Shown: one piece after another, positions 1-64,000 of the stretch
Position numbering within the stretch: position 1 is the stretch's first letter
Layout of the letters: each line of letters begins with the position of its first letter
NCBI GenBank assembly: GCA_024734495.1
Contig: JALMQS010000128.1
Coordinates: forward strand, 26,142,711-26,206,710
Reading direction: 5' to 3'
DNA length: 64,000 nucleotides
DNA from: Forficula auricularia
Lineage: Eukaryota > Arthropoda > Insecta > Dermaptera > Forficulidae
The notes under the pieces: generated by a model
Told to the model about the DNA's origin: nothing
Databases searched by the model: none
What the model saw: only the letters and a program-made list of their open reading frames with translations
Position numbers and translations under genes: made by a program

Positions 1-72
1 ACTTGCTTCTTACAAGGTTAATAGTTAAAAGTGTCTTGTAGAATGTCGTGGTTAAAATAATCCTATAGTTAC

Positions 73-250
73 TTTTTAGGAGTTCTTCACGTGCAGCTGC
101 CCAAGTATCCCTTCTGTCAGATGTCATAATTCCAACGGGTGGTGCCGCTCCTGGAGGAGGAGCCTCCTTCAAGATCCAGAAAAACTGACATGCCAATTCA
201 TCCCGTGATATCCAACCCTTTTCAGTTGTCTTGACGGGCATCAAATAGAA
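73..250 (-). CDS. ChAT: Choline acetyltransferase, fourth coding exon in the window
   Basis: The minus-strand exon starts after an acceptor ending in ttttag and stops at a gtaact donor. It enters in phase 0 and leaves in phase 1 (178 nt). It joins the previous exon to give VICRNE followed by FYLMPVK. It ends in PPVGIMTSDRRDTWAAAREELLK, the family's (V)G-(L/I)-(L/M)-T-(A/S)-x-x-R-x-x-W segment before the next helix. ChAT transfers acetyl from acetyl-CoA to choline in cholinergic neurons. The catalytic His and choline-binding segment lie in later exons beyond base 1. A proline and alanine stretch (APPPGAAPP, about residues 30-38 of the exon) sits where family members vary in length. Splice sites and phase are seen directly; identity rests on recognised similarity. 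Confidence 0.93.
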
Positions 251-397
251 CTAAAATTAAACAATAATTTCAGTGTACTTTATTCAAAGTTTAAAGTAGA
301 GAAAGCACCAAGAAATTTTAGTTTAATTAATTATTTCCAATATATATGTATTTACATTATATTATAAAATCTTTCTGATTTCCTATTTTATCATTCT

Positions 398-439
398 AGC
401 CACTGAGGAAGTCGAAATAAATCGACGAAACATCTGGCT
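398..439 (+). ncRNA. Hammerhead-ribozyme-like motif, CTGAGGA class
   Basis: Core CTGAGGA (403-409) is followed by a 5-bp stem II, GTCGA/TCGAC with loop aataaa, then GAAA (427-430), then CATC. Flanks AGCCA (398-402) and TGGCT (435-439) pair perfectly as a 5-bp stem I. Stem III is nearly absent (C then A), as in minimal hammerheads that work as dimers. The cleavage triplet would be ATC rather than the usual GTC. A second copy lies at 57412-57443. Confidence 0.5.
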
Positions 440-665
440 CATTAAATAAAAACTGTTTTTTTATTTCTTGTCCAATTCCCTGCTCTTCTTGTTTTAATTA
501 ATATTTATTATGGTTGCGAGTGATATACCGAAAAAATATAATTATTTATACTATATCTTCGACATCGAACATAGATAGCTCTCTATCAACGTTTGATTTT
601 TTTCACTAATATATATCAACATATTTATTTAGACAGCACATCAATAAAGTGTTAGTAGTGTTAGT

Positions 666-793
666 GAGGGAGCCGAGTTTTAGCCGGTAGAAATTTTATA
701 TGCTAGTCAGGCTCGAAGCTGGGCCTCCCGCTTGAACATCGTCATCAACGATGCTGAAGAGAGCCCAGCGCCTTAGCCAACCCGACTCCCCTA
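666..793 (-). repeat. tRNA-derived SINE-like fragment
   Basis: On the minus strand an A-box-like stretch (TTGGCTAAGGCGC) is followed by a C/G-rich stem and a B-box-like stretch (GCTTCGAGCCT). The spacing between the boxes is lengthened by about 20 bases relative to a tRNA. The patch is GC-richer than its surroundings. The tRNA of origin cannot be named. Confidence 0.4.
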
Positions 794-987
794 TTGGGCC
801 AGTTCTTTAGGTAAAATAAAAAAAAACCTTAAATAGAAGATTTCATGAAACAATAAATAAATTTATTTTTTCTTATTTCGGCAAACATCGACTAGTCATT
901 AACAAGTTTATTCTTTTAAATCCTAGACGAGCGAAAGTTGCAACTTTTTATCATTTTTTACTCAGTCAGCATAAATGAAACATACTT

Positions 988-1175
988 TTTTAACCGACTT
1001 CAAAAAAGGAGGAGGTTCTCTATTCGACTGAAATTTTTTTTTTTTGTGCCTATGTTACCTCATATCTCCGCCAATTGTCAACCGATTTTGAAAAAAATTT
1101 TTGCATTGGGTCCAGTCTAGCTTCCGATTGGTCCCATTTTTTTCGTTTTTTTTCATAGGTATTAGACCTTTTTTA
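988..1175. repeat. Dispersed repeat starting AACCGACTTCAAAAAA
   Basis: The segment begins with ACCGACTTCAAAAAAGGAGG and runs through a T-tract and a GTC-rich block. The same leading motif, ACCGACTTCAAAAA, recurs at 1380, 1594 and (inverted) 1703. I recall such leaders as common in arthropod genomes but cannot name the family from this window. Confidence 0.45.
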
Positions 1176-1317
1176 TTAGGTTTGTTTAGACCTAACCTCT
1201 TTGTTTATGAACCGATTTCGGTGGTTCTTTTTTATCCGAAAGGGGTGTCTTAGGGATGGTGTCATATTAATTTGGTCAAGTTCTGATGATATGATCACTA
1301 TTAATAACATCACTAAA

Positions 1318-1742
1318 AAGAGAAAAATAAAAATAATTTTTAAGAAAAAAATAAAAATAATTTTTAAGAAAAAAATAAAAACCGACTTCAAAAAATTAAA
1401 TGCAACAAATAAAATACACTAAAAGGTATAAAATAATTATTATCTTATTTAGTTACAACTAAACGACGAAATATTAACATGAAATCACTTTTTGAAGTTG
1501 GTGCCAAACATATACCTTTTATGAATCGCACTCGACGGATCTTACTTAGTACGTTTGGCGGGTACGCTCGCTTATAGGTATATTTTGTTTGGTACCGACT
1601 TCAAAAAGTAATTTCATGTTAATATTTCGTCGTTTAGTTGTAACTAAATAAGATAATAATTATTTTATACCTTTTAGTGTATTTTATTTGTTGCATTTAA
1701 TTTTTTGAAGTCGGTTTTTATTTTTTTCTTAAAAATTATTAT
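1318..1742. repeat. Long foldback (inverted repeat) in ChAT intron 3
   Basis: A left arm (about 1330-1500) and a right arm (about 1592-1740) are near-perfect reverse complements. Both contain the ACCGACTTCAAAAA motif and the block around CGACGAAATATTAACATG. The spacer is about 90 bases. A direct repeat of an A-rich 25-mer precedes the left arm. This is a non-autonomous foldback or two head-to-head copies. Confidence 0.75.
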
Positions 1743-2178
1743 TTAAGCGAATCAGACCTAATTTAATAAAAGTAATAATTAACAATTTTATAGCTTTTTT
1801 CCACTAAAGTGAAAATTTCATAGACATGCTACTCTAGTGTGGTAAGTTTTCTTGACAATCTAAAATGGTAAAAAATATAAAGTAACAAATACAGAGGAAG
1901 ATGGAACTCTCGCTCGTCTTTTAAAACTGCAACTATTATAGTCTAAATAAAGTTTCTGTTCCACGCATTTTACCCTCACAGAATGCCCAAATATCAAAAC
2001 TTTTCCACTAAATTACAATATTTTTCTAATATATCACTTTTTAAAAAACATTGCTTTTTTATAAACTTTCCCCAGATTTATATTGTTAACTTTATCACAT
2101 GACTTTTATACTGAAAAATAAGAATCAGCCTGGAGTCTGGACTCTTTGGCGCAATACGAAGAAGTGATAATGACTGAC

Positions 2179-2359
2179 CTCATTGCGGCAGATTACGATA
2201 ACATGCTGTTCAGGAGGTGGTTTTTCGGTCAACGTTGAGAAAAGATGGTCTCTATCTCTGCCTGGAATACGGCAACTTGTCCACAGTCGGTAATATTGAC
2301 TCATACACAATGGTTGTCCTTTCTCGCGACTTGTAGCTTTCTCTATGGGAAGATCCCCT
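2179..2359 (-). CDS. ChAT: Choline acetyltransferase, third coding exon in the window
   Basis: The minus-strand exon is bounded by acceptor ttttcag and donor gtcagt. It is 181 nt, entering in phase 2 (its first A completes AGA, Arg) and leaving in phase 0. It encodes GDLPIEKATSREKGQPLCMS, then QYYRLWTSCRIPGRDRD, then PEQHVIVICRNE. The GQPLCM-QYYR-L-SCR-PG block is the hallmark shared by ChAT and carnitine acetyltransferase. The VVICRN-type ending and the SREK lead-in favour the arthropod ChAT form. The exon follows intron 2 (5.7 kb) and precedes a 1.9-kb intron 3. A large foldback begins about 45 bases upstream of its acceptor. Confidence 0.95.
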
Positions 2360-2404
2360 CTGAAAACCAAACATTTTCTAATGATTAAACAAGTTTAATA
2401 TTAA

Positions 2405-2992
2405 AGTTTGAATTTGTATTTAAATCACACATGATTAGTTTATAATTATTTATTGAAACAAATAATTACAATATAAATACAACGTTTCAATCGATTTATT
2501 CTGCGATCGTTCTCAAGTTGAGCCAATCGCGTGTACTTCATGTTTATCTGGGCTCAAAACACAATTGTACCGACGGCATCAGCGCACCCTGTCGGATTGA
2601 GCATTACATGTTTTTAAAGATTATAAAGCAAAAAAATTATATTGACAAATCAAATGATAATAATAACGTTAATAATACATAACAATTAATTCATATTGTT
2701 ATTATTATCATTTGATTTGTCAATATAATTTTTTGGTTTATAATCGTTAAAAACATGTAATGCTCAATCCGACAGGGGCGCTGATGCCGTCGGTACAATT
2801 GTGTTTTGAGCCCAGATAAACATGAAGTACACGCGAGTGGCTCAGTTAACCTATAATCGGAGTGGGTGCTCATACTTGAGAACGATCGCAGAATAAGTCG
2901 ATTGAAACGTTGTATTTATATTGTAATTATTTGTTTCAATAAATAATTATAAATTAATCATGTGTGATTCAAATAAAAATTCAAATTTTAAT
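2405..2992. repeat. Long foldback element adjacent to a ChAT exon
   Basis: Arms of about 270 bases (2405-2677 and 2697-2992) are reverse complements around a centre near 2687. Both carry a GC-richer core (GACGGCATCAGCGC / GGGGCGCTGATGCCGTC) and matching AT-rich ends. The right arm has a short extra block near 2845-2875. The transcribed intron could form a very long hairpin just upstream of the exon acceptor. Confidence 0.85.
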
Positions 2993-3217
2993 CAAATTAA
3001 TCACAAAAATAAAAGCTTCAATAGCTTCATTACTAATAAGTTTAATATTATAAATCTACTCAGTCGAAATCTCAAAAATCAATGAACAAAACACCTTAAT
3101 TATTGAATTAATTAATTAAATTTTTTGAATGTTTAAAAAACATTTAGATCTCCCCTTCCCCGTCTTTTTTTCTACCTGATCTTCCTATTAATCCCAGATA
3201 TCCCTTGGTGTCAAAAA

Positions 3218-3454
3218 ATGTATTCTATCACAAGCCTGGCCAACGCTAATTGCACAGCTGGCCGCATTGACGACTTAAACATTTTCAAAGGCCCCATAAA
3301 AATAAGAAAAATTACAAATTTTTCAATATTTTTACTTTATCCAATGCGAAGCATGGGAGAAAGTATTGGAATCGCTCTCGCGGCAAGCGCGACTTCAAAG
3401 GGTCCTCAGGTAAAGACTACGGAACCCATAGACTCAATTAAGGTCACAAATTGA
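3218..3454 (+). other. Unrecognised 78-codon open frame
   Basis: An open frame with more balanced base composition than its surroundings; the 3' half contains ALAASATSKGPQVKTTEP. The complementary strand also stays mostly open (SVVFT, GPFEVALAARAIP, MRPAVQLALARLV) but with two in-frame stops. It may be a decayed piece of a transposon or retrocopied gene on either strand. I do not recognise the protein. Confidence 0.25.
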
Positions 3455-4044
3455 AGTATTCAATGAGATTGAATTTTAGCACGTGACGGTTTTGCCAAAA
3501 ATTACATGGAATCTCGTCGAGAGGCCAAAAAGTACCATTTTTTTTGGAAGTGCTTGGGGATGGATGAATGGATGTATGTGTGTTATCGTTTTTTTCGTCC
3601 ACGATTTTTCCACACCTTTGCGCTGATTGAAATGAAATTGAAAACCTACCATTAGTTTAACAAAATGAAGCGCTGATTAGTTTTTGGTACATATCGGTCG
3701 ACAAACATTAGTACTTTATTTCTGTACTTTTTTAGTTTTTTCTAAATATCTTGAAAATGACTTAACCAATTTTGATGAAATTTAATATCCTAATTAAGTA
3801 CCTTGGGGACCACAAAAAAGGTTAAATAAAGTTTTTAGTAAAATCATATTTTAAAGTACTTTACTTTATAGTAAAATAGTACTTTTTTAATTTTAAATTC
3901 TTTAAAATTTATTCATTTTATCGTTTAAATATAGCTCATTTAACCTAACTTAAGTAAGAATGGTTAGGCTTCTCGCTGTGAAATGGTAAAAATTTGGGAG
4001 GAAATTTTATAAGTAACCAAAGCAACCGCGTTGTTTTCTTATCC

Positions 4045-4445
4045 GATACCATTGCTGACGAAATGGAGGAATCGACTTAAAATCAAAAATAGCTATTCAT
4101 TCTCATCTAGTATTTGAGGAATAACGATTCTATATTGGATTTTTGACGTTTCGGTTTTTATTAGTAACCATTGCTGAAGACATGGAGGAATCGACTTAAA
4201 ATCAAAAATAGCTATTGATTCTCATCTATTACTTGAGGAATAATAATTCTACATTAGATTTTTGACTCTTCGATTATTATTGGTAACCATTGCTGAAGAC
4301 ATGGAGGAATCGGCTTAAAATCAAAAATAACGATCGCTTCTTATCTAATACTAGCGGAATAACCATATTGCATTTCATTTTTGATGTTTTGACTATTAAT
4401 GGCAACCTCTACTGATAACGTGGAAGAATCGACTTAAAATCAAAA
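4045..4445. repeat. Tandem repeat, about 118-bp unit, 3.4 copies
   Basis: Units begin ACCATTGCTGAAGACATGG and carry AGGAATCGACTTAAAATC. Copies start near 4048, 4168, 4288 and 4408. Divergence between units is about 10-15 percent by eye. No coding potential is seen. Confidence 0.85.
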
Positions 4446-5628
4446 AGACTAAATTCTTTTTGGTAAACAACTCAAGCTTGAAAATTTCTACTCGACTGTT
4501 AAAATTTAATTTTTGATTTTATTATTTTATAATATTAAATTTTGTATTGACATTATTTCTTTCAGCAAGTAAACTGAATAAAAGTTGTTGTTCAATTAGT
4601 TACTTAATTATTTTTGCAAATTTAATTGTAATTTGTTGTAAAAATGTAATAATTTTGAATAATTTATTATAAGAATAAACTGTGATTAAATTATTGTTCA
4701 TAAATCTTAAATTTAAAATTTAAAATTTGGAAACATCATTAAAATTTTTGTAACTGTAGCTTTTAAAAAGCCCGCCTCAATCTTTGTCGCTCGTTCCGCG
4801 CTCTCGCTTGCACTTCAAGCCTTAAATGGAACGCCTCAGAGCGAGGTAACGCCGCATGAGTCATGTTTTTTCGTGCGTGCAGCCGGCTTCATCGAATTAT
4901 AAGACGTTGTACGTCAAAAATTGTAAAATCTTAAATTTTTAATTAAGAATTACTTTTATAGGCAAAAATTGGTAGAGTCTCACTTCTAAACTATTATCAA
5001 AAAAATTTTCAATAGGTATCTGTAAATTTAAAAGTTCGTTCTTTTGCTACAATGTTTGTATTTTCAATGCTGAGAATTGATTAGATTTTGAGCTTTCTAG
5101 CTCCGGATTTTCCGGTTAAAAAGTTCGAATATCATTTTTGAATAATTTTTAAAATTTTATTCCGTTTCTTTAGTTAAATATAATAAACATTCGAATTGAT
5201 CTGTTTTGCATTATTCACCCAAACTACATCCAGCACTTGAAAAAGTTTCCTTTTCTTCCAATTTATTGAGTGATTTATTCATCAGAATCTTATTGAGAAA
5301 AACTACAAAAAGGGAGCAGATAGAATCATATCTCTTCTTTACAACTAACGCACAGACTACTACAGTTCATACAAGTTCAAACCTGTTTCAATCTATTAAA
5401 GATTAATTTCATAATTTCTTTTATTCTAGGAATGGCGAATTTGCAAATCGAAGCAAGCTGATATTTTTAATAAAATATTCTCATCATTAAAAGGAGATAT
5501 TATTAATTGCCAATGGTCCGAAAATTAAAAGGGGGTTCTTTCGTAAATAATTATAAGTTATTTTATTAAATATTAAATATAAGAGAGGGAACTTTTAAGG
5601 AGATAAGTGTTTGTCCAAGGTGAAATAA
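4446..5628. other. AT-rich intronic stretch, no gene seen
   Basis: Mostly AT-rich sequence without recognisable coding. A GC-richer patch at 4766-4905 contains CGCTCGTTCCGCGCTCTCGC and a TGAGTCA site and is not obviously repetitive here. Confidence 0.4.
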
Positions 5629-6145
5629 TCCTATACTACTAAAGCGCATTTGTGCCTGCCTCTGTATGTACCTCCCTACTAGCAAAATAGCTGTATAATT
5701 TTAGGTTATACAACTGTTATGTTTTATTAATGTTTTATAAGCGTTTATGGAGCACTTATAAAACAGCAACAAAACATAAAAGTTATATAACCTAAAATTA
5801 TACAGCTACTTTGCTAGTTGGGCATGTCCGTCCCCCAACAAAAACAGTCGTCATGGTTACCAATTTAAATGAAATTATCTATATATGTAAAATTAAGATT
5901 TTGTCTGTACATTGGGGTGGTGGTGTGGATGGGGTGCTGGGTGGGTTTCGGGGGGGGGGGGGTTGACGGGGGTCCAGGGGTCGTCATGGTTACTAATTTA
6001 AATGAAATCTATATATAAAAAATAAAGGGTCTGTACATTGGGGTGGTAGGGTTGGCGGGGGTGCTGAGAGGGCTTCGGGGTGGGGGTCCAGGGGGTGAGC
6101 GCCCTGGCTAGCAAGAGGGCCGCCGAAGGTGGGCCTTGCAGCTAG
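5629..6145 (+). mobile_element. Non-autonomous Helitron-like element
   Basis: The 5' end is A|TCCTATACTACTAAAGC, a typical Helitron TC start. The 3' end is a hairpin AGGGCCGCC-gaa-GGTGGGCCT (8 of 9 pairs) followed by TGCAG and CTAG|T, fitting the Helitron CTRR terminus and A-T insertion site. The body holds two tandem units of about 125 bp beginning CGTCATGGTTAC, G-rich in their second half, and a 141-bp palindrome (5678-5818). It encodes no protein. A second copy of the 3' end lies reversed at 43666. Confidence 0.75.
5678..5818. repeat. Palindromic element inside the Helitron
   Basis: Ends ACTAGCAAAATAGCTG and CAGCTACTTTGCTAGT are inverted repeats extending about 50 bases each way. It is either a nested MITE-like insertion or an internal hairpin of the Helitron family. 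Confidence 0.7.
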
Positions 6146-6783
6146 TCTAAAAATAAGGAATTAAGTTAAATTACGAGGTTTTATGTGAAACCTACCTCGT
6201 AATTTTACTTAATTACTTATTATAAGAGAGGGGCCTGGTGTATGTTAAAGTCATGTAGAAGGCCACATCAGTTTATTTAAATTTATATCAATAGTTGAAG
6301 TTTACTATTATTATTTAATATATATGCTATTCTTTATGTAATTATACTGAATTTTATTTCTTTTAATTACTTTAATTCGATTTAAAATATATTTTGAAAT
6401 ACTCGATACAAACCACAATTCGTCATTATATGGTAGCGGGCCGTAATTAAGTCGGCCCCAGGCAGCAGGTTTGCCAGGCCTGTTCTATCAGATGAGTTTT
6501 ATCTTCAATTCTTCCACAAAGCTCAACTATTTCTTTAATTTTATAATTTCCTCTTTAGTAATCCTATTTAGCCATTTAATTCTCAACATTGTCCTATAGC
6601 CTAATATTTCTATAGACATTTAATGTATTCCTATCTGTATAAATTGAAAAAATTTACTTCGCCGGGAGAAGCAGAGTTGTTGATTAATAAGAGGAAATCA
6701 ATGAGGATATCTTCTGATTGATACAAATTAACATATACCTATATATAATGAATATATTATACATATTTAATTTATTTTTTAAA

Positions 6784-6818
6784 CACTATAGTTTCAAAGG
6801 TTTGACCTTCATCATCAG
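6784..6818 (-). ncRNA. Hammerhead-like motif, mutated cleavage triplet
   Basis: Minus-strand core CTGATGA, stem II GAAGG-tcaaa-CCTTT (last pair lost), GAAA, CTATAGTG. The triplet is GTG, which is not NUH, so this copy should not cleave. Confidence 0.5.
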
Positions 6819-6966
6819 TTTTTTTTTTTTTTTTTATTTATAATTTATTTACAATCAACCATTTGAACAGGTTTTAAGTAAATTTGATAAAATTGATTAA
6901 CAAACACACATACACAATACTTTGTCATTTATACACATGAAAGGAAGTCTTCCATCGAAGTCACCC

Positions 6967-7351
6967 TTAATTGAATTTATTAGTCCAGTTGTGCAGAATG
7001 GCGCGCTCCTCGGTGTCTAGAATATGATTTTTCTTAAGTCTCCTAGTTACTTGACTATTGTCCAGGAGATTGATGGCTGATATATTTGAATGGTTTTCGA
7101 GTTTTTTAATATGTTTGTTGTACGAGTCCAGGATTACCTTTCTAACAGAAGGGACAATAAGGTCACTATGCAGACTTTCGTTTGTGAAAGTACCAAGGTG
7201 CATTCGCAATACCTCTTAATATTTTTGATTGTATTCTTTGATTTTTACTGATGTTGGACTCACTAGCAGTTCCCCAGGTTTGACACGAATATGACCATAT
7301 TGGTTTGAGAATTGATTTATATAATAGTACTTTAGTTTTTAAGGCAAGCTG
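6967..7351 (-). pseudogene. Jockey-type LINE reverse transcriptase, C-terminal remnant
   Basis: On the minus strand one frame reads KTKVLLYKSILKPIWSYSCQ, then TWGTASESN and SKILRGIANAPWYF, ending at a stop. A second frame then continues with LHSDLIVPSVRKVI, then ENHSNISAINLLDNS and RRLKK. Order and wording match the conserved C-terminus of Jockey-clade ORF2 (the K-PIW-Y--Q-WG block, APWY, DL-I-V, LLDN--RRL-R). There is at least one frameshift and no catalytic domain remains, so it is dead. Confidence 0.8.
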
Positions 7352-7458
7352 TGAGTTTTATCAGTTTTTTAAATTATAAATATTTTCTGTGTTCATATAT
7401 TCGTTTTGTTGTAATAGTAAACTGTTAACTTCACAAACGAATGCATCCTAATTAAAGA

Positions 7459-7499
7459 AGACTGATGATGAAGGTCAAATCCTCGAAACTATAGTCTCT
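7459..7499 (+). ncRNA. Hammerhead-ribozyme-like motif, near consensus
   Basis: CTGATGA (7462-7468), stem II GAAGG-tcaaa-TCCTC with one mismatch, GAAA (7485-7488), CTATAGTC (7489-7496). Flanking AGA and TCT give a 3-bp stem I. The palindromic CTATAG allows either a one-pair stem III with TATA loop or a dimeric stem III. Confidence 0.5.
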
Positions 7500-7703
7500 A
7501 ACAAATAAATTATATATATCCATAATATATAAGGTATATGTTTATTTGCATCAAGTAGATTCATTGATTACTCCTTATGACCTTTCTGTTTCTCTTATCA
7601 TTAAAAGTTTCACATCTGCGCAATAAAACAACATATTAATTCTAAAGATTCAGGAACATCTTACTTTCTATTATATATTTAGAAAATTTATCAACTTAAT
7701 GTT

Positions 7704-7809
7704 TTATTAAATGAATTTAACTTTTTAAGGACATCATAGATATTAGAGAAATATTTTTACATTGCATATCTAATATCTATGATGTCCTTAAAAGTTAAAT
7801 TCATTTAAT
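7704..7809. repeat. Short palindromic element
   Basis: Arms of about 43 bases (TTATTAAATGAATTTAACTT and its complement), spacer about 20 bases, including GACATCATAGATATTAGA. Confidence 0.8.
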
Positions 7810-8084
7810 AATATTATATACTGGGTTGATTTTTGAAATAATGTCGATCTTTTTTCAAAAAAAGCCACTCAAAAAGATACTTTAATTAATGTTTTATGCT
7901 TTATACTTAGGTATATTTATTCCCAAAATTTTTTAATCGATTGTTTTTTGTATAAATTTAAAAGAAAAAACTCTTGAGTTAACATAATATTGTACTTGTT
8001 TTATTTATTTTTCTTCTTTATGCTCAAAATTTTTTATTATTTATTTTTTATTTATTTATAATGAAATTATATATCTTAACGCAC

Positions 8085-8257
8085 CTATCTAAGATATCCT
8101 TATGGGCGCAAATTCCGTGAACTAGACACGCCGTGTAGTGGGCCATGTCCGCCGGTGACTGCAATTTTTTATGTGGAAATACCATTCCTGGGTTGGAGTT
8201 GATCGGAAGGCATAAGGCGATGTTGTAGTACATATCGTTAATCCACCAGTCATAAGC
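8085..8257 (-). CDS. ChAT: Choline acetyltransferase, second coding exon in the window
   Basis: The exon runs between acceptor tttctag and donor gtgcgt, 173 nt, phase 0 in and phase 2 out. It encodes AYDWWINDMYYNIALCLPIN, then SNPGMVFPHKKLQSPADMAH, then ACLVHGICAHKDILDR. The WINDMY and PINSNPGMVFP wording is very close to insect ChAT, where the motif reads W-N-MY and PINSNPGMVFP. In carnitine acetyltransferase the same site reads SSPGV-LP, which argues for ChAT. The exon joins LDNW of the upstream exon without a gap across a 43-kb intron. Confidence 0.95.
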
Positions 8258-8339
8258 CTAGAAACATAAACAAAAAAAATTACTTACTTAAATAAACTCC
8301 TCACTTCTTCTTAGACAATCTTTTTAAATAGTGTAATCA

Positions 8340-11300
8340 GAAAATTAATTAAAATTTTATAGATTTTTCCAACATGATGAGTATCAATACAGTGTAGCGA
8401 CTGAGTTTGAACTATCAACATTGACTTTAACAATCTGATGAATTGTGTTGACTATATTTTATTTATTATCAACGTCTTCAAATATACAAACCGAAAGTCG
8501 TGAAAAACAGCAAAACACCAGGAAATTTAAATTAATCATTTTCATTTCACAACAAATGTACTGGCTAAATCGCGTGGGTTGAGATCGATTCCCGGTTATG
8601 TCTTAACATTTATATCACATAATTAAATTAAAGACTCTTGGAAAGGTAACAAGCTATCACCAAAGGCAACAGGATACAACCCCAGTGAAGAAATTTCTCC
8701 GCGAATTTCCCTGAAATAGCTAGATACTTTTCAAAAAATTTGTAAATTCTCTAAAACGACTATAGATCTAAAAAGGAGTATAATGTTCAATCTGAAAGCA
8801 ATTTCCAGATCATCAATTTGACCATAAAAACCTCAACAAGGAATTCTAAATTTTGATTTTTTTGAACGAAAATTTAACAATCTTTTGGAGAAAAAAGTGA
8901 AAACATTTTCAAAATTCGATACTTTTTGTGCAAATTCTAGTGATTTGAAAATTATTTTATGAGCTAGTAAGCTGAAACTAGGTAAAAAGCTGGTACTTAG
9001 ATAATAATACAATTTTTCGGTCAAATTCAGCTCATTATAAAATAAGATGGAGGACTTTCAATTTTTAGACCCCTATTTGTGAATATATTCATAATTTTTT
9101 AATCTCAGGAACAAAAACAAAACCTAAACAATTCCTCATTTCAAAATATTCAGTCTTGAAGTGATTAGAATGTCGTTATCTAATATTATAAAATAAAATA
9201 TGCAGAAAAATTGAAAAAAATCAAATCTTTAAAAGAGAAGTTCGGGAGGTATTGAGCTGAAAATTTTCTCAAAAGCTTATTTTAATAATAATATTATCCT
9301 AAGTTTTAGTTTTTCAGGGGGAGGCTAGCAGCAGAATAGCAAATTATAGAGACGGCGAAATTGGTAGAACGACACAATTAAAATCAATAAAAAGCATTAA
9401 AAAATTAAAACTTTTTGAAAAAGCCTTAAAAAGATATTAAAAAAATCACTAAGTCCAAAAATAAAGAATTCTTAAATATACCGGGTTTTATTTAAAGGGG
9501 TGTGTGAATGTGCCATGGAAGATTCGATACGGGAGTGAGGTGGGGTAGAAATTAAAAAAATAAAATGATTAAATCTCTAAAATAACAAATTGAATTGAAT
9601 CGGAAGATTTTTTTAAGAATAATTTAAGATATATTTTGAAAAGTTTAATTTGATTTTTGATAAATTAAGTTTATTTATTATTATTATTGTAGTCCAAGAT
9701 ACTGCTAAAGACGATCCAGATAGGAATAAAATATAAAAAGTTTGGACACAAAATTATACAAGCTTTATTGCTCGAATTACTAGCCAATGGAAATCCCCAA
9801 AGCGCCAAATATGTATTTGCAAAGTTTCACTTTTTTCAATTGTAATTACTGTCATTTATTTAATTAAATTTTTAATAAAAACTTGTGATAAAAGATAAAT
9901 TTTATTCATCCCGGTTAGACTCTTTTGAAACTTCGAAAATGCTTTTCCAATTTATAGTAGAAAGCCAGCTTTAGGTACTTTTAGTTCGCCTACCCTCCAA
10001 AAGAGGCCGGGGAAAGTTACAAAAGGGACCAAGACTAAGTTTATATTTGCTCGTATTTATGTGCTTGGAACTTTCAATTGAGACTTAATCTATTGCATGG
10101 ATAAATCTTTTATAAATATTTAGATTAGAACAAAACTTCTCTCTTCCATATTTTATTGAGCTACTTCGAATTAGAGCAAATATTTGTTCAACTTTATTAA
10201 ATATCTAAAATTTAGTTAAATAATTATAGCTCATGTGCAAGAGAGTATATAGAGGTATAAGGATATATAATATATTTGGAAATTCTAATATTTAATCCAT
10301 GTTCTTAGTTTATTACTCTTTGATAAGATCTCTGAAAAGTTTGATAATTTATAATAGTTAATAAGTACTTTTCGCCTGGTGAACTCGTAGGTTATGCATT
10401 CAAATAGGACGTTCTGTGCTGCAGGTTGCATCAGCAGGCGCTTTGTTTTAAAATTCGAAATTTAACCATTTATAAAAATTTGGGAAATCTCAAATAATTA
10501 TAATTTTGACATCTCATGGTTTTTTTCAAATACTATTTTACAAAGAGAAACAGAGCACTTAAACTATATAAGTATTCAGAAACCAATGTAATTAAGTCAA
10601 TTTTTGAGGAATGTCTAAATTTTCGTAAATAACAATCAAATTAGATTTATTTTTTTTAGTACAAAATAGTTTCATTTTTTGCTTCGGAATTTCTTTATTA
10701 GGGTCTACTTTTTTATTTCTTCTTAATATTTTATATAATGAAGTTGGGATTTAAAAAACATCAATTTTTATTGGTTTTGTTTTATAGACTTGTTTGCATT
10801 GGCCTCTGAATCATTCAAATAAAGAAACAAGTGTGTCTATTATTAGAGGATCTATGTTTTTAACGTAAAATTATTTTGAAATTTATTCAAGAAAATAGCT
10901 TAGACTAGAAAATCGTAACATTGCACGAGTGTGCACCTTAAATGCATGATAAAATTAGGACGACCTTCACCTTTCTTCAATTTTTATATATATTTTATTT
11001 TTTTATCACTTTAAATAGAAACATGGGAATAAGTTTTTATTCGATAGTGAAAAACGGTGTTTTTTGACTTAATACACTTTAGATATATCAGTACGATGTG
11101 TTTATTTGAATCACAACCTCATAGATTTCTTCGTATGAAGCTCTCTTTAGTAATTCTATCTACCCATTTATTTTTCAACATTCTATAAAATTATTGAATT
11201 AAAATGTGATGGTAAATAAAAGTGTATAGTCTACATATACTGCGGCATTCAGAACCATAAAGTGCGGCATTGCTGTGAAAAATGCTAATTTTTTAAGTAA

Positions 11301-11668
11301 TATAAGAGAACTATAATTCTGAGGTTACAAATGACATCTCAGATCATAGATGTGCACCTTGAAAACCGAATGAAGCTCAAAACATCCATACTAAAACCCG
11401 ATATCCAGATATTGTCTCGACAAAAGCAATATCAGATAAGTTATTAGGTGAGCAAAAAGTAAATAAATACATTTTTCTTACTATATCTTTTTAATAGGTT
11501 ATAGTGTTATAAATTTTCATGTAAATTTTGAATGTAACTATGTAACTATAATAATAAGAATAAAATAATTAAAAAAATCAGATCTATTCAAAACTGTTGT
11601 ATGAGGTCTTCTCAAAGTGACCTTTCAAGCAAAATAGGTTCCCTACCCCTGGCCTATCTAATTTATAA
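8340..11668. other. AT-rich intron, no gene recognised
   Basis: No coding exon, RNA gene or complete element is recognised. A tRNA-like B-box remnant (GATCGATTCCCGG) lies near 8582. A segment at 10385-10445 (TATGCATTC through CAGGCGCT) is related to 22480-22535, indicating an undefined dispersed repeat. Confidence 0.4.
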
Positions 11669-12044
11669 CACTGGTTCTTAAACCCTTGGGGTTTGCGTAG
11701 CCAATTACCTGGGTCTCCAGACTTTACATTCCCCAACTTTTCTCATTAACTAAAAATTATTTGCAGAAAACATTATAATAGGATCTATTTTGACAAATAT
11801 TTGATTTTTTTATCATCATACTAGTATTTTGTGTTTTTTATTCTATATGCTATAATAAAAATGTTCATCTCTATAAATGCGCAAACCATTGATTTAGTTA
11901 ACAAGCGATAAAATTTTCCAATATTTATTATTGAGCCAGAAATTAGGTCTCAAGAACGGCGTAAAATGTTTAGGGTTGAGATAAGGTCCGCAAAAAAAAT
12001 GTTCAAGAGAAGGTCCTCGGAGTACACATGTTTAAGAACTCCTG
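11669..12044. mobile_element. Non-autonomous hAT element with target duplication
   Basis: The left end CACTGGTTCTTAAACCC and right end (reverse) CAGGAGTTCTTAAACAT are inverted repeats of the hAT type. Flanks atttataa (11661-11668) and atttttaa (12045-12052) match at 7 of 8, as expected for an 8-bp duplication. No transposase frame remains in 376 bp. Confidence 0.75.
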
Positions 12045-12140
12045 ATTTTTAACATTACAATAATTTTATCTACATAAGAAATCGAGCTTCTAAAAGAACT
12101 ATTAATATGTAGGTATCTAGGTACGTCGAACACCAACTGC

Positions 12141-12142
<2 letters not shown>

Positions 12143-12181
<39 letters not shown>
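12143..12181 (+). repeat. (TG)n microsatellite
   Basis: About 19 uninterrupted TG dinucleotides. Confidence 0.98.
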
Positions 12182-12184
<3 letters not shown>

Positions 12185-12189
12185 AAGTT

Positions 12190-12445
12190 AATCTTGGTGA
12201 ATTTATTCCTGTATCAATCAATCATTCGCGAGACATGATCAAAAACGACTTTGGCCTGGGTATGTGGAGGGGATGGATGGAGGGTTGGACGGGCGGGCGG
12301 CCAATGGGGTGGCTTCGATCCCGGGCCAATCGGCGAGGGCTTCTCGCGCATGCCGTCACATCGCCTCGTTTTTTGCTCTAATTCCCAAATTCGCCCGGTA
12401 GAGAGAGGCAGCCTTGATTTGCAAGCAAAGAAAAGGCTCATAGAA
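12190..12445. other. GC-rich island in ChAT intron 1
   Basis: GC content jumps well above the surroundings, with GATGGATGGAGGG and CGGGCGGGCGGCCAATGGGG. Both strands have short open frames but none resembles a known protein and no convincing splice pair was found. It contains a CCAAT box (GGCCAATGGGG, and again CCAATCGG). It could be a CpG-type promoter or enhancer, or part of an unidentified repeat. Confidence 0.4.
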
Positions 12446-12852
12446 TAATTCGGCTAGAAATCGCAAATATATCATATCATGATCTCGATCATGACTCTTA
12501 TTGTAATGAATATTTAATTCTACTTCTTATTTGTAATGAATTATTTTTATCAGAGAACATTATCTTCATAAAAAAAATATTATTAATTTTTTTAAGTCAT
12601 TAAAGATAAATTTTTATTATTATATCCTGCTGTTAATTATCTTTTCCCATTATCTATTGAAAGAGAAGTTTCAGCTGAAAACACATAGATTGCAACATTT
12701 TCAACGAGAAAAAAATCATTAGAATGTACGTCGTTTCAACCGATAGTTGTGGAGTCATTTTCAGGTACTGTGGGGGAAGTCAACTTAATCGACTCTAAAC
12801 TTGTTTGGATAAACAGCTTAACCACTATAGTTCAATTGAAAAGATTTGTTTG

Positions 12853-12880
12853 CTGATGATGAAGGTCAAACCTTCGAAAC
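12853..12880 (+). ncRNA. Hammerhead-like motif, truncated after GAAAC
   Basis: CTGATGA followed by a perfect 5-bp stem II GAAGG-tcaaa-CCTTC and GAAAC. The ATAGTC cleavage segment is missing and replaced by TAACAAAT, so the ribozyme is broken. Confidence 0.45.
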
Positions 12881-13074
12881 TAACAAATTCGCCCCACTAT
12901 GTCAAAATAAATATCGTCCATCTACATTTATACACCCTATTAAGTCGAACACGTGTGTTTAGAAATATAAAATTAAAAGTTTTTGTGCGGAGAGTAGCAG
13001 AATTTTTATATATTGAAGGAGACAATAAAAGAGTGTGTCTTCTGCTGGAATTATAAATTTTATTTATTTATAAC

Positions 13075-13112
13075 GAGACTATAGTTTCGAGGGATTGCCC
13101 TCTTCATCAGTC
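13075..13112 (-). ncRNA. Hammerhead-ribozyme-like motif, near consensus
   Basis: Minus strand: CTGATGA (13110-13104), perfect 5-bp stem II GAGGG-caat-CCCTC, GAAA, C-TATA-GTC. Stem I has two pairs (AG/CT) before a mismatch. All core residues and a GTC triplet are intact. Confidence 0.55.
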
Positions 13113-13172
13113 TATTACAATTGATTCACAAGAATTAATTCATAAATTAATTCCTGTGAATCAATTGTAATA

Positions 13173-13211
13173 GACTGATGAAGAGGGGAAAGCCTTCGAA
13201 ACTATAGTCTC
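13173..13211 (+). ncRNA. Hammerhead-ribozyme-like motif, near consensus
   Basis: CTGATGA (13175-13181), stem II GAGGG-gaaag-CCTTC with one G-U pair, GAAA (13198-13201), CTATAGTC (13202-13209). It is the mirror partner of 13075-13112. The stem II arm carries changes that keep pairing (GAGGG with CCCTC versus GAGGG with CCTTC). Confidence 0.55.
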
Positions 13212-13511
13212 GTTATAAATAAATAAAATTTATAATTCCAGCAGAAGACACACTCTTTTATTGTCGCCTTCAATATTTAGAAATATAATTTTCAAACATG
13301 ATTTCCCTTCTCTTTTTCTGTCCGTGTGTGATTCTGCCTATCTGTTGTCTTACTGTCTTTCTATATTCCAAAAACTATAAGCTAAGGTCATCAAAAAAAT
13401 TGTTCTAATAATAAAAGGTTTCGATTTTTAAAACAAAGATTAGATTTCTAGCTTTAGAACTTTAAGTTCAAAAATTCAGAAAATCTGAAAAAATCGAATT
13501 ATTAAATGAAC

Positions 13512-13593
13512 ATAAAGAGAAACAAAGAGGGTGTCCTCTGCTTGATGCAAATAAACATACACACACATATATCAAATATTCATATGTATATAA

Positions 13594-13637
<44 letters not shown>

Positions 13638-13880
13638 TGTTTTTTTTTGAGACTATAGTTTCGAAGGCTTGACCTTCAACATCAGTTTTAATTATAAATA
13701 TTTTTTTCTGAGGTCAGTATCGCGTGGATATTGACATTTTTTTTTGTTGTTACTCAGCCGACAAGCCAGCAGCTGTAAACATATGTATATTTGATATATG
13801 TGTGTGAATGTTTATTTGCATCAAGCAGAGGACAATCTCTTTGTTTCTCTTTAGGATTCAACAACTCTGATACTCCCGGC
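13512..13880. repeat. Type A foldback element, one hammerhead-like motif
   Basis: Outer arms AGAGAAACAAAGAG / CTCTTTGTTTCTCT and CTCTGCTTGATGCAAATAAA / its complement face each other. A long (TA)n tract lies at 13600-13632. The left half has an inverted hammerhead-like motif at 13651-13685 whose core reads CTGATGT, a lost A. The right half has lost its motif. The end carries the shared CCGGCAAAATAAAAACTTTTC trailer. Confidence 0.7.
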
Positions 13881-13899
13881 AAAATAAAAACTTTTCAAT

Positions 13900-14960
13900 T
13901 AAATGAACAGATCTCAAACATATTAACTAACGAGCTAAAATTTGTCACCTAGATTTGTATTAATAATAATAATAACTTCACCTTTTTAGCTCACCCTTTT
14001 GATGACAAAAAATTGCTAAATCACTAAAATTCTTGGACAGCATTTAAGAATCTTGATTAAGTTTTCACTTTTTATCCAAATTTAAGTCTATTTGAATCAA
14101 CGTTCACTTGCTCAGTGTATTGAATAATATATTCTTATTTGATAAAATTAATAGTAAAATCATCGGTGTAGTTAATCCCATGATTTTCCGCAAAGCTCTC
14201 AACTTGAGTTAAGTTAGCTTAATGAATAATGAATGAGAGGTGTACTCCCGGTTGCCTACCTTAAAGGCAGCCATAGAATTAATTCTACATCGGTTGAGTT
14301 TAAATCATTATTTTATCGATAAATAATTCTGGAATCTTTATATAGAAACATTACTCATTACATTCATTTCTTTAATTAGAGAATTTAATGTTCTTGTGAA
14401 GAGAGCACGTTTATTATCATCTCTTCTTCTAACGTCAAATATCATTTATAACTCTTAATTATATCTAGATTATTAATGCATATTCATGAATAATATAAAT
14501 AAAGGCTTATCCAAATATTAAAATAGAATCCACTCTCATTTTTATTAAGATAAGACTTTCTAGTTAAAATAATTGGAAATCTATATTGACTTAAACGTAG
14601 CTATATTTACTCGATTCGTTTAAATAATACTTTTTCTTAATTACGCATCGCAAAGCAAGAAATGAAATGAATTGAAGAAAGATTGTTCATGAAGCCGAGG
14701 CAAGAAGAATTAGACAAAAAGATTAGGAAATAGTAAACACTAGAGCATCTAATCTCGATTTGCTCCGAAGAGGAATTAGATTTGTGGAAAAACAAGATCA
14801 TTAATCTCAATTCACTTCGGTCTTGATCTCTAAACGGATTTGAAGTGGATTGATTTACATCACGTTAAGCCCTTCATGTACTGCTTCATCCACTTTGGTT
14901 TCAGCCAAACATACAATGTTATTAACTTAAGGGAATTTGGAAAATATTAAAAATTAAAAA
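13900..14960. other. AT-rich intron with one less AT-rich block
   Basis: No gene is recognised. 14640-14900 is less AT-rich and not obviously repeated within the window; it contains paired segments (AAGATCATTAATCTCAATTC and GCATCTAATCTCGATTTG). Confidence 0.35.
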
Positions 14961-14970
14961 AAATTATATT

Positions 14971-15492
14971 GTTAAGCAATTTGAACCGCGAAAGTTAAAT
15001 AATATGATAAATATATATGAATCTTATATATTTATACTATATATAGGATTCATATATATTTATCATATTATTTAACTTTCATGGTTCAAATTGCTTAACA
15101 AAATAATTGAAACTTTCAGTTTAAAAAATCAATTTGTCTAAAAATTAAGTAACTATACTATAAATAGAAAAAACCGCGAAAAGGAAAAATGACATTCCAA
15201 CATAAGAGCTTATTCGGCGGGAGAATCTGTGGGCTAGTTGGTTAAGCCGCTCTTCGCGTAAAGGAGAGAGACACGGGTTCGAAACCCGTCGGATGCTCTA
15301 TTTATTTTCCTTTTCAAAAATAATAAAATAATTTTCTTAATGTAGAATTAACATAGGAAATTGTTTATATATAGTATAAATATATAGGATTCATATATAT
15401 TTATCATATTATTTAACTTTCGTGGTTCAAATTGCTTAACAAAATAATTGAAACTTTCAGTTTAAAAAATCAATTTGTCTAAAAATTATATT
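14971..15492. repeat. Palindrome plus direct repeat bracketing a tRNA-like sequence
   Basis: Arms 14971-15023 and 15048-15100 are inverted (GTTAAGCAATTTGAACC and its complement). The second arm with its trailer to TTTGTCTAAAAATTA is repeated directly at 15389-15490. The tRNA-like sequence at 15221-15298 sits between the two direct copies. Confidence 0.8.
15221..15298 (+). tRNA. Degenerate tRNA-Thr(CGT)-like sequence
   Basis: The D arm is GGCT-AGTTGGTTA-AGCC. The anticodon arm is CTCTT-CGCGTAA-AGGAG with anticodon CGT if loop numbering holds. The T arm is a perfect ACGGG-TTCGAAA-CCCGT. The acceptor GAATCTG/CGGATGC has one mismatch (A-G) but extends to a 9-base stem. Position 33 is G instead of the invariant T, so it is probably not functional. 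It lies between direct repeats, which suggests a mobile tRNA-derived origin. Confidence 0.45.
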
Positions 15493-15581
15493 CATTTTTT
15501 TTAATAAATTAAATATACGGACATAGTTTATGGGAAATTAAAATAGAACTTTCGAGTTGAAATTGAAACCATCACCTAAAT

Positions 15582-17148
15582 CAGTGTTCCGCATTGTGTG
15601 TGCCGCGGCACACTGGTGTACCGTGGTCATTAGTTGATGTGCCGCGGAAAATGTCAAGTTCTATGAAGATAATGCACATACACAGCTGAGAGTTATGCGA
15701 GCAGCCTTATCAACGATTGCTCGAAATTTTGATCCCCTGTGCTCAGTTAAGGTAGTTATTTCACCAAATGAGTTTTCTTAGTATTTTTTTGAAATTTAGA
15801 TAGATTATTATTTCAATACTTCTGTATCGATTGGTGGCAAAAATGAACAATATAGTTCCGGAGATATTAAATTCCAAAAATAGAGTTTTTAAGACTCTTA
15901 TACATTGCACTATATGGGATATCGGAAAGTTTACATACATATTGAATCATAATTAAGAAACCCTTCTTGTTATAAAAAACTAAACCAACATTAAATAACA
16001 ACTAATACATTTTTTAAGAAAATTTAAGTTCATAGTTACAGCACAGTTTCTAAGATAATAATGAATAAATTATGAAAAACGTATAATGAAAAAATTACAC
16101 TAAAAACAAGCTGGCAACAACGCATTTATTTAACCTAAAAAGTGGGTTGACTTGAGTACTTGTTTTTGACGTTTTTTCGCTTCAGCCATTGTCGCAACAG
16201 CTTTCAATTGCTTATTAAGAACTTTTTGTTTTAAAAATCTCCCTTTTATAATGTACTTAATCTGAAATTTCTATGATAAATATATACAAACTCGGACAGT
16301 GTTTCCAGATTTGTTAAACGAGCACGGGATTGGCTAGAAGTTGTACATAAACAGCAAACACTTTTGGCCTTATGAATTATGAATCCTTTTTGACTGTTCT
16401 ATATATTACTCTAGCATTAACTTTCTGCTAGTATTGTAGAGAAACAACTACCTTAAGCACGCTCACATTTCTCATTAAAAACATCTTTTCATATTATATT
16501 GATTTTAATAATAAATAAATATTAAATAAACATTGGTTTTTACAAAGAGAAAGAATTTAATTTTTAGGACAGATTCTAAGATATTAATAGAAATATTATT
16601 AAATTGCGATATCAGAGGGATTCATCCCCCAGGAGTCGAACCTGAGAACTAACATGCTTTCCGGGCAGTCAGCTCACACCCTCGAGACAAAACACCTCTC
16701 TCTGAATCGCAATATTTGATATAAGCATAGAAATTCTTCACTCCATTAATATATAACGGAAATTAAAAAATTTAGCTTAAAATGAAAAAAAGTTTTTCAT
16801 ACAAGTCCTCCTATTTTAATATAAAAGTAAAGATTTGAGCATCTTATTTTTGAAAATAGTTGGAATGTTTTTCAAAAATATGCTCGGGTTCAGATTAACA
16901 AATCAATTTTTAAAAAAGAGAAAGAATTTAATTTTTAGGACAGATTCTAAGATATTAATAGAAATATTATTAAATTGCGATATCAGAGGGGATTCACCCC
17001 CCAGGAGTCGAACCTGAGAACTAACATGCTTTCCGGGCAGACAGCTCACACCCTCGAGACAAAAAAATTGGTTTTTACTTTGGTGTACCTTTAAAATTTG
17101 TTGATTTTGGTAGGTGTACCTTGAGCACAAAAAGTTTGCAGAACACTG
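15582..17148. mobile_element. hAT element, 1.57 kb, with target duplication
   Basis: Ends CAGTGTTCCGCA and TGCAGAACACTG are inverted hAT termini. Flanks acctaaat (15574-15581) and tcctaaat (17149-17156) match at 7 of 8. The subterminal region is rich in GTGCCGCGGCAC-type palindromes. No transposase could be read. The interior contains a 155-base direct duplication (16548-16704, 16912-17066). Confidence 0.8.
16548..17066. repeat. 155-bp direct duplication with a tRNA-like B box
   Basis: Copies begin AAAGAGAAAGAATTTAATTT and end CACACCCTCGAGACAAA, more than 97 percent identical by eye, separated by about 210 bases. On the minus strand each contains GGTTCGACTCC, an exact B box in a TCAGG/CCTGG T-stem, preceded by an A-box-like GGTGTGAGCTGACTG. 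The minus-strand open frame spanning the copy is incidental. Confidence 0.8.
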
Positions 17149-17934
17149 TCCTAAATGAGATATTTTTACTAAAAATTCACAGAAATGAAAGATTAAAAAA
17201 TTTATTATAAACCTCAATATATTTCGGATTGTTAACAAAAAACATATATTGAGGTTTATCATAACTTTTTAAAATTTTCTTTTTTGTGAAACTTAACAAA
17301 AACTCCCCTTAATTATTTTTCAATTATATATTGTTTCAATATAAACCGACATCGCATTCCCTTAATTTAATTAATTAATAGATGGATTCTCAATTTAGTT
17401 TCTTTAAGATACATATATAGGGAGACCTCTGACCTATCTGACATATCGCTCCTTGGAACCCTTTGAGTAGGGTTGCTTTTCTAAGTCAAAGATGACACCT
17501 TTGGTCAGAAAAAAAACAATAAAATCCTGTGAGACTCATCACTATGACAAGACTAATATTTATGAACAAAATTACCTTTAATATTTTCTATATATCATTT
17601 TAGTATTTATTATCATATTAGTAATTTATTTATATTAATAAACGCATACGGGTGATTAAATAAAAATGGAAATTTTAAATTGCATGCTATTTCGAAATCG
17701 ATAAGCCTGATATTTAAGTATTGTCATATTGATAGATGAGAAATTGATCTTAATGTTGGACGATTTCCGAACGAGTTCAAATTGTATCATATTATTATGA
17801 AAATTACTATTAGTAAGTACTCTTGTTTTTTTTAAAGGGCAACATAGTTCACTGTATATAAAAAATTATCATTACTGTGTAAAAAATAACTTTTCTTAAT
17901 ATAGTAATTTTAAGTACAAAAAACATTTTTTCCA

Positions 17935-18805
17935 TAGAGCTACTCTATAGTTAAAGTAAATAAGCTGACGTGTTCTGATGTGGCCATCTACTTGACTTTA
18001 CCATACAACCTGGCCCCTAAAATTATTTATAATCATGTAGGGGGGATTAGTTTTTGCATTTTTATACTTCTGGTATCCCATTGATTGATTATGTATACAA
18101 AATTTGGTTGAGTTTGGTAAATGGCCAAGATTTTCAATTTTTGACCCCCCCCCCATTTTGGGCGGTTAGTTTTTGTATTTTTATACTTCATGGGGCCCAC
18201 TGATTATGTATAAAAAATTTGGTTGAGTTTGGTATATGGCCAAGATTTTCATTTTTTGACCCTACACCCCTTCCCCATTTCAGGGGGTTAATTTTTGCAT
18301 TTTTAGACTTCTGGGGGTCCACTGATTATGTATACAAAATTTGGTTGAGTTTGCTCAAACGGCCTAGATTTTTAATTTTAACCCCCCCCCCCCCTTCTTC
18401 AACCCCCCTTAACTTAGGGTCGATATGCACAAAAATCTAATCAGATTTTAATCTCAATGGACCAAAACTACGTGTGAAATTTGGTTTCGATATTCCCACT
18501 AGTTTTTGAGCAAGCTCGTCCACAAAAATTTGATAACGCGCGGACTAACTAACTAAATAACTAACTAACTAACTAACTGACTAATAGTCATTTTGATAAA
18601 ATAATTATTATCTCGAAAAATATAATTTTTTCAATGTTCACTTATAACAGCTTTTTTGTAGAGCAAAATGCCATGGTTTCGCTCAATTTTTTAATCAAAA
18701 TAGTTTCAGCCGTTTTTTAGATATTTCGAAAAAAAAAGAAGGAAAAAAACCACTTTTTTCATGCACGATTACAATACTTGACCATACCCTGTATGGTAAA
18801 GTAAA
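17935..18805 (+). mobile_element. TIR element with internal minisatellite
   Basis: The left end is ACTTTACCATACAACCTGG and the right end is (reverse) ACTTTACCATACAGGGTA. Internal units of about 115 bp repeat three times (GTTTTTGCATTTTTAGACTT, GTATACAAAATTTGGTTGAG) separated by C-tracts. The distal part carries (AACT)n at 18541-18585. Relatives are at 32238-33110 (reversed) and 51820-52626. No protein coding is seen. Confidence 0.75.
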
Positions 18806-19125
18806 AACTAATGTCTTAGCAAATTTAATGTAAATTCTTATTATAATTAATTTCCAAACTTGATGAGAATCGTATAAAATATGTAGATACTAAGTTTTAA
18901 CATTTTTTAAAGCACCCTTTAAAATTTCCATCTTTAGGAATTTATATTGTTAATATATTTGCAAGGAATTTTCTCTTTGGAGAGAGACGGACTGGTATAA
19001 TTTTCAAGTGAAAGTAATAAAAGGCAGCCCAGGCAGTGGGGGTAGTGAAGAAAGAAAAAATTATCACATATTCAAATAAGGTGTAGTTTATTGGATTTTC
19101 GTTCCCTTCTTTCTTTCCTCCTTTT

Positions 19126-19178
19126 CTTTCAAATCGACGTTTCGGAGGATTATTCCCTCCATCATCAGGGTTTCAAAG
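19126..19178 (-). ncRNA. Hammerhead-ribozyme-like motif with paired stem I
   Basis: Minus strand: CTGATGA (19168-19162), stem II GGAGG-gaataat-CCTCC (5 bp), GAAA, CGTC. Flanks CTTTGAAACC and GATTTGAAAG pair at 8 of 10 positions as stem I. Stem III is a single C-G step without a loop, the minimal form expected to act as a dimer. The sequence around it (GGCAGCCCAGG at 19022, AT-rich 3' part) resembles the one at 54201. Confidence 0.55.
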
Positions 19179-19269
19179 GGTCAATGAAGGAAGGAAACAA
19201 GATGTTTCTTTCCTCTCTCCTCAGCAGTGTTTAAAGTTTTTCTTCCTTAGCAGAAACAATAAACTAGAA

Positions 19270-20160
19270 AACAATTTTTCTCTTTTTTTCTTATATTATT
19301 AAGATGATAGGATGATTATGTGCTTAATTACGATGTTTTTAATAAATTATAATATAATGCAGACAATGTTTGGGATAAAAATTCAATTCTCCATTTTTGG
19401 GACTTTTAACATGACAATTTAACAATTAAAGGTTAAATATTATTAATATACATAGACTACATATATAATATATATTGGTATATCGATTTTAATATAAAAT
19501 AGACAAACATCCTTACATTAATAGTACAGAAGCTGTACTTAATTCCATTCCTTAGGTTCTTTCATGACAATCCACACAAAAAGTTTTAGCCTCGTAACCA
19601 CTCTATAAATATGAACGGTGTTTAAATTTTAGGTTATGTTTTTTTAACGTGACTATACATTTTACGGTACTATATTCTATTTATGAATGGATCGTTTCCA
19701 AGCCATTGATATTTTATCCCCTCCACTAAAAATAATCGCCCAAATATGTTTTTTTATATTTTTTATCAAAACTACGTGGTAAATAATTTCATTTTTTTTT
19801 AAGTTACTCCTGAATATATTATTCTAACAAATATTTAGTTTTTCATCAAGATGGTGAAAGTCTTTCAATGAAAAAAAATAAAATAATGATCATTTCCCCA
19901 CCCTTTCCCAATCTACCATATGTAAAATATTTCATTTTTAATTGCAATTATTTCATGTTTGGTGTGATAAAATCGTCTTCAAATTTTAACAATGTGTTTA
20001 TTATGCTTTTAATGACTAATATTCCAAGTTTCGAAGACTTCTTTGATTTTTGCATTTGTGAAAGAACTACCTTAAGTCAATGAATGAAATCACTAACATA
20101 TTATTAATTTATGATTCTTTAAGCTTAAAATATTTTCACAAAACAGCTGTGATAATTACA
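19270..20160. other. AT-rich intron, nothing recognised
   Basis: No coding or repeat signal strong enough to report; several A/T tracts. Includes a 71-codon open frame at 19868-20083 without family features. Confidence 0.4.
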
Positions 20161-20344
20161 TTTTATTTAACACCAAAGAGAAACAGCATCGGCTAGACAC
20201 AAACATTAAATTTTTATGGTGTCCAATTCAGCGAAAATGATGGTTCATCTCACGCAGGAGGCATCTTATATGGGATTAGATTAGACATCAAATTGTCAGT
20301 CTCTGATGTTACGTCTTTCATAAAGGGGGTGCTTTTGAGGAGAG

Positions 20345-20595
20345 ACAAAATTTATGAGATTCGTCATCTCATTTGAAATGCGGGCATTGAAACTCATTCG
20401 AGAGTTATTTAGCTTTCATAGCAAATTAAGACTCTTTCGAAAAGACCTTGAAGCTAACACATTCGCTCACTTCAAATGATTGAAGAAAATTATTGAAAGC
20501 CACCCTGATGTTCAGGTGGAAACAGAAGATTATTTGTGCAAAATATCTGATCTTGCTTAAGAAATAAATGACAGATTTAATGATTTGAGAACACT
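20345..20595 (+). pseudogene. hAT-type transposase fragment (ZBED/SCAND-like middle region)
   Basis: One frame reads MRALKLIRELFSFHSKLRLF, then RKDLEANTFAHF, stop, LKKIIESHPDVQVETEDYL, then DLA, stop, EINDRFNDLRTL. The KLRLF-K-LE-N-AHF, L-E-HP-V and E-N-RF-DLR pattern is that of domesticated and transposon hAT proteins of the ZBED/GTF2IRD2-like group, about the middle of the protein. Two in-frame stops within about 80 codons make it a fossil. Downstream GC-rich GTGGCTC motifs (20660-20760) look like hAT subterminal repeats. Confidence 0.65.
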
Positions 20596-21675
20596 TAAAG
20601 GTTCATTTTATAAAATAAAAAATGTGTCTTTTTTTAATAAACCATTAATTAATCTCCAAACAATGTGGCTCGCTTTGAAACATTTTTATAAATGTGTGGC
20701 TCCCAAAGTTAAGGTTGGTGGCCACCTCTTATCTATAGCATGCGGCTCGCGGAGCTGAGTCAAATGAACAGAAATGTTAACTTTATTGTACATACCACCA
20801 AAAGATCATTACATCATGAGTCGTTCGTATCATATATTTTTAAATTGTAGCTAAGAGAAATTTGAAATTTCTCGAATTTTATGAAAAATTCATTGGTTTG
20901 AGATATTTTAAATAACAAGGAAAATATCAATTAATTAATAAGATGTATTATCATATTTCTGCATTTCAAATGAAACTTGGCCTCTGGGAACAACCGTTGA
21001 GGAAAAAAAGTTTACTCACTTTCCTACATTGTCATTGCAATCAGACTTAAACCTCGAATTAGAAAATTCGATTTCTGGATTTTAAAAAAAAAAATCATGT
21101 GCTTTTTTGAGCATTTGCAACGCTATTCGCTGCAGACGTGAATTTATTACCAGGACGATTACAAATGGAACATGTTGTGATAATAATTAAAGGAGAAATT
21201 CCATCAAGTTGGTTTGGAATAGTTCTATAAAACGTATTTGGCCAAGTATAAATATCCTGCGTTTTACAAACATGCTCTGTCGATGGTTTCACTATTAGGA
21301 AACACTTATGCGGCATAAACCCAGAATTGACACAGGACCGTCAAAGATGATGGGAGAGTATTAAGAGGGCCATCTCGTATAGAAATAATGCTAGTAGATA
21401 AGAGAAAGAGTTTATTATACAGGGTGGGGCATAAAGATCTCCCACATTTTAAAGAGGTATAAAAAAATGAAAAAATTTAACAAGAAAAAAACTGAATATA
21501 TTTTTTAAAAGAAGATAAAATAATTTTTTTTTAATGTGTTTTAAACATTATATCAGACAAAAAAAGGGGGGATCAAAAATGAAAATTCTAACTTTTGACC
21601 AAACTCAACTAAATTTTGTATACATATTCGGTGGACCCCCAGAAGGCTAGAAATTCAAAAACTAACCATCCAAAA

Positions 21676-21747
21676 GTCAAGTTGGTCGAGTGGTTAAAGT
21701 GCATGCCTCCTAATCAAGCTAGCTCGGGTTCAAGCCCGACTCGATGC
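21676..21747 (+). repeat. tRNA-derived unit 1 of a SINE-like tandem
   Basis: A box TGGTCGAGTGGTTAAAGTGC and T arm TCGGG-TTCAAGC-CCGA give pol III-type A and B boxes at tRNA spacing. The loop CTCCTAA would carry anticodon CCT, but the anticodon stem has only three pairs and the acceptor does not pair. It is followed by CTTCGGTGGATGGCAATGGG, a non-tRNA body. Confidence 0.5.
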
Positions 21748-21842
21748 AAATATTTGACCGGCTACAATCTGATTCCTTCGGTGGATGGCAATGGGAAACC
21801 ACCCCTGTAAAAAATTTCCCAATGGAGAGGATACTCTCTGGC

Positions 21843-21915
21843 CGCCCCCCTGGTGTAATGGTCAGCATGTCTGGCTGGCAACCCGGAGGTCACGGGTTCG
21901 ATTCCCGGCTATACC
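21843..21915 (+). repeat. tRNA-derived unit 2 of a SINE-like tandem
   Basis: CTGGTGTAATGGTCAGCATG is A-box-like and GGTTCGATTCC is an exact B box. The anticodon arm TCTGG-CTGGCAA-CCCGG gives GGC with one mismatch. Acceptor ends do not pair well. Two tRNA-like modules in tandem, about 95 bases apart, suggest a dimeric SINE. Confidence 0.5.
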
Positions 21916-22545
21916 CAGACATTTTTTCTGTAAGTATAGGATCTGGAAACAAATTAAGTGGGAGATAAATTTAACCTTATTTATCGCACGGAGAATTTAC
22001 CACTGCTCGAAGCCCTTAAAAACTTAGTAAATTGGATTGTATCTAACTTCCTGAGATTTAGCTCGTGATCCCGGCTTCTTTCCTTCTACTCTGTTCTTTT
22101 CACGATGGAGGGGCCATCCCATACAGGCCTTTAGGGGATGGACCTTCTGGTGTATCTCCTTCTCACATCAATATCATTAAAAAATAACATTATTTTTTTG
22201 TTCTTTTAAAAATATATTCAGTTTTTTTCTAGTTAAATTTTTTCATTTTTTATATCTCTTCAAAATGTGGGATATCTTTATTCACCACCCTGTATATAAG
22301 TTTAATATTAAGGCGACTCTGAGCGGTGAGCATACGGAGTCTTGAAAAAGTTTCAACTTTTTCTTTAATTATTGTTTGCTTTCACGGCTGGATACAGAAA
22401 GACATGTAGGTGTGTTTTTGACATGATTAAACAAGCCTTTGATTGAAGTAATTTATCGCCGCGCCTGTAAAGAGAACGGTATGCATTCTAATAGAATGCC
22501 CTGCATTGTAAGTTGCGTTGACAGGCGCTGAATATCTGAATAGTA

Positions 22546-24457
22546 CAGTGGTTTTTAACCTTTTCAGTTTCATAAACCTTGTGACCAAGTAAGCGATGTG
22601 TCTTTACCTCTTGTTAAAAAATATATTATAAGAAAATAAAATTAAAAATTTATTAGGATTATTGATTCTTTACCATTTGTTTTTCTACTAAAAATTTTCA
22701 ATGTTCGTTCAGGTTGGAATTGTAGAAATTTGATGCTATGATTAATATTAGCTAATCCTATGAGAACAAGAAAATTTTTCTTTTTTTATACAAATTAGTT
22801 TTATAATTTAAAGCTGAATATTAAATAAAAATCAAGTTAAATTGATTCATTGTGATTTCAAATAAAGTTACGTTCATATAAGCTTTTAAAAGTTTAAAAA
22901 GTCCAATCTGACAGCTCAGATTATTTCCTTCTGCGTTTGTGAACAACAGTGATTTCTAGATATCTATTAGATAAGCTTACCATACCACTCGGTTTGATCG
23001 GGACTGTCCGAGTTTGAAGGTATGGTTCAAGTGTCCAGGTCAGTTTGTCATTTTGTCCGGGTTTTTGGAAAAAATTATTGTTTTAGATTTATTTATTAAA
23101 GTGTTACCTCGGGAAAGTTAATTGTAAACTAAATTTTAGTGAATTTCTCGACCCGATTAAAAATACGAAGGAATAGAAGGAAAAGGTAAAAACTTTTTCA
23201 AGACTCGCTACGTTTACGTGAGAGCAGCAATAAATAATTTATTTTGTAAATTTTTGTCTGAAATTTAAGTCCAATTGAATATTCTCTTTCTCTTCTAACG
23301 AGTATAGTTTTGGTCCGAGTGTAAAAGGTCATTCCTAGAATAATAGAGATTAAGAAATTAATCTCTAATAGTCTGAAACATGTTTAATCTTGTATTTGGC
23401 ATTCTTGAAATACACCTTTGCTCTAAAGAAAGTAAATGATTCTATCCATGCTCTTTGTAGCTATTTTCCTCGATGAAAGAATCGCTCACCCGCACATTAA
23501 ATAATAAATAAGTGAAAACTTTTTCAAGACTCGGTACACTACAGCTGCCCTAGTAATTAATAAACTTTTATTTAAATTTAAGGCTATACTAAATTTAACA
23601 TCCTCTCAATAGAATAATTCAAAAAATAATATTTTCTGCCTTTTGAACGAAATATTTCAAAATCTAATCAGTACTATGTATTGATACAAACGAACTTTTT
23701 GACTTTCCATTTTTTGACTATCGTGAGTATCGGAATTCTGGTAGACAAAGAGAAAAAATCATAAGTGAAAAATACTTTTCTTCGCGTTTCAAATATTTTA
23801 TAGCACAATGAGCAAATATTTATTTTTATGTGTGATTTAATACTTTTAGGGCCGCTTGGGCGGAGAGTAATTCTTAATCTGAGTTCATGCTAATGGTATA
23901 TATTAATAGTTTATCAAAGCTAAGAGTAATTAAAAATCATTACTACTTAATTGTCTTTCTTTGTTAACCACTTCATAAAAAGATTAACTTTTTGAATCAT
24001 AAATACTTTGCTGAATATAATTCTCTCTTTGTAAAATCATATAGAAGTTGCTCGTTTTTTTATTTCGAACAAACTCAAAATTGTCCCGGTTTGAGAAAAA
24101 AATATTATGGTAAATCTATATTTAGACAAACCTCAAATTAGTAACCGTCCGCAACGGTCATCCTCGCCACGCCCCATAGCGGAAAATTGAATCCGTTACC
24201 TTCAACATATAGTATATTAATTATAATAATAAAACTAAGATACGAGGTAGGTTTCGACAAAAAAGAAATAAAACAAAATTGAGTTTTTTTTTGTGAAACC
24301 TACCTCGTATCTTAGTTTTATTATTATATTAAAATGTTTCACCTAGAACCAACACCGAACTCCTTAAAAGTTATTGTATATTAATTAGTCTGATTATCCC
24401 CTTCAAGTAGCAATTTTACCCTCATGGGGGTAAATACCCCTAGATTAGAAACCACTG
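22546..24457. mobile_element. hAT element, 1.9 kb, with target duplication
   Basis: Ends CAGTGGTTTTTAACC and (reverse) CAGTGGTTTCTAATC. Flanks gaatagta (22538-22545) and gactagta (24458-24465) match at 7 of 8. The interior is AT-rich with no readable transposase. ACTTTTTCAAGACTC recurs at 23194 and 23517 (inverted at 22341, just outside). A 33-bp-arm palindrome is nested at 24222-24328. Confidence 0.75.
24222..24328. repeat. Palindrome with ACGAGGTAGGTTTC arms
   Basis: Arms AAGATACGAGGTAGGTTTC and its complement. The half-motif GTGAAACCTACCTCG also occurs at 6189 and 34798, so it marks a dispersed family. Confidence 0.8.
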
Positions 24458-24925
24458 GACTAGTATATATTTTTTCACCAGGTTTGTATGAAGCATTACA
24501 AATCACAAGTGAAAACACGAATTACTGATGTTTATTTAGAAAACTGCGTGTAGTCGAGATCAATTTTGATGGACTTGGCTCTGTCAGACGGCTCACTTTT
24601 AAATATTTTTAAATTGTCTAATAAATATGTTTGATTCTCAGTATGTTTTATTTTCTTCAAAAAAATAAATATACCTACCAATTTTTTTTTCACTTTACAT
24701 TAGATCAGGCAAGTGTTTGACCATGATCTCACCTGCTGGAAAGCCAAGGCCAAGTTCGAGCATTGGCTTAGAAGTACACGCTACAAATTTTCTCTGCGAA
24801 CTCCTAAAGATGGGTTCCTATCCCAAAAAATATAATGGAGTCATGCTAACTAACTTGCCTTTTATTTTTATGAAACCTACCTACAATTTTATATTTAAAA
24901 ATTTTTAAATTTTCTTTACTTTATC

Positions 24926-25975
24926 CTAGGTGTCCAACCCGCAGCCTGCTGCCCGCATCTACCCAGAAACAAATATTACAGACTTCATTATATTCATGAA
25001 ATAACTTTTTGTAAGTATAATAGTTATGTATGTATTTATATATAGGAGAAGCTATTTTCAAAAATAATATTTCTGAAATCTAAAATTAGGAGCTCACTAA
25101 GTAAAAAAATTACTAAGTTCTTATTTTTAAATACCAATCTTCATCTCGCATTTAAATTTACTAAAATATTTATTATTTCAGTAATTAAAACTTCTACAAT
25201 AAAATCTCATATGTTGAACAGTTATATTTATAAAGACATTAATAATTTAGTCAAAATGTTTTAATTAATTACGAAAAATTAAGTGAAAATCACCTGACTG
25301 AAGCACAAGCTAGTTTTTTGAAAACAATCTCAAACCAATTGGGCATTTCTTGAATTCATTTTTATTTTATTATATTTGGAATTATTTTCGTTTCTGATAT
25401 CTAATCAATTAAAATGGGATTCTTTTCCCTTTCCTTTGTTTTACGCATTGAAATGTATTTATTTCATTTGGAGTCGAGCAGCCAGAGGGATAAGTGCATA
25501 ATCGTTTTTTTTACTCTGTGTCTCTTTTTGTGCATTTGTTGACAATTGCCTTATGGAGAATTGTTCAAACCTTCATGATTGACAAGGTAAACATTTAAAT
25601 ACAATTTTTAAAATCTTTTGGATATTTTAGATTCAAAAAATAAAAATTCACATCATATCTACATAATATATTCTTTGTTATAATGGATAATGGATATCAT
25701 TATTCTTCAGTATTGACTATCTTTTTGATTAACAAATATTAATAGTATTAGTATATTGAAGGAGACAATAAAAGAATGTGTGTCTTCTGCTGGAATTATA
25801 AATAAAATTTACAATTCCAGCAGAAGACACAGTCTTTTATTGTCCTCTTCAATATATAAAAAATCTGCTACCCTCGGTACAACAACTTTCAATTTAAGTA
25901 TTAGTATACTGCGGCCCGAGAAATTTTCTTTTCTTCAAATGTTACCTGAATAAGCCAAAAGGTTGGACACCCCTG
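24926..25975. mobile_element. Probable hAT element (AGGTGTCCAACC ends)
   Basis: The right end reads (reverse) CAGGGGTGTCCAACCTTTTG; the left end reads CTAGGTGTCCAACC. The same terminus is at 49983 and, more diverged, 48937. I could not find a convincing 8-bp duplication, so the left boundary is uncertain. It contains a short foldback (25752-25900). Confidence 0.5.
25752..25900. repeat. Short type B foldback without ribozyme
   Basis: ATTGAAGGAGACAATAAAAG and TTCTGCTGGAATTATAA face their complements across about 10 bases, then CTGCTACCCTCGG and an AACTTTCAATT trailer. It matches 13010-13278 with the hammerhead portion deleted. Confidence 0.8.
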
Positions 25976-26004
25976 TCCTAAAGTTCTATCACAATTTTTA
26001 TTCG

Positions 26005-26070
26005 ATCCCAGAGAGGTGAGGGGATGGCATGTTCACCTCTTGCCCCCCTGTGTGTACGCCCATGGCTGTG
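26005..26070 (-). repeat. Fragment of the TGGGCGTAG element family
   Basis: Reverse strand CATGGGCGTACACACAGGGG then GGGCAAGAGGTG resembles the ends of the elements at 30816, 34869 and 45709. Confidence 0.45.
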
Positions 26071-26229
26071 CATGTGTTGTTGTTTATGAGGAGGATATGA
26101 TTATTACTATTATTTTTGGATAATTCAAACTTTCGAATATTTAGTCCTAAAGAAACGAGTAAGAAATTGACATCTTGAGAAGCGGCTTGTTTTCCGGATT
26201 TGTAGTTTAATAAATTTTATTGGATTAGA

Positions 26230-26650
26230 GAAATTGACTTCAATTTAATAGACTTTTCCCGGATATGAGACGTTCAGACAAAAAAAAATTGGCAGAAAAA
26301 TGGACAGAGCGACTAAGTGGATCGGACATCGAAGGTCGTTGATGCCGAAGGGGAGGCCCGACAAGAGCTGTTTGTACCGGGAGTGAGCTCCTCCAGTCCC
26401 AAGGGACCCAGGGGGAAAGCCAAGTGTAGGCATGAGAGATGGATGGATGGCAAGGCGTCCCGAGGGAACACCAACAAAACAACCAAAAGGGCATAACTAC
26501 CTATTGAGAACGCCGTTTCGATCCGGCTTCCTGAATACAAATCGAATTATTAAATGGATTAATTCGATAAGCTCCCTCGGATTATATTAGTTCAATTAAT
26601 TCGGCCCCGGGGCTGCTTGCCGGTACAAGGAGAATGCGGCCCTGAACAAA
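26230..26650. other. GC-elevated unique-looking island in ChAT intron 1
   Basis: Contains GTTGATGCCGAAGGGGAGG, CCCAGGGGGAAAGCCAAG, ATGGATGGATGG and GGCCCCGGGGCTGCTTG. No similarity to other parts of the window. Minus-strand open frames overlap but their wording is low-complexity and no splice pair stands out. Possible regulatory DNA or an unidentified exon. Confidence 0.4.
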
Positions 26651-27633
26651 ATAACTCATTAAAAATTCTTTAACGATTTCCAACGAAAATTTCGTTAGTT
26701 AATTAAGAAACTTTATAAATGAGTTGTAGTAGCGGAAATGTGTACTTTGTAAAACAGGAAACTTTTCCCCCGCTTGTGCATTCAAAAGAAATCGACATGT
26801 TGAAGGGCTTTCAATTAAAAAAGAAAACTCATTCATTATTGCTGCAAATTTAAATGTCATTTTTCTTGGAGAGATACGATTAGGGAAATTACCAGAAAGT
26901 AGGAAGAGGAGGGGGGGGGGGGCTTTTAGTATAAAAGTTTACTTAAACTTTGGATGTAAATACGAACATGAGAAAGTATCCTTTTTACTAAGCCATTGGA
27001 AAATTTCAAAATTACATATATTCTGTTCAGGCAGGTGAGACATATTAATAAAATTAAAATTAAATGGGTTTTAGGTGGGTTTCATGAATAAAAGGAATAT
27101 TATTTATGAGCAAGACCCAAAAAATATTTCGGGCAACGATCCCATCATTTTCAAGAGTTTACAATAAATGAATATAAAACAGAAAATTTTTATTTTTACA
27201 TGTTTATTAATTTTTTTTTCATATGGGTAATTTTTTCATTTATAAAGGAGAAAATGAAACTGTTTTAAGAAAAATTGTAATAATAATATTATTATTGTTA
27301 TTATTCCCTCTTCTTTGAAAATATAACAATTTTCTTCAAAGAGTTTTATTATAAAAATTACCTGCTATATATTAAAAAAAATCAATAAAAATAAAAAAAA
27401 ATTTCTTGTAAACTCCTGAAGATCGTCCCCTGAAATACATATATACTAACTCTTGCTTATAAACAATTTCTCCTCTATTTTTACAACCTACCTAATATCT
27501 TTTTAATTTTTATTAATTTACATATAACTAAGTATTGCTTTTACTTACTATGAAATATGTGAATATTAGAATGTTCTCTGTAAAAGTGAGCTTTTATGAA
27601 GTCTTTTAACTCCAATAAAAGCATTTCAAATTT

Positions 27634-28022
27634 TTAATTTTCTCATTAATAGAGTATATCAAAGGATAATTAACATATTAACGAGAATTGCTTTTGATCG
27701 CGCTTTTTAAACAAGATATATATAGCGCGCTGGACTAGGAGATTGAATATATAACATCTCAGATTTCAAATTCATTTGGTGGTCCATATCAGTGTTTGAT
27801 ATAAAAAACGTCACGCAGGCTAAACGCAAAATGACGTTGGATTATAGCTAAATGGATCATATCTTTTTCATTCTCTCTTGGTCCAGACTTAAGACTCAGG
27901 AGACTCCAATAGCTTCAACCAGCAGTAGTCTCGAAATATATATCTTGTTTAAAAAGCGCGATCAAAAACAATTCTCGTTAATATGTTAATTATTCTTTGA
28001 TATATTAATGAGGAAATTATAA
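27634..28022. mobile_element. MITE with about 80-bp terminal inverted repeats
   Basis: The left end TTTCTCATTAATAGAGTATATC through GATCGCGCTTTTTAAACAAG is mirrored at the right by CTTGTTTAAAAAGCGCGATC through ATATATTAATGAGG. The unique centre (27722-27940) carries CACGCAGGCTAAACGC. No open frame. Confidence 0.85.
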
Positions 28023-28029
28023 ATTTATT

Positions 28030-29101
28030 TAACTTCATTATTTCAAGTTAGAAATATATAAATTCAGATATTATTTTCACTTAATATTTGCCAAAAATCT
28101 CCTGTTTTTCGATTCACGATCGAATCAAATACAGGAAACTTATGATTCATTTCAAATTTGTTTATTTCTTATTTCAATTCTAGTTGTTGATAGCACTTAT
28201 AGTTAGACGGCAAGTTTGGAATAATAATTTGCGCTTTATGGTCTTCAGATACGCAAAAAGTAATTGGTTTGTCTGTAAATTCGAAAAATTAAAAACTCAA
28301 AAATATCAGATCGAGATATCATTAGTCTGAATCAAAAAGTATCTCTTACATTCGGTGATTACTGGTTTTCCATTCTTTTTTTTTTTAAACGGCTTTAACG
28401 AGTAGTTATACAGATGATACTAAAATGTAGGAAGGAAATAGGATCGGGTCCCACTCCAAAATAATTTAATTAACACTATTAGATATAAATGTAAATCTGC
28501 CGTGCTCTTAATACTTGACTTGTGATTTATAGAATTTTTTATCTAGAGGTTTTGAATACCAATATTAATTACTTTTTTAAAGCCAGAAACTATAATGGTA
28601 TTTTAATTTGAAAATTTGTTTTCACTATTGATTAGATCAACAAAAACGTTATCAATTATTTTTGTGATTTATTGAATTTTAAGTCTTAAAGTAACATTTG
28701 TACAAAATTTAAATAAGATTTAAATTTCAACAAATCCGAAGAAAATTTAATAAAACTAAAATCTTATTTTATAATTTTTTCTTTTATTCCACTCTTATGA
28801 AGTAATAATTAAAAAATAATTCTTTCAACTAATCTGCATACCGAATTTCATGATAATACCTCCAGTAAGTAATTCCTCTTTAGCTCAATTCTATCTTTTC
28901 ATAATATTCACATAAGAACGTAACAAAAAAACAAAACAGACACTCGGTATACTTATATAAAAACATCTTACTTAAGTGTTTGTTTCATACTTGTATGTAC
29001 TTAAAGTCTTATATGCGTAACATTTTCTTATTTAAACTTATTTTTTGTTCATCTGTTGATTTTTTATCAATAAATAATTTTTTCATCTTCTGTACATTTC
29101 T
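28030..29101. other. AT-rich intron, no gene seen
   Basis: Low-complexity AT-rich sequence with no recognised element. Confidence 0.4.
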
Positions 29102-29154
29102 TTACTACCTCCTTTGGAGATTTCGTTCGGTCCCCACAGGTTGAGAACCGCTGA
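29102..29154 (-). repeat. Solitary hAT terminus
   Basis: Reverse strand CAGCGGTTCTCAACCTGTGG then GGACCGAACG is a classic hAT end. The partner end was not found nearby. Confidence 0.5.
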
Positions 29155-29727
29155 ATCGTTAATCTCTTATAAGTAAAACATCAATAATTTTTTGATTGAA
29201 TCAGTTTAACGTCTTAAATAAAAAATTATATCTTTAGTGAATTAGGTTGTGTGGAGAAGGAGGATTAGGTGCGATTTTGGAAAAATCAATTCGAACAATT
29301 TTAGATCTAACCTTTTAAAAAGGAAATTCAGGAGAAAAAAGGATAAAAGAATAAATGTAATTTTGATACTTGCAATTGAATGGATTCGTTGATTGAATTG
29401 AGATTTGAAAGGAGAAGAGAAATTGAATTTTCGCCTCCTAAGCAAAGGAAGTTGAAGAACGATTTCGAGCCTCCGTGGAAGGACTCGTCAAACAGTAGCA
29501 TGCAATTTAATCGATCGCAAAAGACACCTTTAGAAAAATGACTTTTATTTAAAACATTTCAAATTTATATTTATTATTCAAATATTATTATACTCGTCAG
29601 GCTTGACGCAGTTCGGCGAACGTTCAGAATGTATATAATAGTTCACGCATCAAAACTTTTCAAGTTTTTATTACCTCTTCATATTTAAAAATATCGAAAA
29701 TATGGAGGATGGAGATTATATAATATC

Positions 29728-29799
29728 GGCCTGTTGGTCTAGGGGTATGATTCTCGCTTCGGGTGCGAGAGGTCCCGGGTTCAAATCCCGGACAGGCCC
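29728..29799 (+). tRNA. tRNA-Pro (anticodon CGG)
   Basis: A complete cloverleaf in 72 nt. The acceptor GGCCTGT/ACAGGCC pairs at all 7 positions. The D arm contains GGTCTAGGGGTATG. The anticodon arm is CTCGC-TTCGGGT-GCGAG with CGG. The T arm is CCGGG-TTCAAAT-CCCGG with an exact B box. The discriminator is C and the genome-encoded CCA is absent, as in eukaryotes. The body is the standard animal tRNA-Pro sequence. A short TTTT follows about 10 bases downstream as a pol III stop. It lies in ChAT intron 1 on the opposite strand. Likely functional. Confidence 0.95.
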
Positions 29800-30589
29800 A
29801 GATTTAATTTTACACGGCAGCTTGCCGAACTTATAATAACTTGGAACGCCAAGCTATTGGATCCAAAATTTTTCAAATTTACTTTTTGCTTATTCATGTT
29901 TAAAAATGTCTGAAACAATGAAAAAATTATTTTCAATCATAATTTTTCTGTTTGTCTGAATTCCAATATAAATGGAAGGCCGCAGAAAGTTTGTTCTGAT
30001 GCCAAAATGCTTATATTTATAAAATGTTTATATTTACAAAAAGAAGAAATATTCAAAACTTTAGGTAACCTTAAGAATTTCTTATTGAAAGAGAGAAATA
30101 CAGAAAAAAATGAGAAACTTCATAAGGAAAATTCTCGTTCAATATCTGAAATTCATCACAAAAGTTTATATCAAAGTATCAAGTTTTAATTTTCTAGCAA
30201 AAATCGTTCTCTGAAAAAATTGCCTAATCATAAAAAAAATCACTTTTTTCTTTAATGAATGTTTTTTGAATTTTTGAATTAGTTTATTCATTAGCTCTGA
30301 CTTCTATTCAGGTAAGGTGTTAAAGGTATTTGTGAAGTTGGCTCTTGACGGACTAAATATTCTAGGAGAAAGGACATGAATTCTAATGTCTAAATGTCAA
30401 AGACCAAATTGATTATACGATTTAATTCTAATTTCAACAAAGACGAGTTGTATTTTTGGAAGTACCTTATTAGAAATAAATGAGGCTTTAGGCGTGATTA
30501 CGTATTGATTTTACATTGCTAGAACAAATGTCTTGGTAGTGTTGTTTTTTTTTTTTTATATTGATAAAGAAGATGTTACATCAGAAAGA

Positions 30590-30725
30590 ACTCTGTAGTC
30601 CGGAGGGGACCCGAGCATCGTGTAAAAGAGGAAGAAAGATTTTCAGGAATTGGGTCGAAGCTGAAGGTATTTGGGAATGTGGGTCTTGAAAGATTGAAGG
30701 TTATATGTCGCCGGAAAGACGAACA
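30590..30725 (+). repeat. Dispersed repeat with CATCGTGAAAAG block
   Basis: Aligns to 57300-57410 (CATCGTG, AAGAGGAAGAAAGA, GGGTCGAAG, GTGGGTCTT) and, inverted, to part of 22075-22150. In the 57 kb copy the block leads straight into a hammerhead-like motif, which this copy lacks. Confidence 0.55.
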
Positions 30726-30815
30726 GGGGAAGAGGGTTCCAGTCATAGGGATAAATGAATCGCCAAATTTGTTTGTTCGGTTAGTATCTAATTTAATCGC
30801 GATGGGGTGTTCATA

Positions 30816-31076
30816 TGGGCGTAGTTAGGGGAGGGGCAAGGGGGTCAGTTCCCCCCTACAAAACTCATCCCCCCTAGAAAAATGGACACTCCATTATTAC
30901 GAGGCATCACATGTATTTCTCATAAAATTATTTCGTTACTTACTTCCAAAATGTGTCAATTTTACTAAAAATTTAGTTGATCTCGAATCGGATTCCCAAA
31001 ATTGATACCTTGTAGTGGCTAATCAACTGGCCGACTGTCCTCTCACCCTAGGAAAACTCCCTAACCACGCCAATGG
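30816..31076 (+). mobile_element. MITE copy A (TGGGCGTAGTTAGGG ends)
   Basis: Left TGGGCGTAGTTAGGGGAG and right CTCCCTAACCACGCCAATG are inverted. Interior ACTCCATTATTACGAGGCAT is shared with 45709-46162 and (reversed, diverged) 34869-35142. Confidence 0.75.
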
Positions 31077-31079
31077 GCG

Positions 31080-32230
31080 TTGAATGTTTGAAAATTGTGT
31101 ATTTCACACGAGACTTTAGGAAGTATTTTCGATTTTATCTCGTTTGAACATATGCCAAAGTAATATCAATAATAAAAGGAAAGAGACCTAACTGTTCTAC
31201 AATAGGCCAGCAAGTCGAGACCGTATTTATTATGTTCGTTAATAGATCTGCAATGAACCCCTCATTTCGGTACACTTACACTTTAAATAATGATAAAAAA
31301 AGGCTGAATCTGTTAAAAATTTTATCCCTAGCTTCTGGAATCGAGTCCAGAACGGTGTGATAATGAATATTTAGAGACCACTTTCCACACAATAGCGATC
31401 TTAAGCATTGTACTCCTTAAAAAGTAATAACGAAGTCATCTAAGAATAATAGACATTCACAAATAAATTTTTAACGGAGTACTTGGGTTAAAGACGTTTA
31501 AGTCCAATAAGATTAGAACTATAGTTACAGTGGTTTTTCTATCTCCAATAGGATTATATCCAGAAATTAGCCTCTTTTTCCCTCTGTACATATATAATCT
31601 ATGTGTACTTAACGTCGAAATTTGTTAAAGCCCAGAAAAATGAAATTTGAAATTCGACTCAAATATCTTTTAGAAAGTACACAGCAAAGTTTTGATTAAA
31701 ATCAATTCTTATTTGGTATAATCTTAATTGAAATTTTGCGAGAGGTATTATTTATGATTTTGTGAAAAATTTTAGAAACTCTTTTACGATTTGGAATAAT
31801 TTAATTAAAGAATAAAATAAAAAATTACTTTTTCAAACATATTCATTCATTATATAGTACTCTATTGTATTTTGTATTTATTCCTATTTGAAAAGTTAAT
31901 AAGTTAATAAGGGTAGGCAAAATGAACCAGTTTACTTAATTTAGTTTTGAACCTTTTTTTTTTAATTTTCCCTTGTTCGTTTTGCAATTAATCATTTAGA
32001 GATCCGAAGATTGGCGCTGTCAGCTTTTTCTGTTGATTTATTGATTTCAATTGTATTCATCATTGAAGCAGGATTGCCATTTGACAGGCAATCTGCAAAA
32101 GTGAACTACAATAGAATCATCATTCTTCCTAGATTCACTTATCAAATAGACATCAATCGATTATCATCTAATCCATTTGTGCTTACAATTTGTTAATTAA
32201 AATTAATCATTTGAAATTCCTTTTTTTCTT
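31080..32230. other. AT-rich intron, no gene recognised
   Basis: No element boundary seen. 31985-32190 is less repetitive and holds a 61-codon open frame (32011) without known motifs. Confidence 0.4.
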
Positions 32231-32237
32231 TACCATA

Positions 32238-33110
32238 CAGGGTATGGTCAAGTATTGTAATCGTGGATGAAAAAAGTGGTTTTTTTCCTTCTTTTTTTCA
32301 AAATATCTAAAAAACGGCTGAAACTATTTCGATTAAAAAAATTGAGCGAAACCATGGCATTTAGGTCTACAAAAAAGCTCTAATAAGTGAACATCGAAAA
32401 AATTATATTTTTTGAGATAATAATTGTTGTGTCAAAATGTCTGTTAGTTAGTTAGTCTGTGCGTTACCAAATTTGTGTACGAGCTAGCTCAAAAACTAGT
32501 GTGATTATCGAAACCAAATTTCACACGTATTCATTCATTATATAGTATTCATCACACGTAGTTTTGGTCCTTTGAGATTAAGAGCTGATTAGATTTTAGT
32601 GCATATCGACATAAAATTAAGGGGGGTCGAGGGGGGGTTAAAAATTAAAAATCTAGGTCGTTTGACCAAACTCAACCAAATTTTGTATACATAATCAGTG
32701 GACCCCCAGAAGTCTAAAAATGTAAAAACTAACCGCTCGAAGTGGGGGGAAGGGGGGGGGGGCGGAGGGTAAAAAATGAAAATCTTGGCCATTTACCAAA
32801 CTAAACCAAATTTTGTATACATAATCAGTGGGACGTGGGACCCAAGATGTCTAAAAATGCAAAAACTAACCGCCCGAAATGGGGAGGGGAGGGTCAAAAA
32901 ATGAAAATCTTTGCCATTTACCAAACTCGACCAAATTTTGTATACATAATCAGTGGGTCCCAGGAGTCTAAAAATGCAAAAACTAACCCCCTCCCCCTAC
33001 ATGATTATAAATAATTTTATTAAATATTAAATATAAGTGAGGGGCCAAGTTGTATGGTAAAGTCAAGTGGATGGCCACATCAGAACATGTCAGCTTATTT
33101 TTCTTAGATT
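32238..33110 (-). mobile_element. TIR element with internal minisatellite (reversed copy)
   Basis: Starts CAGGGTATGGTCAAGTATTG and ends near TATGGTAAAGTCAAG. Contains three to four units of about 115 bp (CAAATTTTGTATACATAATC, GTCTAAAAATG) separated by G-tracts, and a GTTAGTTAGTTAG stretch. Same family as 17935-18805. Open frames across the units are by-products of the repeat. Confidence 0.75.
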
Positions 33111-33340
33111 TCTTGTTAAACTTTCTTCTAAATTATGATATTATGAGAAATCTTAAAATCATATTTTCTATTTAGTTTTTCTGGGGATTTGTTCACTGAG
33201 GTGAACTCAGTTTATTTTCATATATTTCATTAGGGCTTATTAATTATGATAAGGGGCCATTCATAAAATACGATCTCAAACAGGTCTAATGAAACGGCGG
33301 GTTTACAGTTCATCAATTTTATTTTATAAAGTAAAGACAT

Positions 33341-33450
33341 TTTTAGAAAGTTTTTAAAATTTAAAATATAAAATACTAGGTAGGTACTAGTTTAGTAGTA
33401 CCGAGCTTGTCGTTAGTATTTTATATTTTAAATTTTAAAAGTTTCTAAAA
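33341..33450. repeat. Palindrome
   Basis: Arms of about 38 bases rich in TTTAAAATTTAAAATATAAA, centre GGTAGGTACTAGTTTAGTAG. The flank TTTCTTTACTTTATTTAATA resembles the end of the 24222 family. Confidence 0.7.
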
Positions 33451-34079
33451 AAATTTTCAAAAATTTTCTTTACTTTATTTAATATGTTTCACAAAGAACC
33501 TACACACCATTCTCCCTTTTATTTTAATTTTTTCTTAAATTGTTTTTTTATTTTATTATAGGGGGAGGGATTGTGTTATATTTGTTAAGGGGAGTCCTGA
33601 AAATATGACGCAACGTGACAAAGCAGCAGGGCGGAAAATGCGAAATTTTGCGTGACGTATTTTTTGAAGGGCCCCTAAAGAAAATTTGATATCTGAACCA
33701 AAATTTGATTTCGAGTTCTGTGTTTGGTAGAATAGCTTTAAAAAACAATTATAAAATACAAGGAATAATAATAATAATATGTTTTAGAAGGGCGTGTTAT
33801 GTCACTCTTCAAAAGGATTTAGCAATAAAAACTATGTAAAATAGGCAAATCATCAATCGAAATAGAAAAAATATTATATATATACTTTAAATTCAAAATA
33901 CAATAAATCATTCTTTGAATATACCTAATAATGTATTAACAAGCATGTTTATATAAATATCTAATTCACCCTAATTTATCATTTTATAATGAAATCCCCT
34001 AAATTAGTTTTCAAAATGTATTTAATTCACCACTGTCGTTTGCAACTTGGAATAGCAATTAGATACCGAAATTCGATTA

Positions 34080-34520
34080 CCATTAGTCGATTAAATTGCC
34101 ATCAGCTGACCTGACCCAGGCCTCATAAGGGGGATCGTAAAGGGTCGTTCTTCCAAAATTCGATTACCTCTCTCGTTCTCTGTCTCATTTTGCTGTGTAA
34201 TGCACGAGCCATTCGAAAACCCTCCCATCTGAAGTTTTCATTTCTAATCCTCTTGTTATTAATTATTGAAGGATTCCATTCGCAAACGTAGAGCGAAGGG
34301 AAGGGCCGAGAACTCTTCCAGGTGTCCACGAATCGACCCAACATTTGTCACTTGCTTTATGGTTGTCCGGGGTGGATCTAGGGAGGTCGAAAGGGGAATC
34401 AATGGTTCCCGTGTCAACATCACACAAAAGCCGAGATGCTTCGCTGCGAAAGCTTCTCGATGATTCATGATGCTAGTTTGACATAGAAACCAGGCTGATA
34501 CACTATAGTGATATTGTTGC
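34080..34520. other. GC-elevated unique-looking island in ChAT intron 1
   Basis: About 440 bases of near-balanced composition with CAGCTGACCTGACCC, AGCGAAGGGAAGGGCCGAG and GGTGGATCTAGGGAGG. Both strands hold overlapping open frames of 65-87 codons, none resembling a known family. Contains CAGCTG and CAGGTG E-box-type sites. Candidate conserved non-coding element or exon of an unknown transcript. Confidence 0.4.
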
Positions 34521-34868
34521 ATTATTCAGGTAGATCGATTTCGATGAAAAAACATACTTAACTTATTATCTAACAGAGCAGCATTTTTTTTTTATCAAAT
34601 ATTAAAAATATAAATATGCATATTGTATTAAAACTACAGATTTTTTTGGTAGTCTTCTATGGGCATATCTATAACCATTATATCTTTAGAAGAGATAGAG
34701 TAACTCAACTCAGAGTAGATTTTTTCTTTGGGTCTTACTACAGCCCACGAAGAGTAAGAAACCTGCTTGGGATTGGGACTTATATAACTATCAATTTTGT
34801 GAAACCTACCTCGAAATTTTATTTACTGATTACTTATATAAGTGTGCCAAAAAACACGGTGCCTCATC

Positions 34869-35142
34869 ATTGGCGTAGTTACGGAGTTTTCCTAGGGGGG
34901 GGGGGGGCAGCCGACCAGCTGAATAGTCACCACAAGGTTTAAATTTCGGTAATTCGAATAGAGATCAACTAACTTTATAGTAGAATTAACCAATTTTGGA
35001 AGTAACGAAATAATTTAATGAAAAATGAGAAATACATAAGTGATGCTTCGTAAAAATGAAGTTTCGGTTTTTCTAGGGGGGGAGGGGTGAGTTTTAGAGG
35101 TAGGGCACTGCCCCCTTGCCCCTCTTCCCTATCTAGGCCCAT
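34869..35142 (-). mobile_element. MITE copy B (TGGGCGTAG family)
   Basis: Reversed relative to copy A: starts TTGGCGTAGTTACGGAGTTT and ends TCTAGGCCCATG. Shares GTTGATCT, CCAAAATTGG- and ATTATTTCGTTACTT-type segments. G- and C-tracts mark both ends. Confidence 0.65.
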
Positions 35143-36059
35143 GTGGCTGATGGTTATCCATCTAAGAACTACTCCGGCTTTGATATCTGAGAATGCGACA
35201 AACACGTCTCTTTATCATGAAATTAATTTAACGTAATGATGTTTCTATTAAATAATTTAAAAAGATACGTTGTATGTTTCCTTTACTGATGTTCAGATAA
35301 TTTCTGAAACACAAATTACTTTTCTATTATATTACTTTTTTTAGATGTCTTGGCAGAGATTTTATCTATATGGATCTCTCATGTCAAATTTATATCTAAC
35401 TTACTATCTTCTAAACTTTAATATTAAAAGTAAATAGTAATGAAAGTAGAATCGATTAGAATATTTCATTATCTGTTTTTTGATAAACTAGTTCTAAGAT
35501 AAATTTAGAAAATAGAGAGAAATTTTAAGCTATTATCTTATACGAAAATAAATAAAAACATTAATTATTAGGGAAAGTTGTCATCAATTAGTTCATACAT
35601 CCCGATTTGATGAATAGATCAAAAACTAATTATGTTAAAACTATGCCAGTCTAAGCGAGATTAGCTTAAATTATATTTTTTAGTGCAAGATTCAAAGGAA
35701 GAACCTTTGAAATATACAATCTTCTCTAGAGGAGATATAAAGTGAATTGACATGGGATAAATCCTAGTGACAAGAGAAAACTAACTATTAAGGTTGGAGA
35801 ATTAATCAGAAATCCAAGTCTCTCTTGTGTTCAAAAAAATGCCAAGATGGATTGACTCTAAGACCTTACAAAAAGATTTGAGCTAATCTAAATCTCCCAA
35901 TCATCCTAATGTATCAAGCTTAATTTATTATTTATAATTAATTTTGTTTTTTGTTTCATTAAACTTGAGTGAAAAAGGTGTTTTGAAATTGTTTGACATA
36001 TAGAAAAAACTTTCAATTTAAATATTGGAAGTTGTATTAGTTTTTTTTTTTTTTTTTTT

Positions 36060-36290
36060 GAGAGGGTGAAAAATTGGATTGCCAAACGAAACAGTCCTTG
36101 CTCTTTGGCCTTTTCCTGGGAGATTCACTCCCTTCTGCCAATCAAAGGCCTTACTAGGTGGGGGTGTGAGAAGGGCTGCAGTCTTTTGCAAACAGACACC
36201 CCATCCTACAAGGGTGAAGGATTAAACTTTATAATTGGATCTGTGCATACATGAGGAAACACGTTGCGAACTCGAGCACAAAATTGTCTG
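36060..36290. other. GC-elevated island after a poly-T tract
   Basis: A T-tract (36037-36060) precedes 230 bases of balanced composition with CCTTTTCCTGGGAGATTCAC, CAATCAAAGGCC (TCF-like) and TTTTGCAAACAGACACCCC. A 62-codon plus-strand frame shows no known motif. The T-tract next to it could also be the reversed poly-A of a retrocopy. Confidence 0.35.
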
Positions 36291-37183
36291 TGGATTTATA
36301 AAATATACTTTGGTGCTATATGGCATGTGTGTTTCGATGATCAAATTAAGAATCAATTGGATATCTCCGCTTATGACCAGCTGTACATTCTTTTTTGCTT
36401 TATAATTCCATATTTTTGATGGTATTTTTATTCTATTAAGTGATAGATTTATGTATATTTATTATCCATGATTTTAAATAATTGTGAAGAAAGTTTTAGA
36501 AAAAGGATTATAATTTGGAGTTTTCGTGGCTCAATCTTGAATGAATATATTATATTAACCCTCCGTCGAGAGCAATCGAAAGGTCACGCGTTCGGGCGCA
36601 ATGTATGTATTAGATTAGTAAAAGAAAACTTAGACAAAATACAATTATTACTAATAAATCCTAACAAGCATTTTTTAATTTTTTATATAACATGAGCAAT
36701 TGAGCATTGATGCCACTTATGATTAGCATTGTAAAAATATAACTAACGACCAACGACAATTGTTTCTTGTACGTTATAAGTTTCTCACATTTTATCAACT
36801 AATTCAACTCCAGGTTTCGTAATATTATTATTTCGATTTATTAAAAAGCACAAAAAATCTCATGAACAGTTGCAATGAATCTGTGAGATTAAAACGGCTG
36901 CTACGAGCTCACGTGCACAATTGCACATATATCGTACACTAACCATAAACACTACTGCTAATGTCTGCCTTTGGTAAGGGAAAATACTCGAGAGCTCATG
37001 CGTCTCACTGTAGTGTAAGGAAAAGTAATTTGAGAATTAAACAATAATCTGTGAGATCAATTGCGCCCTATGGTGGGTTGATAACCGTCCATTTTCGTCA
37101 AATAATTGCTCGTGACAAAGACTTTGAAAAACTAAAAATTCAAGGTAAGTCAGGAAGCCACGATATTCGGTGACCCGAAGAGA

Positions 37184-37380
37184 TTAACCTTCCGATAGGC
37201 GTGCGTATCTATCAAATACGCAGCTAAATTTTTTCTTTCCTTATCTTGACACTTAGTTGTTCTTGGAAGCCACCCTCTTTTCTCTAGCCCATCATACCTC
37301 AGTACTAGCCGCAACTTTCTACGGTGAACGTAAGAACAAAAAACACGTGTTTTGTACTCCAGAAATAAGCGCACCCATCC
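37184..37380. other. Segment with AACCTTCCGATAGGCG leader
   Basis: Starts TTAACCTTCCGATAGGCG, the leader shared with 38203 and 57508, then runs into sequence unique here. 37000-37145, just upstream, ends in a consensus-like donor (CAAG|GTAAGT at about 37143) but has no clear acceptor. Confidence 0.35.
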
Positions 37381-37494
37381 ATGTAAGTTAAAAAAAAAAT
37401 ATTTTATATGATTTGGTGTCAGATTTGAAATTCATTGGTAATTTAAACTACAATGCAAATTGAATTTTCACTTGATTAGAATTAATACTGAAAT

Positions 37495-37787
37495 CAGGGC
37501 AGGATAAAAGGGCGGGCGAACCGGGCGACTGCCCGTGGCACCAATTTTGAGGGGCGTCGAATTAAAAAATAAAATATTAAATAATGCTGTTAATTTATTA
37601 CAATCTTGTTCTAAATATCTTGAAAATTATCGTTCCAATAGTTTTGATAAATGTTTGGTAAACGCGAGAGAGCTAACTGAATTAGTAGGTGTTGAACCGC
37701 AATTTATACAAAAACGCATCCGCCGTATAAGACAGCATGATTAAATTTGTTTTGCCCGGAGCGCTCAAAGCCCTGGAACCGGCCCTG
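37495..37787 (+). mobile_element. Internally deleted hAT element with perfect 8-bp target duplication
   Basis: Termini CAGGGCAGG and GGCCCTG are flanked on both sides by ACTGAAAT (37487-37494, 37788-37795), an exact 8-bp duplication. Inside, a 69-codon frame (37535-37744) keeps the start of a transposase segment: LKNKILNNAVNLLQSC, FDKCLVNARELTELVG, QKRIRRIRQHD. The same segment occurs in the longer copy at 57791-59096. The rest of the transposase is deleted, so it depends on another copy for movement. Confidence 0.85.
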
Positions 37788-38450
37788 ACTGAAATTAAAT
37801 AGAATTGTATGTGCAAAGATTGTATTTCATCTTCATAATAATTTTATAATTTTTACACAAGTTTATTTTTATAAATTTTGAAATAGATTTTTTTAAATAA
37901 TTGTTTTGATTTTTTATTGAATAACCATGAACTATATCAAACATTACTTTATCTTACAACATTTTTATGTTGTAAAATGTAAAATTGCTTGTTGATAGGA
38001 TATCGTATCTGCGAGATACGCGCGACCGTCATTGGTAGTAGTAGATTTTTTTTATTTAAAAAACACATTGATTTAATTAAAAAAATGAAGAGTTAGTATT
38101 CTTAGAAAATTTCAGCAAAGTTTTATGACCGAGGAAAAAATGTTACAAAATAATTTATTAAAAGATAACCTAGTTTTTCTCCGGGATTTCGATAATGCCA
38201 TAATTTAACCTTCCGATAGGCCCGCCTCCTAGACTAAAAGGTAAAATTGCTTGTTGATAGGATATCGTATCTGCGAGATACGAGCGACCGTCATTTGTGT
38301 GTGTAAAATATTGTAAGATAAAGTCATATTTAATATAGTTAATGGTTATTCAATAAAAAAACGAAACGATTATTAAAACAAATGTATTTCAAAATTTATA
38401 AAAATTATAAAATTATTCTAAAGATGAATTACAATCTTTGCATTTAATCA
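37788..38450. repeat. Repeat P: two head-to-head copies, one with an inverted core
   Basis: 37796-38035 is the reverse complement of 57540-57782. 38203-38450 is a second copy in the opposite orientation (AACCTTCCGATAGGC leader, then TATTGTAAGATAAAG through ATTCAATAAAAAA). In the second copy the core between leader and tail (38240-38295) is inverted in place relative to 57544-57599. Confidence 0.75.
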
Positions 38451-38654
38451 ATGTGATTTTATCCGTATCATGATTGAGGAAACTCCATTCATGCTGCGGA
38501 GACTTAAAATATTAAAGCCATCTGATTTGGTGACATAATTCAGAAATGATATTGAATGTGGTCGACACGAAAAGAAGCAAAAATTTAATTTTGGGTTAAG
38601 CCATTGAAATTTACCCTTACACCCGAGATATTAAACTGCAAAGATAAGTTTCTA

Positions 38655-38722
38655 GATGAGAGTTGCTCAGTTACAACATTCAGGGAGGTGTTTTTAGTGG
38701 GTTCGACCCCCACACTACTAGG
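38655..38722 (+). repeat. tRNA-derived SINE-like remnant
   Basis: A perfect T arm GTGGG-TTCGACC-CCCAC and an A-box-like AGTTGCTCAGTTACAAC about 35 bases upstream. The anticodon arm is not recognisable. Confidence 0.45.
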
Positions 38723-39257
38723 GCCTAGAACTCTAGTGCCTGTTTGGGGGTTTTCACCGACCCTACAAAAAAAATGTGTTTTTAATTTATTATTTAGCTA
38801 AAACGTTGAACCGATGATTATGAAATCTTTAAATTTGAGATTTTGACTAAAAAGCAGAAATTGACAAATATAATTTAGAAATCTATCATTTTTCAAAGTA
38901 ACTAAATACTTTCTTTATCTTAGTGCTTTTTTTATTTTTTCAAAATTTTTCAAAAATAGCTCTCAAATTTAGATTAATTAACTAATTAACTAATACAAGA
39001 TGAAAAGTTTTACAAAAATTATTTATGATAAAGACGTAAAAATAATTTTTTCTTACTCTGGATATCTTGAAAAAATCTTTTTCATGCCACTTATTATAAT
39101 AAGTTTTATTTATATGAACTACTTTTTTTAACCATTTGAGTTGTTTCTGAGCAATTTTTAAACTAAGACGGCAAAGTGCGAGACAGATTCGCATACTAAG
39201 GGTTCGGCACCCTAAATATTATATCTTCCACAAGAGTTGGAAAAATTCGTTATTATT

Positions 39258-39570
39258 TGTCCCTAGTAGCACACTGTTTCAAACTATAACTAACTATAGC
39301 TATACCTGTATAGTTACTATATAGGAGCTATATAGCTATAGTTGGTACATAGTTTGAAACATTGTGCTACTATATAGCCACTATATAGTTACTATATAGT
39401 TTGAAACATTGTGCTGCTAGGGGTCGTTGAGAACTATATAGCCCCTATATAGCAACTATACAGGGGCTATATAGTTATAGTTGCTATATAGTTTGAAACA
39501 TTGTGCTACTATATAGCCACTATATAGTTACTATATAGTTTGAAACATTGTGCTACTAGGGGTTGTTGAG
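39258..39570. repeat. Tandem and palindromic TATAGC/GCTATA array
   Basis: CACTATATAGTTACTATATA and GTTTGAAACATTGTGCTACT repeat three to four times. Adjacent TATATAGCTATAG-type palindromes sit between them. The two halves (39290-39420, 39430-39560) are direct repeats of about 130 bp sharing TAGGGGTCGTTGAGAA / TAGGGGTTGTTGAGAA. Confidence 0.85.
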
Positions 39571-39639
39571 AAGTAAAGAATGAGGGAATTTTTGGAATAT
39601 TTTTAGTTAAGCCACTTGAGAATCTTGACAGGTACAGTA

Positions 39640-41330
39640 ATCACCTAAAATGGCCAATTAGGGGCTCGCTTACACAGTCATTTTAAAGAGATTTAAATTT
39701 GAGAAAAATTTGCCTAATTTTACGTAATAAGATCTTTACAGGGATACTTTACACAAAATGATAAAAAATATTTTTTTTTCAACCAAGTAAAAATTGTCCA
39801 TTCTCAAAATAATAATTTAATTAAAATTTTAATAGAATTTTTAATTTTGGTGAAAATAAAGATTTATAAATTTCAATTCAATATGTATCTTACATAAATT
39901 TAGTTTACAAGCTACACTGCTCCGATAGATAGGCGGACAGACATACAGACAACACTTTTAGACAGCACTAATCGGGTTTCCTTTCTCTTTTGTATGGAAC
40001 ACTGAAAATTACTATTCTTTAACCATCCAGCCACGTCAACACACAAAGGCCGGACAGACGTTCGGCTTAATAAATAACATGTTTATAATTACATTTTAAA
40101 CTTTAAACTATAAAACTTTCAGGATAAAATACTATCATTTAAATGTACTGACTTATCTACTATAATTATCTACAAATAGATTTTTTCCCCTTACTAATTA
40201 ATATCTTTAAATAAATAATAACAGATCGATTTAAAGCTCTATTATCTATATAAATAATAAAATTTGTTATTTATTTTTACTTTGCCATACAGGGTATATG
40301 GTAAAGTATTGTAATCTATTTATTGATATTAAGTTTACGGTTTAATTGAAATAAAAAAAATATATATAATTAGGAAAATATTTTAATATCAATTATTTTA
40401 CCACTATAAATATTTTAGATTTATCTCTTTAATGCAATAAAATTTTAATGCGAGCATGTTAAATACAAAAAATTCCTTATTTGAAGAATTTCTCTTTATA
40501 TTTTATTTATATTATATTTATATCACTTACTTTTATTATCATTTTATAAATCATTGGGATATAAAGATAATGGAGAATTATAATTAATTTTATATATATA
40601 TATATATTTTACTAACATCAAATAAATAATTTTTGAAATCTATAATATATTTTGAAAAATATTTCAAAAGTACTTTTAAATTAGATTCAAGCGTACATAA
40701 TTATTCATTACTCATTCCTTTGATCAATTTCTTTCCTCCAGTAACGCAATTTTGTCCGTCAAATTTATATTCAGAATATTTTGTGTTATTGTCCAATTTT
40801 TAAAATTTATTAAAAAATACAAATAATCAAATCTATTACATGCGAAATAACTTGTATATAATTCAAAGGCAAAAATACAGATCATTAGTATTTATTTTCC
40901 CCAATATGTATTAATTAAAATAATATATTTAGCTAGTATACAAGTACTTTCGTTCTTTTAGATGCCATTCCAAACGAATTAAGAACTAAGAAAATATGCC
41001 ATTTATTTTTATTCCAGTTAAAGTTTTCAAACTGAATAGGTATCTCTTTCTTTATTATCATAATTTCTCAAAGATCAACGAAAAGAATAATTATTTTGTA
41101 GAATTTCATCAATTTAAAAAAATCCGCAGAGAGGTGAAGAAGTCATTGAATAAAAAAGTTTTAAAAATATCCTTTAAGAGACAAATGATGTTTAAGAATT
41201 ACTATTTTCACCCAGAGAAAGTTATAACAAAGTTTACAATTAACAATTCAATTGATAACTCACTATCGGATTATATCGGAACTTTATTCATATTTGAAAT
41301 GCGCTTGTTGTAAATACTACGGTGATTTCG
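39640..41330. other. Very AT-rich intron; one 105-codon frame
   Basis: No repeat boundary or known gene. 40996-41313 (+) is open for 105 codons, the longest isolated frame in this stretch, rich in Lys, Phe, Ile and Asn as expected from AT bias. I see no domain, and a chance origin is more likely. Confidence 0.35.
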
Positions 41331-41405
41331 GGAACTTGTAGTTCACTTGGTTAAATCTTTACGCTGGATACTCGAGGTCGGGAGTTCCATCCACATTGGT
41401 CCTGG
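41331..41405 (+). repeat. tRNA-derived SINE-like remnant
   Basis: TGTAGTTCACTTGGTTAAATC fits an A box and GGGAGTTCCATCC fits a decayed B box, 35-40 bases apart. It abuts the TIR element at 41423. Confidence 0.4.
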
Positions 41406-41422
41406 TGCATAAAAATGTTTTT

Positions 41423-41582
41423 CCCGAGGGGTGAACCGGAATTGGAATTAGGTGTATACCGTCTTTGGAATTATTTGGAATTACTTTGTAATTCATTAGA
41501 TAATCTATTGTCATCTACTTGGAAATGAAAGTGGAAGTGGAAGTAGGTGTACATGATTTTAAGTCGCGGTTCACCCCTCGGG
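41423..41582. mobile_element. Short TIR element (CCCGAGGGGTGAACCG), 160 bp
   Basis: Perfect 16-bp inverted ends, CCCGAGGGGTGAACCG and CGGTTCACCCCTCGGG. The interior has GGAATT-rich and GGAAGTGGAAGTAGGTGTAC stretches. A relative with tandem expansion is at 52768-52993. Confidence 0.85.
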
Positions 41583-42074
41583 TTTTCCTTTATTCCATAA
41601 TTTAATTTATAAAATCCGCATTGAATTTATTGTACATTAATTTAGTAGTCGTACTGTTGGATCGTCATTTATACATCATCATTCATAAAAAGACTATCAC
41701 GATGCTTAAATCGCGTGCAATGGTTTGAGGATGCCTGTGTAATTTAGAATATATCTGACTTGAATAATTAATCTGAGCCATCTCTAGGTTGCCTATCTAG
41801 CAGGCAACTAGGGAAAATTACTACATTTCACTGTACCGGTACGATTATTACACCTCCAAATAGGTGGCGCAGAGTAAGAATGTATATAAGTCACGAATCT
41901 ATGAGATCTGATATCAATGCTTTCATAAACTATGAAAAATATTAAATGAAGTAGTTTTAATAGAAATCTTTGGTGAAAATGTTCATTGGAATCACTTCTT
42001 TATTCCGAAATAGTTTATCAAAAGAAAAATTTTACTTAGAGAAAGTGGTGTAGGTTTTAGGTGAAACATGATAT

Positions 42075-42295
42075 TAATTAATAAAGTAAAGGGTGTGTAG
42101 TTTCACAGTGAATGAAATAAAACTCAAAGAGGTTTATACAAACTCAATATATTTCGGATTATTAGTTCATCATCAGGAGTTTACAGGTTAAAACGATGAT
42201 GGACTAATAATCCGAAATATATTGAGTTTGTATAAACCTCTTTGAGTTTTATTTCATTCACTGTGAAACTACACACCCTTTACTTTATTAATTAA
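42075..42295. repeat. Foldback element with hammerhead-like core
   Basis: Arms of about 95 bases (42075-42167 and 42199-42295), nearly perfect inverted copies including CTCAAAGAGGTTTATACAAA. The central region holds a hammerhead-like motif on the minus strand and a damaged one (CGATGA) on the plus strand. A scrap of the arm (CCTCAATATATTTCGGATT) is at 17213. Confidence 0.85.
42137..42185 (-). ncRNA. Hammerhead-ribozyme-like motif with 9-bp stem I
   Basis: Minus strand: CTGATGA (42176-42170), weak stem II GAAC-taataa-TCC, GAAA (42155-42152), TATATT. Flanks TGTAAACTC and GAGTTTGTA pair over 9 positions (two G-U) as stem I with triplet ATT. Stem III is at most an A/U step. Stem II here is damaged, but the mirror copy keeps GGA-ctaataa-TCC. 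Confidence 0.5.
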
Positions 42296-43327
42296 AAGAA
42301 AATGCTAATTATTTTAAGTTTAAATAAGATGAAATATGAAATCCTGATAGTGTGTAGTTATTATAATTTATCTAGACCTACTAATGTACAGAATAAATAA
42401 AATTAAAATGGTTTCCTACAATGATCTATCAATTGCGTTGAAACAATAATTCCAAGAGGGATTTATGAATATTTCATGTTACTAGTTATTACAATTTAGA
42501 GTGATGAATATTTATAACCATTTAAAGAGAAATTATTATTGCAAATTAGAGTATTAATGAAAACAGCGTCGATCATTCTTAAAACGTCAATCAAATTCTA
42601 GTTTGTTCCACTTGACTCTCTCTCTCTCAAAAAAAAAATATATGGATATTTTTATAATCAATAAAATGATTAAATGTCCTCTCGGGGAATCATCCGAACC
42701 TTTCATGAAATTTCCATATTTTACGCCTCGTTCATAAAAATAGGCCTTTGTTTCTAACGATAATTCCCGTTGAGAATCCAAATATTCCTATTAACATAGA
42801 CATATTATTAAAAAAAATTCTAACGTTGACTGAATAACCATTAAATATAAATCTTCCTTCTTTATTATAAGTAGATGCGACGCCCGCCATTATTAAAAGG
42901 AAATTGAGAAAAATTAAATTATAAATTTTTTCCAAGGGGCTAGATTTTCATTTTTTTGAGCCTCCCCCCTACACTTATTGTAAGTTGATGATACTAGCTA
43001 TATTCGTTTTGGAATTGGCATGTGTGCCTTAAGTTGAGTCAAGTGCTCCATCTGGTGTCACATTTTTCAGCTGGGTCACTTCAGGTCTGCCTTAGTTTGG
43101 TGCATTCTAAAAGGAATGCATTTAGAGCACAAGGCAATATTCGAATGACGAAAATTAAAAAAAAATTATTATTTTTATTATAGTTGAATAATTAAGATTC
43201 TGGTAGGTATAGGTACATACTATATATATTTATATAATTAATTTATTTAATAATTATTTTAAATAAATAACACATTTACAAATAAATAATGGATACTTTC
43301 ATGGAAAAAGAATTAAGTTTGTAGACC

Positions 43328-43362
43328 CTGAAGAAGTAGAGAAAAAAATTCTTCGAAATGTC
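43328..43362 (+). ncRNA. Hammerhead-like motif, weak
   Basis: CTGAAGA, a stem beginning AGAAG and closing CTTC, GAAA, TGTC. Flanking CC and GG give only two stem I pairs. Followed by AATAAAAGTAAATAATTTAT, similar in style to the 398 and 57412 copies. Confidence 0.35.
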
Positions 43363-43413
43363 GGAAATTGAATAAAAGTAAATAATTTATGGACTCCCTT
43401 TCATTATAACTAG

Positions 43414-43546
43414 AGACCGAATTTTTATGCAGTAAAAACTGTCAAAATATGCCATAAAATATGCAGTTAAAAAGGCTGAAATATGCAAGTAATATGCAGA
43501 ATACGTTGAAATATGCAATTATATGCAGTAAAAATTGGCATAATAA
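43414..43546. repeat. ATATGCAG-rich transposon end
   Basis: ACTAGAGACCGAATTTTTAT leads into five or more irregular copies of AATATGCA(G/A). Such arrays occur in subterminal regions of DNA transposons; the family is not identified. Confidence 0.4.
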
Positions 43547-43665
43547 ATTTTTAATGTCAGAAACATTCGCGGAAGTGCCAATGACAACAGTACAAAGTTT
43601 CAACTCAATCGGATCAACACATAAAAGACGAACACACCGACACACATTACTTTTAATATATAACA

Positions 43666-43760
43666 CTAGCTGCAAGGCCCGCCTTCGGCAGCCCTCTTGC
43701 TGGGCATGGCCCCCATGAACCCCCACCCCCCGAAACCCACCCAGCAGCCCCGCACAAATT
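43666..43760 (-). mobile_element. Helitron-like 3' end, second copy
   Basis: Read on the minus strand it contains GGGTTTCGGGGGGTGGGGG, then GGGCTGCCGAAGGCGGGCC hairpin, TTGCAG and CTAG|T. It matches 6095-6145. The 5' portion appears truncated. Confidence 0.65.
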
Positions 43761-43927
43761 GTAATTATTTTTTCAGAAATCTTAATATATTTTTTCACAT
43801 TAAAAATTTAAATTTCTTCCAGAACTTAAGTGACTTGATTTAAATTTTTCGTTAAATTGAAGGGTTGGTTTTGTCACAAATATAATAAAACAATAATTTT
43901 AATAACTATTTGAATTATTTAATTGAT

Positions 43928-43972
43928 AACTATACAGTTTCGGTCACCACTGGTCGACCATCCTCAGTAGTT
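43928..43972 (-). ncRNA. Hammerhead-ribozyme-like motif (left arm)
   Basis: Minus strand: CTGAGGA (43967-43961), stem II GGTC ... GACC, GAAA, CTGTA. Flanks AACTA and TAGTT form a perfect 5-bp stem I if the triplet is GTA. Stem III would be a single C-G step. Confidence 0.45.
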
Positions 43973-44834
43973 CTAAAATTGAAATGAAACATTTATTTAC
44001 AATTTTTCTTTTTATAGAGAATTATATAACACAAAATTTTTTTACAATAATTTGAAATCATACATACATCTCGTTCAAGAACCGGAATTTGTCATTTCAC
44101 ATGAAACATTCATTCTTAAATCTTCAATATAGATACATCACACAATTCATTACAATCACACACATACATATATATAGCAACAATTTATAAAAACGTTTAT
44201 CACTGAACTAGAAACTATTTCCAAAAGGAAAATAAAAGAATCTCTTTATATATTGAAAGATATCGATAATTGTGTAAATTTCAAAATGGATTCGGAAAAC
44301 ATATCAGAATGCTACAGTCTCATTGTGTCATTGTTGTGAGAGTATTGATTTGATTTAGTATGTTGATTAAACAGGTATTGATTTTATAAGAAAAATGTAA
44401 TAGGGAGATGTGTATTTTGATATTTCATTAATAAAAAATAAAAAATAAAGAATGAATTAACTTATAATGTGTTTCTAGAATGGATTATTTATAATGGGTT
44501 TTTTAATTGTATAATAATTGACTATGCAATGAGATAATTAGAAAAAAATAAAATTGAAAATAATATTTAATATAATCATTAATTCAAAATAGTTTCTAGT
44601 TCAGTGATAAACGTTTTTATAAATTGTTGCTATATATATGTATGTGTGTGATTGTAATGAATTGTGTGATGTATCTATATTGAAGATTTAAGAATGAATG
44701 TTTCATGTGAAATGACAAATTCCGGTTCTTGAACGAGATGTATGTATGATTTCAAATTATTGTAAAAAAATTTTGTGTTATATAATTCTCTATAAAAAGA
44801 AAAATTGTAAATAAATGTTTCATTTCAATTTTAG

Positions 44835-44879
44835 AACTACTGAGGATGGTCGACCAGTGGTGACCGAAACTGTATAGTT
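44835..44879 (+). ncRNA. Hammerhead-ribozyme-like motif (right arm)
   Basis: Mirror copy of 43928-43972 with the same core (CTGAGGA 44840-44846, GAAA 44866-44869) and the same AACTA/TAGTT stem I. The stem II segment TGGTCGACCAGTGGTGACC offers alternative pairing. Confidence 0.45.
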
Positions 44880-45465
44880 ATCAATTAAATAATTCAAATA
44901 GTTATTAAAATTATTGTTTTATTATATTTGTGACAAAAAAAACCCTTCAATTTAACGAAAAATAAAAATTTAAAATCTGCCCTTTTATTTTTCGAAAATA
45001 TTTGAGGAGATTGTCCAATTTCTTCTTATTTTACAAAATAAAAAAAATAGGTCAAATTGTTTTAAAGAAATTTATAATTTTATGTCGGGCCGCATTTATT
45101 GCAGTGCTGGGCCGGACTGTTCTAAACATTCTATACACAAATAGAAAACCTTAATAAAGAAAAACAAATATGGCAACTAGCATAAATATTATAAAGAGTG
45201 ATGGTGAAATATTAACTTAATTAACGCATTATATTACAGATATAATTGATAATCATAAAATATATATATACTTATATATATAAATTAAATGTTTATTTAA
45301 ACACTCTGTGTTTGATAGAAAATGACACTTCCCCCAAGACACTATAGTAAATAATAGAATTCATGGAAAAAGATAAGTAAAATTTTTATATTAATTTTTT
45401 TTTCGACTCTGCCCAGTCGATAATGATAAGAAAGAAGAGCTAATGCGAATTTCTTTTCTTTTCAG

Positions 45466-45537
45466 TTGATGAGCCAGGGTGTGTACCCGGAGACCATGTG
45501 TCCTTAGCCTGCTGCTGCAGAGATTCAGAGCGTCTCG
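45466..45537 (+). other. Exon-like island, plus strand
   Basis: A pyrimidine tract and TTTCAG acceptor precede 72 bases of balanced composition ending CTCG|GTATGA. One frame reads DEPGCVPGDHVSLACCC then RDSERL without stop. No family recognised. It does not join in frame with the other exon-like island at 49525, so if spliced together they would be non-coding. It lies antisense within ChAT intron 1. Confidence 0.3.
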
Positions 45538-45708
45538 GTATGATAGCCATTTATTTTTTATTTAATTTTACGAGAGCTAGTTGATAATATAAATGTAATT
45601 ACACAACAATCTACATACAATACAATATATCTTTTAAAATTTTATTTAATACATGGTAACTTTAATTCTAATATTTTTAATTCATTAAAATAATTTATTT
45701 CCTATAAC

Positions 45709-46162
45709 ATGGGCTTCCACAGGGAGGAGGAAGGGGGGGGCAAGAGGGTGACCCTCCCCCTCGGGATAGTATAAATAATTCTGCATCAGCCCCGATTTCC
45801 GACCCACTCTCACCAAACTATGTTTAAAGTACCTACCGTTTGTGGGTTTGTATTTAAGCACTGCTGTATTAGTGAGTATTCTACTTTTGAAAAAAACTAA
45901 AAAAAAATGGTGAAATTTAAGTGGAAATTTAGATAAATACTCCCTGTACAAAACTCATTGCCCCCACTAGAAAAATCGAAACTCCATTATTACGAGGCAT
46001 TACTTTTGCATTTCTCATTAAATTATTTCGTTACTTCCAAAATTTGTCAATTCTACTAAAAGGTTAGTTGATCTTTAATCGGATTACCAAAATTGAAACC
46101 TTGTGGTGGCTAATGAGCTGGCAGGCTGTCCCCTTAGGAAAACTTCTTAGCTACGCCAATGC
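45709..46162 (+). mobile_element. MITE copy C (TGGGCGTAG family) with an insert
   Basis: Ends ATGGGCTTCCACAGGGAGG and CTTCTTAGCTACGCCAATGCC. From 45945 on it follows copy A closely (ACAAAACTCATTGCCCCC, ACTCCATTATTACGAGGCAT). 45765-45945 is extra sequence not in copy A. Confidence 0.7.
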
Positions 46163-46868
46163 CTTCATCTAATTAGTTTCAACAATTTGATAGTTCTCTA
46201 TATGATAATTCAATTTTTCTTGGTTTTCTGCATTTATTCAGTAGAAGTTCTCAAGTTAGAAAGCCCAGAAACTAATCAATACGTCGATTCGGAAATACAA
46301 ACATTTTGACAAACGAACAAACTTTCTAAGTCTCTCCATTCTCGGGAGATAACGTGAATTCAGACTTAAAGGCAGAAAAAAATAATAGTTGACCATTTTC
46401 TTCAGAATTTAGACATTTCTAACCGGATTAAGAAAAAAAATCGAGTGAATTTAATTCTTTACCACTTATTAAATTATAAATATATGTTAATTAAAACTCA
46501 TAAATTACCGAACTCCCTTTTGAAGATAAATGTGTAATCGGCATGAACTTATTCATTAAACATTTGATTAATTTTCGTCGAGGCCCAAGAAGCAACTAAT
46601 TCAAGCTAATCAAATTCTATTAATAAATCACTCGGATAGCTTTAATTAAGATTATAAGATTCTGAATCTTTTAACATCTTTGACTCTCAATTCCATAAAT
46701 AAACAATCATTCTAATTATAGAAAGATATTGGTCATTATGATGTATTAAAATATTAAAATATAAAAATAAAATAATAATAATGATATTGTGATATCAGAA
46801 AGTTGCATTCAAAAAAATGGATCACCAATACGAATATTTCTGTATCGACAGTCGCTCACATCATGAAA

Positions 46869-47006
46869 GAGAAAGAGTTTACTTGGACAATTGACCAAAC
46901 CAACCAAATAATTGGGAATATGGGATGCCAGACATTTAGAGAGGTTAAACAGCTGGCGGGGGACAGAGTCGAGTGGAGACGGATTGTTGCATCAAACCAG
47001 TCTTAG
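46869..47006 (+). pseudogene. LINE reverse transcriptase extreme C-terminus
   Basis: The frame reads EFTWTIDQTNQIIGN, then CQTFREVKQLAGDRVEWRRI and a stop soon after. The A-DR-EWR-IV ending is the usual last motif of RTE/craniofacial-type endonuclease-reverse transcriptases. The upstream GRP-tract and all catalytic parts are absent, so this is a 5'-truncated remnant. Confidence 0.65.
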
Positions 47007-47366
47007 GACTGTATACTCAATGATGATGATGGACAATTGAAGGTTTAAAGTAGCGGAAACGGTCTCTAGAAGTCATATGAATAAATAAGCTGGCTAAACC
47101 AATTGTTCAATTTGTTGAAAGATGCATGTTGAAGATTTAGGAGGGATTATTGACTTTATGTCTTCAGAATAACACCATGATAGCTTATTATTATTTATAG
47201 CACAAGATCCCAACTTAGATTGAAAAGTTTTTGTTTTGCCGAGAGTAGCAGAGTTGTTGATTCACAAAAAGAAACAAAGAGGTTGTCCTCTGCTTGATGG
47301 AAATAAACATACACACATATATATCGAGATGATATATCTGTATATATATATTATTTATTTGTTTTA

Positions 47367-47402
47367 GACTATAGTTTCGAAGACTTGGTCTTCATCATCA
47401 GT
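47367..47402 (-). ncRNA. Hammerhead-ribozyme-like motif, intact core
   Basis: Minus strand: CTGATGA (47401-47395), perfect 6-bp stem II GAAGAC-caa-GTCTTC, GAAA, CTATAGTC. Stem I has only one pair before mismatches. Confidence 0.5.
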
Positions 47403-47519
47403 CTTTTTTAATTATAAATGTTGTTTTACATGGAGTCAATATCGTGTGGATATTGAAAATTTGATGTTCCTTTTTCACTGGTGGTCAGCTTAGAACAACA
47501 ACATTTATAATTAAAAAAG

Positions 47520-47558
47520 ACTGATAATGAAGACCAAGTCTTCGAAACTATAGTCTCA
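47520..47558 (+). ncRNA. Hammerhead-like motif, core G to A
   Basis: Mirror of 47367-47402 with the same 6-bp stem II and CTATAGTC, but the core reads CTGATAA. The changed residue is an essential core G in hammerheads, so this copy should be inactive. Stem I AG/CT. Confidence 0.5.
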
Positions 47559-47730
47559 AACAAATAAATAATATATATATATATACAGATATATCATCTC
47601 GATATATATAGTATGTGTGTATGTTTATTTGCATCAAGCGAGAAACCTCTTTGTTTCTCTTTGTGAATCCCGACTTACGTCGACCTTCACCTATCGAGTT
47701 TCCTAATGAATTTAATATTTTTATAATATC

Positions 47731-48145
47731 TATAATGTATTAATAAACAAAACTTGATAGAGTCGAGATCCAATTTCCCTGCATAGCTATTTTTAATAAC
47801 AAATTAAAGTTGTTAATTTTATTACATAAATGTAGTTTTCGAGTTTCCTGATAAATATATTACCAATCGAGAGTCAAATATGTATATAAAATGGTAAAGT
47901 TGGGTCGCCATCTTTTTTCCCTGCATAAGTCTAGGTAGACAGGGTATCTTCGAATTAGTAGTTTGTAGTTATAGAGTTTCCTTTATTGTTATATATGAAA
48001 ATGTAGATAATTTTATTGCTTTTATTTTATTGTTATTCGATAACTACATTATGTAATAAAATTAACAAATTTAATTTTTATTAAAAATAGATATGAGGAA
48101 AATTCTATGCCAACCCTATCAAGTTTTATATATTAATACATTATA
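47731..48145. mobile_element. TIR element with about 105-bp inverted ends
   Basis: TATAATGTATTAATAAAC ... AATTTTATTACATAAATGTA at the left is mirrored at the right by TACATTATGTAATAAAATT ... TATTAATACATTATA. The unique centre includes TTGGGTCGCCATC. No coding. Confidence 0.8.
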
Positions 48146-49524
48146 GTCCAAGAGCTGGTGACACATTTTGACTACGGATTTGACCCAACTAGAAATAATG
48201 CGTAATAGTACCGTCTATGATAGTTGTACAAGAAATGGCCAGTCTGGCTGGCTGTAGCAGGTGGACCAGGTACTGCGCATGGTGTGAGTGCGTTAAAAAA
48301 TACATATGTGTTAAAAAATATTTTTGACCCTCAATGAAATTATAAAAATTATAATTTATAGTCAATTATAAACATAATATATTCACCCCAGACCATTTGA
48401 GTGGTGGGACGTGGAACCAGACCACCCAAAGTGTATTTTTACAGTATGAAAAAAATAGCATATGCTATAGAATGGAGTGAGCTAAATAAATCACTTTATT
48501 AGTTTTATTGGTCATTTCTGAAATGTATTCAGAATAGAGGCCCTTCTCCATGAATATGAGCCATATTCGAAAGAGAGCTGTGACATAACTGCACACAAGC
48601 CTCCAATCGCCAAAATGTTTGGTGAGCTCTCCCATTAGATTTTTAAAATATTAAACTTGTATTTAATTTATAATTTTATATAGCGATACAAAAATAAAAA
48701 ATTTTTACACTCTTCGTTAAGGAAAAATTTTGTATAAAAGGTAGAAAAATAAAGAAATATAATTTTGTTAAATATGTATATTGAAAAAAAAATCTCTTTT
48801 AGCACCCTTCACAGTGACTTAACTACCCTCGTCCTCGTCACCACGTCAAAGTCCAATTTTTTATTTATTTGCTTTTTTGCTGCCACATCACAGAGTCTGA
48901 AATAGTTGTATACTAGAAGGAATTAGGCATCTAAAGCAGGAGTGTCTAAAGTTTTGGCTTAAACGGGCCTCATTTGATGAAAAAACCAATGCTTCTGGCC
49001 GCATATAAAATATACCAATTCTATTGATATTTCTCAAATAAAAAGAATAGCTATAATGTATAATAATGTAATTAAGGTGCTATTGATCATAGTATTACAT
49101 TCTCGAGAGGGTGAATAAAACTCTTCTGACATGTAAGAAAATCATGCATAACAGCTCAGATTCAATAATTATAATAATAATTATAATGATTTTTATTCAA
49201 ATTAGTTTTTATATTAATATTTAAATTGCATTCACTCGTATACATTTTAGATTGATTGATTAGAATAAGTAGAGAAAGCAATCGTTTATAAAACATATCT
49301 TAAGGGAGAATTTCCTTTACACGTATTTAGTTAGAGTTTATAATAAAGGAATTAGAATAGATTTAATTTTATGTAGAGAGAGGTTCGAAAACAAGATCAG
49401 ACTTGTTCGTAAACAAACTCCGACCTGTTTGCTCCAATTGGAAAAAATCTATCAAATCGATACTTATAGGATTTCCCTTTTAACTATTAGGTGCTTGTAC
49501 AATAACTACTACTATCTATTGCAG

Positions 49525-49676
49525 GGTCCAAAGTTCAGTCCCACCATGACCCCATGCCCCTTTAGCCAATGCGATGTGAATTGTGAACCCCTTCAGGCCA
49601 AAATCAACGCTTTCCAGCAAGGACTCGCGCGTTGAGGACTCTCCAGTGAATTCAAGCGCACCCACCCGTTTTCCAG
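49525..49676 (+). other. Exon-like island, plus strand
   Basis: Acceptor TATTGCAG at 49524, then balanced-composition sequence ending CCAG|GTGATA. One frame reads MTPCPFSQCDVNCEPLQAK, then INAFQQGLAR and a stop at 49633. The opposite strand is also open across the island. No family recognised. It stands out from AT-rich flanks inside the hAT interval. Confidence 0.3.
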
Positions 49677-50644
49677 GTGATATTTTTTTCCATTTTTTTT
49701 TTAATTTTCTTTATTTATATATTTATTTTACAGTTAAAAAATAAATTATCTCAAGATTAATATTTCGATTTATACTACTTTTTCAAATACTTAATTAAAA
49801 TTAACATTTAATAACTCGTATTGTAAACAAGTCTTATCCTATTTAAGCTGTCACCCAAATTTGAGAAATACTATAATATGTCGAAACGTCGTCCATTTTG
49901 ATGAGCTTTTCTCTACAAAAATCTGTAATCTAGATGGTTTAAGCTTGAACTTCTCTTTCGATAAACAACTCAACTACTAAACCAGGGGTGTCCAACCTTT
50001 TGGCTTAGACTGGCCGCATTTGATGAAAAAACAAATTCTTCTGGCCGCATATAAAATATACTAATTCTATTGATATTTCTCAATAAAAAAGAATAGTTAT
50101 AATGTAGAATAATGTAATCCACCATGAGGGAAGCGAAAATGTCATAGCACAATAATCTATGAGTTCTTTTCGTTCAGAATATTGTTTTTACATCATTTAT
50201 CACTTCAAAAGTTTTAATTACTGAAATAATAAATATTTTAGAAAATGTAAAATGGGATGAAGAATGGTTTTTAAATATTCGAAACTTCATTATATTTTTA
50301 CCTGAAAGCTGAGCTTATAACTTTGATTTTAGTGAATTTTATTCTTTAAAATAGCATTAGGTACCTATTATATATAAATTCATATTTTCAAAAATTGAAT
50401 ACCTAAGTATTGTAAAGCCAGGAAAATTTGTTTCTGGTTAAATATTTTTTATAAAATTTTAATAAATAGACATTATTAAATTTTTCTTTCAGTTCAATCT
50501 CTGATTGAAAATACATTCAATAAGAAAGTTTGGAGGTAAAGTATTTACAAACTCGTATATCTAATAAAAATGGAGTCAAAATATGGCACATTATTTTTTC
50601 CGAAATCTTTTTTACAGTTTTTTTTTTTTTTTTTAAGAACATAG

Positions 50645-50820
50645 AATTGAAGGAGACAATAAGAGAGTGTGAGTTCTGCTGGAATTATAAATTATATTTA
50701 TAACTATATAAACGATATAACGTTATAAATAAAATTTATAATTCCAGCAGAAGACACACTCTTTTATTGTCTCCTTCAATATATAAAAATTCTGCTACTC
50801 TTGGCAAAAAACTTTCAATA
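50645..50820. repeat. Short type B foldback without ribozyme
   Basis: TTGAAGGAGACAATAAGAGA and TTCTGCTGGAATTATAAAT inverted across about 45 bases, then TCTGCTACTCTTGGCAAAAA trailer. A T-tract precedes it. Confidence 0.8.
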
Positions 50821-50982
50821 AAATTTGAAATAATTAATTAAGATCAGTGACGTACATTTGAAAACAGGAGTATATGCTTTCATTTTTAAATTGGAATCTG
50901 GAAAAATTAAGAAAGTTGACAGTTAAAACTTGAAAAAATAAATGAAATTTTGAAAACTTTGTTATTGTTTTATTTTAGCTGT

Positions 50983-51120
50983 TCAATGGCTACCTTGTGC
51001 TTGGTGGATTTCACTTGAAGCTTGAATATCCGGCTTTATGTTCGCCAAGTTCAGGCGCAAGTCTCCTTTGATGCAAATGTCCAAGTTATTTCTTTGTTTT
51101 GTGAGGAGCTGGACAACAGT
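50983..51120 (-). pseudogene. hAT transposase C-terminal remnant
   Basis: Minus strand: TVVQLLTKQRNNLDICIKGD, then LRLNLANIKPDIQASS, then HQAQGSH and a stop. This is the characteristic C-terminus of SCAND3/FAM200-type hAT proteins (KGDLRL-L--I-PDI----HQ-Q-SH). It connects directly to the 5' terminal region at 51110-51230, so the bulk of the gene has been deleted. Confidence 0.75.
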
Positions 51121-51374
51121 ACTAAATTTCCCCTTTTGAATACTCATTGCCCCCAAATTGCCACCCCCTTCCCCAATTTTATTTATTGCCCCTCTGATAA
51201 ACCAAATCGCCCACAGGTTAGAAACCACTGGTCTAAAGCGTCTGAACCAGTTAAACGAAGCAGATTTTTTAGCATATTAATTCAGTTTCAATGAATCCTT
51301 TGAAAAGAAGTGTATGTAAAATTTTTATCAATCCGTCTGATAAGAAGAAAGTAAGTGTAAGGCGGAAAAGGTAC

Positions 51375-51575
51375 CCAGTTGTCAAGTTTCTCTCTGCGCT
51401 CGAGCAGCTTCTCTTGCAGATGAGGTCCAGGGCCGTCAGGGGCGGCAAAAGCGGCGGCCAGCTCGCGGGTGTGCTCGAATTGTTCCCTGGACACGAGGGG
51501 TTCCACGGCCGCCAGGTATCTCTCCAGCGTGAGCTCCAGCCGAGGAACCGGCAGCTTCGGCAGCTGCTCGCCCTT
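51375..51575 (-). CDS. ChAT: Choline acetyltransferase, first coding exon in the window
   Basis: A 201-nt minus-strand exon (67 codons) between acceptor tgtttcag and donor gtacct, phase 0 both ends. It encodes KGEQLPKLPVPRLELTLERY, then AAVEPLVSREQFEHTRELAA, then GPHLQEKLLERREKLDNW. LP-LPVP-L--T---YL and LQ-KLLERREK-DNW are the N-terminal signature of choline/carnitine acyltransferases. The exact spelling is closest to ChAT. The exon is GC-rich against AT-rich introns. The initiator exon was not found in the 12.4 kb upstream that is visible. VAChT, which nests in the 5' part of the ChAT gene in flies and vertebrates, was not seen either. ChAT makes acetylcholine in the cytosol of cholinergic neurons. 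Confidence 0.96.
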
Positions 51576-51819
51576 CTGAAACAACAACAAAAACAATGGA
51601 TTAGTACATGTACTAGTGAAAGTAAAATGTAGGGCGTTTGTTCTTCTCCTATCACGAAAGAACTTCAAGTTCAGCCGAGATATTGAGATAAGTTTCGCAT
51701 AACGTGACCATTCTTTCCGTTTTGAACGGTATTGTCCTATTTTCAGTCTGACCTGTTGTCCTAAAGGTAACTAAAATATACCATTTTTATTAGATTTTTT
51801 ATATAATACAAAATAAACT

Positions 51820-52626
51820 GATGTGGCCATCTACATGACTTTACCATACACCCTGGCCCCTCTCTTATATTTAATATTTAATAAAATTATTTATAATCAT
51901 GTAGGGGAGTTGGTTTTTGCATTTTTAGTCTTCTGGGGGCCCACTGATTATATATACAAAATTTGGTTGAGTTTGGTGCAAGGACCAAGATTTTCATTTT
52001 TTGACCCTACACCCTTCCCCCATTTTGGGCAGTTAGTTTTTGCATTTTTAGTCATCTCGGGGCCAACTGATTATGTATACAAAATTTTATTGAGTTTGGT
52101 ACAAGAGCCTAGATTTTTATTTTTTGACCCCCCCCCCCCATTTTGGCGCCAGAAAAAATCTTTTCTTATTATAGGTTCATTTTTTTTAGTATATTTCATT
52201 TTTATTGTTTTTTTAGTTTGAAAATGTTATAATTTTAATTTTCAACCCCCCCCCCTTTAATTTTGGGTCGATATGCACCAAAATGTAATCAGCTCTTAAT
52301 CTCAATGCATTAAAACTACATGTGAAATTTCATTTTGATATTTACACTACTAGTTTTTGGCTAACTCGTCCACAAAAATTTGGTAACGCACGTACTAACA
52401 GGCTAACAGACATTTTGACAAAACAGTTATTATCTCGAAAAATATAATTTTTTTGATGTTCACTTAATACGACTTTTTTGTAGACCGAAATGCCATGGTT
52501 TCGCCCAATTTTTTAATCAAAATAGTTTCAGCCGTTTTTGAGATATTTCGAAAAAACTAAGCAAAAAAAAGCCACTTTTTTCATGCACGATTACAATACT
52601 TGACCATACTCTGTATGGTAAAGTAC
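51820..52626 (+). mobile_element. TIR element with internal minisatellite
   Basis: Left CTTTACCATACACCCTGG, right (reverse) CTTTACCATACAGAGTATGG. Two and a half units of the 115-bp repeat with C-tracts, then a tail with CTCGTCCACAAAAATTTGG and ATGCCATGGTTTCGC. It begins about 245 bases upstream of the ChAT exon. The 132-codon frame across it arises from the repeat. Confidence 0.75.
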
Positions 52627-52767
52627 AAAAATGTTATAATTTTGAGTCCTTAGACATGGTTTATATGATTTATTGGGCCATGGAACTTGTTTTAAAATTT
52701 TTATAAATTAAAAATCAAGCCATCATATATATTTTGTATCTAGAGATAAGTAAAACGATTATACTTT

Positions 52768-52993
52768 CCCGAGGGGTGAAGCACGACCTAATATGCTGTA
52801 CACCTACTTCCACTTGTACTTCCAAATATTTCCAACATTTCCAAATATTCCCAAGTACTTTCAAATATTTCCAAGTACTTCCAAATTTTTCCAAGTACTT
52901 CCAAATATTCCAAGTACTTCCAAATATTTCCAAGTACTTCCAAAATACTTCCTAAAAGGTGTACACCTACTTCCAATCGCGTATCACCCCTCG
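52768..52993. mobile_element. TIR element (CCCGAGGGGTGAA) with 20-bp tandem array
   Basis: Ends CCCGAGGGGTGAAGC and (reverse) ACGAGGGGTGATACGC. The centre is seven or so irregular copies of ACTTCCAAATATTTCCAAGT. Same family as 41423-41582, where the array is short. All frames on both strands stay open because of the repeat. Confidence 0.8.
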
Positions 52994-53783
52994 TATTTTC
53001 CAAAATTCTAGACACTAGATATATAAAAATGTTTCTTAATTTTCATTCATAAGGAGAGAATAACTGAATTTACTAAATTTTTTCACAATTATAGGTCAAG
53101 CCATTTATGAACGCCGTCAGGTACAAAAATAATCTAAAATTGGCATTTCTGAGTCCTTCCATACCTTCATTTTAATGTGAATTAAACTTAATCTATTTAT
53201 CATAGTTCTGGATATAGTGAAATTTGATAAAAAATACCCCATGATAAAATTTTTTTATTTTCAACTCCACAAAGATTCGCTTTCCCCCAAAAGGGGTTAA
53301 ACCGAAAATTACATACCCACTGGCTAAATGGACTAAGTATCCGAGGAAAACCAATTAAAAAAAAAAGAAATTCTTTAATTTTTTCAAAACTATATAATAT
53401 AAAGTAGTGTACTTCTCCCTGGAGCGCATGAATAGTTCTAAACGGATCTAAAAAGTATCATTTTAATCCAAGGAATAGGGTCTTTCTAGAGTAACAATTA
53501 ATAAATAATATCATTTCTCGGCTATGGCCTGTCGGTACTTGTCTTTTTGATCTTTGCACCTTCTTAAATATCAATAGATAACAAAGAGACATGGATTATT
53601 AAATCCATGGTCATTTTTAGAAAATAAATTTCCTTTTCTCATATCTTTTTGTATTCACATTCGATTTAAGGAATCACTTTCAACCCTTATTCATTAGATG
53701 CTAATATTTCATTTTATTTTCAAATTAGATAAAATTTAATCTGACCGAAGGAGTGATTAAAAAAAAAATGGAAAATATTTTGT

Positions 53784-53882
53784 TTTGCCGAGGGTAGCCG
53801 AGTTGTTGATTCATAAATAGAAATAAATCGCTGAGGCTGTCCTCTGATTAATGCAAATAAACACATTATTCTTATTTATATA
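53784..53882 (+). repeat. Truncated type A hammerhead-family element
   Basis: TTTGTTTTGCCGAGGGTAGC, GAGTTGTTGATTCATAAATA, then CTGTCCTCTGATTAATGCAAATAAACAC. The internal ribozyme part is absent. 53905-54020 then resumes with the distal tail of the TTTACCATACA family. Confidence 0.7.
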
Positions 53883-54200
53883 CCAAATATAAATATGTAG
53901 AGGTACTATCATTTTTTTAATCAAAATAGTTTCAGTCGTTTTTTCTAAAAAACGAAGCAAAAAAACACTTTTTTCATTTACGATTACAATACTTGACCAT
54001 GCCCTATATGGTAAAGTAAAAAATATATATGTAATATATGAAATACAAATTTATATAAATATTATATATATTATTTAGCACCCTGTCATTTTATGTTTAT
54101 ACTTATGGTAAAGTAAAAACTTTAATTGGATGTTGATGAAGGCAGTCCAAGGTGGTTGTAAAAAAAATAAGACTATATCAGTTTTATTATTTTACATTTA

Positions 54201-54255
54201 TTCGATAACCAACGTTTCGGGGATTTACTCTCTCCTTCTTCAGGGTAACGAAAAG
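54201..54255 (-). ncRNA. Hammerhead-ribozyme-like motif with paired stem I
   Basis: Minus strand: CTGAAGA (54243-54237), stem II GGAGAGAGTAAATCCCC (3-4 pairs), GAAA, CGTT. Flanks TTCGTTACC and GGTTATCGAA pair with one bulge as stem I. Overall layout resembles 19126-19178. Confidence 0.45.
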
Positions 54256-54259
54256 TCAA

Positions 54260-56260
54260 AACTTTAATAATTACAATGGCAATAAGAAGAGAGCGCAAAA
54301 AAGTATGTTTGGGTAAAAACTCTTTAAAAAGTAAGTAGTTTCGTAGATAAATATTCTCTGGATAGCCTTTGTCAAGAAAAAAGTATCTTTAGATTCACGA
54401 ATTTTATGTATATTGACAAAAAATTGTGAAACAGCTTCTATCTTAATAAAATAACGAAATGATCAATTTTATTTGAATTAGCTTTCTTTTAGCATATTTT
54501 ATTGTAAATATTTCTTCTAAATAACATTTTTTTGATAGGTTTCCAGTTCTGCAAATAGATTCGTTAAAATGATAAAATATATAATTATAAATTTCAGGTT
54601 TAGTGCTAAAAAAGTCCCTTAAAGGACATTTTTAAAATGTTCAAATGTGTTAATTTTTTTAGATCGTTGAACATATTAAAAAACAAAACAAAATGCTGAG
54701 TCCTAAAATTGAAAAAAAGGCGAAATACTTTTTTTGCTCTCTCTAGTGATAATTATGAAGTATGACTCATAGTCTTATTTTTTAAATGAAATTATGTCAA
54801 CCATTTGAATGCTTTCAAATGAATAAATGTCTCAAACGTTGTATTGTGTAAACTATAAGTTATCTGAATTAATAATAAATTAAAGTAAATAAAAAAAATC
54901 GTCTACTGTATGTATAATATAGGTACATATATTCTATTTATATTTAACTATTTTTGATTTACTATTTTATACAAATTAAGAAATATAGCTAGATACAGAT
55001 ACAATTTTATGTCTAAATAGAAATATTATAGAGATAATAATAATGACTAAAATACAGATATAATAGTATAGATACAATATTTTGTAGACTAAGTATTTAG
55101 ATATAAGATACATAAACATATAAAAAATTCATAAAATATTTAGATACATAATATATACATAAACGAATATAAAAATTTAAATTTAAAAAAAAAAAGAAAA
55201 AAAAATACAAAAATGTTCATGCCTTAAGTACACATTTTATTCAAAATAATTTGATAGATTTGGAAAACGCAGCTCGCCTGAGGAACCGAGAATTGAATTA
55301 TCCAAAATTTTCAATTTTTTATTCGTACTTAGAAATGTCTAAAATGGGATGAAATATAATTATTCTTTATCTGTCTGAATTTCGATATTCAATTCGGCTT
55401 TTATGGACGACAGATCAGAGAAAGTTTATTTTAGTTATGGCCAATTTTTTCAAAAAAAGCTCATTAGATTTTGGGCTTTCTAGCTTCAGTACATCCAGTA
55501 GAAAAATTCAAATCATTATAGAAAGCTCTTAAGCGGTTAGGACTTATAAGCTAAAATTTGCCAAACAATTTCGAATAAAGTCTCGAAGTTTCAGCCTTTT
55601 AATCTATGCTCTTTGCAGTTAAAAATATTATCAAAAATTGTATTGTAACGATTGAACATGTGGGAAATATAAAAAATTACACTTTTTTCTAATCATTTAA
55701 AAATAACATGTATTTTGTATTTTTTCTCTGAATATCAATAAAAATCAAAGGTTTCTTTCTAGTGGCCGGGGTAATATGGCCAATATTGGTCAAGTGAGAC
55801 TCCAGAGTGATTTATAAAATTTAATTTCTCCCAAGGCTTCAAGGCATTCAAATCAAATATTTGAAAGATTCCTATCAATTCAACATATTAACTAAAAAAC
55901 AAAATTGCCACAACATTTTATCCAGGTTTTCAAATTGCCATATAGGCATTATAAAAAGCCTAAATTAGCCTTAATATCAAATTGTACTCAAAATCAATAA
56001 TCTTGAAATGACTTGACCCATATTTATCACAAGAAATCTCACCTCAATACAATTGAATTTATTAACACCTAAAAAGTACCTACTCCAGAATTAGGGTCAG
56101 AGCTTTGTGAATTCTGATAGAATTATCCAATTAAAAATGTCTAATTTGGTTTTTTCACATACTCCCCTAATAGTAATTCAGAAGCCATAGATGCATAGAT
56201 AAATTTAATTTGATATAATGTTCTATTGCTCAGAATCCTCTTGCGTTGTACACTGTTAAG
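54260..56260. other. AT-rich stretch upstream of ChAT exon, no gene seen
   Basis: Long A/T tracts (for example 55180-55205). 55270-55610 resembles 29870-30010 and 5080-5130 in order of words (GGGCTTTCTAGCTTC, AGAAAGTTT), an old dispersed repeat. No coding. Confidence 0.4.
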
Positions 56261-56269
56261 TAATAACAG

Positions 56270-56830
56270 AATTGCTTTCTAATTAGATATCTATTTAAAA
56301 GGAGAGGGATCAATTTTAGAGTCCAATTAGCTTCCGAATCGAAACAATGTCTTTGCTCAAGGGATCGGTTTATCAATTAGGCAATGACTTCTGTTAGAAA
56401 CCAAGCAAGGCGGTTTGCAAACAAAAGTTCTTACAAAAGGGAGAAATGTCTGCAAATGAAAGACGCAATGCAAATAGAACCAGACGGATCACAAACAGTT
56501 GTTTTTTTCTGTTTCGTATTTACACAAGCAATGATTCAATCGGGAGGGCCCTTTCCTAAGTATACCCTTGCTCTGAAAAGAGAATGAGGTACCCGCCCGT
56601 TTTCCGTTTGACAAGTGCAGTCGAAACTGAAAAAAAAATCAAAAAGGGGAAAACATGGCAATTACCCGTGACGATCGATAGACATGCTCCGTAATGAGCA
56701 AAGGGGAAGTTTGTATGGAGTTTGTTTAGCGGAGACCAATGCAAAACATTGAGTGAATTCGGTTAATCACTGAGTTATTTCCATAAGTGGTGCGAACTTC
56801 GATAATCACGAAAATGATGGCTGAGGGGGA
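56270..56830. other. GC-elevated unique-looking island 5 kb upstream of ChAT exon
   Basis: A block of balanced composition with an exact POU octamer ATGCAAAT (56468-56475) near TCTGCAAATGAAAG, plus CAATCGGGAGGGCCC and AATTACCCGTGACGATCG. Open frames on both strands (67 and 62 codons) carry no known motif. It lies 5' of the visible ChAT coding start, where promoter or enhancer DNA would be expected. Confidence 0.4.
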
Positions 56831-57284
56831 CAGACCTTTTAACGAAATGATTTAATTTCTAAAATGTATTTACCCTGGTTGAGATTGAATATGTTACGAG
56901 TTCTAGTTTTATTCACAACTAGTGGAAATTTCGTATTGGTTTTCTAGTTTTTCTCAGGAAATACTTAGTTTTCAAGTCTTTTGATATATACGTATCAGTT
57001 GCGTGAGGTCCATGGATGCTGTGGATGCGGCGCATCTCTAAAATTTCTAAACATTTAGAGTATTTTCTTACCGTGTGTCATAAAAAATATAATATTAAAT
57101 TTTAAAAATAAGGAAAAATTCTATGTTGCTGTTGTATTGGAAGAAATTTGGAAAAAAAAGGCAAATGATAAAATAATTGTTTTATTTAAATTTATTTGTA
57201 ATCAATGTATTTATAAGTTGTTTTTCTGATTTACCTGTTTTGTCATTCTTTTTTTATGATAATGATGAGAGAAGGAGTTACACC

Positions 57285-57480
57285 AAAAAAGTGCAACCCC
57301 TAAAGGCCTGGGTTGGCCCCTCCATCGTGAAAAGAAGAAGAAAGAATTTAATGGGTTGGGCGGGGGTCGAAGGTATCCGTGGATACGGGTCTTAAATAGC
57401 TGAAGGTTAGCCTGAGGAAGTCGAAATAAATCGACGAAACGTCTGGCACGTTTAATAAAAACTCTGTGTTTTTAATTTTT
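57285..57480 (+). repeat. Dispersed repeat ending in a hammerhead-like motif
   Basis: GGCCTGGGTTGGCCCCTCCATC, AAGAAGAAGAAAGAATTTAA, TCGAAGGTATCCGTGGATAC, then GCCTGAGGAAGTCG at 57411 and TTTAATAAAAACTCTGTG. The ribozyme-like part is 57412-57443: CTGAGGA, GTCGA-aataaa-TCGAC, GAAA, CGTC. It has lost one base before the core compared with the 398 copy, which breaks stem I. Confidence 0.55.
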
Positions 57481-57507
57481 ATCCCTATATTATTACTATT
57501 TCTTTTT

Positions 57508-57790
57508 TCACCTTCCGATAGGCGCGCCTACTAGAATACTACCAATGACGGTCGCACGTATCTCGCAGATACAATATCCTATCAACAAGCAATTTTACCT
57601 TTTTAAACATAAAAATATTGTAAGATAAAGTAATGTTTGATATAGTTCATGGTTATTCAATAAAAAAGCGAAACGATTATTTAAAAAATATATATTTCAA
57701 AATTTATAAAAATAAACTTTTTTAAAAATTATAAAATTATTCTGAAGATGAAATAGAATCCTTGCACATAGAATTCTATTTAATTTCAGT
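57508..57790 (+). repeat. Repeat P, third copy, target of a hAT insertion
   Basis: TTCACCTTCCGATAGGCGCG CC leader, core 57544-57599 with CGTATCTCGCAGATAC near-palindrome, tail through GGTTATTCAATAAAAAA to ATTTCAGT, where the hAT element begins. It matches 37796-38035 (reversed). Confidence 0.75.
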
Positions 57791-58004
57791 CAGGACCGGT
57801 TCTAGGGTTTTAAGCGCCCCGGGCAAAACAAATTTTGGGGCCCATTTATACAACAATATACAATTTGCTACAAATTAAAAAAAAATAGCAAAAGAAGGAA
57901 AATTTTATTCAAAATTAATAAAGAAGAATCTAAAAAATATATTTATTTAAAAAATAATACAAACAAAAATTATAATCTCAAAAAAGAAATAAAATGTATG
58001 CCAA

Positions 58005-59061
58005 TCAAAGTAAATATGTATCATAGAAAAAATTTCTTGCTTTTAAATCAGCAAACTTTTGTATGTTTTCAGTCGCATTTATATTTCTTGCAATTTCACT
58101 TTCAATTGACAAAATTGTCAAGCTATTCAACCCGTATGGAAATAAATAATTTTTCGAAATATGTTTTTTATATATTTTAGAAAATATATTAAAAATATAA
58201 AAATTTTGTGTTAAATTTATTTAAAGTTTATGTTTTCTATATATTCTTAAAATATAATTATATTAATATATAAAAAAACATAAACTTTATAAATTTAACG
58301 CAAAAATTTTATATTTTTAATATAATTTCTAAAAATAAATAAGAAACATATTTCAAAAATTTATTTATTTCCATACGGGAATCTTTCATTTGTCATCGTT
58401 GATCTTAAATCTCTTTTAATAAGTTTCAATTTACTGAAACTACGTTCGCAAGCTGCAACGGTTACAGGAATTGTTAACAATATCCTTAAAGTTGTCCACA
58501 AATTAGGCATAATTGTATGCAAGTCGTTAATTTTTTAAAAATTAAGAATTTCTAAAGGACTGTTAAAATTCTCAGGAATTAGGTTTTTGAATGATATAAA
58601 TTCAGTACCGTCAATATCAATTTTTTGTTGGTCTTTTAAAAGTAAATGTAAATCCATGCAACACTTGCGTAATTCATTTTTATTTTTAAGTCATTTTTTA
58701 AATTACACAAAAATCCCCAATTATTCAGAAAATCATTGGTTTGTTCAAAACGATCTATCAAAAAAGACGTAATTTGGTCTAGTAATACGTTGAATTCATT
58801 TATTTTGAAATGTTCTTTCGCATCAACAACAACATCATCAATAGGTTCATAATCATGCTGTATTTTTATACGGCGGATGCGTTTTTGTATAAATATTAGT
58901 TCAACACCTACTAATTCAGCTAGCTCTCTCGCGTCTATCAAACATTTATCAAAACCATAGGAACGATAATTTTGAAGATATTTAGAACAAGATTGTAATA
59001 AATTAACAGCATTATTTAATATTTCATTTTTTAATTCGGTGTCCCTCAAAATTGGCTCCAC
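58005..59061 (-). pseudogene. hAT transposase (ZMYM/52-kDa-repressor-like), broken
   Basis: Minus strand, N to C: LKNEILNNAVNLLQSCSKYL, ARELAELVGVELIF, then a frameshift near 58665 into KCCMDLHLLLKDQQKIDIDG, EFISFKNLIPENFNSPLEIL, stop, DLHTIMPNLWTTLRILLTIP, VTVAACERSFSKLKLIKRDL and RSTMTNER. It then resumes past an insert with NSLTILSIESEIARNI and FADLKARNFF. The ACERSFSKLK block is the hAT C-terminal dimerisation domain. The N-terminal zinc finger and first catalytic region are missing; there are one frameshift, one stop and one insertion. Confidence 0.85.
58131..58379. mobile_element. Palindromic MITE inside the hAT transposase
   Basis: Ends CCCGTATGGAAATAAAT and its exact complement; nearly the whole 249 bp is an inverted repeat. 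It interrupts the transposase between TMTNER and NSLTIL, and reading across its removal restores the family's NERLNSL wording. Flanking AA on each side could be a 2-bp duplication. Confidence 0.85.
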
Positions 59062-59096
59062 GGGGAGACGCCTGGCTCGCCCGCCTCTTTTATCCT

Positions 59097-59216
59097 AAAT
59101 AAAGTAAATTAAATAGGATAAAAACTTGACACTTAAAAGTTTTATATATTGATTTACCCAGAAACCAAAAATCTTATTAAAATTCAAAGACAATTTTTTC
59201 ATGGAACTAAATAACT
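59097..59216. other. Junction between hAT and mariner
   Basis: Contains GGATAAAAACTTGACACTTA and AT-rich sequence; presumably the decayed mariner 3' end. No second mariner TIR could be recognised. Confidence 0.35.
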
Positions 59217-60159
59217 TTATTCTGTAATGTATTGCCCATTTTGATCAATGACCTTTTGCCATCTTTCAGGAAGCATCATAATCCCACGTTCATAAAACTT
59301 CTGGTTTTTATTAGCAAAAAACTGAATCAGGTACGATTTGACATCATCATCATTATTGAAATTTTTACCACTCAAGGAGCTTTGTAAAGATCAAAACAAA
59401 AAGTAATCAGATGGTGCAAGGTCAGGACTATATGGTGGATGTGGCAAAACATCCCAACCAAGCTCCAATAATTTTTGCCGAATGACCAAAGATGTGTGTG
59501 GCCTTGCATTGTCATGATGGAATACAACACCTTTTCGATTTGTCAATTCGGCCCGCTTTTCTTCAACTGCATTGTTTAATTTCGTTAGTTGTTCAATGTA
59601 GACAACAGAATTGATCGTTCGGTTGGATGGTAAGAGTTCAAAGTAGACAATTCGGTTCACCTGGCCTGCTCCACGATCTTTTCTGCTTGATATTGTTGTA
59701 AACAACCCATTTTTCAGCGCCAGTTATCAGTCGTTTTAAAAATGGATCATTTTCATTATGTTTCTTTAGCAAATCGCAGATGTTAATGCGTTGCGTTAAA
59801 TGCGTTTCTTTCAGTTCGTGAGGAACCCATGTATCGAGTTTTTGAACATAGCCAAGTTGTTTTAAGTGATTTTCAATGCATGTATGTGATACATGAAGCT
59901 TCTCTGTAATCTCACGTGTTGTACTGTGACGATCCGAATCGATTATTGCTTTGATTAGGTCGTCATCAACTTCAATTGGACGACCAGAGCGTTTTTCATC
60001 TTTGAGTGAAAAATCACCAGAACGAAATTTGGCAAACCAATTTTGACACTGCCGTTCTTTTAAGGCTTCGTCGCCATAAACAGCACATAACTTTCTGTGA
60101 GCTTGCGTGTTCCTTTTGATTTTCCATTTTTCAACGAACGCCAAACGAAAACTACGCAA
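59217..60159 (-). pseudogene. mariner transposase, inactivated
   Basis: Minus strand: VYGDEALKERQCQNWFAKFR, GRPIEVDDDLIKAIIDSDRH and WVPHELKETHLTQRI cover the helix-turn-helix and linker. The catalytic part has LITGAEKW, HHDNARPH, YSPDLAPSDYFLF and a C-terminal ERWQKVIDQNGQYITE. This is the D,D34D mariner pattern. The first catalytic Asp (TGDEKW in active proteins) is Ala here. About 25 residues with a frame change are missing after SWSRPGEP. A stop replaces the residue after DYFLF. It cannot be active. Length would otherwise fit the usual 340-350 residues. Confidence 0.93.
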
Positions 60160-60285
60160 CCGATCAAAAGACTTTTTTTACTGATTGACAGCTGAATTGC
60201 CAACTATCAAATAACAAAATATGTTTTACATTTGGACTACGCCAGCAAAACTAAAAATTCAACTGAAGCCATCTATGAGTGAACT

Positions 60286-60312
60286 CCGCAATTACTTAGT
60301 TGCCAACCTTAT
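60286..60312 (-). repeat. mariner 5' terminal inverted repeat
   Basis: Reverse strand AAGGTTGGCAACTAAGTAATTGCGG, the well-known mariner terminus, about 125 bases upstream of the transposase start. The 3' partner is lost or unrecognisable. Confidence 0.85.
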
Positions 60313-60385
60313 ATTTGAATCTCAGTAGATGGCAAAGAAATATTGAGCGAATTTCTATGGTACTCCAGCCCTTGATGCCGTAACC

Positions 60386-60734
60386 CAGTGATGGCAATCC
60401 TATGACACGCGTGTCAATGGTGACACGTTAAGACATTTTGGGTGACACTCATTTTACGGACGGTCTTCGATCAAGAAGATTCAAAGGAGCACTTAATTCA
60501 CTAAGTTCAAAGGAGCACTTAATTCACTAAGTCACTAAATTAAAGAATAATTAGGTTTTGTTTTTGAATAAATAAATATATAAAAAATATGTTTGTTTTT
60601 TTGATTTTTGTTTTTTTACTAGGGCTGCAACTATCACCAAATCATGAATATTTCTAGATGTGACACATCAGCCGAGTTAAGTCAGGTTTTTTCTGAATTT
60701 TGACCCACCAAATTCAAAAGGTTCGCCATCACTC
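60386..60734. mobile_element. Non-autonomous hAT element with target duplication
   Basis: Left CAGTGATGGCAATCC, right (reverse) GAGTGATGGCGAACC. Flanks ccgtaacc (60378-60385) and ccctaacc (60735-60742) match at 7 of 8. Subterminal GACACGCGTGTC and GGTGACAC palindromes. A 22-base direct repeat (AAAGGAGCACTTAATTCACT) at 60484 and 60509. Confidence 0.8.
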
Positions 60735-60742
60735 CCCTAACC

Positions 60743-62165
60743 ACTCGTTTAATCCAGGCCCGTTCATAATAAATGTTTCAGTCTAATGATGGATCTTCCC
60801 CATCCGATCAAATTTCTATAATAATTTTCCTCAATATTTTCTGAGATTAAATAATAATCGTAAAATTGGTTTCGATATCAAATTCATAGCCATAAACTAA
60901 TAGGTGGTTGTTATTTTATGGTTTAGTTTCTGGTGTTACTAAGTAATTTGATCCTTAACCCTCGATACACCCCCTCAGCCGTTGCACCCCTTCGCTAGAA
61001 CTCTGAACCTTGCCAATTTAATTGTAATCAATTTAATTGGACTGAATCTTCTGTTTCATAGGGAAAACCGGGGGATACAATTTGTTACATGAGTTACGTT
61101 GCTGTGCAATTTACAAAATTAAACCTTTTTTTAATGTTGTTGATGTTCTAATTTCATTTTTTTAACGAGTTGTTTTAAAGGATATACTCGATTATTTTAA
61201 TTTAATAATCTGGATCGAGTTTTTTTTCAAATTGCAGTGAGTATTTGAGTTACAGATTATTTATTATTTCTCTTGATACTGATCAGTATCTCTAGCATAA
61301 ACAATGTAATTAAATCAGATTTTTTTAAACACATATCATGATTTGCTTAATTTTGTTATATTTAATTACTTTATTGATCGGATCTATTACATTTTTGTTA
61401 TCTCTTTCCGTTTAAAACATTGGGCTTAAAGCGTGACTTAAAACCATGTTAAAGAAAAAAAAGCATTAAAATAAATTTTTCTTCTGCTTATTGAGCTTAT
61501 TTTTGAGGTTGATCAACTGAAAATTTTTTAAGCCCTTTGGCAAATCTTGAAAATTAATCAAATTTTTCTAACCTATTTACGACGTTTCGGATTCTACGTA
61601 ATCGGTGACATGATGCTCTTATCAACAAAATTGATTTTTACAGATCAATATATCTGTTATCTCTTGAATATTTATTCGATATAAAAACAAATTTTTTTCT
61701 GGTCGTAAGTTAGCGGTGTTGTTTTTTAGTAGAACTTTGTTATGTGTGAGTCTTTGGCAAGTCAAAAGGTTAAAATTCTTTAAAATGATACAAAAAACAT
61801 TCACTTTGTTGATTGAATGTTTTGGTTTGTTGTTGATACTTAACGAATGCCTATTAATATGTCTTCTAGGATTTCGAAAGTATAAATTGAGATATTTTGT
61901 AAAAGTCAATTAGGAGCACATAACTAAGATGTTGGATCAAAAATCATATTAAATTTATGCACCTAAAGGTTCATTATTTCATTTCATATTCAATTCCTTT
62001 ATGTTGTTTATAAATTAATGTTTAAAAAATAATCATATATTTTGAACCCTGAGATTTATAATTAAATTTCTAGCTTATACTTTTCTGATCAATATATTTT
62101 TGATTTATAATATTAATAAGCAATCAAGGAAACAATTAGTTGAATTTTGAAAGATAATTTTTAGT
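60743..62165. other. AT-rich stretch, no gene recognised
   Basis: Nothing coding is supported. 61576-61612 (reverse) reads CATCATGTCACCGATTACG then GAATCCGAAACGTCG, the 3' half of a hammerhead-like motif without a CTGANGA start. Confidence 0.4.
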
Positions 62166-62468
62166 AATTTTTGTTTTTCAGAGGATGAGGAACAAAATAA
62201 GTGTTTGTTTATGACTTATCAATTGCAACGTTTCGCCACTTTTATTGCAGCTTCTTCAGGCTCTACAAAGGAGCAAATACATATATCAAAAAAACACATT
62301 CAAAAACAAAAATTCACTCAACTCAAAATCAATCTCATATATACCTTGATAAATAAATCTCCAAATACTTTGTCATTTTTTTTAAAGCTCTGCCATTAAT
62401 ATACACACAGACACTGGAATACATCACTATTTTGTCATCAACAACTCATCCTCTGAAAAACAAAAATT
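62166..62468. mobile_element. TIR element (TTTGTTTTTCAGAGGATGAG) with hammerhead-like motif
   Basis: A perfect inverted pair of about 24 bases at the ends. Inside, on the minus strand, CTGAAGA (62259-62253), stem II GCTGC-aataaaa-GTGGC (five pairs, two G-U), GAAA, CGTT. Stem I starts with two pairs (CG) before an internal loop. Confidence 0.65.
62227..62259 (-). ncRNA. Hammerhead-ribozyme-like motif
   Basis: As described for the enclosing TIR element; the core CTGAAGA fits CTGANGA and stem II is retained through G-U pairs. Triplet GTT. Confidence 0.45.
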
Positions 62469-63119
62469 ACATTTATAAATTATGGAACTGAATCCCAATG
62501 ATGATAATTTTTAGTTATTTGAATAAATAGTTAATTGAAAATATGGTATTCTTATTTATTTTGAGAAAAAAATAAAATAAAACGATATTTCAATGAATCA
62601 TATTATTTTATCCAATAAAAACTGAAAAATACTGTAAATTATAAGGTTGATGTATCTTTTTTGATGAGAGAATATAAACTTTTAATAGAATTGACAAAAA
62701 TAGACATTTTGAAATTTTTAATCATTTACTTTGGTTAGTCATGACGTGGATATAAGACAATTTTTTAACACGTAAAGATTAAGTGGAGGTTTATTTTAGC
62801 ATTTGAGCCATAAATATTAAAATTTTGGATTTTATTATTCGTTCTTTTTTTAAAGGAAGTTGATTCTTTGTCAAATATAAAGTTTTAATTAATATTGAAT
62901 TTTAATTTGAAATTCAAACAAAGATTATGCGAGGAGCTTAAATCTTTTTATAAATTTAAATCCTATATTAATATGGCAGGGTGGCTGAATGGTTTCTATT
63001 CGGATTTCAATTAGAGAGTGAAGGATGGCTGAATTATATCCTTCCTTATGTTTATCAATGGCCCTCCCTAGTTTCAGGTAAAAATAAATGAATAAAAACA
63101 TAATAATAACCGTTGAACA

Positions 63120-63262
63120 GTGAGGGGCCCTTTTGTCTCCAAGGGGAGGGTCACGAGCCCTTTGTTCGCGACCCGGAGGGTGGCGACAAGTGTTTGGGGC
63201 GCGTGCATTGACAAAACCGCGGGGTCTGGTGCCCAGGGCCCAGCCCTTAATTGTGCAACATC
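63120..63262. other. GC-rich island, possibly a transposon terminus
   Basis: Strikingly GC-rich (CGACCCGGAGGGTGGCGACA, GCGTGCATTGACAAAACCGC). CAGTGAGGGGCCC near the start and (reverse) AAGGGCTGGGCCC at the end look like weak inverted ends of a hAT-type element. Minus-strand frames are open (AQLRAGPWAPDPAVLS) but match nothing known. Confidence 0.4.
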
Positions 63263-63639
63263 AAACGAAATCCACTTCAATAGCACTTGTAGTTTTTTTA
63301 TTATCATTTTCTATCAATTTCTAATCATACAATTTTTATTTTCACTTATCATAGAAAGAGTGAAGTATTGTAATGGCAAATGCGGAAATGGACTTTTTGA
63401 AGTCTATTAATCCCAATAAAATCAATTTTTTCTTCAATTTTCAAATTATAATTGGAAGAATATGACGACCTTTGATAATTTTTATATTAAATTAGGTCCT
63501 TGTAAATTTTAAAGAGTATCATTTCATAGTAATTGCTCAATAATCAAAGCTCGACTTGAAAAAGTTTTTACTTTTTTGTCCAATTATTTTTATTCACTAT
63601 GATTCTTTATCATTCTTTTTTTTAGAATTTATTTGATTA

Positions 63640-63830
63640 GGGCAATTATTTGCGACTCTCATTTGATTTGCATCAATCAAGCAGAATGACTCGTTTGCCA
63701 TGTTCTAATTACACGCTGTCAAACAAACACTTGCCAGAACTTTCTATAAATTGACATTAACAAGTTTCCCGAAGTGCTTTCGAGTTGTTCTATGAAGTGG
63801 TTGAGCCGGGAAATCAACATTTACTCAATT
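63640..63830. other. Less AT-rich block at window edge
   Basis: Contains ATTTGCAT (63666-63673) and CACTTGCCAGAACTTTC. Non-repetitive in this window. Possible regulatory DNA upstream of ChAT; no coding seen. Confidence 0.3.
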
Positions 63831-64000
63831 TGCCTTACTTTCTATCATTAGAAGAAAAGTTTTCTATCTACTTTTTCTCAGATTTATCTTTACGATTTGG
63901 TAGGTAAACTTTTATATCGAGAGTAATAGTAATAAGAACCCTTGATTATTTTAAGTTAGAATTCTATTAACAAATTCCTTTTTTTTTTTTTTTTTTAATT

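Follow-up and report, generated by a model that had tools for sequence, protein, structure and literature searches.

The locus and its foldback elements

Near 47 kb, the 64,000-nt stretch of Forficula auricularia DNA analyzed here (the window) contains a foldback element, E4 (47219-47666), with a hammerhead-like motif in each arm. Each motif consists of CTGATRA, one unpaired base, a 6-bp stem II, GAAA and CTATAGTC, and both motifs face outward. After stem II the two arms bear GAAACTATAGTC in mirror orientation. The minus-strand motif reads CTGATGATGAAGACCAAGTCTTCGAAACTATAGTC; the plus-strand motif is the same apart from its CTGATAA core. The motif pattern matches twice in the real sequence and never in 100 shuffles, so the original prediction was right that both arms hold CTGATGA or CTGATAA, a 6-bp stem II and GAAA as mirror copies. 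The arms are 94% complementary over 94 nt (47332-47425 against 47497-47590), and one of them continues into a tail. The tailed arm is 93% identical to the end-repeats (pLTRs) of a tandem array, L029, described below. In full Penelope copies, the counterpart of the E4 tail falls within the beginning of the open frame. Coordinates of all elements are collected in Table 1.

Table 1. Foldback elements, arms, motifs and target-site duplications (TSDs) in the window
Feature	Position	Strand	Details
I3 foldback, fourth family	2388..3050	+	42-45 nt tail at right; 15/16-bp TSD
E1 foldback	6643..7600	-	motifs 6791-6818 (-), 7462-7489 (+)
Solo hammerhead-like motif, same stem II type as E4	12853..12880	+	
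E2 foldback, same superfamily as E4	12958..13288	-	13-bp exact TSD TTTAGAAATATAA at 12958 and 13276
E3 foldback	13501..13911	+	44-nt tail at right; TSD ATTAAATGAACA
E5 short foldback without motif	25744..25911	+	41-nt tail at right; TSD AGTATTAGTATA
I4 foldback, third family	42020..42302	-	101-nt arms 99% complementary; 45-nt tail at left
I1 foldback, another family	43801..44974	-	383-nt arms 99% complementary; 23-25 nt tail at left; TSD TAAAAATTTAAA
E4 left TSD	47207..47217	.	ATCCCAACTTA
E4 one-sided 3' tail, 41 nt	47218..47258	-	arm alignment
E4 tailed pLTR arm	47259..47456	-	palindrome TCAATATC-GTGTG-GATATTGA at inner end
Hammerhead-like motif, E4 tailed arm, core CTGATGA intact	47367..47401	-	pattern and alignment
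E4 inverted junction, remainder of spacer	47457..47496	.	
E4 inverted arm without tail	47497..47666	+	
Hammerhead-like motif, E4 untailed arm, core CTGATAA (G8 -> A)	47521..47555	+	
E4 right TSD	47667..47677	.	ATCCCGACTTA
E6 short foldback without motif	50646..50820	+	tail at right; no clear TSD
E7 single arm with tail, without motif	53784..53880	-	
Solo unit, motif 54214-54243 (-)	54110..54268	-	16/17-bp TSD AAAGTMAAAACTTTAAT

Relatives of E4 are scattered over the window. Related units had been named at 6643, 12973 and 13512, and all three are real; the last (E3) has a motif left in just one of its arms (13658-13685, minus strand), and the first (E1) has its left arm split by a non-LTR retrotransposon fragment. 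The unit at 12973 (E2) has a 31-nt tail at its left and motifs at 13084-13110 (minus) and 13175-13202 (plus). The supposed ribozyme-free derivatives at 25752, 50645 and 53784 do lack the motif, and the third is a single arm. A tail close to CTCTGCTACTCTCGGCAAAACAAAAACTTTTCAAT is found on one arm and is missing from the other in the window copies aligned, the other arm of E1 and E7 being incomplete or absent. We considered reading the left ends as 5' truncations and rejected it, since the arm alignment shows one arm merely without the tail.

The fragment within E1 (6820-7365, minus strand) is the 3' part of a non-LTR retrotransposon, recognized by eye from a C-terminal frame and poly(A), and is bordered on both sides by ATCAGTTTTTT.

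Three further foldbacks, I1, I3 and I4, have no blastn match (E up to 1e-3) to the 47 kb family or to each other. By layout only, we read them as pairs of other Penelope families. I1 carries motifs at 43937-43967 (minus) and 44840-44870 (plus). In I4 a weak motif with a CTGATGA core is confined to the left arm (42152-42176, minus; E 0.5 with the alignment-built model R1, see below), the right arm reading ACGATGA; its stem I is AAACTC/GAGTTT. The decayed I3 motif, CTTGAGA...GAAAC, lies at 2484-2517 (minus) and 2875-2908 (plus), and its R1 E-values of 2.8 and 4.1 are at chance level alone.

Motifs with other stem II sequences are located at 403, 19139, 43937/44840, 54214, 57412 and 62230. The hammerhead-like motif is identical at two distant sites, 403-431 and 57412-57440; one of the pair has a perfect 5-bp stem I (AGCCA/TGGCT) and the other a broken stem I.

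Copies of the TSD agree at 13/13 positions in E2, 13/14 in E3, 14/15 in E5, 10/11 in E4, 13/14 in I1, 15/16 in I3 and 9/9 in I4. The duplications are strong in E2, E3, E5, I3 and the unit at 54214. They are weak in E4 (taken alone, P 0.07 in a narrow zone and 0.5 in a wide zone), in I1 (P 0.015-0.13) and in I4 (P 0.13-0.2), whose 9-bp repeat AAAAGAAAA was missed by the second scoring. None was seen in E6 or E7, and a search for one in E1 found none.

In seven of the eight window foldbacks, the inverted repeat abuts the TSD at one end (gap about 0) and is separated from it by 23-45 nt at the opposite end; E6 is the one that fails. By a second scoring this geometry fits six of the eight; of seven other inverted repeats it fits one, and of 300 random placements 39. 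Both scorings used hand-set limits for the inverted repeats of E4 and E5, taken from the arm alignment, and did not include E1 and E7. Two of the seven motif-free inverted repeats (I2 and I9) also fit in the first scoring, and I9 alone in the second.

A motif-free inverted repeat at 14962-15492 has a 12-bp direct repeat and, on one side only, a gap of 31 nt; it is perhaps another Penelope pair whose motif has been lost.

Hammerhead character of the motif

The pattern CTGANGA-N(8-30)-GAAAC occurs 15 times in the window, where 0.38 occurrences are expected. Our alignment (A1) holds 15 motifs, namely 13 of the 15 pattern matches plus E3_5 (CTGATGT) and E4_5 (CTGATAA); the matches at 5245 and 19204 were dropped for having no fitting stem II. 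Ten columns are invariant, CTGA and GAAAC included.

Both stems covary. Over the five pairs of stem II in 13 distinct rows, 96.9% of 65 cells are standard pairs, compared with 73.4% in shuffles and 34-57% in slid versions, with the proviso that several rows are close relatives, for which the shuffles do not correct. Double-sided changes are seen in four of the five pairs. For stem I, a fixed rule placed the cleavage site at the first RTY that follows GAAA. Positions one and two of the stem are then paired in 24 of 32 cells, compared with 13.7 when flanks are permuted (p 0.0001; 16 motifs, with I1_R dropped as a duplicate and I4_L and 43328 added by hand). Counting eight families gives 12/16 against 7.4 (p 0.008). 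Ten hand-picked motifs, one per family, give 15/20 when E2 represents the 47 kb family and 14/20 (p 0.016) when E4 does. The misses are 57412 and the 43937 family at both positions and E1_3, E3_5, E4_3 and 19139 at one.

The original prediction had proposed two computational checks, covariation in stem II and a search with the Rfam hammerhead models. Covariation proved clear; the Rfam hammerhead families gave no match, either in the whole window at gathering score or in four stretches at E-values up to 10. At gathering score, Rfam reported a single tRNA in the window, and the sub-threshold matches in the four stretches were mostly to microRNA models from long hairpins. The model built from our alignment added one likely relic, at 43328 (E 0.0098), and its values for the I4 and I3 motifs were not significant. 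One scan of viral_contigs for the motif returned 0 matches.

Taken from sequence, the covariation in stem II and stem I supports a hammerhead derivation of the window motifs. A review (PMC7761336) describes Penelope hammerheads as minimal type I variants without helix III or loop contacts. The likeness could instead be non-functional, a relic or some other structure within a Penelope pLTR. Besides the empty Rfam search, this possibility draws on the extra base that separates the 7-base core from stem II in all 15 aligned motifs and on the E4 stem I of only 1-2 bp. It also fits the Anolis Penelope element PAc, whose ribozyme did not cleave without protein and was dispensable for insertion, ribozyme mutants still being inserted (PMC11167929). 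Set against it, stem II and the first pairs of stem I covary between families around core letters that do not vary. There are also thousands of copies within 3 mismatches, though recent spread explains these as well. On this evidence we hold a non-functional likeness to be possible and rather unlikely.

Copies and pair layout across the genome

The 1.06 Gb genome contains at least 13,097 matches to the motif at up to 3 mismatches (6,550 + 6,547), and a backward-pattern control gave 0. Among the 100 places listed, all of them exact matches, 21 of 21 neighbors closer than 2 kb are head-to-head (minus then plus), and no direct or inward-facing neighbors were found within that distance. A dispersed foldback family, as first proposed, is therefore present.

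Of 20 stretches drawn from the genome, 16 were selected because they hold head-to-head pairs and 4 because they hold single motifs. No pair could be assessed in L025-L028, and the edge of L013 cuts through its first pair. Measured on the 47 kb arm, the two arms end differently in all 16 assessable pairs, one at position 235-238 and the other at 183-203. The tailed arm is the right one in 10 and the left one in 6. Direct repeats of 9-18 bp stand at the outer ends of 16/16 pairs, each with P <=0.025 relative to random zones of the same stretch. Because the 16 pairs were picked as head-to-head from exact matches, these tail and TSD counts say nothing on damaged copies. At one extreme the arms overlap slightly, and at the other they are 1,104 bp apart; several spacers are palindromic and two hold Penelope coding pieces.

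Coding partner

L029 (G000:C563:410700-417300) is a direct head-to-tail array with a period of 2,908 bp and units 99.8% identical, which makes recent activity likely. The exact 35-nt motif is present in both pLTRs seen. Between them lies an 858-aa open frame, with its first codons inside the tail, that matches RVT_1 (E 1.6e-16) and GIY-YIG (E 8e-6). Against NCBIfam, the frame gave RT-type matches under the cut-offs, one chance match and nothing else. Since L029 pLTRs with the exact motif flank a frame with RT and GIY-YIG, we take the 47 kb family to be a Penelope pLTR.

The same association appears elsewhere in the genome. For all six GIY-YIG (PF01541) matches in reach of listed motifs, a motif follows on the same strand at a distance of 388-398 bp (five on C4 and one on C5, with 150 of 3,423 candidates scored). 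The L013 spacer holds a GIY-YIG fragment (E 6.6e-7). The coding fragment there points toward the arm without a tail, which shows that the tail has no fixed link to one strand and tells against a simple form of the self-priming discussed below. Neither an RT-like fragment in L013 nor a 70-aa fragment in L010 had an RT or GIY-YIG match, and the window itself yielded no Penelope coding sequence. The Penelope assignment is built on RT plus GIY-YIG, the pLTR, the tail and the layout.

Origin of the inverted pairs

We put the probability at about 0.96 that the 47 kb family of foldbacks consists of Penelope insertions, each made of two head-to-head pLTRs with or without a coding piece between them.

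Self-priming is the most likely way in which the inverted pLTR pairs were made. Reverse transcription would begin in the tail and proceed through the pLTR; the new strand would then prime itself at varying points and be copied back, leaving an inverted arm without a tail. The turnaround points do differ among the genome pairs. Self-priming would also make the two arms alike at birth; they are 99% alike in I1 and I4 and, by alignment, 92% identical in E2, 87% in E4 and 67% in the old E1.

A likeness between the E3 and E4 junctions was considered as a sign of pairs moving as units. We rejected it, as what the two share is the palindrome at the pLTR inner end, and pairs elsewhere in the genome turn around at different points.

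Folding bears on what the hammerhead could do in such an insertion. When full transcripts are folded, motif nucleotides pair with the other arm at 35/35 positions in E4, 31/34 in E2, 40/40 in I1 and 38/38 in I3, and at 9/31 in I4 by a 60-nt distance rule. The probability of stem II is 0 in all five. Folded alone, a single arm forms stem II at >=0.99 in E4, E2 and I1; in I4 and I3 it is not formed. Because the sense motif pairs with the opposite arm, these models make self-processing of a lone inverted pair doubtful. The putative hammerhead would work, if at all, in direct tandem transcripts. It would probably do so as a dimer joined through the palindrome ACTATAGT, given that stem III is only a palindrome and three helices therefore need a dimer. 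In a lone inverted pair it would be a passenger.

The inverted pair might instead move as a unit. Its hairpin RNA would have a hammerhead on each strand, transcription from either side would yield one ribozyme, and trans dimers would form via the same 8-nt palindrome, making the pair an ambisense viroid-like satellite of coding Penelope copies. If true, this would explain why lone pairs and solo motifs greatly outnumber coding copies. The likeness is to Avsunviroidae-type RNAs (PMC6466107), which share a self-paired rod and a hammerhead on each polarity; the earwig pair differs in that it is dispersed as DNA and belongs to a coding retroelement family, with no sign of RNA replication. We consider such a satellite very unlikely.

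Less probable still, by our estimate, is a satellite of the retrozyme kind. Such an element would be small and non-autonomous, and the circular RNA freed by its hammerheads would serve as the template for reverse transcription. In its favor, small copies that have a type I hammerhead-like motif and no coding sequence far outnumber any other form among the listed places, and the metazoan retrozymes of PMC7229834 are likewise small non-coding elements with type I hammerheads. Those retrozymes are described there as short direct tandems, with circular RNA shown, whereas the earwig copies are inverted pairs with a tail and TSD. No direct neighbors within 2 kb occur among the 100 listed places, and the motif of a lone pair is taken up in pairing with the opposite arm.

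A DNA transposon of the foldback or MITE type, mobilized by a transposase and with its hammerhead likeness due to chance or capture, would account for the long inverted arms and short flanking duplications, and it is refuted for the 47 kb family, with next to no probability left, by one end with an extra 23-45 nt (window) or ~35-55 nt (16 genome pairs) where inverted repeats reaching both ends would be the hallmark, by TSDs that vary from 9 to 18 bp where a fixed length would be, and by the same repeat serving as the pLTR of RT/GIY-YIG copies.

Comparison with known systems

Minimal type I hammerheads are reportedly a general feature of Penelope pLTRs, in work by Cervera and de la Pena from 2014 and by Lunse et al. 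from 2017. The inverted pairs had been put forward as unusual and unlike Penelope-like elements. That part of the original prediction is not supported: full Penelope copies in this genome have the same motif in their end-repeats, and a head-to-head arrangement of pLTRs of which one alone is tailed belongs to the Penelope anatomy described in PMC3846280. The find is real and largely expected, Penelope elements being already known with hammerheads and with head-to-head pairs.

That paper covers Penelope inserts of Adineta vaga with head-to-head inverted pLTRs, one with a 31-bp tail and the other 37 bp shorter. The A. vaga pLTR includes the first ORF codons, TSDs are 8-10 bp, partial tandems occur, and palindromes at the inverted junction were interpreted by the authors as self-priming. 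The earwig elements resemble these Pen families in their RT and GIY-YIG ORF, one-sided tail and pLTR reaching into the ORF, and likewise in inverted pLTRs, junction palindromes, short TSDs and direct tandems. Unlike them, they have TSDs of 9-18 bp, a pLTR of ~195 nt with a 43-nt tail, and a very high copy number. Hammerheads have 0 mentions in the text of PMC3846280.

PAc (PMC11167929) has its hammerhead in the pLTR at the ORF start, and its reverse transcription begins 111-118 bp inside the ORF. The earwig motif is similar in being a minimal type I motif near the ORF start with little or no stem III and a presumed dimer. It differs in its predicted cut site, ~146 nt before the tail end in L029 and 85-92 nt before it in PAc, in having an 8-nt palindrome as stem III, and in its 3-nt stem II loop. 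Among the titles, abstract openings and passages covered, we found no published description of hammerheads in an inverted or foldback layout.

A single Penelope hammerhead motif is thus present at least 13,097 times in one genome, in lone pairs, solos and a full-length direct tandem. This makes the earwig a good testing ground for the role of the Penelope hammerhead and for a self-priming origin of inverted pLTR pairs. Head-to-head hammerhead pairs in raw sequence can be read as Penelope footprints, which Rfam models overlook.

Other features of the window

A compact palindrome of ~100 bp (TTAAATGAATTTAACTTTTTAAGGACATCATAGATATTAGA and its mirror) at 7710-7812 is MITE-like. At 59638-60177, on the minus strand, there is a partial mariner (Mos1-type) transposase frame with Pfam HTH_48; its best named relatives, among the 120 of 463 matches listed, are 86-92% identical and come from spiders, Apis and the nematode Cooperia. 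The sole host gene recognized among the 10 longest frames is represented by a carnitine/choline acyltransferase exon at 51291-51770, also on the minus strand (Pfam PF00755, E 9e-16).
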